Shown here: positions 1 through 64,000 of the stretch, in pieces
Layout of the letters: every line of letters starts with the position of its first letter
Numbering within the stretch: position 1 is the first letter of the stretch
Assembly: GCF_000002985.6 (NCBI RefSeq)
Contig: NC_003283.11
Coordinates: 13,268,001-13,332,000, forward strand
Length of the DNA stretch: 64,000 nt
Direction of reading: 5' to 3'
Origin: Caenorhabditis elegans
Taxonomy: Eukaryota; Nematoda; Chromadorea; Rhabditida; Rhabditidae
Translations under genes and position numbers: made by a program
The notes under the pieces: generated by a model
Database searches by the model: none
What the model was told of the DNA's origin: nothing
What the model saw: the letters and a program-made list of their open reading frames with translations, nothing else

Positions 1-449
1 ACACTTGTAAATAATAAAACTGGCGCCAATTGCATTTTCTTACTGTAAACTGACAGCTCATCCTCAATGATTCACCATCGGAAACAATGAGCAATGTGCA
101 ATTTTCCCATTATATCAGTAGTTTCAGTACCACTATAAAAACCTGGACAAGTATTCAGAATTTGTTCCTATTTAAAAGCTTCTTGTTATCATATACGGCT
201 CCTCCCTCCTCCATTATACCCATCTTATTTCTTATCAATATTTCGAAATAACCACAGTTTCTTACTCATTTGTTATCACTATTCTTTCCGTTTCGACCAC
301 AAAAGTCAGAAACGTAAAGAATTTTTGTAATTTTTTTTGCAAACCACAATTTATACTGTATCTTGAACTTTTATTTCCCAAATTTCACTTATTTGAATCT
401 TTACTCAGATTGTATTCCTAGAATCATATTTCTTCAGAAAACCAAAGAA
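1..449 (+). promoter_or_regulatory. 5' flank of the bZIP gene
   Basis: Non-coding AT-rich flank. The useful mark is a candidate SL trans-splice acceptor (TATTTCTTCAG) ending near 437, 12 nt before the ATG at 450. It argues that the reading frame open further upstream from 363 is not used. Confidence 0.4.
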
Positions 450-1820
450 ATGTCAGATTACTGTAGTAATGATGCATCACCATTTGGAGATTATGATTTA
501 CCATCCGATGAGCCTTCTCCAAAATATCAAAAACTGAACAAAAATATTTTTTCACCTTTATCTCCAACTTTTGAATTGAAATTTCAATCCAAACTTCGCG
601 TAAGCGGAAATTCAACAAGTAGTACAACATCCGACGATTCCGATGATGAATCTTTGCATAGATCAAATCAACTTAAACATCTAGAAACTTTATTCAAAGA
701 ATCAATTTTACGTACATCATTTTCCCGACCTGGTGTTTCGAACACATCTTGTGATGAAAAATTAGACTTGGTAAAAATTGAAGACAAGGGAGATAAATTA
801 TAATTTGTTTTTTTTTTAGGTATCCGAAGATGAGAAAAAACGATTAAGAAACACTGAAGCAGCAAGACGGTGCCGAGAAAAGATCAAGAGAAAAACTGAT
901 GATTTAGAAACAGTTAGTAATATTTTTTAGATATAATTTAAGGGTACATATGGGTTTATTTCCACCCCAATAATGTTTTCCAAATGTTTTTTTCACGCAA
1001 CAAAATATTTAAACTTTACTTCAAACTTTTCAAGAAGAACGATCATCCTATTACTGTATGTTCTTGCATGAAATGTCGACTCAGTAACAGCCTCATAAAA
1101 TGTCAATTGAGTATCCAAAATAACATTTCCAATCATATCATATTTTGAATTTTGGTTTCCAGGAATTGACAAGATTGACTGCTCGTAACGAAGTAATGAA
1201 CCAACACCGTATTCGTCTTTTGTCACAGGTTAGTACTCTTATTTGTGTACATTATCATCATTTGATTTTTCCGGAGTGTTTATAGTTTTCCATTTTTCCG
1301 TCTTGTGACATTTGGGTGATGAGCACATAGTGATGAGCACGAATTTCTCTATTTCCTGTAAATTGAAACATTTCGAAATTCTTATCACTGAAATAGAAAT
1401 AGAGTATGGCGATTTTAGAGTATGTGACCATCCTAGTTAACAAACATGAAACACGACCGAATTTCACACGGAAGTGATCATGATGTGGTGGGTTTTTATC
1501 TCTTGTAGACAGATGAAGACTAGCCATGTAACAATTTAAGAGATTCAACATTACCTTGGACGTCACATGACTGAAACTGATAAGATTACTGTGGGAAGAT
1601 GTGATTGGTAATGGGCGGAGGTTCTTATGCAATATTTTTTAAATTTCAGGTAGAGGAACAAATGAGAATGTTGGAAAATATAAAGAGCCGAAACCCAGAA
1701 CTTGAAGCCGAAATTAGATATGAAGCCAAGAAAATTGTGGACACGTACACACATCAAGTGGAGACAAAGAGAAAAGCTATTCAAGATTATTTTGATATGA
1801 CATGCAATAAATTATATTGA
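450..1820 (+). CDS. bZIP transcription factor
   Basis: Four exons: 450-770, 820-912, 1163-1228, 1650-1820, all joined in phase 0, giving 216 aa. Residues 1-107 are acidic and Ser/Thr/Pro-rich, as in an activation region. The basic region lies at about 113-131 and contains RNTEAARRCREK, matching the bZIP signature N-x2-AA-x2-C/S-R that contacts DNA. It runs directly into a leucine zipper (about 134-165), then a Lys/Glu-rich coiled-coil tail to the stop. Family knowledge: such proteins dimerise through the zipper and bind palindromic DNA sites in the nucleus. The start follows a TTTCTTCAG acceptor. Worms have many zip/atf/cebp genes and I cannot say which this is. Intron 3 (1229-1649) contains a 124-codon minus-strand ORF that I regard as chance. 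Confidence 0.9.
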
Positions 1821-2545
1821 TACCAATTTTTTATTGTTCATTCTTTGATGTAGAGGTTATTCTGATTTTTGGAAGTTTTCTGTCTTGAAAGATATAACAT
1901 TTTCCAATTTTTTGGGCTTACATTCAAAAAAAAGTAGAGGACATTCAAATTTCCGCAAGAAGAGGGCACTGTAACACAGACCACTTCTCTACTTTTTTTT
2001 TATTTAGTCAAGATCTTGTATGTTTTCTTTTTTTAAATTCAAATCCTGATAGTAATTGAAAATATTCAGATTGATTTCAGACCACTTTTCCAGAGACAAA
2101 CATATTTTATAGAAAATTGTACAGTATCTTACTAGTGGCTAGCTTAAATGAAACACTGCCAAAATGACTAAAAACAACACAGAATACACTTTTAAAAAGA
2201 TTTAGGTAGGTACTCTAGCACAGGAGTATTATGACGCTAGTGCTCTGGAAAATTGTTTTGTGTTCCCGACGCGTGTGAAATTTTTTATATCTACAGTAAT
2301 TTAACTACCCATTCGAGGTTAACTACCCATGAAAATATATTAAAGATCAAGTAAGATGTGCGATTCGACCAAGACCACTGAGATCATCACATTTTGAAAA
2401 TCGGGAAATAATATATCTGAAACCTTGGAAAAAAAAGAAGCTTAAAACTTCGTAAATTTGAGAATTTTTTAATTCAAAGAAATGAATTGCAGGTGGAGTT
2501 TTCTGAACTCTGAAATGAAAGTTATTCCACGTTCAAGACTACTTA
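1821..2545. other. Intergenic, no gene seen
   Basis: AT-rich spacer after the bZIP stop. The only structure noted is a short inverted repeat, AAAAAAAAGTAGAG near 1926 and CTCTACTTTTTTTT near 1985, about 45 nt apart, possibly a small palindromic element. Confidence 0.4.
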
Positions 2546-2789
2546 CAAGGGAAGTCTTTGAGGGGGTCCGTAGATTTGGGGTTCTCATGCTAAAATTCCT
2601 ACAGAAGAGTGTTAGTTATGATCTCTCCAAAAAATTTAGCTGCCCCGGTCAAGTTTCAGCAAAGTTATGACGTTTTGAAATTTCAGTTAAAAACACCATT
2701 GAAATCCACTGTCTTACCATGCAATCCACGCAAATCTCAGCTTGCGTGACCACCGAAAATGTGACACCCACCACATTGAGTTGAAAAAT

Positions 2790-2855
2790 GTCCTCGGTGG
2801 CCGAGTTGGGAGTGCGCGCGTCTGATAAGATTTAAGCTTTGGTTCGATTCCTTCT
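2790..2855 (+). repeat. tRNA-like (A box/B box) sequence in the left foldback arm
   Basis: TGGCCGAGTTGG (2798-2809) is a perfect match to the RNA polymerase III A-box pattern of a class II tRNA, and GGTTCGATTCC (2841-2851) matches the B box, at tRNA-like spacing. The acceptor and T stems do not pair well, since no CGAGGAC follows the T arm, so this is not a functional tRNA. It may be a tRNA-derived SINE segment or fossil promoter. Confidence 0.55.
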
Positions 2856-3843
2856 ATTTTTGAAATATTTTTGTAAGTTGAATAAAGTTTTAAACAACTC
2901 ATTCAAACATTTTTGCGCATTTTTAAAGTGATTTTATTCTTATTCGGGAACCTAGAATCATTGTCCGCACTTTTTGGAAATTTTTATTTTTTTCATTTTT
3001 GCTCAAAATTTCTTGATTTCTCCAAGCAAAAAATTCAAAAAATTTCATTTTTCTAAACAATTATGAAATTGCTATGTTGTTGTTCAGAAATGTATGAAAC
3101 GTACATTACACAAGTTTTAACTCTCTATTCGCAAGTAAACCGTCGAAATGATCTACATCTCACGAACTTTGTGCAAAATATTTAACCAACTTTGAAGTTG
3201 CATAACTTCGTTGAGATAAATTATTGTGAAAAATGATCAACTAACAAAATGTTTGTTGAATAACAGTGAACAAAGTTTTAGTTATAAACTTTTTGATACC
3301 TCCAGCTACAAAGAAGAAAACAAGGTTGGCATTTGGCTAGTTTTTCTATTAACATTGTGTTTTGGAAAACGGTCACAACTTTTTGGTGGCTGAAGGTATC
3401 AAAAAGTTTATAACTAAAACTTTGTTCACTGTTATTCAACAAACATTTTGTTAGTTGATCATTTTTCAAAATAATTTATCTCAACGAAGTTATGCAACTT
3501 CAAAGTTGGTTAAATATTTTGCACAAAGTTCGTGAGATGTAGATCATTTCGACGGTTTACTTGCGAATAGAGAGTTAAAACTTGTGTAATGTACGTTTCA
3601 TACATTTCTGAACAACAACATAGCAATTTCATAATTGTTTAGAAAAATGAAATTTTTTGAATTTTTTGCTTGGAGTTGATCAAGAAATTTTGAGCAAAAA
3701 TGAAAAAAATAAAAATTTCCAAAAAGTGCGGACAATGATTCTAGGTTCCCGAATAAGAATAAAATCACTTTAAAAATGCGCAAAAATGTTTGAATAGGTT
3801 GTTTAAAACTTTATTCAACTTACAAAAATATTTCAAAAATAGA

Positions 3844-3906
3844 AGGAATCGAACCAAAGCTTAAATCTTATCAGACGCGCGCACTCCCAACTCGGCCACC
3901 GAGGAC
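3844..3906 (-). repeat. tRNA-like (A box/B box) sequence in the right foldback arm
   Basis: Reverse-complement copy of the left-arm tRNA-like segment. B box complement GGAATCGAACC is at 3845-3855 and A box complement CCAACTCGGCCA at 3887-3898. Both boxes are intact, so the two copies have diverged very little. Confidence 0.55.
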
Positions 3907-4151
3907 ATTTTTCAACTCAATGTGGTGGGTGTCACATTTTCGGTGGTCACGCAAGCTGAGATTTGCGTGGATTGCATGGTAAGACAGTGGATTTCAATGG
4001 TGTTTTTAACTGAAATTTCAAAACGTCATAACTTTGCTGAAACTTGACCGGGGCAGCTAAATTTTTTGGAGAGATCATAACTAACACTCTTCTGTGGGAA
4101 TTTTAGCATGAGAACCCCAAATCTACGGACCCTCTCAAAGACTTCCCTTGT

Positions 4152-4891
4152 TAGGAAATTATCTACCGTGCGCGTCCGAGTAGAGTGTGGGAGTAGAGTT
4201 GATCAGTTGCATCCGGTTTTGTCATTTTTACGGTGTTTCTCTATTCTAGATTTTCTTAGGATATATCGGTCATCCATCTGTTAAAAGTCGGAGAGGGCGT
4301 GTTTATTTTTAAATTCGAATTTTTTGAAGAATCTTTGAAGGGAAAAAAGCAAATCGGAGATTTGTGAGATGGAGAAAGAGTTGCATGAATGGTAGGTACA
4401 TTTGTGTACAACATTTCTGAGATGTTACAAAACTACACATTTATGATAAGCAGATTATAATGCTGTTTGTAATCTTTTGCTAGAAATAGGATCGTGAAAA
4501 TCTGCTGAAGCATTCTATCTAATAAGATAAATTGTACATTTGATCTAAAAGCTTAACTTTGGAGTAAGCTTTCTGGTGATGAAATGTTTGTAATAAGCTA
4601 TTTAAATCGATAATTGTTTTTTGATACAGCTAAATTCTGAGCGGCAAGGCTCCACTGAGGTAGGCAAACATTCTGAAAAGATTCCAGAATGATCTGATAA
4701 TTTTTGAAGACTCAAAAACATCAAAAGTATGAATTTTCTAGCAATTCGACAGTTCTCGAATGTAGTAAAAACATTTCAGGTAAAAATTGTAGGTATGCGA
4801 GTGGAGTTTTTTGTTATATCCAATCCAAAAGTTTCAAATGTTCTCCGTCCGAAACACCAGATGATTAGTATTATTTTGAAGGACAGTATTT
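4152..4891. other. Intergenic, no gene seen
   Basis: Spacer between the foldback element and the small MITE. A short open start at 4371 (ATG GAG AAA GAG) runs only eight codons before a GTAGGT site and cannot be extended in frame. No supported feature. Confidence 0.3.
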
Positions 4892-4899
4892 AAAATAAC

Positions 4900-5103
4900 G
4901 GTACTTTTCCGATTTCTGCCCCCAAAATGTTTTCGATATTTTCATTAATGAAACGTGAACTTTTTTGTAATTTCAGGCTTAAATAGTATTTTTGTTTTCT
5001 AAGCTTAAAAATTGAAATAGTATTGAAATAAACATTCACGTGAGAATTTAAATTGAAATATTGAATAAAAAACATTTTGGGGGGCAGAAATCGGAAAAGT
5101 ACC
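4900..5103. mobile_element. hAT-type MITE, 204 bp, with 8 bp target duplication
   Basis: The ends are terminal inverted repeats starting GGTACTTTTCCGATTTCTGC on both strands. About 34 bp match with one C-run length difference, and weaker pairing continues inwards. The element is flanked by the direct repeat AAAATAAC at 4892-4899 and 5104-5111. An 8 bp duplication is the hallmark of hAT transposase insertion. There is no coding capacity: the minus-strand ORF across it is a by-product of the palindrome. It lies in the 3' flank of the RhoGEF gene. Confidence 0.85.
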
Positions 5104-5589
5104 AAAATAACTTTGGTGATTGGTTTTTGAGAGCTCAAAAATATAAAATTAATAACAATAATAATAAATATTCATTATGAATAAAATAACAGAGCAAGAA
5201 TGATTCGACATCATAACAATAATGCGAAGTGGAGGAAAAACACCGGTAAGTGTAAAGTGCGAACAGAAAACGGTTTGTTATGGAACATTATAGTATGGGC
5301 GCAATTTAAGAGATAATTGAGACAAGAGGAAAATTTTGGGGGGTCATCACATGTGAAAGAAGGTTCGGGTCACTGTATGTTTTCTGTTTTTTCATTTGTT
5401 CTTTTTTATTCGAAATATTAAATTTTATCTGTTATATTCTGGACTATTATTTCTAAAATTAGAGTTTGTTTACCCCCACAATACACAAATTCTTGCGTCG
5501 TCGCCTTTGCATTTTGCGGTTTGGAGATAAGACACTTTATGAACAAACAATTGAAAATGATTTTTAATTTTTCTGGGTGGAAGGCAAAT
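5104..5589. other. 3' flank of the RhoGEF gene
   Basis: AT-rich region downstream of the minus-strand RhoGEF stop at 5590. On the minus strand this should hold the 3' UTR; a TTTATT (AATAAA on minus) near 5407 is a possible poly(A) signal. No other gene supported. Confidence 0.35.
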
Positions 5590-8500
5590 CTAAGCATTCT
5601 CGTATTGTCGTATTATAGACATTAAAGATGGAGTTGCACTGCTGGAACATGTCTGTGGAGCTGAATTCATTGAATTCGATGATGGAAAGTAATCGTCAAG
5701 CTCAGCGGTTTGTTGAGCGGTTAATGGGGTACGTTGTCGTCCGGAACTTCGCTTGTACGGTTCCTGAAATTTTTAATAATGGTTTTAGGTCAAAGAGTAA
5801 TAGTTTTTAGAAAACATGATTACGTTCTGGACAAAATTCAGCACATGATCCTTTTCATGACCACTCATATTAAAAAACCATTCGAGGCGGGTTCTTATTT
5901 CCCGTACTTATTCAGATACGATCACAATTGAAAACCACTAAAACTCTTTAAATTGCAGAGTTTTTGCAAGACATTATTCCAAAGACTACATCCCTTTAAC
6001 GTCGAGCTTCAGTATCAAATGTTCTATTTTTTCTAATTCTATGTACTCTAACTTTAATGTACCGTGCTGTTAACATGGCATAGATTTTTCCGTTGATTCG
6101 TTTACAAAAAATATCAGAAAATACTTGCACATTACAAAAAAGGGGAGCTAAACACATTTTAAAATTATCCGGTTATAACTGTGAACACATCAGTTTTCAT
6201 TAATATTTCGTGTTTTTCAATAAAACAATCAAAAAGTTAGTACGTGTTCAAAAATATTCGGCGTAGCAGTCATTTGTATAGAGTAATCCATCAAGTCTCT
6301 TGAAAATCTTGTAAAAAAAAACAAACCTCTCCGTGAATTATAATCTCATGATCAGTTAGAGAGAATCTACCAACACTGGGACGCAATACATCAGCAGCTT
6401 CTGGTTCCTGATTCACTTGATATTTTCTTGATCGCTTTTTCAGTTGGTCTACTTTTGAATATCGTCTTTCAATGCTTCTGTAAAAATGTCATAAATCCCT
6501 GAATGTACAGTTTCAAAAAGAATCCTTACGGTTTCAAAGAAATAGGTTCAGCCTCATATTCATCAAGTCGAGTCAAAGATTTCGATCGTAAACGTGTATT
6601 CTGAAAGATTAGTCATTTTTGTTAATCCTCTCTAATTCCAATTCTTACTGCACATTCGGCTATTGACAGAGTTGCAGTTGCAGGTGTTGCAGCTACAGTT
6701 ATGGTAGTTACAGTACTCTGCGGTGCCTCCGATCTAAGGCGTTGGCTGCGGTTCGACGTAACTGTTGGCTGCAAAAATAATTTCTCTGATAGTGCATGAG
6801 CAAAAAGTCATTATAGGGACTTTACACTTCATCGTTTATTGATGAGTTTCGTCATCGTTAAAATGTGTTTCCTGTTGTTTTATCATTTTTGTCAAACCAT
6901 ATTACCTATCACATTATATTTAAAATCAGAGAAAACCACGAATTGTGGGTTGGTGGAAATTCCAATTTCATTATTCGCATGGTTACGGTATCTACTTGTC
7001 CCTTTATGCTTTATTCTATTAGTATGACATGCAATTTGAGCTCAATATATTGCCACGCTAATTTTCAATTAAATATTTGGAATGTGAGAACACTTTTTAT
7101 AATCCTTTTTATAGTAGAATCCGAAAAAAATTTTCCCATTAAATTATTACCTTTGTAGAATCCCCAAACGACACTAACTCTTCGTATAACTGATCAAATG
7201 TCCGATCAATTTCTTCTTCCCCCATGCGACGACTGGATGTGGATCGTGACTGAAAATCAATGATATTTCATATTGATTCGTTTTCTTTTCTAAATACCTC
7301 CTGATTATGACGAGGCGGTAGTCGACGATTTCTTGCCTGTTGGTACCTGCTCCTCGAAGACATTACTGCTGCAGAGTTCGGTTCAGTGATATGAACCTGA
7401 ATATGAAAATGTGTGATAAAAGGGCAATATGAATTTTTGTACAAAACTCATGTAGTCTGGTAGGGATGCTCTACATTTTACGATAAAATTTTTTTGAGTG
7501 AAACGGAAAGGGCTCTCGGAAAATGTTAGATTTGTTGGAAATTAAAAAAAAAAAGTTATGCAGGATACCTGATTGAGATCAATAGTTGCAGCTGATTGCG
7601 TTCGACATACTGGAGGTCGGCAGTAGTTAGGATCAGTTGATTGGGTTGGATGAGATTGTTGATAGGTTAGAGATGGATGTGATATCTATATTAGTTAAAA
7701 TAAAATATTAAATTTTTTTGAAAAGAAAACTGAATAAGTGAGTTAAAAAGGTATAATAGGAGCAACTAATGACCGGAGAAAGCATCCAGTTAGTTCAACT
7801 TTTCACATTCTGATTTTATTTTTGTTTGGAAATTAAAGTAGAAATTTCACAGATATAAATTTTAAGTAACACTTACAATTGATTTTGATGTTGTCGGATT
7901 TGCTCCATTATAAATGCCTCCATTCATGTGACACGTGCACTTTTGTTCTTCTTTAATTGGCTCCGAAATTGAAGTTTTGCTGCCTCCAAGTAACCTGGAT
8001 GCTGATAAACTTCTTCTTCTATTGCTCTCTTCTTTTGCATCAACAGACTTTCTTCGTTTTTCCAGATATTTTGGAACTTTTTTGTGATTCTTCATCGATA
8101 CCTCAGCGAATTCTGGTCTTCCAAATGGAACAATTCTTGTGTTATCTATACTTAACATCAATTGCTTCGTTTTCTCAGGAATCTCTACGGAATAATGATC
8201 TAACATCATTCGTTTCAATTCTTGCATCCAAGTTCTTTTCTGCTCCATTGAAGACGCCATGAAAACATATTGGGCACGTGGATTGTCAAATGATAAGACT
8301 TGGAAACTTAGTGGTTCTTCTGGGCAAATCCATTCATTCAACATTAAATTCGAACACTGAAATTATATATTTTATAAATTAGTCAAGACGTTTAAGACGA
8401 TTACCATAATATAGTCCTTGCAAACATAGTTCGCCCCACGTTGCTTTACAATTAACAACATTTCCTCAAACAGGAACAATAGGCGTGTTGTCTTGGAACC

Positions 8501-11500
8501 TGCTTGACGGAAAGTTGCTTCCAACAGTAGATCGCCATATGCAGACAAATTGCTGATTTGAATCTGAATAAAGAAAATGGAATACTAAGCGAGCGGGCAA
8601 TATTTCAATACAATTGTGATATTTAAAAGAAGTTCATTTTTTAAATAAATTCCCATGGAACACAAACCTCATCAGCTTTCCACTTTTGTAGAGTAGACTG
8701 TAACTGTCCAACCCTTTCAATGTGCTCTGCTTTCTTTTTTTCATCATTAATTCGTGCTGCTTGTGACGTCATCACTTCATGCGCTCTTTTCACTTGAATC
8801 AATTCTTCTGGGTGTGTTGTAGATGGCATATTCTTCAAAATATTCTCCAAAAATAAATGATATTTAAGAATTCGTTGAACTGGTTTCAGCAGGTACGCTG
8901 ACAATTGCAGAGAATGATTTAAAGCCAGTTGCCGTTCCTGTAAAGCTCTTGCCACAAGAGGTTGCTGCTGTAAATGATAGAGGGTAGACATCATTCGATG
9001 GTAATTTGTGCAGTATTCAATGTAATCTTCAAATTTTCCAGAGCTTTCCACGAAGCATCTGCTCATCTGAAAATAAATGCAATGTTCAATCAAGGTTAGG
9101 TTAACCTAACATACTTTCACACAATCCAAATCTGCAGCATCCAATTGATTGTACAGCTGTTTGTTAAACGCGAAAATCCTTTCAATGCAACCAAAAAGGG
9201 ACGATATTGCATCAAGTGTGACTTTGAGTTTTTCTCGATCTTCAACCAAAAAGTCCATGTACCCTTTGATAACTGCATTTAGATCTTCCACATACGTCCG
9301 TTCAGTGTCCAAAAGTTCAATTGCAATCCGATCCAGATGTGTGAGGGATCCTTTTGTGAGAAGAGCTGACCTTCGGGCAGACGATTGGGAAGATAAGGAA
9401 AATGTGTTTGATATAGCGCTGTCACGGTTACCAGCAGAATTGTTGTTAGATTCATCTCCACCGTCAGAGCTTCTAAGTGAAGATCTAGCACTACTGTATC
9501 CAGTAGAAGAGGAGACAAATGACAAACGAGCCGTCTCCTGAAATGTTATTGTTTGGTAGAGTTGGAAAGTTTTTTCTAAATTTTCGTAAACAGTCAATAC
9601 AAATTTTATGTAATTTCCACCAAATACCAATTTTTTGGAAAAAATTAAGCGGAAATAAAACAAAACACACCTCTTCCGTGGATCGATCGGTTGTTACCGA
9701 AGACATGGCTTCGAGTGGATACGATTGCGTTCGACTTGAAACTGAGTAGCCGGTGCTGCAAAATTGTTTGTTTGGGGGATGAACTCGAAGGATTCAGTGT
9801 GATGAGAAAAGTGCAACTAGCTCTCGGACCTACGAGTGAAAAGAAAAATAGTCGTTGTGGCGTCATAATAAATCACTAAATTACGGGGTTCAATTGGAAA
9901 GTGATGTGAGTTGGAGAGGAAATATTTTTGCAAGAAAGAAAGCTTTTCTGCATATTGTTGTGAGAGAATGATAGAAACGGAAGTTGGCGTCAATTTAGTT
10001 AGGAAATATGTTTTCCGTTGTTTTTTTTGTTTCCCGGAAAAAGCAAAAACAAAACGAAGAAAATTGTATTCTCTCGTAACGACTTTAGCGGGAACACATC
10101 TCACTCTCTCATTGAGGCCAAACCAAGCCTAATAATTAGGTTTTTCTCAGGATTGTTCAGTTTCTTTACATTCTTGAACAATCTCTAAACGAACATTTGT
10201 CTTTTTTTAATTCTTCAAGAAGGAAAAAAAGAATAACTCTCTAAATTAGACTTCACATATGTTGCCTAATCTATGTTTCTCAGAATACCCACACCCATAT
10301 TAAATTGAATTGCAAATGAGGTAGAACGAGAATTTGTTTGCGGTGGCGGTATGATGTAGCTAATTATTACAAAGAATTCGGAGAAAAAAGGAGACGCGGC
10401 GTTCAACTTAATGAGGGAAATGAAAACGAGATAAAAATCTGAACAAGGACAATTTGTGCTATAGGAAATCTAACTAGTATCAGTTAGGGGAAAAAACGGA
10501 AGAAACTCGATATTCATGACCTTCTAAAACAAAAAGAGCAGCAACAAAGTGTCTTGAAATTTGAGAAGATCGGCAGGAGAAAAGTGTCACAGAAAATTTA
10601 AAAAAAAAACCGATGTTTAGAAACAAAAAGTAGAAGAAAAAACTAAAAATATATAAAGGCAGAAGAATAGGCAAGACATTGTTGGTTTTTGTCCGTGGGA
10701 AAATACGTCTATGAAATGAAATGCATCCTAGCAACAGAAAGAATAAGTTTCCGTCATTCATGCCTTAGTAGAATCTAACTTATGCTTCCTGGCTGATTTT
10801 GAAAATATCTAATAATTTAAATAAAAATCATGTCATAATACAATTTAGTCAAAAGGTATCTGTTAAGGCTCGCCGACTTCGAATCAAGACTTGAGTTTGA
10901 ACTGTTATTTTTATGTACGCATAAAGTTAGAGTTTCACAATTTCATTAAAAATGGCTTGTAAAACTATTTTTTGGTTTTAAATGAGTTCATCGAAATAGA
11001 GAGTCAAGCTCGAAAAAGCTATCAAAGGGCGACGATGCGGAAAAGCCTAGAACAAACATGAACTGTGTCTACTTATTTCGGTTTGCACTTTCACCCGGAG
11101 AGAACAATTTATATTTTCACTCAATACATCTATATCTACAACTAGAACATAACGGCGCCACATTATGTCGCCACCGTCAAAAAGCGGATTGCGGGACATA
11201 TATGGAGAAGTTGAAGCCAAACCAAAACTGACGATGCATGAGGAGTAGGAGGGAGGAAATTGAGAGATGTGTGTATTGAAAGAACAAAAAAGTCGGCAAT
11301 TTTCGGCTTTCTAGACATCAAAACATTGGCCTTCACTACGACACAAGAAGAAGTGATGAATAATAGTTTGGCCGGGATCGAAAAAAACGGGACTTCAAAA
11401 CCAAAAGAAAGGTCGAATCAAAATGAAATGAACGGAACACTTTGAATGGCATTTCTAATGTGATCTATTGGAATCGGATACGTGATGCAAGGTTGGCAGG

Positions 11501-14500
11501 CAAATGGGGGAAATCTGTGGGTGCTTGGGTAACGATTTGTAAATCACCGAGAAAAAAGTTGAAGAGCAAAAGGCCGGTAGGGATGGAAATAGGTAAAGAC
11601 AAAGAAAAAACTGTGAACACGAAGAGCCGATCAGTTGGATTTGTGTTTTAGTAGATCAAACTTGAGTGCCTAACCTAGAACAACAGTGTTGAGCATGTTA
11701 AGGGATTTGCAAAGTTTGTGATGAGGTTTTAATATAAAAATCGGAATAAACAATTCAAAATTAAATTATCATATTTTATCAGAAACCGTGATAAAAATTG
11801 TCTGATATATACCTCACAGACAAAAAACTAACGGAAATTGATCTTTTCATTTTATAAGTAACCGAACTATGCTTCCTCAAATTAATTCTAACCGGAAAAG
11901 TTACTCTTTCCGCGCGGATGGTAGACATTTTTTCAAAAGAGACTGTGGCAACAGATGTAAATCATAGAAAGAAGAAACATGCTCATTTCTAATGTTTGCC
12001 CACAAAGAAAGAATGTTTCGAAATGTGTGTGAGGGTGAGCTCAACCTTTCTCTTCTTTTCCGAAATTATGCGATTATCATGTTTATTCAAAAGAGGCCCA
12101 ATTGAATAAATGAGGCAAAATGAAATAAAAAGAAACGAGGAAAAGGTCAAGGAATTTGAATTCATTAAATTCTAAACTCGAAATATAGCGCCGGAGTTCT
12201 TACAAACTTCAATGACCATTTGGAATAAAAGTAGGGAAGGTATAGTGAAGCTGATGTCAATCTAAGAAGTGAATAACTGACAAAACGGATATCTGGGTAG
12301 GTAGTCAAAAATTTTGAAAAAAAAGTAGCTTTGTAGTGGACGATACAAATAATTGTATCAATATTGCATAAAAAACAAACTATTAGAAGTTATTAGTAGC
12401 CACCAATTATACTATCAACACTACATAAAACAACAATTGGTACAATGAAAGTCACAAGCAGTTAGCCAAAAGGTGTGTATATGTGTCCTCTTCAGAAAAA
12501 GAAGAAGACGCTTCTCTCAGTGTCTTGTATTATCAAAAAAAGAACAATGAGTGAGAATGAATAGGATGATGGACGAGTAAAAGAAAAGAGAAAGTTGCCA
12601 ATATTATTACGGTTTTCCCTTTTCTGCAAGTGGCAAAGCAAGGCAATAGATTTATGTTTCCGGACTGACCCAGACTAAAGAATTGTTGAAAATCACAGTG
12701 CAGGAAAAATGAAGATTTAAAGTGTGTCCACCTTCACAAATTGGATGCAATTATAGTTGTAAGAGTTAAAAGATTTAGGCCATCAAACTTCAAATTGGAT
12801 AGACCTTCAAATGGCAAATTGCAAAAAGAACATCATATTCAACTGGTATGTATGATGCACAAGCCACTAAGCGGCTTGAAAATCACAAAATGGGTCAGCT
12901 GAGGGAACCTAGACCGGTTGACGGGAAAGGGATTACATGTACATCGAAGTTTGAGCAACAGCATTTGGGTCAAGAAGAAGAGAATTTTAGCAAACAAATG
13001 AAAAGGGGTGCTGGGAATATGAACAGAAAGGGCAAATGAGATGGGTTGTATAACAGGTTTTATTAGGTTCCAGTAAAATATGAACATAGAGACAATTATG
13101 GGCCTTTATATGGGAATGATAAGCAACTAGAATAGAGATTTGGTCTATGGGAATTGAATTCGTTTTCCAATAAAAAAAATCAAGTTTGAACGTACTGTCA
13201 AAATACTCCGAGAAAAATTTTCTACAAAAACTTCCGGAAAACTAAAGTTATAGAATTGAAAGATTATGTGAGAAATGGTATTCATGATTATGAGTGCTTT
13301 AAGTTCCAATTTAATACACAAACGATAGAAAATAAAGAGATCCAAGTGACCATTGTAACCTTGAAATAGTAAAACGGAAAGGTGAAACACGGGAAAACAC
13401 CATAGGTGCGAAATTATAAGCCCCTTCTCTTCATCTCTCCGTTTTTATCCTGTTCGACCTGATTACGCAAAACCTATTGAAGAATTGTAAAAACGGGTAA
13501 ATGTGCACCTACAAGTGAAACGAATTGACGAAAACGAACACATGTGTGTATGGATAACATGAAGATACATGGTCACTCAAGAGAACACATTGCGCGAGGA
13601 CGGCGCACTTTTTTCAACAGTTTCGTCACCGATCTCAAGTATTCCAAACAGACGGGGGAACGGACAAGAAGAGGAAGGAAACAGATACTAGGATCGAGAA
13701 TGTAAAAACAAACAATTTGTTTGAGGTGGTAAAAATAAAAGATTTTGACAGAAATTAGGTGTTGCTATCGTGTGAAAAAACCTTGAAATGGGTGGGTGTT
13801 GAGTTGAGATGAAAATGAGAGGGGGATGGGCTGCTAATAAGATAAATTTTACATTCACCCGCAAGATGAATTGAAAGGATTGAAGAGGATGGGTCAGATG
13901 AAAAAGGTCATCAGAGTATGATTTGAAAGAAAACATTAGGTACTACTAGGTTTTAATTGAAAAATGTTCTCAATTTTTGAGTTCTTTAGAAAAATGTATA
14001 GGGTAAATGCAAAACATTGAAAAAAACGGTAACAAAATATCAAAAAATTTCGATGGACTTGCATTTCAAAAAACATTTAGAACAGTAGCATTTTTGAATT
14101 GTGCCCAAAACGAGCTCATTGCAATTTCAAAAAACTTTTAGTGCAATTCCGAAGTTTCAAGTAATAATTGTTCAAATACCAAATTGAAATTTCAAACTAT
14201 TACATTATCCAAAGTTATTCGGGGTTTAACTATTAAAATCAGAAGTAAATTTTTGTTATGTAGTTTCGGCTGACTCTTTTTTTAAAATTGTTTTTGATAA
14301 GAATTAAATCTTTAAAAAATTACAACTAGAACAAAGTTGTACCAAAAAATTCATGATAGGCAGGCAAATAAAGAAGTCTACGCCAGCCTCATGACAGTCA
14401 TTTTTGGTATTCACTAAAAATGCTCACGTCATTAGGCACGAATTTAGGTGTAGGTTTCCTATAATGTTCTATCAGAGATTTATGGCTTAAAACTACCACT

Positions 14501-17500
14501 AATAGCCAAAAATATTTCAACACCAAAGATTCAAAAGCTTCAAGAAAGTAAAACTGTAAGAAAGAGAAGAAAAAAGCAAAAGACACAATTCTAACGTTTT
14601 TTTTCGTTCAATTCTTGATACACTGCGCGTGTTCTCTTTTCTACTAAATGCATACATCGCTTTCTGTCGATTCAAATCAGTCAGACGCTGCGTGGCTTTC
14701 AATCTAAGTCTCTCTAATTACAAGTCCAATTACGTATGCATCGTCCACTTTTTTCACCTGTTTTGACTACTTCTTATACACTTACTTGAAAGTTATTAAG
14801 AGGGAAAATAGGAAATGGAAAAGAGTTAGGAGTTCGGAGCAATATGGAACGAAAAATGAGAGGAACAAAAGGATTACCTCTTTTCTTTGTAGCAAACCGC
14901 ACAGCATTGCGTTCGAGCCATCAGCACCGGAGGAGTGATGATCATTGGCAAACTGCAATATATTTTTGAAAATTTTGAACAAATTGCTCCATTCTGACTC
15001 ACGGTTCAATTAATTTTTTGCTGCTTTTCCGTCTTAGTAACGTTCCTTTCTTCTCCTCAATAGCAGCTGCGCTTTGTTGTTGTAGTATGTACTTTGATTC
15101 ATTTTGATCTAATATTCGATAATTTCTCTGTCGTACTCCACTCATCTGACTCCTACGCCGCCTCATTACAGGAGTCGCGTTGATTGAATTGGCATTGAAT
15201 GTTGAACCATTTCTAGGAATGATTAGAAATTCGTAATTTAATTTTGTGATTTTGAGGAAGTTTTATTAACATGGTAGAACTTAAGGCGAACGTGCCCTGC
15301 CTTTTGCCTGCCTGTCTAACTCCAGTGTGTTTAGAATTGCAAAATTACGAAATGAAGGGAAAAAATTACCTGTATTTTGGCAGAAAACAGGCAGATATAC
15401 ATTTTCATGCCTGCGTGAAATATTGAGGTAGCGCAAAAGTGTTTTTTGGATGAGAGATAATTCGGAAATGGATAGAGAGACCAACAAGGATGTATAAGAT
15501 TGTTTTTTTTTGTCAATTTTTGGAGCAATTGAAAATTTTCGAAAATTTAGTTTTCCAATTTTACGGCGTTTTGAAAAAAGTCGACTTCTCACAATTTAAC
15601 GAAATTCGGAATTTGTTTGTAAGTAAACTGTTTCCTTTCCGAATTTTTGTTTTTGAAGGGGAAACCGAAAATCTTGGCTTTTAGATTTTGCAATTTTCCG
15701 TTTAACATCTTCTGTTTTTTTTTTCAAAATTCAAAATATAAAAAAAATACACAGTCGAAAAAATACATCAAATCAAAAAAAAATCAATTTAAAACAAAAA
15801 TTAATTTCTGGGTTTTATATTCAAAATTTAAATTTTCAAAAAAATTGTTCTCACCTATTATTGAGTTCGGTAATGGTTATCGTTGAGTCTTCACTTAACG
15901 CCAAACTAACATCAACAGGAGATTGTGATCGTTGTATCCGTTCTGATATCATACTTTGAGTCATTCGAGGATCTACTTCATGCTCACGGTCACGTTGCCG
16001 ATAACCTGAAACAATAAATTTGTAATTTGTTTTGAAATCAAAAGTAACTAAACAGAAAAAAAAACCAGAAATTGTTAGAATCATTTGGAACACATTTGGG
16101 TGAATAACGGGTAGAATAGAAGCAAAACGGTTATGATGATTTGTTGTCGGAAGTGGGCATGTAAACTAATCGGATTACCACGAAGGTTTATACGCAATTG
16201 CCGTGTTCCTAACTTATTGTTTCACGCTTTGTTTTATGAAAGATTCAGGAAGAAACACTCAGGAAGATCTCAACCAGGGACAGTCATTTTTGGAAACTTA
16301 ACAAAAATACCTATTGTGGCATTTTCTATCACTACTTTTTAGAAAGAAAATGCCGGGTCATTAAGAAATATTTGGGGAAGGCTTATTTCGAGAAACTATT
16401 CTAATCTTGAAACCAAAATTAATTAGATTTTTTGATTATCCATATAAGTTTCGATAGTTCGTAATTGATTATATGAAAACGTTGGAGCAACCTGCCGAAA
16501 TTGGTCTTTTTGTAGAATTGCTTTTATTCTTAATAAAACATTGGATTTGCAAACATATCACAACATTTGCGAAGCTGTGACCAGTTTTCAGAAAATTTTA
16601 AGTAGACTTATGGTCAAACACATCGGCAGCACTTGGCACCTAACACAAGCTACAATATGAAGCTTCAAAGCACTTGAACACAAAAAGTAAGCTAACAAAA
16701 GTAAAACAACTCATGTCTTATGTTTATTTGTGTTTGAACAAGTCTTAAGGTTTTTAGTTTTGCCGAGAGGTAGGTGGTGTTAAAGTGAAGAGTGTCGTCG
16801 CACTCCGGGAGCAGCAACAGAACAAAATGGTCATTTAGATTACGGATCAGTTGTTCACTTTCTTTAGTTTTTCACACTCTTTTTCTCTATGTTAGAGTAG
16901 AACGGAGACATAGACCCGACTAATGGGACGATGATTTTTGCAAGAGAGAATTTTGAGGAAAGGAGAAGATAACAGAAACGTGAGAGCCGATGGTCAAGGG
17001 TATCTGAATGTACCTTTGAAGATTTCCGATAAATTGTCTGATATGATTTCAATTTTAGAAAAAATGACTTAATTGATTTGAAAAGAACATTACACAAAAT
17101 GAAAAAGTTATACATTTTTTAAACAACTTATGTTTTTTAAAATCAGAAAAAAATTATTTCACTCTTATTGTTCAACTATGACAACTTATATCTTTTTTTT
17201 TTGAACTTTTAAGTACTTTGTCAGTTGTTGTTTTTCACAATTTTTCAGAAAATTTTCAAAGTTAAAATTATCTGTTTCTTTTTTAAATTCCACTTGTTCT
17301 CATTTCAATTGGCTCATTTCATGTGTTGAACTCCGCTCAAAAATCTTAAAGTTTTCAACTCACTCGTAATTATTACACTCTTTCGCCGGTTGTTGCAAGG
17401 AAACTTCTCCAACCCAAAAATTCGGAAAACGATGAGGTTAAAGAAGAAAAGACCTTTGAGTGGTGATAATAAATCAGATAAAGAACATGACATCCATTTG

Positions 17501-20500
17501 TCAACATTTTCCCATCGTACTCGCTCACTCTTATTACACAAATTAACGGAAAAGAATCAAATGTGGAGAAGATATGATATGACAAACAAAAAAAGCGAAC
17601 GATTATCATTGTGAGAAATTGGTAGAAAATTGAGAGTCACTAGTTGAAAAACTGCAATTCTAGACATTTCTCTGCAGTAGTTTTTTTTAAATCCATTGTT
17701 GACAAACCGAATTTAAAAATACAAACACGAAGCTACAAATAGAAGTTAGGAACAAGTTCCTCTCCCTAACCAAAAAGTGTCTAAAATAAAGCAGAAGAAG
17801 TGCAGCTATACGAACAAGATGCATGATGATATGTCATAATAAGATGGATTTGATAGTTTGTAAAATTGAAGAAGCACATGATTTTTTGAAATTACACACA
17901 TGCTCCTGAAGTATTAGTCATAAAGAGGGAGCCGATTAAACGTTTCGAGAATTCTCGGCACTCATCTGGATTTTTTTGGATTTACAGCAAGAAATTATTT
18001 GAAAAACCTACCATCGAATCTGATCCATGCTTGTGTCCAATATTTCAATATTACAGAAAATAATCTATTAGACATCACAAGGCACAGAATATAAGAAATA
18101 AGGACACAAATAATATAATAATAAGAGATCGAAGACGTCGGAAATGCTGTTCTTCCCATGAGCACACCAACCTCAACCTCTTTTCGATTGACAGGTAATA
18201 CTAGAGGTTTGCATGACTAACACACGGCCAGAAATGGATACTCAAAGTGGTCCAGCAAATAGAGGTGAAAGTGAACACAGAGATTATTAGAAATAAGACC
18301 TCCTCTATTCACATCATTATGGAGAAAGTAAATGGTGATTAATGGACGTGTAACAAAAAGAAGAAATGCAGCTAAAAAAAAGAAGGAAGTGATAAGAGGG
18401 ATGAAACGGTTTGAAGGGAAAAAATTCTGCGTAGGTTAAGTTTGAGTTTCCTTATAACTTGAAATTAAGCTTGAAAATTCTGAAATAAAAATTTTTAGTT
18501 TTGAAAACACGTTTTTTTCAAAGGTCTCATAGCTCCCGGGTTATATTTAATTTTTTCTACTAATTTCGTCCCGAGCATCCAAAATTTATTGAGCACTGCA
18601 AAACACGATTCTACTTTTTTCACTAGATGTCACCAGAAAATTCCAAAGTACATGTGTAAGTATATCTGAACAACCGTAGAGGTACTATAGAAATTTTTTG
18701 GGACCTTCAAAATTTTTGGACAAATCATAAACTGCCTAATCCTGCATACTGGAAAATGTGTTTAAAAAGTAATTTCAACTTGTCAAAAATTAGTAAAACT
18801 ACGTTTCATATGTTAGTCATAGAAGATTATTTAAAATAACTTCAAAATTATATAATACATTGCAGAACTCGAGTGGTGAAAGTGAAAGCAAGTTTCATTG
18901 CAAAAAAATGGTTCTAAAAAATGAACGCAGCTGGTGCAAAGTGAAAACCGAAAATTTCAAGTTACGACCATAGTTTACATTATTTGAGTTTGAATACCTA
19001 CCGGGAAGACAATATTCAATTTTAAAATCAAAATTTCAACCCTAAATCCAACATCCAATCCCGTTTCTCAACAATATCAAAAAGTTTCAAAAAAAAAGTG
19101 TCTAAGAGGGCAATTTGCCGATTGACCAACATTGCTTATTTTCTTTTCATTGTTGCGATTATATGTGTATACAAAACAATCTCGAATGACCGCACTGACC
19201 ACACAAGAAGAAAATAAAGTCGGGTGTCTTATTACCTATTAGATTTAATGCCAACTTCTGCAGCAGCAGCTAAAAATTTGAAGTGTATAAAATACATTTT
19301 CAATTCTTAACAAAAAACTCACAATCTGCATGACTGGTTTGAATGGGGCGAAAAAATCAAATCGGTGTCAATAAAATGGTAGTGATTTGGCGTTTTGATT
19401 GAATAAAATATAAAAGGAACTGAATAGTGAATAAATGGTTCAGACTATAGTAACCATTTGACTGGAAAGTGAGTCTTACCTCTTAACCTACAAGAAAGAA
19501 AGAGACCACTAATTACAACTGGACATGTGTTCGGCGTAAATGCAAGAAAAGGACAAAAGGTCGTCATAGAAGATGGCAGAATACTCGAGAGGTTGAAACA
19601 AGTGTACACACACAAAAGTACGGAAAAATCAATTCTAGAAGTTGAATTGAAAATTGGAAAATAGTAAACGAGAAACGGGCAGCAAAGTAGAAAATTACTG
19701 TCACAAAAAAGTCAACCAGGTTTTGGTTTCCTTATTTTAAGGAATAAAACATTTTCGAAAAAGGTCAGTGTATGGGTAACTGGGCGTGAAGTCAAGAAAG
19801 GTCATTAAGGTTCAGACATTATAATTTTAATGAGTAGGAGACAAAAAATAACAGTTTCACAAATGGTACTATTAAAAATTCATAATTTTAAATTTTTGTT
19901 TCACCCAAAAATGGCAATTTGGTTGAGAAGTTTACGCAACTGTCGCGAACTTTTGGCAAATGTTGAGCCAGAAAAGCTTCACTCAATTCTTGTTTTTTTA
20001 AATATAGTTTCAAAAGAGCTTCACCTAGATTTTATCAGTTTTAATAAATACCTAATCACTGGCAAGTTACTATTTTCGAAAGCTTAACGCCAAGTTCCGA
20101 ATTTTCTTCATTCCGGCTTGATAATGAAATGGTCATTTATTATTATTTTTAGCTTCAAAAGTCCAATTGAAAAAAAGGTTTTTATATTTGCAAGGAATAC
20201 TAGCTTCAAAAAAATTTCTCAATACAAATTCTGAGATGAAAAATATATAAATATAAGGGAACACTATATATAATTGAATGTGTTTTGTTCAGTCAGGTGA
20301 GAAGATAAAAAGATAAAGAGGAACGTAAAGTACAATATCCTGACAGTTCATTCGCTCCCTTCCATTCCACTCCGGTTAATGAGATTATCAGTAGTCTCGG
20401 GAAAGTAAAAAGATTCCGAAAGAAAAGAAAATATGAAGGACATTCATCGTTTCTTCTTGCTTTTATAGATTTGCCCATAATCATCGTTTCTATTTCACAT

Positions 20501-23500
20501 AACAAATCGCAATAAAAATAAAGGTTGTCATCGGTCAAAACGAAGAAATTGAGAAGAAATCGTCAAAACAACCGGATGGAAACTGAGGATTTGGAACAGT
20601 TATCAGTTGAAAAGAGAAAATGACAAAAGTATTGAACGAGAAAGAGACAAGTGCAAAGAAAATGAACGGAGTGGAGCAGCTCAGAGGTTTTTTCCGGGAT
20701 TGCTCAAGTATATTTTCCAAGAGTTGATCTTAAGTGATTCGGGCGATTTTCAAGTTCGGATTATAAGAAATTGAACCGTACTCCTTGAATTGATATCTAT
20801 AATTTATTTGTTTTGATTTAAATGTGGTTTTGTTTTCTCGAAACACACTTTTTTGGAAAAGACAGCGCAAAATTTAGAACTGTAAAGGCTACATACAGTA
20901 AAATGGATGTTTTAAGGTTCAAAATAATAATTTAAACAGAAAAGTATAGATCAATGAGCTGAAGAATAAATCAAAATCCAGAAGGAGCGGTTATATCATT
21001 TTCAACCGGCATCGTGTGAGAGTCCGTGTGGCTTTCCGATACTTTCTCTGCGTCTATTGATTTTCAGTTGATCTCTTGCCGCCTAATTCTCGGATATCAC
21101 ACGCACATCTTACGCAACTGTCGCGTAGAAATACACAATCATCACGCCAGACTCGCAAGGGGCGAGATCATGGTGCCAATACGAAAAACCGAGTAGTAGA
21201 TGAGGAGGCAATCAGAGAATTAAGAACAACAACAACAATATATTGCTCTAAATCTTAAAATAAAATACTGGAATCTTGGTGTTATATTTATTCTTCACGA
21301 TTGATGAGAAGAAATATTTCGAAATCAGTTTTATAATAATTCTCAGTGGCAAGGATATATAGATATTTTGGTGATATATTGAGCAATCAACAATATAATT
21401 TCAAAAATATTTGTGCTTAAATGTCGTGCAAAGCAATAATAAGTTCACTGTTTATATGGTCAATACGACTTCACTTTTTTATTTTCTAAGAGATTTGATG
21501 GTTTGGTCATTTGTCTAGCTCAAATTCAATGTTGATTCTAGCACTTCAAAAAGTATCAAAAAATAATCAAAATATTTCTTCTGAAATTTTGTGCAAAATA
21601 ACAAAGTTCAGTTATTAACAACTTGGATGTCTTTGGTGTTATCAAACATTTGGTGATGTACAAATTGAAATTTTTGGCTTGAAAAAGATTCAAGGAGCAA
21701 CAGAATTGAAGTGGCAGGTTTGAATTCGAAATCAAATATAATCAACAATTATTTTTTGAAAATGTGAATATCGTTTATCTCCAAACAATTCTCGAGTGCC
21801 GGCTTTTCACCGGAGCCGCCGCCATTGCCACCCAGCAGATAACAAATATTCAAATATTTTGTATTAGAAGAGAGATTATTGAATAACATTAGTCGCAGAT
21901 GTTCTCCTCCACACTTTTCCGCGCACACACATTGTGGTGTAATTGTGGCTTCTAATATTTGACACTTTGAGCATTGAATGAAGGGAGGGAAAGGACGAAC
22001 AAAAAAGCATTGAGAAAATGCGGCATGATTCCATTCAAGAAAATGGGCCGAGAAATATCTTGACTAAAAGACATTGATGGGTATTCTAGGATTCTGAGAG
22101 AAGAAGGAAAATGGAGGGGGGGGGAAAGATGCCATCGAAAACTGACAAATGACATTTTCTGGATGGGAGGTTGTAGTCGTTGTCCAAGTACTTTGCTACA
22201 CTCAATTTGTTTAGATTACGAACTCATTTACACTTGTTTTTCGTCTATACAATGAAGAAAATGTAACTTTGGGTCAATTTTTTATGGAATTTACAATTTA
22301 TAAACTATAGCTACTGACTATGATCTGGCAGAATTATTTTGTGGTGCACTTTTTGTCTTCAAAATTTGGTGATGGAAAACCTTGTATTTTGAATTTCAAC
22401 TAATTACACGATGATGTAACCTATGCTTCAGAAAATTCTTGAAACCAAACAAAAACAATGCAATGCAAAATGTTCATATTCTACGCAATCGGCTGATTAC
22501 ATAAGAATTTTCCTAATCGAAACAATAATAAAACCGTTGCCGCGTCAACATTTAAATAGGCGCGTGAATCTGCGGAAGGGCATCAAAAGAGTTTCGGAGT
22601 GTGATGATGGACATAATAAAAATCATAATAATAATAACCATACGCATGGCATCCATGAAAATGCGCATGGGTGGCGTTTGAGGTCAACTTTTGTTGAATT
22701 ATTATGATGATGTGAACTATTTGGATTTATTATATAAATTCGGAAATTTTGGAATTTCGAGTTAAATGTATATGTAGGTTTAAATGATGACTTGACTAAA
22801 TTGAAATAAATAATTGTTTAGATTTTGTATGTTTTCAGAAAAAATGGAATGAAAAAATTTATAAAATGGGAAAAAAAAACTTAAATGAGTGTAACAATAA
22901 AATTTGGGATATAGTGTTTTGTTAAATTAAGACTATTAACATGAATGTTGGAGGACTGTAGAATTTAGAGAAACTAAATTTTCCAAGCTCCCAAAATGCC
23001 TTGCTAAACAAAATCGCTAGGTTGTGAATAAAATATTGACATTTAGGAAGGAAGAGAAAACTAAACAAAGGATGAGGTTATGTTTCCTAAAATTGGATTT
23101 AGTATTAGGTCATGCGGATTTTGCAACAAGCGAGAAGGATATGATTATGAGAAATGAAATTGAATTGTAACAACACGAACACGTACAAAATGATAATTTG
23201 TAAACTTTTCCTCCACCTTCTCTCTATATATCTCATTTCCTCAAGTTCTCATCAACTACTAAATCTTATGAACACTTGAGGTTCCTTCCAACATATCAAA
23301 CAAGCTTCTCAATAAAATCAAACAGTTTTTTTTTCTAAACAATCTCACGTTCCAATTTCTCTTTAGTAAATAATAATTGAGAGAGGGCAAAAAATAAAAT
23401 AAAAACTGCGATGGTTCGATCAAAAAGAGGTGAAAATCAGAAAAGCAAATGATTCGATGTGTGTCATCTCAACTAAAGAAAAAAAGGAAACTGTAGTAAA

Positions 23501-24392
23501 CATCGACACGTTACACGAGAGCCAGGTTAAGAGGATGTAAAACAAACAAAACAATATGTGCCTTGATGATCGGACTTGGAAATTGAAAGTTTCTTTTTTT
23601 GTATGTATTTCTAAAGTTTTAATCGGGAGATGCGAAAATTGGTCTTGTAATACCGATGTTTGGTGAGGACTTTAAATGAGTGGGTCTCAAAGTTCGGAAG
23701 ATCTTGGAAAATGGGAAAAGAGTTGGTAAAAGTTTTGCAGGTGATTTTTGCATTTCGTTTGAAAAACTTCAAAACATGCTCATGAAAATATTCAAATGGT
23801 TTACTCAGTACGATATGTTCTTCCTAAATTTACCTAGATAAAATCTGAAACATAAAAATGTTATGAAAAATAAAATAAAATTTATAATTTTTCATGACCC
23901 GTTGAATATCGACTCCCCTACGAATCAAAACATGGAACAGACAGAAGCTCAGCTACGTCACATTTGAGGTCAAATTTACAAGGATTGGGTATTTATTCTT
24001 CAATGTATGTAAGTTTGAAATAGCTGGTAGGCACGAAGGCAGTAATTTTTATTCCTATATGGATTTTTTTCGAAATTTTATTCAAAATGTCGAGTTTAGG
24101 GGAATGTTTTTTTTAAGTTTTTTGAGAGTAGAAATTATTAATATCTGATAAACTTTAGCCATTTTAAAAAAATTTAGCTTGCTTTTCTAATTGAATACTA
24201 CATATTGAAAACAAAAGAGAGTTTGACAAATATGAAAAAAATCGAATCACAATAAAAAACTATTTTACGTTAAAAAAAAATCACACCTTGTAATTGAACA
24301 GTCGGCTCATCGTCATTTGCACATTCAGAGAACTGTTGCTTATCTTCGTAGTAGCTGAATCTCCTGCGGAACCAGGAAAATCCAATCGACAT
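5590..24392 (-). CDS. uig-1: Rho-family guanine nucleotide exchange factor (DH-PH, PLEKHG/CLG-like), probably UIG-1
   Basis: Exons on the minus strand, 5' to 3': 24287-24392 (ATG at 24392), 15855-16005, 15003-15212, 14878-14952, 9671-9755, 9115-9537, 8668-9066, 8405-8563, 7877-8356, 7569-7685, 7298-7396, 7151-7249, 6649-6768, 6530-6600, 6327-6477, 5590-5763. Phases agree at every junction, giving 972 aa. The DH domain runs about residues 277-470, opening with ELLDTERTYVEDL and containing the conserved helix KPVQRILKYHLFLENIL. The PH domain follows, about 490-600. The N-terminal third and the tail after the PH domain are Ser/Arg/Gln-rich and low in predicted structure. Family knowledge: DH-PH proteins load GTP on Rho/Cdc42; UIG-1 is a CDC-42 GEF that binds UNC-112 at muscle attachments. 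The symbol rests on domain type and remembered map position. Intron 1 is 8.3 kb. Confidence 0.85.
9756..14877 (-). other. Large RhoGEF intron (5.1 kb)
   Basis: Non-coding, AT-rich. ORFs here (for example around 9817-10132, 10480-10761, 13145-13390) have no splice context, no recognisable domain, and appear on both strands. It may hold regulatory elements, but I see nothing specific. Confidence 0.4.
16006..19235 (-). other. Large RhoGEF intron segment between alternative 5' ends
   Basis: Non-coding. No gene, RNA or clear repeat recognised. If the 19.3 kb start is used, its core promoter should lie upstream, beyond 19331. Confidence 0.35.
19236..19331 (-). CDS. uig-1: Alternative 5' exons of the RhoGEF gene
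   Basis: On the minus strand, ATG CAG ATT (19323-19331) is followed by a GTGAGT donor, and a 34 nt exon (19236-19269) lies between a TTTTTAG acceptor and a GTAATA donor. Together they make 14 codons plus one base, ending in the phase needed to join the exon at 16005. The product would start MQILLLQKLALNLIG, replacing the first 35 residues of the long form. The 34 nt exon starts in phase 0 and so cannot splice onto the 24.3 kb first exon, which ends in phase 1. The two 5' ends would therefore be mutually exclusive, implying an internal promoter. Confidence 0.45.
19332..24286 (-). other. RhoGEF intron 1, distal part
   Basis: Non-coding. Two copies of the same 16-mer TTACGCAACTGTCGCG lie at 19932-19947 and 21110-21125, inside unrelated short ORFs; it contains an E-box CAACTG. 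Nothing else can be assigned. Confidence 0.35.
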
Positions 24393-27300
24393 TGCACCTT
24401 CAGAGAGAGTAAGATTTAAATCGGTAAAAGAAACGAAAGAAAATTGAAAGATTGAACGGTAAAGGAAGTTGGCAGTTTCAAAATAAATCTTTTGATTTCT
24501 TGCTTTAATCCTATTAACTGGACTTGAAACCGAAGAAATGGATACCTAGGGTAAAAACTTGAAACAAAGTTCCACAAGCAAGGTTTTTCATCAAATTATA
24601 GCATTAATGTTCCACTTTTTTGCGTCTTGTTTTCTGGTCAAATTCTATTCGGTTTCTATTCAAAGCCGATGAAACATGGGAAATTCAGAAAATTGTGGGA
24701 ATATGATCGCATCGGAAATACAAGTAATTATAGGGGGATTGACCGAAGAAACGTCGCTCTAGCGTTCAGAAACCTTCTGAACCACGCGAAGGAACAAATA
24801 AATTGGCACAATAAGAAGATGTTGAAGTCAGTGAATACCAAACGGAAGATTGAAAGTGGTGGTGGTGGTAATGTAGGAATGTAAGAAAGAAGAGTCAACT
24901 TGATACTTGTGCGCAGGGTTCGTCACACTACTTGGTCCCGTATTTACACTCCTAATACGGCCCGTGCGGAGTTTTAATACCAAACGAGAGAGGTAAACTG
25001 TGTTGCCAAAGAGCAATCGGAGGAAGATGCTCCCTTTTGAATTACCGCAATTCCTTTATTAATATGATTGCTAATAGTAAGATAATTTTCAAAGACCGTC
25101 GTTATTGCTAGACCAATGCATTTAAAATTTTTGGTTGCTCATCTGAAATTAGTAGTTTATCAATTCCAAAAATTCAATTTCTTGGCTTTTCATGAATTAA
25201 CTGGAATCATCGAACAAGAATAATAATAACAAAAAAACCTCCGTTCAAAATAGGTAAGTAGCTATTTTTTTAAAGGTATTATAGGCATAATAGTAATAGA
25301 AGAAAAACGGTAGAAACCTTATTTAAAAAATTGAAAATAATTGTATCAAAAGTTATAAAACTAGTTTTTTAACAACTGTATTCTTAGAAAAAAAGCTATC
25401 CACCTCTAAACGGTCTCCACAGAATAAAGAAGAACAAGCTCATCTTCACCAAATGTTTATTGCCTTGTTTCGGTTTCGGTTCAGTTTATAAGTGGTTGGA
25501 GGATTATCGGAAAGATTCACTAGTTCTATATTCTGAATAAGAAATGTGCAAATAGATGAACAACTCTTACGGACAGAGTTCATGAATGAGGGCAATGCTG
25601 GAAAGTGTCAATAATGCTTATCAGCTTATTTTACGTTTTTTGGGCTGATGTTAAACCCTTTTTTTAGAAGTACCATTTTTGAATAGATGAACGCAATAAA
25701 AAATAATTTTGTGGGGAATACCAATGATATATTTTTTTAGAAAAGTAGTAAAATTATGTAGCATGTTCACCATTTAAAATAATTTAGTTTCGGGATTGCC
25801 AACTTTTTGCAAAGTTGAAACAAAAAGAGCTCACGATTTAAAAAAATTAGGTTTTTATTTCGCCAAAAATCACTAGCCTCGAAGCCATTTAGGCAATATG
25901 AAATCAAAAACCAAAAAGTCTTTCAAATAGCAGTTCCCTATTATTTTATGTGACTTGTCAATTGGAAAATTGTGAGAAAAGAAAAAACAAAGCTATAAAT
26001 CTGGAACAGATCCAAGATCCAATGTAATCTCAAAACACAGAAAGGTGTCGAAAGAGTCAGAGAGAACGGCAAGTGGATATGCTCTCAAATGGAGTGCTCA
26101 TTTGCAAACGGGGGAGGAGAGGAACCTGTTTATTTATCTGACGCATCACAATAAGACTCTTTTTCTTATTTCGATTTTTTGATTTATTACTTCAATAAGA
26201 AAAACGCACAAAAAAAGAGGCCATTGGCATATAAATGTGAGAAAAAGAAGAATTGGATGAAAAGAGTTGTGAGTGTGCGTGTGTGGCAATTAGTCCAAGT
26301 GACACTCAGCCTTTGAACATCGTTCATCGTGTATCACTGATAAATGACAACTGCCTCAGGTATTTTGGAAATCTTTTTTATCTCCGGCGGCTCTTTTGAC
26401 CTACTCTGAACTTTTGCTCTGTGCTTTGGAATAGAGACTAAGAACAGGGAACTTTCAACAGAAATTGGACACTTTGAAAGCCTTGTAGACATGGAGCATA
26501 TTATCTTTCGGGGTTTTTTTTTTGAAAAAGTTTAAAGTTGGTTAAGCGACAAAAATACGTTTCTTCCAAGTTTTGAAAACCGAAAAACCGAGCCTTTCCA
26601 TTTTTGGACTCAGAAGTCAGAGGCTGAGGAAGGCAAAGAAAATTAATTGATTTATGAAAATAAAAGAGCACTCTTGTCTTTTCCTGCCGACAACCGCACC
26701 GGAAAACTGCACACCAGATGGGTAAAAATGATGAATTAGATTAGATCAACGGAAATGGACAATGAGATTTGCGGTACCAGAGACACAAAAACATTCGAGG
26801 TGAAAGGCTACGTGTCACTGGAATAATATTCAATGCATCAAGGGAATATGCCCTTTGTCAATTGAAACTTTTTTTGAGGGCGAACTTGGGAATGTGGCAA
26901 GCAACTTTTTGGCAATATGGAATCAGAGGATAGTTAGGTTCACTGTAATTTCAAGCTTCTTTCAGAGTTTAATATCTCATAGCTAAAAGCAAATGCAGGC
27001 AGCAGTTTGCAAAGTTGACTAAAAAAGGCAATTTACTTTTGTCTTACAGCTTGGTATAAAATTAAAAGTTAAAAAGATTCCGTTGTGAAATTGAACACAT
27101 CACATCCGACAAAATTCCAAGTAAATATAGAAAAAAAAACAGGACATTCTAAAAAGGTTTGCAATTTATAATTGTAAGTGCTTCGAGGTAAAAACGGATA
27201 ATTAAAAATTTTATAGTTTTCAGAACTAGTCGCGCACTTGCTCAAATATCGAGTGGAGGATATAGTTTTTTAATTTTTTTCAGAAATGTTAAAAACTTTA

Positions 27301-29519
27301 AGTTCGGCATTCTCAAATTTATTTTGAATTATTTGTATTACTTCTTGAGCAGTTTTCATTCATTTTGAATATTTTCTCAATCGTGAAGCCCAAAGAAAAT
27401 CCTGTAGTGATTTCAGAAAATCTAACTAAGTCACACTCCCAGTTTCTAGATATGCTTCAATTTCATCATAGATTAAAAAGATAAGTGAATGAAATGTAAC
27501 TCCTAGACGTTCAATAATATGATAACCTTTTAAACTCTCGACCTATTTCACCCAGCTGCCCCGTATAAAAATACGTCTATCTTCTCCGGATACCATGTTT
27601 GCCAATGCATTGTGCACAACAAAACCATCTGTCGATCATGTGAAAAAGGGGAGGAAATGCAGTGAAATAGGGCATTTCTGTTCAGAAAAGAAAAGGCACA
27701 CGAACACACAAAAAGAGAAACCCTACAATTCACCGCATAACATGTAATTTTTGTTTTCTTTCATTGTTTTTTGAACTAACCTACTAAATAAATGAACCGT
27801 CGTCTTCTTGTTTCGTCATTCATCATTCATTCTTACAGGACAATAGTAGTAATAAGTCATTGAGCGGCGCGGTGTTGCAAACTTCAAAATGAATATATAT
27901 CTAAGTATCTTCTTTTTTCAAAATGTCAGGTCAGGTCTCAGACACCCTGGAACTGGACGGGACGGAGGGACACGGGATAAGATGTGTGTGTGTCCCACTA
28001 TTTGATGATAAGAAGATATGTGATAAGAATCTACGTGGAGCAACTCTGGGATATGAGTGGAAGTGTGTTGAATAGTGAAAACGAAAGAACGCCTGTTCTC
28101 ACGCATCACGTAGAAGACACAGACACATATTGAAATCGCTTGTGTGCTTGTGCACTATTGAAATGAGCACGAGGAGGGACCACTGGTCTTCTAATGCTAA
28201 CAATTGTAAAATGAGTAGATAAAAAGATACGGATGCTACGACGATTTTGCAATGTCGGTAGAAACATAAAAACGAAGTGAAATTTAATTTTAAAAGAAAA
28301 ATTATATTTAAAGTAGGATTATTGGTGTGTGAGAAAATAGTGACTTAAAAATGTTGTACACATCAGGGCTGTTCGGGATCCGGATTTTTCGGCGAACCCT
28401 AATTTTTTTTCGGCAAACGGCGTATGCCGTTCGCAGTTTGCCGCATATCCCTGGTACACATCTAAAGACTCACTATAAAGCTACAAAACGTCTAAAAACT
28501 AAAAGAAAAAAAAATTTCAACTAATTGAGAAGTTCTGAACACTAACTACTTGTTGAGCCTCGAGGCATTACCCTAATTAAAAAATTGCAACTGTAAAAAA
28601 CTGTATCAGAATTTTTTAAATTTATTTAAGTCAATTTTTTAAAGTCACAATTATGCAAAATGATCTTGTCATACGTTCTAAAGTAGTTATGCCCAACGCC
28701 AATTTGACAGTTTAAATTCGGGATTCTAGAGAAAAGAAAAATAGAATGTGTTTGGAAAACGTCAAAAACAAGTATTAAACAACAATAGTTTCCTGAACCC
28801 TCATTACCGGAAAAAAAACATCGTGTGAATCATAAAACTAGTCAGTGATGTTTTCTAACGATTTTCTAACCGTTACAGACTATCGTGAACTGTATTTTAT
28901 CAAAGAAAAATTATGAGGTAATTTTAAGTTCAACTTTTTCAGAGCAAAATTAAAAATACCTACGGTAGAGCATTATATCTGAATTTAATTTTTAATAAAT
29001 TGGCAAAAAATTGTTTCTATTTTGAAAGTTCCTGTTATTAATATTAAAAATGTAAACTGAACGATAGTGAACCCAAATTGAGAATGTGAGCGGATCCACG
29101 TGAGCGAAAAGAATAAAGGAATCAGTCAAAGAGACTGGGTCACGATTAGCATAATCAAGTAGCGAATCGGGAAAAACTGTTGATATCTCGAAAGGGAGAG
29201 TAAGCAATGCAGCGTTGAGATGTGAGCGGTAGTCTTTAGAAATCTGAAAATTAAGCTTCTGGTTGAATTACAACACTTGAAATGTTGTTTATTTTGAGAA
29301 CTCCTGTAACCATTTATTTTCCTCCCACACATTTTTATTCCTGTATAATTTTTCAATCAATAAAAAACAGAAGCCCAGAGTATGAACTGTGCATACCAGA
29401 ATTTGGTCCAAGAAATCAAATAAATTTTATTGACACATTAAAAAATGGTGGATAAAAACGGCTGCATCCATCCGTTTTTCCTGTAGAGAGACATTTTTAT
29501 AAAACGCTCTGCAGCTGAA
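24393..29519. other. Gene-free intergenic region (5 kb)
   Basis: Upstream of the RhoGEF first exon. A few short ORFs (24627-24884, 27548-27733, 27918-28109) lack splice context and recognisable content. A small GC-richer palindromic patch near 28375-28450 (CGGCAAACGGCGTATGCCG) looks like part of a dispersed repeat. This block probably contains the distal RhoGEF promoter. Confidence 0.4.
28378..28452. repeat. Short palindromic GC-rich repeat fragment
   Basis: About 75 bp with alternating CGGC/GCCG motifs (CGGCAAACGGCGTATGCCGTTCGCAGTTTGCCG region) in an otherwise AT-rich spacer. It resembles the dispersed CGGCAAATTGCCG-type repeats common in worm genomes. Boundaries are approximate. Confidence 0.4.
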
Positions 29520-30050
29520 ATGAATTTTGGTGAAAGTTATTGCTCATTTCACTGTTCTTGGTGTCAGCCATTGCTGGATTCACTCTCAAAAGAAAGTTGT
29601 TGGTATCTCAATTTTCAATCTGTGGATGAGTCTGTAAGTTTTATTCAGGAAATATTCAAATGTAATTATCAACTTACAGCAATTCTACGACGAAACGTAC
29701 TTTGCATCTCCAAAAAATAAAACTCCGAGGGTTTCTGTAAGTTTAAACGTTTGAATTACGTTTTGAACATTCTGGAATTTCAGGGAAAACTTAAAGAGAA
29801 GCTTCTTCAGTTTGTCAAGACTCCTGAAGATTTGGATCGTCCCCGCAAAAGAGCCATCATACATATTTGTAGGAGAATTAAAAAAATAACCGGACAAGAC
29901 ATTGATCCAGAATACATCAGCAAATTGTTGTATGGATTGAAAAGAGCAAGACGTGACAAGTTTCGAAAGATTAATCGAGAAATTTTTCGTGGGCTGAACT
30001 GGGATTTCACTCAATTTGAAAAATGCACTTTTAAGTGTGTGCTTAATTAG
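29520..30050 (+). CDS. Small basic protein, possible divergent DNA-binding (homeodomain-like) fold
   Basis: Three exons: 29520-29633, 29680-29736, 29784-30050, all phase 0 with GTAAGT donors and TTACAG/TTTCAG acceptors, giving 145 aa. The N-terminus is Cys-rich (FHCSWC, then a third Cys about residue 27). The C-terminal 88 residues are strongly basic. They suggest three helices: KLKEKLLQFVK, RAIIHICRRIKK and YISKLLYGLKRARRDKFRK. The spacing and the basic last helix are reminiscent of a homeodomain, but the Trp48-Phe49-x-Asn51 core is absent, so this is inference only. It lies in the same orientation and 3.8 kb upstream of the homeodomain-like cluster and may be a far-diverged member. No family was recognised with confidence. 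Confidence 0.65.
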
Positions 30051-31855
30051 ATGTCACTTTTTATGTTGAAATCATTCCAATCGCTAGTACTTCATAAATA
30101 AAAATCTTATAATCTCTGATGTTTTCGGAATTTTATTTAACTATGGGAACTTTTGCAGATCTCAACAGCTAATTTTTCAATTAGGTCTAGTTTTCTGCAA
30201 CTTTCAGTGTAGAATTACAATTTAAATGTTTTGAAATTTTTTTCTGAATTTTGAAAAAAAAAAACGTGAAAAAATATAATGAGAACCGTTTGCAAATGGT
30301 GAATTAAAACTACTCAAATTATTTTTATCGCAAGCATTTTGCATGTGGCCTTTATTTGTCAGTTTTCTGAATGGATTCCAAAACTATATGCATTGTTGTA
30401 TTGACATTTCATAGGAGTATTCCCTCTAGATTATTTTTGCAATAGTATTCACATTCAAATCCTAATCCACATTTAGAATATACACATTCACTAATTTTTG
30501 GTCTATATTCACAAAACGCGTATCACTGAGTTAATGATAAAAAGAAAGAAAATGTACACCAAATCCCTCAAACATATTATCATTAATCTCAACGACAAGA
30601 GCCTAAAATAGATAATCTGGTGTACGGAGAAAAGTGTTTTCCAAAACTTGCTATTCTATGTGCTCTGACACAAATTTCACTTCACGTTGACATAACCACA
30701 TAATCCAGAAATACTCTTTTTTTTCATTCGTTGTACTCTAAAAATTCTTTCATGCTTTCATATCTCTGATTGTCTCAGTCTGCAATCAAAACAAAAACTC
30801 ATATGTTGAGTGTTTTTAAACCAGAGTGTCGGAGTGTATGCAACAACTCGGTGAGTTGTTTTGTTTTTTATTTGTTTCTCATACCCACCACCTGTCTATG
30901 ACCTATCTCATGTTTTGAAAAATTGATCTGGATCAGAAAACGACTGATCAAAATAACGTTTTGGCGCCATATGATAACTTGCGACTAGAATTCTATTTAC
31001 ATCACGTTGAAGCTCACTCATTAAAAGTTCATACTTGTTATCACCCTTTCAGTAGACATTGAAGTTTTGATCAAAGCTGACAAAGTCAAAGTGCAAGTGC
31101 TGACTTTGCAGCTAAGATGAAATTGACAATTTTGGAGACTGATAAAGTATACTTTACCGCAAGTAAAAGCTTTGAGCACAAAATAAATTTGAACTGGCAT
31201 GTTTTGGTTTTTATGAAGTCAACTTTGACAGGATTTGTGAAAAGAGACTTGCGATGATCCAGATTTTGAAAAATCTGGGACTGATAGCATACCAGTATTC
31301 TTAAATGTCACAGAGCTAGTTTTATAAAATTATCAAATTACTTCCCTGCTTGAAACCGTTTCATGAACAAATCTAATTCGAGAGTTATATCCCACACTTT
31401 CTCTGAAATTTCCATTTCTCACTTTTTCATATTTTTTATCTTTTTTTCTTAATCAACCGGAAGTATGAGCGTTATCATGAAAGAAATCAGGAAATTTGAT
31501 TTCTAGAATAGCTCATTCTGGCCAAGATTTTTGTTGTTGAGGGTTCTCTCGATGTTTTGATTACTATAATTACGAGTGAAATTGAATGTTTGGGAAATTG
31601 AGTATTGCACAAACAAATAGAGAAAAATACGTTTCTTTAACAACAATTAGAAAGTAAAAATAGTTCTGTCGTATGAAAGGCACTATTAGGAAATCAGAAA
31701 ACAACGACGTTTGAAGAAAATTTGACTCCGCCCAGAATTTTCCGTAATCTTTTTGAAGCACAATTTCAAAGATATATGCTTTGTTAGTATTGTGTATATG
31801 TTAGTTTTGCACCCTTCTTGTTGTCAGACCCACTTTGATAATTTCAGAATTTTTA
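30051..31855. other. Intergenic, no gene seen
   Basis: AT-rich spacer. An AATAAA-like tail for the preceding gene lies near 30096. No other feature supported. Confidence 0.35.
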
Positions 31856-32210
31856 TGATGTGTTCCAGTAAGTGTTCCAAAATTGTTTGAATTTTACAAT
31901 TATTATAATCGATAATTTTAATAAATTGTGGCAAAGAAAACCAACTTAACTTTTGTAAATAAAAACTAGAAATGTCAAACTCAAAATTAAAGTTCAGAAA
32001 AAAATTAACATTTTTTTAGTGATGAAAACAAAAAGTGATGAAAACAGAACCATTCGAAAATATTTTGAAACGTTTTTGGTCATTTTTTACATCATAGTAA
32101 CGGTTATCAACATTTTCCCGACTGACCGTACTCCACCTTTAACAACAAGCCAAGAACTAGCATTCCAAATAAATGCTGAAGTTCGACGAAATACCGAAAA
32201 CATGATCTAA
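31856..32210 (+). CDS. Possible small two-exon gene, unknown
   Basis: ATG ATG TGT TCC A at 31857-31869 is followed by a GTAAGTG donor. A TTTTTTTAG acceptor precedes 32019, where TG ATG AAA ACA continues in frame to a TGA or TAA near 32210, about 68 codons. The predicted product has one hydrophobic stretch (LVIFYIIVTVINIF) after a charged N-terminus. Alternatively the hydrophobic part is itself an unrecognised intron. There is no family match, and coding potential is weak apart from the splice-site fit. Confidence 0.25.
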
Positions 32211-33790
32211 GAATATATTGAGTGACACGTGAAACACTCAAATTACCTGACATCTGCTCTGATAGAACTTGTTTGATTCAGGAAGATTAAGAAACCTAAC
32301 TTGACAAAGAGCATGTGCAACATGAGAGCAACATCTGTTTCGTTATTTTTATTTGTTCTATAAGTTTTTAGCTCACTTGAAAAATTGCTGGTCATCATTC
32401 TGTCTCTTGGTATTTGTGCCCAATTAGATTCTGAGTTCTTCAGTTTTTTTTTTCGAACGAGTTTCAGTTTCAAGAATCAAGGAAGAAGAGTTTCAAGGAT
32501 TTCAAACTTTGTCGAACTTTTAAGAAATGTCATTGACTGGAATGTTGAGCTAAAAGCACTCAATTGTTCTATCATCAATTCATAGCCGTGTGATTTTCCT
32601 GTTGCTTTTTTCTCATTCTCCTTCATCTTTTTTTCCGAAAAAATAATCACGATGACACAACCATCCGTCGTGCTGTCCCGTTGTCCCATGAGTGTGTTTT
32701 TTTGTGATGATGATGCTTTAGTTGACAAACGGAAACAAGAAACACCTCTCCTGAGTCTGTTTCTCTTTTTGTGTATGTATGTGTGTGTGTGTGTGTGTGT
32801 GTGTCCTTGCGTGATTTACAGGTGAGCTGGACGATACGTTGGGCAATATATGTCTTCAGCTTAAGCATTTGTAGTTTGTTTCAAAAAAATATTTGCAACA
32901 GAGTGTGATAGTTGAACAAGAAGAATGTATCACATTTTCTAGTCTAACTAGCTTTGCTGTCGCCAAATGTTCTGTTAAATTTGAGTTCAAAAAAGTTTTA
33001 CAAAATCAGACTGAAAGGAAACAATTTTTGCAAAGTCCTCTAATAAAGAATCATTATTTTTATTCACTTTAACTAAGATGGCCAACTTCCGGCTCTTTTG
33101 CTCAGAAAAAAAAAGAATGCTCTCAAAACTGGAGATACAAGTCTTCCTGATTGAAGTATACACATTTCAGTATATATCATTTCGGAAATCGCGTCATGAT
33201 TCTTATTTTGTCGTTTTGTTTACTGGGACAAAAAACGTGGAGGATTCTGTAAACATTGAAAACTTTTAGAATACAATATGATATGTTATTTGAGATACTT
33301 CCGTCTGATTTGATTTATTTGATAGTTTTTTTGGAAATCGAATTTTAAGTAATTGGAGTGTAAATCTGAAAAAAATAGTTGCATTAACACATTGTCTCTT
33401 CAAATATTTCGAATAATCCAGGAACATTTCATTTATCATACTTATCATTTCTAGGGTACTTCTGATACCTACATCTTAATGCAAACAATCAGTGTGTGGT
33501 CAAAAGGGCGTCAAAAAGATAATGATTAGAATAGACACTAATATGTAGAAGGGCGGTGGGTGTTACACGGTCATCAATCTCAGCGAACTCCTGTCTCTCC
33601 TTCGATGATCTTTTCCATGGGTTCGTCGGTTCTTCTTTCGCCATTCATAACGTTGTGCTTATCACCTTATCATCTCTCTATTGTTACAACAATGTCTCTT
33701 CTCCACCCACAATATCTATCAATTTTCGTTTTTTTTCGCGTTTGTCTTTTATTGATGCTTCCATAAATTTATATGTTTGTTGTTTTTTGC
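32211..33790. other. Intergenic, no gene seen
   Basis: Spacer with a (GT)n microsatellite and several short ORFs on both strands without splice context. The stretch 33540-33790 is likely 5' sequence of the next gene, ending at a TTTTTTGCAG acceptor near 33791. Confidence 0.3.
32771..32804. repeat. (GT)n microsatellite
   Basis: Imperfect, then perfect GT dinucleotide run of about 34 nt (GTGTATGTAT followed by 12 GT units). It is translated as TH/VC repeats in shadow ORFs. Confidence 0.95.
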
Positions 33791-33848
33791 AGTGTCAATC
33801 TGAACTTTTCAAGCTAAAACATTTCACTTCAGAGTTTTACTTGCTTTA

Positions 33849-35405
33849 ATGGTTCCCGTTGTTTTTCCGACCTTTCTTCCTGGCGCTGGCTCAGATCCGA
33901 ACATTCTGGAGTTGTGTGTAAGCACATTAATTAATTCGTCCACAATTACAACATTTATAATTTTTCAGAAGAATATGCTTTTTGCCAGTCGTCACAAAGA
34001 GTGTACAACTGCCTCGGAGCTTCTTCATAAAGTCGTGGCACTTAAATGCATTCAGAATCACCACACAATGAGGTACATTTACATAAACTTTTTTGCCTAT
34101 AGAAACGCAATTAGCAACACAATGCAAACGTTATAAAACAAAGTGATTTGACAAGAAAATGAAAAGTCGATCAAAAATAATCGGGAATGTCATGTGACAT
34201 GTTCAACTCGAACTGTTCTATATATTAAACTGTTTTTGTTAGATTCTGGTGTTTAAGTTGATTTTTTTTATAGAAAATATGTCAGATAGAGAAAGGAAAA
34301 TAACAAAATGTACAACAAATAAACAAATTTGATAACTAAAAAATTCAATGAAATTGACCATAGAACCTGTAATAAGGCGTTAGTCATTTTTATTTCGAGG
34401 GCGTAAATCACTATCGGAAATTTGGAAAAAATTATCAAAACTGACTTTTTTGCTTTGTTGCTTTGTTCTTAATGGAAATTTACAAAGAAAGTGGTCTAGA
34501 TCAAATTTAAGGGCAGGTAAACATTTTGAACTAGAAAATTGATCTAAATGTTTCTAGTATTTTTAAGACCCGTATGACCCAAATATAGATTTTTCAGAGT
34601 TATCCTTTAACGATTTTAAGAATTTCTAGGTGTTGGAAAAAATTCTGGAAGACATTTAGAAGTTGCTATATAATTTTTTTGTATTAAAAAATCAAACATT
34701 TCTGATTTTTTGAAAACATGAAGTGTGCTCAAACACTTTCCTTGCTATGTATTTTATAAACTCAAGGACTATCATTTGTTTCAGCGTCCCAAGCACAAGT
34801 CACCCGGCATCTTCAACTCCATCGCTGGCAACAGCATCTCAGAATTTTTCCTCACACTTACCTGCTTCATATTCAGCAGATCTTTTCGAAAATATTGAGA
34901 ACAATGAGCATAAAGCAATTTCTGGAGCTCCGATATTTTTTAATTCGATCACTGCGGTGCTCAAAAACCTTGCAAAAGCTGGTGTAGATCCGATTGTCGC
35001 TGAAAATATTGCCCTGGACCGACTATACTCACAAGATGCGAATCCTCTCTGCGATTTTTCGCATCCAATGTTCAATGGAGAACAGAGAGATATAGTTGTA
35101 AAGGATATTTTGAGAAAACTTCATGTGAGTTTGAAAATGTTTTGTAAATGCAAAATTGGTTTTAGGATCACGAAAATTTCACGATTGATGGAGCACCGTA
35201 TCCATTTGACATCAAATCTGCACTTCGTTATTCAGAGCATCTTCATTCTCAGATCCCTCCATTAGAAGTATGTTTCTAAAAATATTAATCAGTCAAAACA
35301 TGTGAATACTTTCAGACCATCAGCCCACAGCATCTTGCACACGAACAGTCAATTACCCTTGCAGCATTGGCAAGGTTTATGGCGATGCGTGAAATGGCTA
35401 GTTAA
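33849..35405 (+). CDS. N-terminal half or separate gene of the homeodomain-like cluster
   Basis: Five exons: 33849-33917, 33969-34072, 34785-35124, 35166-35267, 35316-35405, giving 234 aa. A candidate trans-splice acceptor TTTTTTGCAG ends near 33791. There is a Ser/Pro/Thr-rich linker (about 58-85) and then mainly helical sequence with no domain I can name. The frame closes at TAA 35403-35405. Only 37 nt later comes an acceptor TATCAGTTTCAG and, 19 nt beyond it, the ATG of the next homeodomain-like ORF. The last exon (LAHEQSITLAALARF) resembles a stretch of the paralogous 37-39 kb gene (GLANHAEADQLVLAIYVTS), where the protein continues. This ORF and the next may therefore once have been, or still be, one gene. 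Confidence 0.65.
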
Positions 35406-35460
35406 GATATACAACTTTTAATTTAATTTGTATCAGTTTCAGAACTTATACTTAATCGCA

Positions 35461-36523
35461 ATGTTTTCATTGGAAAATAATAATATCGAAGAACGCGTCT
35501 ATCATTCGGCATTATTCTGGACATACCGTGAAGCATTCAAATCGTTCTACTATCCGAAAATGCCCGCTCCAATTCCTCCACAATTTCAGTTGACGGTAAG
35601 ATTTGAATTATAATTTTAAAACTCAAACAAAAATTTTAGCCATCAGAACGACAAATTCTCCGTCGTTATTGGAACGCAGGAAATCGACATGTAACTACAA
35701 CAGAATGCATTTTTCTAGCAAGAAGATGCCCGAGCTTGGCGCCATTCCAAGTGTACGGGTTTTTTGATAAGCGTCGTAGAAGAGAATATAATAAATATCG
35801 GTAAGTACTATCTATGTTTCTGTCAAATTTTCAATTTATTAATTTGTTTCAGTGGCTTGAAAGACGATGAAACTTTGGCTCTGGAGACCACTCAAGTCTG
35901 GAAAAAGCTGAGAGAGCTGAAAGGAGGCATTGATGATGATGAGAGTGATGAGGACGATGAGTTGTTAATTCAGAGAGAATTTCTTTCGGTATTATAAAAC
36001 AGAAAAACGTTCAGTTTATTAAAGAGTATTTCAGAAAGATGATAATAAGAAACTGGAACTCTTGTGGCAAGTTGGCCATCGAAAGCCGAGTCGTAACGAG
36101 TGTGAGATTCTTGCTGCTGAAATGCAAATGGACAATGGAGAGCAGGTAAGGAATTGAGGACTCGAGGGAGACAACAGAGAATTCAGGTTTTGATTTTGAA
36201 TACTTGTAACAGTCCGAAATGTTCAAGACAAAAATTTCAAGAATATGCTTTGAATAAACCAACTTTCTCATGTTATTCTTGTCAAAATTTAGCATGTTAA
36301 CCTATTTCGAATATTTTCAAGCTACTCAAGTTTCAAGTATACAAATCATTATCAATTCCGGTAGCAAATTTCACAAGTTTTCTCAATCCATTGTTCTGAA
36401 ACTCTCAATATTGACCTCCGTTTTTTTAAATCATCGTCTTTCCAGATATTTGCTTACTTCGAAGACCGCCGTTGGCATGACGAATATCAAAACCGAAAGC
36501 GATCATGCTCCTCAAGAAGATAA
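35461..36523 (+). CDS. Protein with two divergent homeodomains lacking Asn51
   Basis: Exons 35461-35595, 35640-35800, 35853-35988, 36035-36145, 36446-36523 give 206 aa. Homeodomain-like unit 1 is about residues 46-99, ending QVYGFFDKRRRREYNK. Unit 2 is about 144-200, ending QIFAYFEDRRWHDEYQ. Both keep the helix-3 pattern Q/V-x-x-F/Y-F-x-x-R-R, so the fold assignment looks sound. Position 51, almost always Asn in homeodomains and the key adenine contact, is Lys in unit 1 and Asp in unit 2. An acidic linker (DDDESDEDDE) separates them. Expected to be nuclear; DNA binding may be altered or lost. It is either downstream in a tight two-gene arrangement or the C-terminal half of the preceding ORF. 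I cannot assign a ceh number. Confidence 0.75.
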
Positions 36524-37167
36524 TAACTTCCGCCGAATTTCCATATACTCTTTTCATTGTTTATTACATTGGCAATAACATTTCACCCCCGAACTGTGTT
36601 CACTGGACACATATCTTTAACTTTTCCGATGTGTACATCACCTTTTTAATGATCTTCACCTTCTTCTTGCTTTCCCCCGTTTTTTTAAGAAATGTAGTAC
36701 GTTGATTTTTATAGAACTAGAAGGCTTGATGCTTTTTTTTAACTCCGTGAATGGGAATTAAATTAAAATAAAGTTCTTGATTGTGAGTTTCGAAATGAAG
36801 AGAATGGCTGCTGCTATCAAAAATTCATTCATTATCAGTTTAAGTTACAGAGTGCACCTTTGTGTTATCAGTTTCTTGTTGCCTTCTGAGTTTGAAAAAC
36901 CATTCCCATGTGTGCCACTTTCGATTCTCTAGCGAAAAACTAACTGCCTTTAGGAATTTTTTTATAATTTTGAACGTTTTGAAGTTTTTAAAATTTTTTC
37001 TAGAAAGTTAAGCTTTTTCCAATTAATTAGCTACGTTCTTCTACAAATGCTTCTACAAAAGCTACAAATTCTTTGATCGATCAGCTGCTGAGAAACAATA
37101 ATCTTTATAATTATATTCGATAATAACAATTTTACAGTTCTGACAACTAATAAGTTAATTTCTAAAA
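36524..37167. other. Intergenic, no gene seen
   Basis: AT-rich spacer between two homeodomain-like genes. A short ORF (36505-36705) is the out-of-frame 3' end of the preceding gene. Confidence 0.4.
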
Positions 37168-39204
37168 ATGGAAGTACACGACGGTGCTTCCACATCAGAA
37201 TCAACTAGACACGAAGATCCTAACAGCACTGGAAGAGAAGAGTTTGATTTTTTCAAATAAATTATTGATTTTAATAGTTTATTTTTAGAACATCTATTCA
37301 AATTACACCTTCAAATGATATTTGGAACAAAGTTCGTTATAGTCATGTGCCAACTGCCATGAGATTACGAAGCTTGCTACTGTTCATTTCATCTTCATTT
37401 ATCAGTTTCATCGAAGCAATATCTGAAGTAAAAACTGTGAAAATTACACCTGCGGTGAGTTTGCCGAATGTGAAAACTTCATGTGAGCAAACGGTTATGT
37501 TTCAGGAAATTATCACAAGAATTGTCACGAGTTTTATCAATGGAAGTGTAGAGCAACCTCAAAGTTTTGTGAGTTTTTCTTCTTTCGTGAGTTACCTTCA
37601 CACAAATTACATTAAAGATTACGTCACTGGAAACAAGACAATTGAAAAATCTTGTTTATTTTCAAGTTCTAACGTTATTTTTTCTTTCAGAGCCACGAGA
37701 CGTTTCTGGACATTTTAATTGAAAAAATTCCAAATTCCGATGAGGTGATAAAAATCATTCTGAAGATTAAAAAACAGTCTCAATTACAGAAAGGAATGCA
37801 CTATCACGAAGTTTATCTTGCAATTTCCCCCATGGTTAATAATGTTAATTGGACAAGAATAAAGTTTGATAGAAGAGATGCAATGATGTGCTATAATAGT
37901 TTAACAAATATTCTACAAGTCTGTTTTGTGAGTTTTTGATTTTTTTAATTCTAGTGCAGTTAGTTCGGTCATAAGAAACTTTTGGTGAAACAGTTCAATC
38001 GATGACTTAATCAAATTGCACATACAAATTTTAGCGCAGTTAATAAATTAGGAGCACTCTAAAAATAATGCTTGATAGTGAATCAACCAATACTAAGCTA
38101 AGGTTTCAAGCAGAAATAGATTCACTTATTTTTTTGCAATGAAGTAATTTTCAGGAGCGAATCGGCCTTGCAAATCATGCAGAAGCTGATCAATTAGTTC
38201 TAGCAATTTACGTGACAAGTGTCTGGTGTTCCATTTTAAAGCAACGCCCTGAGCTGTCCCATCCTATACCAGACCAATGTGATTTTGAGTCTTACATGAA
38301 AACTTGGATTTTCCATCCTCATTTCGAAAACTTCTCCAAGGTGTTCGTAGCGTCATGTTGTCAAATTATGGAGTCGTCAGAGCACATGAAGACTACATGT
38401 TCCAAAGTTGAAACCCAAACACCTGAAACAGATCACCATGAAACACCAAAACCTTCATCTCTTCCAGCTTCACTACCAGAAGTTCAAGACACAATACCTG
38501 CAGAGCCTGCACCATCACTACAAATTCATCCATCTTGGAGAGCATCACCACATTTTAATCCATATATGGGATGTATGAATACTGTTCCTTTTGTCCCGTT
38601 GAATACACATGGGTTTTCATCTCATTCTGAGCACCATCAGAACTATCCACCTATGTTCCATTATTCTCCAGTTACACCTATACCCACTGCTCCGTCTGCA
38701 GAATTACCATCAACTACAAGAGCTCCAAAAAGAAAGCAATCAAAACAACAAAAACTGCCGAGCATTCACGAATTGGTAATAACTGGATTACATTACACCG
38801 TCATAAATAAAAATTTCAGACTGGTACTCTATGTAAGCCGAGTAACAAAAAGGGACCTAGACCAGGTACCAAATACAGGCAGCGAATAACGGTTTACACG
38901 ACGCCGTCTCGCAAGACATTTAAATCATATTTTGTTTGATTTTCAGGAACAGGAGTCAATAATACTACAGATCGAAGCCGAGAAAATAGCGATGAAACCA
39001 CAGGAGAGATATTCGAAACGAAAAATTAGTGAACGAACTAATATATCGTTGTATCAGGTTGAACTAAACACTATGAGAGAATATATTTGTTTCTATTTTC
39101 AGGTAAAAAGCTTTTTTAATCGCATAACAGCTGAACAAAGAAGACAACGATTGAACAATCCAGAAAAGCGCAGCAAAAATCGAAGAAAACTCCAATCCGT
39201 CTAA
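37168..39204 (+). CDS. Divergent homeodomain protein (single C-terminal homeodomain)
   Basis: Eight exons: 37168-37241, 37289-37454, 37506-37568, 37691-37927, 38155-38775, 38820-38891, 38947-39057, 39103-39204, giving 481 aa with consistent phases. Residues about 1-235 are helical and unrecognised. About 240-385 is Pro/His/Ser/Thr-rich and disordered. A basic stretch (PKRKQSKQQK) precedes the C-terminal homeodomain-like region (about 405-465), which ends QVKSFFNRITAEQRRQR. Aligning QVK with positions 44-46 puts Phe at 48 and 49, Asn at 50 and Arg at 51, so the canonical Asn51 is displaced. An intron splits the recognition helix between Gln44 and Val45. The 38820-38891 exon ends at ACG/GTTTAC, a weak donor chosen because it alone keeps phase and removes an in-frame TGA. 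Confidence 0.75.
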
Positions 39205-39589
39205 TTCATAATTTTTTACATTATCGGTATAATCTTCCAATTGAAAACTTGTAAATTTAACATGGAATGGGATAAACTCAACTTTGTTTTTAATTATTAG
39301 TTCTCACATTGGCATTTTTCAAACGTTAGGAGGTACGACTAGTTAGAGATTTTTTTGAATTTGAGTTTATTTAACTAAAAGAAGAGAAATAAACAAATAA
39401 AACGATCCGAATCCTAAAAGAGTTCAACTCGAGTAAAAGTTACAAAAAAAGATAATAGGGAACAGGTGAAACGGGGAGAAAGACGAAAACGGAGGTTAAA
39501 GTGTAGTTATAACCGGGGAATGTTGAGATCAATCAATTCACAGAACTGATATGGGGACATAAAAACCGTAACATTTTTGAACAATTGTT
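39205..39589. other. Intergenic, no gene seen
   Basis: 3' flank of the homeodomain-like gene, running into the LINE fragment. AATAAA motifs near 39390-39400 lie too far from the stop to assign with confidence. Confidence 0.35.
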
Positions 39590-40190
39590 TCAGACTGAGA
39601 TGATATGAGCAAAGAAATGCGTGGAGCATTTGTCCTTCCTAACTAAAATCATTGGGAGCCTATTTGAACTAGAGAAAGTAACAAATTGTCTAAGGTTAGA
39701 AAAATGAGAGGTACCTGTTAACAGTCTATACAGTAGTTTCAATTGAGCTTTAATTCTATCGTGTCTGGTGGAGTGGAGCTCCATTATACTGAGTCGATTT
39801 TCATAACAGGAGAATTTTGTATTGTATCTTTGAAGAACGCGCTTGTTAAGTGCCTCAGAGGTTGTTCAAGTTTTGCTGAAAGCAATGAGTTTGGGGAGGG
39901 AGCATAGACTTCAGAGCAGTAATTCATAATGGGAGCAACATAAGTTTTATAAAGGTGGGCGTAGAACTTTGGGGAATTGGAGGAGAATGCTTTGGTGTTT
40001 CCAGACCAACTAGTGCTCTCAATAAAAGCCTTGAAGATAAAATGAGAGAACAGAAGTGCGTATGTAAAACCTCTCGTCGGGTAACACATGTCTTTGAATC
40101 CTCTCTAATCTTTGATTTAGTGACTAAGCGAAGCGATACGCGGATCCTAACACTACACAAATGGAACACTTTTCAGGTGCTTCAGAATAC
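39590..40190 (-). mobile_element. Decayed non-LTR retrotransposon (LINE) fragment, reverse transcriptase C-terminus
   Basis: On the minus strand, conceptual translation of 39784-40089 gives AHLYKTYVAPIMNYCSEVYAP followed by SLLSAKLEQPLRHLTSAFF. This matches the pattern at the end of LINE reverse transcriptases (YKTYVRPILEYCSPVWSP, then an E-x-VQR-x-FT segment). After a stop and frame change at 39784, 39590-39784 continues with LHSTRHDRIKAQLKLLYRLLTG, the usual R-x-x-x-DLxxxYKIL-x-G ending. Stops and frame changes show it is dead. It lies antisense between two homeodomain-like genes. Confidence 0.7.
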
Positions 40191-40282
40191 TCGGCAGATT
40201 ATTGGGCTGTGGCAAAACTGGAGTTGAATTGAAAATGAAATACGAAGAATGTTTCAGGCTTCAAAAAAGAAAAATCCCCACC

Positions 40283-41423
40283 ATGTCACGCCATCATGTA
40301 ACTAAAGAAGGAGAGAAAAATGGCGAAACACTGTTCACTCCCGAACAGTTGCAACTGCTGAGAAGAGGTTTTGCGCCTTTATACCTTCAAGAAGCCTACA
40401 AAAATCAAGAGAAAGAGAGAAATTGGAGGAAAGAGATCGGAGGATATAAAATGAAACGACAACGGCTTCCAGCCATTACAGTTAGTCTTTTTTTTGGGGG
40501 GAAAAATTTGTAAAAAAATTTTCCCGTGGTGGAGAGTTGAACTCATATGCTCATTGAAAAAGTGCATTGAAAAAATTATTTTTTCTCGTACTATCTTTTA
40601 TTTAAAAACGTAGTTCATCATTAGCCTAATGCATTAGAGACTTTGTATGTAGTGGAAATTGTGATTTTGTGGGAGCTACCGTAGCTTTGGAAAGAAAACA
40701 AACTCTACCTTAGAGCCTTTAGTTCAGTGATATCCTCTTCTGAAACTGACAATTGTTTATGTTTAAGAATGTTTGTACGTAAGTTCTCAAACAGTTTGAC
40801 TTAATTTAAAATAGTGACCAAAATTTATAATAACCGATAGTTTCAGTGCACTCTATCACTGAACTACAACCTCTATGATTGTCAGTTATTATTAAGTTAC
40901 AGAAGTTCGAGTTTTAAAGCAAATACCATTCCAGGGTCGACAGAAAGCTATGCTTCTGCAAGTTATGGACCGTACGAAATGGCCACAAGGCTCAGTCGAT
41001 CGGCAGAAAGTTGCCGATAAGGTAAATTTGGCATACCATCAGGTAGACTATAGTTGGATCTTGAACTATTTCATTTCTGTTTTTCAGATAACACATCAAT
41101 ACCGTGTTCACCCAGAAAACCAGATGTACATGCAAAACAGCAAACGGCAGACTAGAGAGAAGATTACTGTAAGTTACTAATCGGTTTTAATTCTTGAAAT
41201 AAAATAGGAATCGTGTATTCTTTTTAGTCTGAGCAGAAGTTCCAACTTGAGAAAGCTTTGCTGGAAAATCCCAAGCCACTAATGGGAAGTGTGGACCGAG
41301 AACATTTTCGTCGAGAGAAATGCCCAACTGTTCGCCGCGACCAGGTAAAGCAGAAATATAACTTTAATTTTCTGAAAATTACTTTATACATTTCAGTTTG
41401 AACACTTTCTCAAGAGAAATTAA
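40283..41423 (+). CDS. Small protein with tandem degenerate homeodomain-like units
   Basis: Five exons: 40283-40480, 40935-41042, 41088-41168, 41228-41344, 41397-41423, all phase 0, giving 176 aa. A trans-splice-like acceptor (GAATGTTTCAG) ends about 26 nt before the ATG. Two related units are visible. Unit 1 (about 60-125) has KRQRLPAITGRQKAMLLQVM, GSVDRQKVADKVNL and YHQITHQYRV. Unit 2 (about 120-176) has KRQTREKITSEQKFQLEKAL, GSVDREHFRR and ends RRDQFEHFLKRN. The R-x-R-x-x-IT start and Q-x-x-x-x/F-x end match a homeodomain skeleton, but the W-F-x-N-R-R recognition core is missing and unit 2 stops where helix 3 should continue. A TPEQLQLLRRGF segment at the N-terminus may be a third. The role is unknown; loss of DNA binding is likely. 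Confidence 0.65.
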
Positions 41424-41527
41424 TATATACATAATCAACATTTGAATAGTTTTTCACTGGACTCTGGCTTCCCGGTTCACCTTCTACAGTTCATAATTAC
41501 GTTAATTGCTTCTCTTTGAAGACCATT

Positions 41528-41602
41528 GACATTAGGGGGTAATTTCCCCTAATGTCATACATCTCTTATCTTTTCGCAATATGATAATAAGAGATATGTT
41601 TC
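41528..41602. repeat. Two adjacent short inverted repeats
   Basis: First is a perfect 11 bp stem, GACATTAGGGG, a seven-base loop around TAATTT, then CCCCTAATGTC (about 41528-41556). Directly after comes a second pair, CATCTCTTAT and ATAAGAGATATG (about 41559-41602). This could be RNA structure in the 3' UTR of the upstream gene or a small MITE remnant. Confidence 0.55.
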
Positions 41603-41908
41603 TCTTCTTTGAGCTTTCACATGCTCTCCGCTATATCTCGTTTCCAACATAATCATTCATAACATAAACTCACCACATCTCACGTATCAATTTATTATAT
41701 AGCACAGCTTTACTTCTTTTTTCGAATTTCACATTTCATTATTGTTTCCACTGCCATTTAATACATTGTCCCACGACATTTATTTATTTTATTTTTTACT
41801 TGACTGGTTGCCTTAAACTTTAAATGCTATGTGTTTTTTCATCCACGGGTTTTATGCACGACCTGGTCCCAACACTAACAAACTTAAGAATTACTGCCGA
41901 AAAATGTG

Positions 41909-41975
41909 TGCGCCTTTGAGTAGTACTGTAGTTTCTACACCCATTCTACAGTACTCCTTGAAGTCGCACTTTGGA
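41909..41975. repeat. Dispersed repeat fragment with ACTGTAG/CTACAGT palindrome
   Basis: GCGCCTTTGAGTAGTACTGTAG followed 18 nt later by CTACAGTACTCC forms an imperfect palindrome. The GCGCCTTT-AGTACTGTAG motif is typical of a common worm interspersed repeat. Assignment is from memory of the motif; boundaries are approximate. Confidence 0.45.
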
Positions 41976-42346
41976 GGAATATTCATTGTTTGATTTTTGC
42001 CGTATGCTCCCACTCTCTTAATAAAACTTAAATTATAATATTCTAAACTATGAATTTCTTGAATGTCTACAGTGATGCTACGTTTTCACCCTGTAGAAGT
42101 TGGAAGCTGAATTTAATAAAATCACAAGTCGCCTTCCCATAGCTTGGAATATCTATGAGAAAAAATTGTTCACAAGAAAAAAATTAAACAAACCACGATT
42201 TTATAGCACAATTTGAATACATAATAGCAATGGAAATGAACTATAAATCCACATAGATTTAAAGTGAATGGTTGGCTGGTGAGTGGTGAAAAATGAGACC
42301 AAACGTTGTGATATTATGGCAAGAAATTGGAGAGAAAGACGACGAA

Positions 42347-44245
42347 TTATTCGTTGATTGGTGTTGGCTCTTCAGTCGACTCCACGACCTGCTCCTCGGT
42401 GACGACAGCAACGTCGACTCCATCTCCCGATTTGCGCTTTTTGGTTTCCTCTGGAGCCTCCTCGGAAGCTGGCCGCTTAGTTGGACGACGAACCATACTG
42501 CTGATGTCAGTAGCTTCAGTTACATCAGCAACCTTGGCAAGCATAGCAGCAGCTCCTTCGAGTTCTTTCTTGGCATCTGATTTCAACTTTTCGGTTTGTT
42601 CAGCAGAGGCACGAGCATCAACGATGAAAGCATCAAGTTCTGGAATGATCCCGTCCAACTCCTTGATTTCAGACTGAATATCACTCTTCGCGTCGTCCGA
42701 GACAGTCTCCAACTGCTTCTTCAACTCCTCCGACTTGGCAATAAGGATATTCTTAGTATCATTGAAGTGAGCTGCAGCCTGTTCGAATAACGAGTCCGAG
42801 CTGAAGGCCTTAGCCAGAAGATGAGTTGTGTTTGCAATAACACGAGAAGTTGCTGGAAGATGCACCGTTTGGATCGAAATAGCTTCGGTTAAATCTTTTT
42901 GTGCTTGTTCATACTTGGAATCAGCAATTCCATGCTCTCCGAGAGAAGTGAGGACATCGGCGAGATTCAACTTCCACATCTTGATGGCTTCCCCGTCCAC
43001 AGTGCTTTCGGCTGCAAGACTAGCAGCCTTCTTGTCAGCAATGCAACGAGAAGTCTGAAGTTTTGAATGTTCACACTGCCTGATATAATGTCTTAATTAC
43101 CTCGAGAAGTTCCCAAGCCAACTTCATTGAATCGGCTTCATCGTCTTCGGCTTCATCGTCCTCCTCGGCTTCACCGTCAACTTCTGCGGTTTGTCCAACT
43201 TCTTTCTCGTCATTAACTTCTTCGACACCCTCCATCTCTACGTCTTCCGTTGGATCCACCGTAGCCTCATTCTCGACGACCTCCTCTTCTTCCTGATTTT
43301 GTTCGTCGGAGTTCTCAACATCCTTTTCCACACTGTCCTCCTCAGCTTCTTTTTGTTCTGTCTTGACAGCCTCGTCAGCAACGGTCTCAGGCTCCTCGGA
43401 CGCGACTCCAAGAGCTTCTTCTACTTTTTGCTTGATTTCAGCTCGCTCGTCTTCTGAACATTTATTCATTGAAGAAGAAAAGAAAAATAAAACAAAACTG
43501 AATCTTACGTGGAACATCTTCAGGGTTTTCGACGATGCCGTCTTGAACTTCTTCCTCTCCCTCAGCCATCTTTGGAACGTCGGTCAATGCGTTGGCTAGC
43601 ACTCTATCCTCCAGCTTTCCAACTTCAAGAAGGGCCTTTCCATAGAGGAAGTTGGCTTCAAAGGTGTCCTCATGAGCATCTCCAAAAACTTCAGCAGCAA
43701 TGGAAGCAGCAACACTGAGTACGTCTACGGCCTTGTCGAAAACATCAGTCCTCATGAAGCGGCGCCCAGCAATGATATTTTCCGAGAGGCTCTTTCTCCT
43801 GGAATAAAAACCGTTGATTTGAAAAAAAAAAGACGGTAAAACTATACTTTTGCTCAGGTGAAATCTCCTCGACTGGGTTTTCTGGAACTACAAGTTCGCC
43901 TTCAATCTCTTTCTGGGAAGTTTCAGAATCTTCGATTGAAGTACCAATTGACACTTCCATTGAAGCCTTTTCGTCTTCAACCACGGCTGGAGTTTCACTC
44001 GAAGTGTTTGTCTCTTGAGCACCAGTAGATGCTTCAGCAACATCCTTAACATCGGAGGCTGCAGCTTCGGTTGGAGAGTTTTCCGATGCAGTCTTCTCGT
44101 TAGTAGTGGCGGAATCAGTGGATGGAGTAGTCTCTTCAGCAACATTAGTCATTGCGACTTTCTCTTCGCCCGTTGAGTCGACATTCTTCGCGATCGTTTC
44201 CTTATCATGAGCGATAATGTTAGTAGAATCAGCAAAAGCGCTCAT
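42347..44245 (-). CDS. nasp-2: NASP-family histone chaperone (SHNi-TPR)
   Basis: Four exons on minus: 43848-44245, 43509-43798, 43101-43453, 42347-43054, giving 582 aa. Residues 1-132 are Ser/Thr/Glu-rich. A first TPR is about 140-200 (RRFMRTDVFDKAVDVLSVAA...YGKALLEVGKLED). A long Glu/Asp-rich acidic insertion of over 100 residues follows, then the SHNi-TPR block about 335-430 (KLAWELLETSRCI, LNLADVLTSLGEHGIADSKY, YEQAQKDLTEAISIQ). A coiled-coil helix (SEELKKQLETVSDDAKSDIQ) and a C-terminal KKRKSGDG nuclear signal complete it. This order (TPR split by an acidic tract, then SHNi-TPR) is that of NASP/Hif1/Sim3, which bind histone H3 and H3-H4 for nuclear delivery. C. elegans has two NASP genes; the number is recalled from memory, and the family call is firmer than the symbol. 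Confidence 0.9.
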
Positions 44246-44422
44246 TATGAAGTTAGTAGTCTGAAAATAATAGATGTGAGAAAAATAAGTGAGATGTTGT
44301 TGTAACAAAACAGTAAAGCAATAGAGAGAAACACGAATTAAAATAGAATTAACAAAATGAATGAGAGAAAAGCAAAGAGTTCACGAATGAAATTAAATTC
44401 TCATTTTCCTCCAAATGCGAAA

Positions 44423-44463
44423 TTTTCCCGCCTTATCGTTTTTAAATTGCAAAATTTCGCGCC
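44423..44463 (-). promoter_or_regulatory. Two E2F-like sites upstream of the NASP gene
   Basis: TTTTCCCGCC (44423-44432) and TTTCGCGCC (44455-44463) both match the E2F/DP consensus TTTSSCGC. They sit about 180-220 bp upstream of the NASP ATG (44245). E2F sites are characteristic of S-phase genes, and NASP handles newly made histones, so cell-cycle control is plausible. Site matches only; occupancy is not known. Confidence 0.5.
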
Positions 44464-45597
44464 AAGTGCATTCTGTCTATTCTGTCGTGGCGGGACGCGG
44501 AGCCAGGGAAAGTGGCAGCGCCTTTAATTTCACTACGGTTTTATCTAATAAAGTGGACCTACCAGCTACCAGCTGTTAGCTACCAGCTCAACAGCGCTGA
44601 TTATAATAATCGATTACAGAATATAGTTTGAAAATCGTGAAAAAGATTTAAGTCAAAGTTGAGTATATTTGAACTCGGATTCTCCTAGGTCGTCTGTCAT
44701 CCTTGTCGAAGCAGATATATCGTTCCATTTTCATTATTGATGACGTCGAAATCAATTCATTTTTCTAAATAATTCTCAACTCTTCACACTCAATAAAACA
44801 TGAAGACAACAAAGAACTATTGAAGAGAGACTGCGGTTTCCTACAGCGATGAAGAAATATTTTTGAATCATGGAGATCTTTACAGAAATAAAATGTTACA
44901 GGACCGAAGTCGGAAGAAGATGCTTCCACTTCAGGTCATTTTTATCCGCTCCAAAAGGACGCCATCTAAAATATCTTTTTCCCCATGAATTAGAAAAACA
45001 TTATATTCGGATCGGTGCAGAAATCACTGGATGCCATGAGACATCAGGTGTTTATGAGCTTTACAAAATTCCCCTTTTTATAATCATTCTTTTGGTGTTC
45101 AATTAGAAGAAACCTAATTATTTCGGTGGCATCAAGACAATGTTCCTTTTTTGCCAGAGTTTGAAAAAGTTTTCGCAAAATTTAATTGTTACCATAAGCA
45201 ACGATGCTCCGATATTTCGGTTGCGCCTTGTTTAATGTCAATCGATTTCTAGGCCGTCGGCCGTGTACTCCTCGTGAAATATTTTCGCAATGATGCTTTT
45301 TAAAATGCTTCTCATGATTTTTTATTGCTTATTTAATGAATTCTTACTTTTAAATTTAGAATTGTCAGTTAAAATATTTATTTTATAACCATCTTATACA
45401 TACATACATTTTTGATTCACATGAAATCCGAAAACCACTCATCTTTTGTGACAATTGTGATTTTCTTAATTTCGAAAGTATACAACTTCTAAATCTTGCT
45501 CAAATTGTTTTATTATTTTTATCATATCTTATTGAGTTTTTACGCAATCATTTTAATTAATGGAATTTCTCTAGGCGGGTCCTCACGAAATCACCCG
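44464..45597. other. Divergent intergenic region with an orphan ORF
   Basis: Between the minus NASP gene and the plus AT-hook gene. Two overlapping frames at 44830-45106 look mildly coding (one contains HGDLYRNKMLQDRSRKKMLP, another GRHLKYLFPHELEKHYIRIG) but cannot be joined by good splice sites. Possibly a pseudogene scrap. A short direct repeat of ACCAGCT units occurs near 44560-44590. Confidence 0.3.
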
Positions 45598-47487
45598 ATG
45601 GTGGAAGGCGATGTCGACGAATCGGCGTCCGGGACGTCGGGAACCAACAAGAAAATTTTGTTCACAAAAAAGTATGTTGTTAAAATATATATTCTTGATT
45701 AAAAAATTAATTAAAATTTTTAGACCCTCGGTATGGAAAGATTTTGATAATTGGATAAATGACGAGCCAGAAAATCGATACGACTTATTTCAAGTGGTAA
45801 AATCTGCAATGCTTCTTCAATCAGGATATACAACTATTTTGATGGATCAAGTAACTGATAATGGAGCTGATGAATTGAGAATATCTGTGAGTTGTTAATG
45901 TCTTTGTAGCTTAATTTCAACTAATTATTTTCAGCTAGAATATTCCAATTTCATAAAAATTGTCAATAGCACGAAATTGGTAGTAGGCAAAGAACAATGT
46001 CCACCTTCAAATGTTTTCACCCTGCTTGCGGAAATATTTGCAAATACACCCGGAAATACTTCGGAAGTCGGGCGAATCAGTACTTGGTTGACCAGCCATC
46101 TTGGAGCTCTATTGCATAATGATGTAATCTGGAAGATCCATTTTTTCGATCCCGATCTTTTTCGCTCTGTATACTGGCAGTTGATATTTACATTGAAGTT
46201 AGCTCCAGGCGATACGGAAAATCTGGAAGAAGACGAAAATTATGCAAAGCTATTGTTCTCCTGTTTTATCACTGCCGTTATGGTTGCACTTTGGCATGAT
46301 CACGAGATGTCGTTCAATTCAATATGTCCTGACTATCTAAAACCTGAAACTGCTTCTGAATATATGGTGATGTTAATTTCGTCGCCTCCATTTAGGAGTC
46401 TATCACAATTTTTCCTTTTTGGACTTCATCTTCTTGGAAAGTATCAGTCGGAAGGCGGTTGTGTAGTGGTTCGGGAAGAAGCATATATTGCAGAAATCAG
46501 ACAAAATGACGAAGAAAAGGTAAGAATTTTAAAAATTAAATAGTTAAAATTTCAATCCTTCACAGAAAGGTTTCTTCTGGAATATAGTTACATATCTTAA
46601 TAGTTTCAGAGACAAAGTATTGAAACTCGGACTAACTTGATTTCCGATGACATGGTTTATGACGACGGAGAAGATCTATTGGAACAAATCGATCGAGTTC
46701 AGCAGTTACATGAAGCACATTGTATTGTTCTGTTGAAAAAGGGGTTTCTCAAAGCTCCCGATGGCTTCAAAATAGTTCAAAAAGGTGGCCGACCAAGAAA
46801 ATATCCTGCAAGTGCTACTAAAAAGCGAAAGGTTGATGGAGCAACAATATCGGGTGAAGTAGAGGATAGACAACCGCATCAAAGCCCTCGTCTTCAGAAG
46901 AAAACACCGAGATCGTCGCCAAAGAAAAAAATGAGCAAGGAATCTCCGATAAACCATCAGAAAGAGCCCATTGATGAGCAAAAACCTTCTACATCATTGC
47001 CCATTTATTCTGTTGCCACGCTGAAGCCACGTCGAAAAGTTGTCAAAACGGCGGACGAAGTTGGACTATGTGCACCAATTTTTGTAATGCAATCTGAACT
47101 TCTCAAAAAGTTCAGAGAAGAGGTTCAACGTCGGTATGCCGAAGGATCTAGTGCTAGTGACCAGGAAAGAGTTCGAAATATGGTTTATGAAGCATATGAC
47201 AATATATATCATATTAATCGACTCTCGGCAAATGAAGGGCCTCGGATCCTCACATCAGACCAGAAGTTGGTAATGCAGCAATATAAAACAACATTTCGCC
47301 AAGGTCCTACTTTTGCAGAAGAAACTGAAAGCGATGTAGAGGAAGAGGAGGAAAAGAAAGTTGTGGAAGTTGTGGTAAGTAAATATTTAAACATGGAATT
47401 TTTGAAATTATCTTTTTTTACTTTCAGACTGCAAAAGTGATCAAAGGCTCGGCGAAATCTTCAAAAAAGTTCAAACGTCGTTACTGA
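45598..47487 (+). CDS. AT-hook nuclear protein of unknown function
   Basis: Five exons: 45598-45671, 45724-45886, 45935-46519, 46610-47374, 47428-47487, giving 548 aa. A TTTCTCTAG acceptor lies just upstream of the ATG. Residues about 25-275 are a folded-looking, mainly helical region rich in Trp/Phe (KPSVWKDFDNWINDEPENRY, LALWHDHEMSFN-like) that I do not recognise. At about 325-335 is KGGRPRKYP, an AT-hook core (GRPRK), followed by a basic Ser/Pro-rich tract (SPRLQKKTPRSSPKKKMSKE). A further helical segment and a Glu-rich stretch precede a basic C-terminus (KSSKKFKRRY). Expected to be nuclear and to bind AT-rich DNA or chromatin. If memory serves it is C50B6.3, which has no named function. 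Confidence 0.85.
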
Positions 47488-48235
47488 AAATGTTCTGAAA
47501 TCTAGATTATGTGTGTCTGTATATATTATTCTATATTTATTTCATGTGGCTTTAAAATTCCCGTCTAGCTGTTATAATCTTATGATATTTTGAAAATTTG
47601 AAAATTTTATTGATATTCTGCGTGCCTATATGATATCCGCTGTATTCATCTATCTCGTGATGTTCCCCGTTTTACCTACCTCGGAATATTTCCAATTGCA
47701 TCATGCATTAATTGTACGAGGATACTCATCGATTCACCCCCTAAACATTCATTATTACTTTATTGACTTAACCGCTTATAAAAATGAATACGAATAAACT
47801 GTAAAATATAACAATCAAGAATTGTTTCTTCTCAACTTCCCCTCCAACATTAAAAAAGTTTATAAGCTGTTGTGGCTTGTACCGTCGAAATATCGACTTA
47901 GAAACGCGCTTCACGGCCATTTGATCACGCTCCGCCTCCGAACACTGGGTCTCGTTAGGTATTGGATCCAAAACCGTCAATTCATACGGTTTCAATCATT
48001 TTTGCCGATCAGATGAAATCGACATAAATAATTTAAAACGTTTGAAGTTGACAGTTTTACCATGACCTAATTTTTGGGGCGGAGCATTTTCATTTAGTCG
48101 TGGAGCGAGCTTGCATATATTTAGATATCAGAGGCCATTTTTCTACGTCTTCATAATATCAGTAGTAGCTACATCTGAACTTTTCCAAAAGCCTTGTATC
48201 GATGGACCTGCTTTCTAAAAGTTTGCTGTGTAATA
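47488..48235. other. Intergenic, with one weak minus-strand ORF
   Basis: 3' flank of the AT-hook gene. On the minus strand 47768-47994 is open, with coding-like codon use and a hydrophobic C-terminal segment, but the ORF begins directly after a stop with no ATG before the internal MAVKRVSK (about 47919). Not called as a gene. Confidence 0.3.
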
Positions 48236-48327
48236 TTTATTGATATACAAATATAGTTCAAGCTGTTTAAGCGACAACGACTTTTGATGCTCTTCTGCGA
48301 GAAACACTGCGTTGAACAGCAACAGAT
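48236..48327 (-). pseudogene. Relic of the 3' end of a tandem collagen gene
   Basis: These 92 bases match 49044-49135 (the last 20 codons, stop and start of 3' UTR of the neighbouring collagen) at 87 of 92 positions without gaps. It still encodes [19 protein letters not shown] and a stop, and retains an AATAAA. Both differences inside the coding part (AAA/AAG and CGC/CGT) are silent; the other three are in the 3' UTR. The triple-helix region is absent upstream, so this is a remnant. Silent changes only in the coding part suggest it diverged while still functional. Confidence 0.8.
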
Positions 48328-49043
48328 TAAAACACATTTAAACCAACATATCCGTACTTGTCTCTGGAAAAAAATGTGCACAATTTATGCTCTAAAGGTT
48401 CGCAGTGAAAGACAAAGAAAAATGGATGCTTATCAAAACGATTGAGAGTTTTCTGAAAGAACATAAAAATTAGGATGAGGAAGAGAAGCGGAGGTTCACC
48501 AACTTTTGATATTAGTTGAAAATGTTCTTCTGATGTTTTTTCGTGTTCAATAGTGCCACACACGGGTAAAAATAACAGAAATGTAATATAGATTGTTTTC
48601 GAAAATTCCATAAAAATATGGAAGAAATTTTGAAATGTTTTTAAAGAAAGTAATTTTTAAAAAAGTGAGAGATTTTAGTTTGTCTTTCAGTTGGTAACTT
48701 TTGAGCCAAAATTTTGATTGAATTAGGAAATTTTGATAAGAAATGCCAGTTGTCAAATTCCTGTCTAAAATCAATGAGAGGAACTGAGAAACAGAAATAG
48801 AATATGAAACGACAACAATTTTAAAGTTAGCAATAGAATAGAGTGTGAAAAAAAGGGACAACATACCAAAAAACATGAAGGGATTCAGTGAGAAATGACG
48901 TTTGCTTTTCTAAATGTGAGTTCTAGTTCATTGTCAGGAAAAAACATCACAATTTCACGAATATTTTATGAGTAAACCTGCTTTAGACCTCTATCGCCCG
49001 TTATTGCCTGTTAATTATTGGAAAATATTTTCGAGAATAAATC
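48328..49043. other. Spacer between collagen relic and collagen gene
   Basis: On the minus strand an ORF (48327-48611) begins MEFSKTIYITFLLFLPVCGT, which looks like a signal peptide, but the rest has no recognisable content and no good exon structure. No gene called. Confidence 0.3.
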
Positions 49044-49074
49044 TTTATTGATATACAAATATAATTCAGGTTGT

Positions 49075-49997
49075 TTAAGCGACAACGACCTTTGATGCTC
49101 TTCTACGAGAAACACTGCGTTGAACAGCAACAGATCTTGCTGGGCATGGACAATAAGCAGCATCGGATCCTGGTTGTCCATCTTGTCCTGGAGCTCCAGC
49201 TTCTCCGTCTTGTCCTGGTTGTCCTGGTTGTCCGTCTGGTCCTGGTGCTCCTGGAGCTCCTGCCTCTCCTGGTCCTCCATCAGATCCTGGTTGTCCATCT
49301 TGTCCTGCTGGTCCAGCTGGTCCTGGTGCTCCGGCAGCTCCTGGGGTTCCAGTAGATCTTTGTCCATCTTGTCCTGGGGCTCCTGGCTGTCCATCTTGTC
49401 CTGGTGCTCCTGGTGCTCCGGCATCTCCGGCTGGTCCGGCTGGTCCTGCTGGTCCTGGCTGTCCTCCTTGTCCATCTTGTCCTGGTTGTCCGTCTGGTCC
49501 GGCTGGTCCTGGAGCTCCTGCCTCTCCGGCTGGTCCTGGCTCACCAGCTGGGCACTTGATGCATGGTCCACCCTCCGAAACAATACCAACAGCAACACCG
49601 GCGGTTCCTGGCTTTCCAGCTTCTCCAGCATGTCCATCATCTCCTGGTGCTCCTGGGGCTCCTGGTGGTCCTGGTGGTCCAGCTGGGCATCCAGATGATT
49701 GAGCACCACAGTTGCATTGCCCCGCTTGTCTCTTAGCACGTCCGAAAAGAATCTCAGATGGAGCACGAGTACGCTCAACCATTCCATGCCAGGCACCACG
49801 TTCGTTCAACTAAAAATAGGTTCAATTTGATACTCAGAAATCAGTAAAATGGTTACCTTGAATTCATCCATTGTCTCCATAGTTTGTTCGTAGAATTCAT
49901 TGATATCATTGAAAATGTATCCAACAGTGAACACACATCCAAGAATAGCGAAACCACTCAAGACGCTAGCGCCGTATACAAGAGTCTTTGCTGACAT
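49075..49997 (-). CDS. Cuticle collagen
   Basis: Two exons on minus, 49857-49997 and 49075-49809, give 291 aa. The N-terminal membrane/signal segment ([19 protein letters not shown]) is followed by an RxxR furin-type cleavage site (RAKR, about residue 76). A short Cys cluster ([10 protein letters not shown]) leads into a Gly-X-Y domain of about 200 residues. That domain is interrupted once by a Cys-containing break ([19 protein letters not shown]) and by a short RSTG break. A CPCPA motif and a basic C-terminal tail ([14 protein letters not shown]) close it. This is the standard layout of a nematode col gene: secreted by the hypodermis, trimeric, cross-linked through the Cys residues. A minus-strand AATAAA lies about 30 nt past the stop. 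I cannot assign the col number. Confidence 0.93.
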
Positions 49998-50463
49998 TTT
50001 AGGTGACAGTGGTTATTCTTAATTCCTACCTGCCTTTTATATCTCATCATTACAACACAATGTGTTCACTCATTCACTTCCTTCTGTGTCGTAACAATTG
50101 TGAGGCAAGAAGCCACATAATTTTTTCAACACACAAAGCAGCGGCGAACGTTGTAACATTATCTGCCGCGTTGAAGCTTTGAAAAGATTACACCAAAAAA
50201 AATGGTCACTTGAAAATATATACATACATAGTTAGCTTGAATTAATAGCAAGTATGTAATTCATCCTGAAATTTGAAATTGAAAAAAGATTCGCCAGACT
50301 AAAGCTTTTATAATCGCCAATTTTTCTGACCAAGATAACAAAATAATCATGAATTGGTATCAGCTTTGCAATTTAATTTAGAATCACGAGACTCAAAGTA
50401 ATCCAAAATATAATCTAGTTGTAGCTTGGTTTTGACAAGAACAAACTTCACGTCATAAAATCA
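49998..50463. promoter_or_regulatory. Divergent promoter region, collagen (-) and chemoreceptor (+)
   Basis: AT-rich region between divergent starts at 49997 and 50464. The collagen 5' leader is probably within 49998-50040. No specific binding site is claimed. Confidence 0.35.
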
Positions 50464-52080
50464 ATGGATTGTTCATTAATATCTACTGCTGAATATTTAG
50501 ATGTTCTACATTTTCTATTTATTGTATCATTTCCCATATATACAGTTGCAATTATAGCACTTTTTCGAACAAAATCCACGTATTTTGAAACTTATAAACA
50601 CTTCCTCGTATGGCATACAGCTTCGTAAGTTCTAGAAACTCACAGTATTAATACTAGCTAGTATTCAAACTTAAAATTCTGATAAAATATCATCTTTCAA
50701 AATATTCAGAAACCTTATCTCAGAAATCTACAATGCATGGTTTTTGGCTCCAAAAGTGCACTTACCATATCCGCTGATAAGATTTACTGCAATTATGACA
50801 CAACTGGGATTTAGTGGATTATTTCAGTTTTATACAATTAATGCTCTAATTCATCGTGAGTTTAAATGTGGAATATCAACAACTTTTTATTAACCGGTAA
50901 AGATCGGATTGCAAAATCAGTTCTTTGAAAATTGGCTTACAAAATTTTTAAGACAGTTCAAAATTTTCAGACAACAACCATACTGTTAGTTGAAATCGAA
51001 CACTTTGCAAGCTTGCCTATGTTGCAGCGACTTGAAACCAGGTCTTGAAAAACTATTTTCCTATTTTTTTGATAGTCACAAGGTACACCATGTTAATTTT
51101 CATGGGTTGGTAAAATTGGAAATTTCAACTAAATTTAGCTCTTTTTTTTGTTGATATTTTGAACCGCCATAGTTTTTTAAATTGTCAAACAACTTTCTTT
51201 ATGAAATTCCGTCTTTTCGGGTCATTTTTAAAAGTATAAAAACATTTTTTTTTTCGGTTGTGATATTATAATTTTCCAAATTCAATGTACTAATTTTAGA
51301 AACTGGTTATTCTATAATTGAAATGTACATGTTTCGATTCAAAGCAAGTACTTACAATTTTCAATCAACATGCTTCTATGTGTACTTACAAATCAATCTC
51401 TATATTTATCGTATTACTCTTGTCTTATTTTTTGTTGTAAATATCACAACTTATAACATCAGTCTTGGACAACAAATTATCAGTAAACAAAATCTTCTAA
51501 TTCAACATCCGGAAGCTCCTTGGCTTGTAAATTGTGACTCGGTGGTTGTGGCTGCTCCATTTACAGATCCAATTTCTATGTTTAATGTAGTTGTTTGGAT
51601 TGTTATAATCTTTGTGGCATCTACGTCAACTTTTTCAACAACAATTTATCTTCAAAAACATTTAAGCAAATCAGAGCATCATTCTCCGGCAGTTTTGAGA
51701 ATGCATCGAATGCTTCTAATCACTCTATTTGTTCAGGTTTGTTGATACTTTGAATGGTTTTAGTTCTTTAGAATTCACGAATTTCAGACAGCAATTCACG
51801 CAGTTATGTTGGGAATCCCTAACTCGATGTTTATTTATGCTGTATTTTTTGAGGCTCGCCACGAGTGTAAGTTCGTGAATACTCAAAACATAACAATTTC
51901 CTCTTGTTTCCAGTTCTGGCCAAAATTGCTTTTTGCTGTCTTACATATCATGGATTGGCTTCCACGATCGCAATGATGACGTTGACAAAACCGATCAAAA
52001 TAACAATTCTTCAAATGTTGAGATGTCATGCTTTGAAGAATTCAGTATCAACTGTACAATATTCAAGCCAAAATACTTAA
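50464..52080 (+). CDS. Serpentine chemoreceptor, SRH-type GPCR
   Basis: Five exons: 50464-50624, 50710-50855, 51300-51736, 51788-51866, 51914-52080, phases consistent, 329 aa, seven hydrophobic segments. Family marks are the YKHFLVWHTAS segment after TM1, the LPYPLIRF stretch before TM2/3, and the TM7 ending YHGLASTIAMMTLTKPIK, which corresponds to the HG-x-x-STI-x-M-x-x-x-x-KPYR ending of SRH receptors. Expected at sensory cilia, detecting a small molecule. Closely resembles the next gene downstream (tandem duplicates). No stops or frameshifts seen, so it appears intact. Sub-family (srh rather than sri) is judged from the C-terminus only. Confidence 0.85.
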
Positions 52081-52983
52081 AATGAACTGCGTGGATTTTC
52101 GTAGGTGTTACGGTGAAAAGCGGACGTAACTTCATAACCAGTGAATATATCATTAAATGAAAAAATGAAAATGTTTTTGTGGTGTTTTCGGTATTTCATT
52201 AACCAAATAAATTCACTTTTTGCTTTGATATTTTACATTTTTGAAATTTCAACAAGTTGGAATACAAACTACCAAATTTTTTCCAAAAGGAAAAATATGA
52301 AATAGACGGCTTCCTTATTTATTTGCTTCGTTGTTGGTTAAATTTGAAAAAAAAATTTAAAAAATTTCTTTTGTACAAATTTCGTCAATTTTTTGTAGGA
52401 AATTTCCGCTAGAACTGAAATTATTTCTGAAAAAATAATATTTTTTAATGAGACAGCTCAAAAGATTTTATTTCAGATAATTATCTTGAAAAATATATAT
52501 ACGTCTTTTTGATCATTGTTGAGATTTTAGCCAGAATTACCAATCCACCTGTTATGATCGTTCATTTTTTATTTAGTAAACAAGTCAACTGTATAGAAAT
52601 CGCAGTCACTCATGTCAGTTTTTGGTTGTTTTCAATTGTCGAAAATTAAAAGCTGAAAAAATCAGAGAGAGTCGTCTGAAAATGAGCTTGTTCCAATAAT
52701 TTCGAAGAGTATAACATTGTTAATTGAAAACAATTGTGTGTGATTAGAAATGGTGTTTTATTTGAAATGTTTTTTTGATAAACACATAATTGGTTTACAT
52801 AAAACTACCTTCCCCAAAAACGATGTGATCATTGGTACACTGATTGATTGATCACTTTCTTCCAAGAAAATTTAATTACCAGAACATGAATGCAATTTGA
52901 TTTTGAAGTGGACGTCGATGAACTCCCTCATATAACATCTGGTGCTGTTGTCAGATATTTGTTTTCACTCTTGATTTTATACT
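52081..52983. other. Intergenic, no gene seen
   Basis: AT-rich spacer between two tandem chemoreceptor genes. A short open frame at 52890-53087 overlaps the next gene's first exon in another frame. Confidence 0.4.
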
Positions 52984-54355
52984 ATGGGCACTACGGCTCC
53001 CGTTGTGATAACACCGTCGTCAGAAGGTTGCTTATCTCCTGCTCCCGATCCATACAAGTAAGAAAAATTATCATTCTTACAACCTAGCAATTTTTAATTT
53101 CTTGTTTAAAGATCCATGATGCATTTTACTCATGTTTTGACGATTCCTTTGTATCTCACTGCAATATATGCTCTAATAAACAATTGCCCAAAAACTCTGA
53201 AAGAATACCGGAAATATCTTTTATGGCATACATTGGGGTAAGTGCAACCGAAATTTCTGTTAAATATGTCCAATTTATCTTGGCAGAAATCTTTTATTCG
53301 AACTCTACATTTCTTTGTTCATGCTTCCGGTAACCTACCTACCATATCCAGTTTTTCGTGGAGCCGGATTTTTGAAATATCTAGATATCAGTGGGCTCAT
53401 TCAATTTTATCTGCTTGTTATATGTTTGATACGTAAGTTTGAAAAACAATAGAAACTAGCGTATCGCTGATGATTTAGACACAGGATTATCGATTCTCGA
53501 GATGTTCAAGTATCGTTTCAATTCGACAATTAGCGATGATACGTTGAACAAGAAAGTTCTGAATTATATCGTGATGTTTTTCTGGGTGATTGTGATTATT
53601 ATTCCAGTGTTCTGTTTTGCAACTCTTCCCAGATGTCATCCAAAGCAAGATCATTATAAACAAGATTTATATGATGTAAGTTGTTGTAAGAAATTGTATT
53701 AATTACTTTCGATAACCCAATAATTTCAGAAAAATCCTGGAATATCTATCCACGTGTTATGCAATACCGTTGTGACTGCACCACCTCTTATTGACCCAGT
53801 ATTCACTCCACTTATGACACTTATTATGATGGCAATGCTCCTTGCTGCAACCATAATCCCACAAACATTTTTAACAATCTGGAAGAAACTTGACCAACTT
53901 TCGAAACACTTATCCAAAAAGACCATACAACTGCAGAAAATGTTGCTGACTAGTTTGTTCATTCAAGCCGTCATTCATGGAGTTATGCTAGGTGCACCAC
54001 TAATTGGATTTATCTACGCAGTTGTATTTGTACTGCCATATAATTGTAAGTTTTTAAATAAAAAATGTGGTTAGAGTACTGGGAATCAAATGTTCATTTA
54101 TTGTTTTTAGACATTGCCTACATGCTTCTTCTACTTATATCCTTTCATGGTTCATTTTCGACAATTGCAATGATAGCTTTTACTAAACCAATTCGTGAAG
54201 GAGTCAAGTCCCTGTTTCAGTCGCTATTCCCATTTTTAATACTTTCGGAACCTCGAACTGAAAAGATCATGGTAGTTACATCGACAACGTCAGCTTCCAC
54301 AAAACAAAGGGATAGCATTTTCATGTCTAATAAAAATAGTTTTCTCAGTGTCTAA
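52984..54355 (+). CDS. Serpentine chemoreceptor, SRH-type GPCR
   Basis: Six exons: 52984-53057, 53112-53237, 53287-53432, 53479-53675, 53730-54045, 54111-54355, giving 367 aa. The start MGTTAPVVITPSSEG was chosen because it splices in phase 2 to the first membrane segment; a longer upstream frame is blocked. Shared features with the upstream paralogue include EYRKYLLWHT, YLPYPVFRGAG, APPLIDPVF, LFIQAVIHGVMLGAP and the TM7 ending FHGSFSTIAMIAFTKPIR. It has an extra C-terminal Ser/Thr-rich tail of about 35 residues. An AATAAA overlaps the stop region (54353), and the gene is convergent with the amylase, the two stops being about 70 bp apart. Confidence 0.85.
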
Positions 54356-54423
54356 TAAATTGACTCTCCAAAAAATCATTTTTTATACACTTCTTGATTT
54401 ATGTAGCACAAAATTGAACAAAA

Positions 54424-58338
<3,915 letters not shown>

Positions 58339-59493
58339 ATGTTTGACGTTGGCCAGGTTATTGTTCTTACTGGATTTCTAACTTCATTATTAACAAACTC
58401 ATTTTTAATTTATATAACATCAGTTCACATTACCTGTATTAAAGGTACATATACAGTGCGTTTTTTTCCACTTCTACGACTTTAAAGGGGGCGCATTTAC
58501 GCGCGATGGTCCCGGCATTGGTCTCGCCGCGCACCCCAAAAATCAATGGGTGGCGCGTGTCGAGACCATCGCGCGTAAATGCGCCCCCTTTAAAGTCGTA
58601 TAAGTGGAAAAAAATGCACTGTAAGTATATGGTTATCCTATTTGCAATTGCATGTGTTATTTTTGATTTGTCAGAAGTTGTAGCTCGCCCACACATTCAT
58701 AATTTCAATGGGAGCTTTACTTTTTTCAGTCAAAATATCATTCCCAATCCTCAATTATACTTTTACGTAATTTTTATTGATTTGTATGGTGGATTATTTT
58801 GCTCTCTTATTGCTTTTATTGCTATTCAATTCATACTCCGATGTGCAGTCCTCCTTTGTCACCAAACGCTTTTGAAGTCGTTCAAGGGAACAATTTGTTT
58901 CATTTGGGGGGTAGTAGTAATTATTCCAGGATCTTTATTTTGCATCAGTGCTCTAATATTACTGCAACCAGATGAGTATTCTGATAGCTATGGAAGAGAA
59001 GAATTTCAAAGTGTCTATGGGAAGAATGTTTCTGAGTTAGCAAGATTAATGATAGTTGCATATGTAAGTTTTTGGATGTCGTTAAATGCATTCGAATAAT
59101 CTTTACAGGACGGAAATGGAAATATTCGTTGGAAAAACTTATTCTACTCTATTAGCTATCCTATCTATCCTTTACTCTATCATAATATTTTGTGCGGTAA
59201 AAATGAATAGAAGCATCAAAAAGAAGATGGAAAACGTGTCAACTCAACATCGAAGATTGGAAAAACAATTTTTCAAAGCAATCATTATTAAAATAGTTTT
59301 CCCAACAGTATTTCTCACATTACCGATGATAGTGATGTTGGGAACACCTATTTTTGACTTAGAAATTAGTTTTCATTCAAATATTTTTCATTGGGCACTG
59401 AGCTGGTATCCAACACTGGACAGCATTGCAATTATGTTAATAGGCTCTGAATATAGGTGTTGTGTTAAAAGTAAGCAATCTGTGAAGTATTGA
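58339..59493 (+). pseudogene. STR/SRJ-type chemoreceptor pseudogene with MITE insertion and frameshift
   Basis: Homologous along its length to the intact gene at 59763-60866 (MFDVGQVIVLTGFL against MIDAGQLIVFTGLF; ARPHIHNFNGSFTFFS against SRPHIHNFNGSLTYFS). Coding blocks are 58339-58455, 58626-59063 and 59109-59493. There are two lesions. A palindromic element sits inside the codons for GTYKYM (58454-58621). In the last block the frame of RWKNLFYS is lost, and the homologous sequence (YSTLLAILSILYSIIIFCAV to the end) continues in the +1 frame, so TM6-TM7 are not reachable. The end LDSIAIMLIGSEYR is still recognisable. Loss is recent, as the rest is well preserved. Confidence 0.8.
58454..58621. 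mobile_element. Tc1/mariner-type palindromic MITE (168 bp)
   Basis: Ends are CAGTGC...GCACTG with about 60 bp inverted repeats (TTTTTTTCCACTTCTACGAC on the left against its near-exact complement on the right; the core TTTAAAGGGGGCGCATTTAC is shared) around a small GC-rich centre. The element is flanked on each side by TA (58452-58453 and 58622-58623), the target duplication of Tc1/mariner transposases. Removing the element and one TA restores GGT ACA TAT AAG TAT ATG, matching the paralogue's GIYKYM, so the insertion was into a coding exon. Confidence 0.9.
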
Positions 59494-59762
59494 AAACTAT
59501 CTAATGTCTAAATTATGTTCAGAAGTGTTTGAATGTTTGAATAGGATTGATGTAAACTATGAAGATCCGCGCATGAATCATTTCTAATTTTGGAAAACTT
59601 GAAATTCTAATGCAACTATAATTTTAAAAAGCTTCTAGAAATAACCATTGACGTCATAAACCCTATTATGAATTTATGCTGTTTTTCTGGTAATCAAATA
59701 CAATTCCCTGTGGAACTCACGATGTTGCTGTCAATTCATTACCATTCATCTACTATACGAAA

Positions 59763-60866
59763 ATGATTGACGCTGGTCAGCTAATCGTCTTTACTGGACT
59801 TTTTACTGCATTTTTTGTAAATTCCTTTTTAATTTACTTGACATTGTTTTATATCACATGCATCCGAGGAATTTACAAATATATGATCGTATGGTTTGCT
59901 TTCGGTTGTATAATTTTTGATTTAACTGAATTTATTTCTCGTCCACACATTCACAATTTCAACGGCAGCTTAACATACTTCAGTCACACAATTCTTTCTG
60001 AAGATTTTTTATATTTTTGGACTATTTTCATTGATATTTACGGCGGAATGTACTGCTCTTTGATTACTATAATTGCGGTGCAGTTCATATTTCGATACGC
60101 AACTCTTCTAAATGATACGCGCATTTTGCAAACTTTCAAAGGAAAAATACTCTGGCTTTGGGTCTTACTTGTAATTGGTGTTGGAGCACTATTTTGTGTG
60201 ACTCCTCTTATTATGTTACAGCCAGATGATTATGCTGATGAATATGTAAAAGATGAATTTCACCGCGTTTATTCCAGAAATATTACAGAAATTGCAAGAT
60301 TGATCCTTGTAGCATATGTGAGTTCTAGTTTAGTTAAAAATTCTGGCAGCCTCATTTCCAGTCCCGCCTATAATAAGTTATTTTTAGGATGAAAACAACA
60401 ATTTTCGTTGGAAAAACTTATCGTACTGTTTCATAGGAGCCATAATTTTGAACAGTCTCTACTCAATAATTATTTATTGTGCGTTAAAAATGCGACACAA
60501 CTTATTGAAACAATTGGAACATGTCTCACCGGAATATCGAAAACTTGAAAATCAGTTTTTCAAAACAATAATAATACAAATCGCCCTTCCAACTATCTTC
60601 CTAACATTCCCAATGATGATATTATTGAGCACGCCTATTCTGAATCTTGAAGTCAGTTTTAATTCGAGTATTTATCATTGGGGAATCAGTTTTTATCCGT
60701 CACTGGACAGTATTGCTGTCATGCTTATTGTTTCTGAATATAAAGTGTGCATTAGAAGTTAGCCCTTTGGTGAAATATTTTATAATTTAAATTATTTTCA
60801 GAAATTTTCAAATGTTCTAACACAGTCGACACCACTAATCAAACTTCGTTAACAAATTTTGCCTGA
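59763..60866 (+). CDS. Serpentine chemoreceptor, STR/SRJ-type GPCR
   Basis: Three exons: 59763-60317, 60388-60757, 60802-60866, giving 329 aa with seven hydrophobic segments. Features of the STR superfamily include FGCIIFDLTEF then SRPHIHNFNGS, the IAVQFIFRYATLL segment at the end of TM3, LENQFFKTIIIQIALPTIFL entering TM6, and FYPSLDSIAVMLIVSEYK in TM7. The last intron removes an in-frame TAG and adds a 22-residue tail (KIFKCSNTVDTTNQTSLTNF). Expected in chemosensory neurons. It is the intact sister of the pseudogene directly upstream. Confidence 0.87.
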
Positions 60867-61282
60867 ATGTATTTCGTTCAGGTTTTTTGTTTAGAAAATA
60901 CATGTTGATTATCATGTGCAAATGATGTTAATTATTTGCCTTTTTATTGAAGTCCGTATCACGTCAACTTTAAGCTTGGCCCGTTTTACCACTGTTGTTA
61001 TTCCAAGAACCAATCAATCTTAACTTTGCAAAATTAGTTCCTTATGTAAATCGATAGAATAAAATGTATTTCTCAACATACGAAAATTCTAGTACGTAAT
61101 GCCAAATCTTCAAAAGTTAAATCTCTAAAAACGGCCACTACCGGCACTATGTGCAGTTATTTATTAAAAAACTTTAATTAATAATTTTTTAATGAAATGA
61201 TATTTATTATCAAAATAAGAAATTTAAAACTTCAAAATAAAAGCTGAATAAACCCAGAAAATCCATTATCCACAAAAAAGTA
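60867..61282. other. Convergent intergenic spacer
   Basis: AT-rich region between the chemoreceptor stop (60866, plus) and the NHR stop (61283, minus). TTTATT and AATAAA motifs (60954, 61061) could serve as poly(A) signals. No gene. Confidence 0.35.
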
Positions 61283-63011
61283 TTATGAATCCATAACATC
61301 TTCAATTATTTGCACGATATTATCCTTTGGTGTTTTTGCAACAAGCGGTGCAATATATAATAGATGTAGATCTTTTTGCATTCTTTGCTGTCGTTCCAAA
61401 ACATCAATTATTCCAATTAAATCAGTGAAACGGCTTGGACCATTTCCAATGTTTCGAATACAATGATCGAGTAGAGCTTCAGAGTACTTCTGTCGTTCCT
61501 CGGCCAACAGAAGCTGTGCATGCTTGGAAAGATCAGGAACGGCTGAAACAATCAATAACTAGTCATACAAGTAATGGAAAATTGTTACCTGGATTGCATA
61601 GGCAAATAGCTTTTAGTAAGACATACTCAATTTGTTGAACTTGATACCGTATTAGTGGAATAATTGACATGACATTGCTTGAATAATATTCTTGACTGAA
61701 ATTCAGGTGGTATTAGAAGTTAGATTACTTCTGCCTTACTTCCTGTGCATTTGAAGGGTTCCATCTGGATGTACTGCAGTGTCATATTTTTTTGAAACGG
61801 ACGAAAATGAAACTAGTAGATTCACACATGCCAGTGTTGTATATCTGATCAGAATAAGTTGATCTCTTGGTAGAAGCTCATGGAAAAACATGAAAGTTTT
61901 GGCGTATTCTATTGTTGCAAGCATGTTAAAATAGAGCCAATGCTTTCTGAATTACTCGTTCTTAACTGTAAGTTTTTTCCCAATTTATGTGATGTGACTT
62001 ACTTTTTTGGAGAGTAAGGAGGTGGTCCACCTATAACTAATTTTTCGTGTGATAAAGGCGGAGGACGGGATGGGGACAGATTGTTATCGAGAAGAGGCCA
62101 TCCGGGCATTGGCTAAAAAATCATTTTTCAGACGAATATGCGCGACTTTAAATACCCCAAACTTGTCTGCCAAACTGATTCGATTTGTACTATTCAACAC
62201 AAATTCCAATCCGCGAACTTCGGCCCAATGTGGATTGTAAGAAGATGCTCGAAATTGATCCAACTTTAATTCAAGGTACGTCAACATGTCAGCGATTTTT
62301 TGAATTTTGTTTTCCATCGATTCCAAACTGTTCAAGACCAATTGCTTTTCATTTACAGCATCGTTGCCTATCATGTTTTTACGTTTGGTTACTTCTTTCA
62401 AACAATCTGTGTTCGTTTTATCTACTTCTAACGCGTGAGGATTCATCCCAACTGCAAAACATTTGTTGATTCGACATGCTCGACATTTAACAGGAACATC
62501 TGGAAACTGATTGATTTTCTAATAACTTCATTTCCTTGCAAACCTCTAGTTGATAAATCAAAACAATCATCATTAAGTTTGCAAGTGAACAATCGTTTTG
62601 AAATTACATATCTTCTAAAAAAAGTTTTACATCCATTACATGCAGGTACATCGTAATGATATCCGGACGCTGAGCCACCACAAACGAAGCAATCTTTTGG
62701 TCGTTCAGCATAAACTTTTAGTTGTGGAATGATCTGGAAAGCAACTGATTTGACTTTTAGATATTAATGGTGTCTCGAACATTTTTTTTTTGTCTCAGAA
62801 TCTGCCAGTTTTGGCAAATACTGCGAATTTACTTCATAATAATACTTGTCTTGTCAGGTATAATACTTGTCAGGTACTTGAGAAAATATAGTATTTAATC
62901 ACAAAAACTTGGTTCAACATTTCATTAGGATGCTTATGCTACAAAATTGCAGGTGTATGAAATTACCTCAGGAAGGTCAACAGGACTATTGGAACAACTA
63001 GGTTCGTCCAT
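61283..63011 (-). CDS. Nuclear hormone receptor (supplementary NHR family)
   Basis: Seven exons on minus: 62967-63011, 62544-62733, 62156-62499, 62003-62112, 61740-61946, 61589-61695, 61283-61542, giving 420 aa. The start MDEPSCSNSPVDLPE follows a TTTTTTGCAG acceptor. The DNA-binding domain has two C4 zinc fingers: CFVCGGSASGYHYDVPACNG with P-box CNGCKTFFRR, then CKLNDDC...CRACRINKCFAVGM. A hinge rich in Pro (PSRPPPL, GGPPPYSPK) leads to the ligand-binding domain with IEYAKTFMFFHELLPRDQLI and ending ERQQRMQKDLHLLYIAPLVA. CNGCKTFFRR is the P-box typical of the expanded nematode HNF4-like receptors. Role: ligand-dependent or orphan transcription factor in the nucleus; target unknown. Tandem paralogue of the next gene. 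Confidence 0.9.
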
Positions 63012-63229
63012 GTGATGTTCTGCAAAAAATGTGATAATAAAAACAAAAATAGAGCCATATGAAATATTTTTTGGAAAATCAGCCATGATGTTTCTATTAA
63101 AAAATGAAACAAAACACAACAAAATAATTTATTGAGATCACAAAATGTACTCGAAAATTGTCAAAGAAATCATAGTCAAGAATAGCTAATTCAGAGAATC
63201 AAATTAAGTAAATTGGCTTTAAATAAAAA

Positions 63230-63955
63230 CTAAAAATTCATAATATCATCTACTAACAACATTTTATCCTTTTGAGGAATTTTGGAAACAAATGGTGCAA
63301 CGTGTAACAGGTGTAAATCTTTCTGCATTCTTTGTTGACGCTCCAGTAGGTCGACCATTCCAATCAGCTCAGCAAACTGACTCGGCCCGTCTTTTCTGTT
63401 TCGGAGGCAATGATCAAATAGAGCGTCGGCGTACTGTTCACGTTCCCTGCCAAGAATTTCTTGGGCGTGTTGCGAGAGGTCAGGCACCGCTAAAAAGTGA
63501 AATTTTCCGTTTCTCGCAGAGTGTTTTAGTAATCTTTTTATTGAAAACTACTTTTTGCCGTAATTTATTTTTTAGATTCGGTACCATATTTCTGACCAGA
63601 TTCGGAAAAGTATTTGGCGATGTAAAGTTTCTAGTTGAAAAACATGTTGAAAACAATGGAAAAAGGTTTAGATAAAGGTTTCAGAAGTTGCTGGGAAAGT
63701 TTTCTAAAAAATTATGGAAAGATTTTGCAAAGAAATTGCAAAATTGAACTTAGAAACATAATGGCAAAACTACAGAACTTATTTGAGACACTTCTAATAG
63801 TTTGCCAACATTCGTCCGAAAGTTTTCATCGAATGCCGGATAGCTTACCTGGATTACATAAACATATTGCTTTTAGCAAAACAAACTCCGTTTCCTGGAT
63901 TTCACATCTTATTAATGGAGCAATTGACATAACTGTCTCCGCGTAAACCATTCCT
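63230..63955 (-). CDS. Nuclear hormone receptor, C-terminal part (cut by window end)
   Basis: Two exons on minus are visible, 63849-63955 and 63230-63489; the gene continues beyond 64000. They encode MSIAPLIRCEIQETEFVLLK, ICLCNPAVPDLSQHAQEIL and end ERQQRMQKDLHLLHVAPFVS..DDIMNF. Exon lengths (107 and 260 nt) and phases are identical to the last two exons of the NHR gene at 61283-63011, which ends VPDLSKHAQLLL...QRMQKDLHLLYIAPLVA. This is a recent tandem duplicate. The DNA-binding domain lies outside the window, so its P-box cannot be checked. Confidence 0.85.
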
Positions 63956-64000
63956 CTGAAAGGTTAAAAATTGATTTTGCAAATATTTTCTTTGCAAACT

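Follow-up and report, generated by a model that had tools for sequence, protein, structure and literature searches.

A candidate tandem family of highly diverged homeobox genes without Asn51 on Caenorhabditis elegans chromosome V

The canonical homeodomain residue Asn51, which is among the most constrained residues of this domain, is absent from each of five homeodomain-like units encoded by three neighbouring predicted genes (AB, C and D) in a 64,000-nucleotide stretch of C. elegans DNA (chromosome V:13268001-13332000; the window). On balance, we lean towards the view that AB, C and D make up a small, lineage-specific family of tandem homeobox genes that have diverged strongly, with Asn51 lost and the constraint on the recognition helix relaxed. 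We regard the cluster as a tandem family that has eroded and that belongs with the divergent homeobox genes already known from Caenorhabditis, its loss of Asn51 being real but not unique.

Gene models and the residue at position 51

The models of AB, C and D (Table 1) have coding lengths of 1254, 1446 and 579 bases with the stop codon counted, and all are open and have usable splice sites. Correction of the D model was prompted by a profile match, and the corrected donor was picked because of its fit. Two alternatives were noted for AB: a shorter product, or a gene of its own lying upstream, that ends at 35405 (exon 35316-35405), and a start of the homeodomain half at the ATG at 35461.

Table 1. 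Predicted genes and homeodomain-like units of the cluster (a slash marks an intron)
Feature	Coordinates	Strand	Exons or residues	Basis
Gene AB, long model, 417 aa	33849-36523	+	33849-33917, 33969-34072, 34785-35124, 35166-35267, 35443-35595, 35640-35800, 35853-35988, 36035-36145, 36446-36523	Predicted; splice sites and open frame
Unit B1	35640-35798	+	Homeodomain residues 10-60 in one exon; F48 F49 D50 K51 R52 R53	AlphaFold2, Foldseek/VIA, ceHD profile
Unit B2	36035-36500	+	Exons 36035-36145 and 36446 on; Y48 F49 E50 D51 R52 R53	ceHD, hhalign, introns
Gene C, 481 aa	37168-39204	+	37168-37241, 37289-37454, 37506-37568, 37691-37927, 38155-38775, 38820-38891, 38947-39057, 39103-39204	Predicted; open spliced frame
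Unit C	38947-39150	+	Split after Q44; F48 F49 N50 R51 I52 T53	ceHD, PDB match, introns
Gene D, corrected model, 192 aa	40235-41423	+	40235-40480, 40935-41042, 41088-41168, 41228-41344, 41397-41423	Predicted
Unit D1	40935-41135	+	I8 T9 / G10 ... Q44 / I45 T46 H47 Q48 Y49 R50 V51 H52 P53	Introns in corrected model; six-frame match
Unit D2	41228-41423	+	I8 T9 / S10 ... Q44 / F45 E46 H47 F48 L49 K50 R51 N52 stop	Introns; weak helix-1 match

The register in which residue 51 was read was set by the profile, by intron positions and, for B1 only, by the predicted structure. Three helix-3 motifs had been singled out in the initial annotation for having Lys, Asp or Arg in place of Asn51; all three are encoded on the plus strand, in exons that are open and have usable splice sites, and they belong to B1, B2 and C, respectively. 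The statement that Asn51 is missing from every unit holds for all five, which read Lys, Asp, Arg, Val and Arg (B1, B2, C, D1 and D2). The count of at least three genes with a homeodomain skeleton was too high: one model contains both the Lys and the Asp unit, as tandem repeats, and a second contains the Arg unit, leaving two genes (AB and C) with an F/Y48-F49 core. That such genes end in a homeodomain is accurate for C but not for AB, with two units, or for D, with two units and a possible N-terminal helix-1 remnant. A fourth gene had been described as having no W-F-x-N core, and this is D, in which the corresponding residues are Q48-Y49-R50-V51 (D1) and F48-L49-K50-R51 (D2). Compared with the recognition-helix pattern W48-F49-x-N51-x-R53, Trp48 and Asn51 occur in none of the five units, Phe49 in B1, B2 and C, and Arg53 in B1 and B2.

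Evidence for homeodomain descent

Unit B1 gave the clearest signal. Its AlphaFold2 model (pLDDT 91) has three helices, with a long helix 3, in the three-helix homeodomain fold, and it matches homeodomains in Foldseek and VIA comparisons, model residues 1-53 falling on homeodomain residues 10-60 with Lys at position 51. Against ceHD, a homeodomain profile built from the C. elegans genome itself, B1 scored 8.5 bits and B2 8.9 bits (best of 500 AB shuffles, 7.6). In a gapless helix-3 test, B1 alone stood out clearly (14.0; shuffle maximum, 5.5), and B2 lay below the 95% shuffle level. B2 is a repeat of B1 according to hhalign (48 columns, gapless, K300 on D399). The whole AB protein matched Pfam Homeodomain (PF00046) at 25.0 bits over two stretches, above the cut-off of 22.9, whereas the B2 half alone reached 18.7 bits and the B1 half by itself did not appear among the matches at E 1. 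With B1 as the query, a PDB sequence search returned nothing homeodomain-like.

Unit C scored 8.5 bits with ceHD over helices 2-3 (best of 500 shuffles, 7.0) and 0.8 in the gapless helix-3 test, just above the 95% shuffle level. Its sole match in a PDB sequence search at E 10 was the TGIF2LX homeodomain (E 0.03), and gene C matched no Pfam family at E 10. The fold-prediction check proposed in the initial annotation returned a homeodomain fold for B1; for C, modelled with the intron read through, it gave fused helices 2 and 3 (pLDDT 77, pTM 0.42), which is uninformative on the spliced protein.

Gene D scored 16.3 bits with Pfam Homeodomain, under the same cut-off. With the first exon model, its best unit was not above shuffles (ceHD 4.1, against a shuffle best of 6.1) and its gapless helix-3 score was about average for shuffles. 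With the corrected model, the whole-protein ceHD score exceeded that of 2000 shuffles (13.9 against 12.4), while the best single unit (6.3) was equalled or exceeded by 5 of 2000. A six-frame scan of 2098 frames, 254 of them in the cluster, matched D1 at 10.4 bits (E 0.05); before the D correction, three of its top four frames (binomial 0.006) and four of its top five (binomial 0.001) lay inside the cluster. The best six-frame match, on the minus strand at 5593-5772, consists of part of a helix 1 and then low-complexity sequence, and was taken as chance. The helix-1 match of D2 reached only 4.0 bits in the corrected model. A shifted register that would give D1 an Asn51 (Y-M-Q-N as residues 48-51, first model) was rejected: the gapless helix-3 score is unfavourable, and the corrected exon 2, ending at Q44, removes Y-M-Q-N.

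Intron positions also recur among the units. A phase-0 intron follows homeodomain residue 9 in all five, and another follows residue 44 in four (B2, C, D1 and D2); residue 9 of C and residue 44 of D2 were positioned by eye, and both introns of D1 (9/10 and 44/45) are those of the corrected model. For comparison, 84 genome matches at E 0.001 yielded 54 reference homeodomains, namely the matches that run into helix 3 with no intervening stop, together with 24 of 44 splice joins picked by eye (20 were dropped, e.g. L040, L054, L057 and L065). The 44/45 intron is present in 11 of the 24 splice-joined references. The 9/10 position, by contrast with the cluster, is uninterrupted in 56 of the 84 genomic matches, which are those starting at or before homeodomain residue 6; among the other 28, whose upstream DNA was judged by eye, one (L100) has a clear acceptor exactly at 9/10.

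Mainly on the strength of the introns and helix 1, both units of D look homeodomain-derived. It could be argued that the match of D, and perhaps that of C, arose by chance and that AB is the sole true homeodomain gene, as C has no Pfam match, D falls under the cut-off, and neither the first D model nor the single units of the corrected one rise above shuffles. We consider this very improbable, given that B2, C, D1 and D2 share the same two phase-0 intron positions, a recurrence that chance would seldom produce. The homeodomain descent of the units proposed earlier is upheld, and the common descent of all five is deduced from where the introns lie, from weak profile matches and from a single predicted fold, that of B1, the one single-exon unit.

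Relation to other divergent homeodomains

Protein searches (E 10) of the rest of the C. elegans genome gave no significant relative for AB, C or D. The only matches of the C protein outside its own locus were two weak ones (C3:859623, L110, E 0.37; C1:5737210, L109, E 0.56). A Pfam homeodomain search of the genome had no row from the window among the matches listed. In their N-terminal regions, AB, C and D (first model) showed no match to one another or to gene E by pairwise hhalign and phmmer.

Replacement of Asn51 is not confined to the cluster. Lys or Arg occupies position 51 in 4 of the 54 references, a set that favours Asn51 because the splice search rewards a usual helix 3, and the Arg of one of them (L106) comes through a weak join (score 14). 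The same is true of all four helices read in a tandem homeodomain gene at II:12.586-12.602 Mb, so that every replacement read outside the window is Lys or Arg. This gene, which we take to be ceh-100, resembles the cluster in its tandem units, in an intron after residue 44 (by eye) and in the replacement of Asn51. It differs in keeping Trp48 with Phe or Tyr49 in the four helices and in lacking the residue-9 intron in all five stretches that were read, and it is absent from the genome-search matches of AB, C and D. ceh-100 has 12 tightly packed homeodomains according to the parts of PMC4448998 available to us (Hench et al. 2015). Within the same parts, 23 C. elegans homeobox genes are classed as 'Div.', and those without Caenorhabditis orthologues number 15 (text) or 14 (abstract). 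Like the cluster, these orphans are described there as divergent, fast evolving, sometimes clustered and often with several homeodomains per protein; unlike them, no single AB unit reaches the Pfam cut-off when scored alone. AB also recalls the HOCHOB double homeodomain (ceh-91, ceh-92 and ceh-93), whose core is likewise partly lost and which is Caenorhabditis-specific in that account. The B1-B2 linker of AB is about 45 residues long, acidic and without Cys, whereas the HOCHOB linker is given as having two invariant Cys in some 17 residues, which places AB outside that definition.

Possible history and functions

Under the favoured reading, the five units would go back to a single homeobox that carried phase-0 introns after residues 9 and 44 and was duplicated both inside genes and from one gene to its neighbours. 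Since then, Asn51 has been lost, as have most of the other positions that read bases. The three-helix fold, predicted for B1, is presumed for the other units, and recognition through Asn51 in the canonical way would be gone. B1, which keeps Arg52-Arg55, might bind DNA or RNA through its charge at best. For C, and for B2 with its acidic residues, a role as protein-contact modules of nuclear proteins may be more likely, by analogy with HOPX, a homeodomain without the residues needed for DNA binding that acts via partners such as SRF (PMC6997107). HOPX shares this loss with the cluster units but is a single small protein (73 residues in mouse, according to the portion of PMC4901127 available), whereas the nematode proteins AB, C and D are encoded by several exons and have additional regions. 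D2, cut inside helix 3 after residue 52, probably does not work as a DNA-binding domain.

Retention of the fold pattern without Asn51 had been taken as a sign of selection for another function. This was not borne out: the replacements differ, D2 stops inside helix 3, and loss of Asn51 recurs in other divergent C. elegans homeodomains, and therefore relaxed constraint makes an equally good starting assumption. Because the residue set differs from unit to unit, the constraint on the recognition helix appears relaxed rather than uniformly redirected. The variation at residue 51, the stop in D2 and the lack of significant relatives in the genome would also suit a cluster turning into pseudogenes, with homeodomains drifting neutrally. 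That seems quite unlikely, as decay normally breaks some frames and the coding bases of the three genes stay open across nine, eight and five exons.

The restriction of replacements outside the window to Lys or Arg could instead suggest that the units are neofunctionalised DNA readers, in which Lys or Arg51 and a basic helix 3 form a new, still sequence-specific code. The Arg52-Arg55 run and predicted long helix 3 of B1 are consistent with this, as is an Arg at position 5 in B2, C and D2 (counted by eye on the models). Such a code seems unlikely, since Asp51-Glu50 in B2, Val51-Pro53 in D1 and the stop after residue 52 in D2 are ill-suited to DNA reading.

A broader reading, which we hold possible if on the doubtful side, is that the three genes represent a family of nematode homeobox genes not yet listed, with a two-intron homeobox, that as a whole abandoned Asn51 reading for a new role, either protein contact or a basic, Lys/Arg51 nucleic-acid contact, in parallel to the chromosome II tandem gene. 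If true, C. elegans would have a way, used more than once, of turning homeodomains that read DNA into ones without Asn51. Genes that retain homeodomain exons without this residue are natural tests of the uses of the fold besides DNA reading. The paired introns suggest a marker of homeobox descent where sequence similarity is nearly gone, which could reveal further unlisted nematode homeobox genes. The three genes would also be new candidates for the C. elegans set of fast-evolving regulators.

Gene E (45598-47487) was rejected as a family member, having no homeodomain match, no intron at the two positions and no significant match to C. The window presumably also contains C50B6.2 (nasp-2) and C50B6.7. 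In the available passages of papers, C50B6.2 is named nasp-2 and C50B6.7 a predicted alpha-amylase.

Gene models and residue 51

The genome searched comprised 100,286,401 bases in 7 contigs, with the window on chromosome V (C5:13268001-13332000). The minus-strand gene at ~42.3-44.4 kb of the window resembles nasp-2 (C50B6.2) and that at ~54.4-57 kb the amylase C50B6.7. Passages of published papers name C50B6.2 as nasp-2 and C50B6.7 as a predicted alpha-amylase. Three predicted plus-strand gene models, AB, C and D, were drawn from splice sites and open frames. The initial annotation had assigned the Lys, Asp and Arg motifs to at least three genes; the motifs are present, but those with Lys and Asp both lie within AB (units B1 and B2) and the Arg motif lies in C, so the three genes become two. 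A shorter form of AB ends at 35405, so AB may itself be two genes, in which case one of them would still hold both the Lys and the Asp unit.

Predicted gene models carrying homeodomain-like units
Model	Position in window	Strand	Length	Content
AB	33849-36523	+	417 aa (long form)	Lys and Asp motifs
C	37168-39204	+	481 aa	Arg motif at end
D	40235-41423	+	192 aa	two tandem units (D1, D2)

In the register of the aligned units, residue 51 is Lys in B1, Asp in B2, Arg in C, Val in D1 and Arg in D2, where a stop codon directly follows residue 52. With Asn in 0/5 units, the earlier claim that this recognition-helix residue had been lost throughout holds. Asn51 is also missing from 4 of the 54 reference homeodomains (K, K, K, R). 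A tandem homeodomain gene at chromosome II 12.586-12.602 Mb (L111-L115, C2:12586000-12602400), presumably ceh-100, has Lys or Arg51 in 4/4 recognition helices visible in the five short stretches inspected (IREWFRKKR, VKSWYMRRR, VLKWFWKKR and VKDWFNRRR). Divergent homeodomains of C. elegans have therefore lost Asn51 repeatedly. The replacement outside the window is basic in 8/8 cases read; the acidic and hydrophobic replacements found in the window (B2 and D1), together with loss of W48, depart further.

Similarity to homeodomains

In Pfam searches (cut-off 22.9 bits), AB reached 25.0 bits, spread over two stretches, while its halves scored singly gave 18.7 bits and no match. C had no Pfam match, and D, after correction of one splice donor, scored 16.3 bits. 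An exon-by-exon Pfam search of the genome placed no part of the window among the matches listed, down to E 6.25. A profile was built from 54 homeodomains taken from the 84 matches in the same genome, none of them a window unit. Against it, the AB units scored 8.5 and 8.9 bits (top of 500 shuffles, 7.6) and the C unit 8.5 bits (7.0), whereas the best unit of the first D model, at 4.1 bits, fell under the shuffle top (6.1). With the donor moved, the whole D protein scored 13.9 against 12.4 for the top of 2000 shuffles, and its best single unit 6.3 bits, a level that 5 of the 2000 also reached. Because a read-through profile match had suggested the new donor, this re-score is not blind.

In a window scan made before that move, the cluster, whose share was 254 of 2098 six-frame segments, supplied three of the top four and four of the top five. 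Gapless scoring of helix 3 gave 14.0 for B1 against a shuffle maximum of 5.5, with marginal support for C and none for B2 or first-model D. An hhalign comparison pairs B1 with B2 at E 0.001 and sets residue 51 of the one against residue 51 of the other.

Shared intron positions

A phase-0 intron follows residue 9 in all five units (B1 QLT|PSE, B2 FLS|KDD, C RIT|EQE, D1 AIT|GRQ, D2 KIT|SEQ), residue 9 of C being placed by eye. A second, after Q44, occurs in four (B2 EQ|IFA, C YQ|VKS, D1 HQ|ITH, D2 DQ|FEH), with the D1 donor at 41043 picked partly for its fit to this position and residue 44 of D2 placed by eye. The C and D2 alignments each needed two extra loop residues. The 44/45 intron is usual, being found in 11 of 24 reference homeodomains joined across an intron (including the weakly scoring L106). 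By contrast, an intron at 9/10 is not usual among homeodomains of this genome: 56 of the 84 matches, starting at or before residue 6, read straight through it, and upstream DNA of the remaining 28, inspected by eye, shows a clear phase-0 acceptor there in one, L100. Common ancestry of the units best accounts for the five shared intron sites, despite identities to B1 of only 9-23%. D can be assigned to the same family as AB and C with moderate confidence.

The 44/45 introns of C (39058-39102) and D1 (41043-41087) are both exactly 45 bases long and open in frame; either, if retained, would add 15 residues directly ahead of helix 3.

Possible function and setting

A paper on LEUTX counts Asn51 among specificity-determining homeodomain residues, and in one on Bicoid N51A serves as a homeodomain mutant in DNA-binding work. 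Because a direct contributor to base recognition is missing, canonical DNA recognition by these units is unlikely. HOPX, described in PMC6997107 as a homeodomain without DNA-binding residues that acts via SRF, offers a precedent for a homeodomain working without them. The initial annotation had suggested selection for another function. In our view, relaxed constraint with some leftover structural or protein-contact use would be most likely; an altered reading of DNA by the units would come next, followed by outright decay of the genes.

Hench et al. 2015 (PMC4448998) count 103 C. elegans homeobox genes, 23 of them divergent. Of the divergent genes, 15 lack an orthologue in other Caenorhabditis species according to the text and 14 according to the abstract; AB, C or D may be among the genes counted. 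The same paper describes multi-homeodomain genes with up to 12 units as well as HOCHOB, the double homeodomain with two invariant linker Cys. AB does not match HOCHOB, its linker lacking Cys. Among papers listed for C50B6, Asn51, ceh-88/ceh-100 and divergent homeobox genes, we recognised none about AB, C or D. The Asn51-less cluster is a worthwhile further case of a known kind, the divergent homeobox genes, not a new system.

Elsewhere in the window, a 548-aa gene model, E (45598-47487), contains an AT-hook-like stretch, GGRPRKYP; searched in two parts it had no Pfam family above cut-off, and at E 10 it matched its own locus alone in the genome. A small basic plus-strand model of ~145 aa (29521-30050) had no Pfam match at E 1. 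Minus-strand frames at 39590-40104 resemble, by eye, the last part of a reverse transcriptase from a non-LTR retrotransposon, with no Pfam family at E 1. A minus-strand frame at 62446-62763 carries, also by eye, the nuclear-receptor-type zinc finger pattern CFVCGGSASGYHY..ACNGCKTFFRR.
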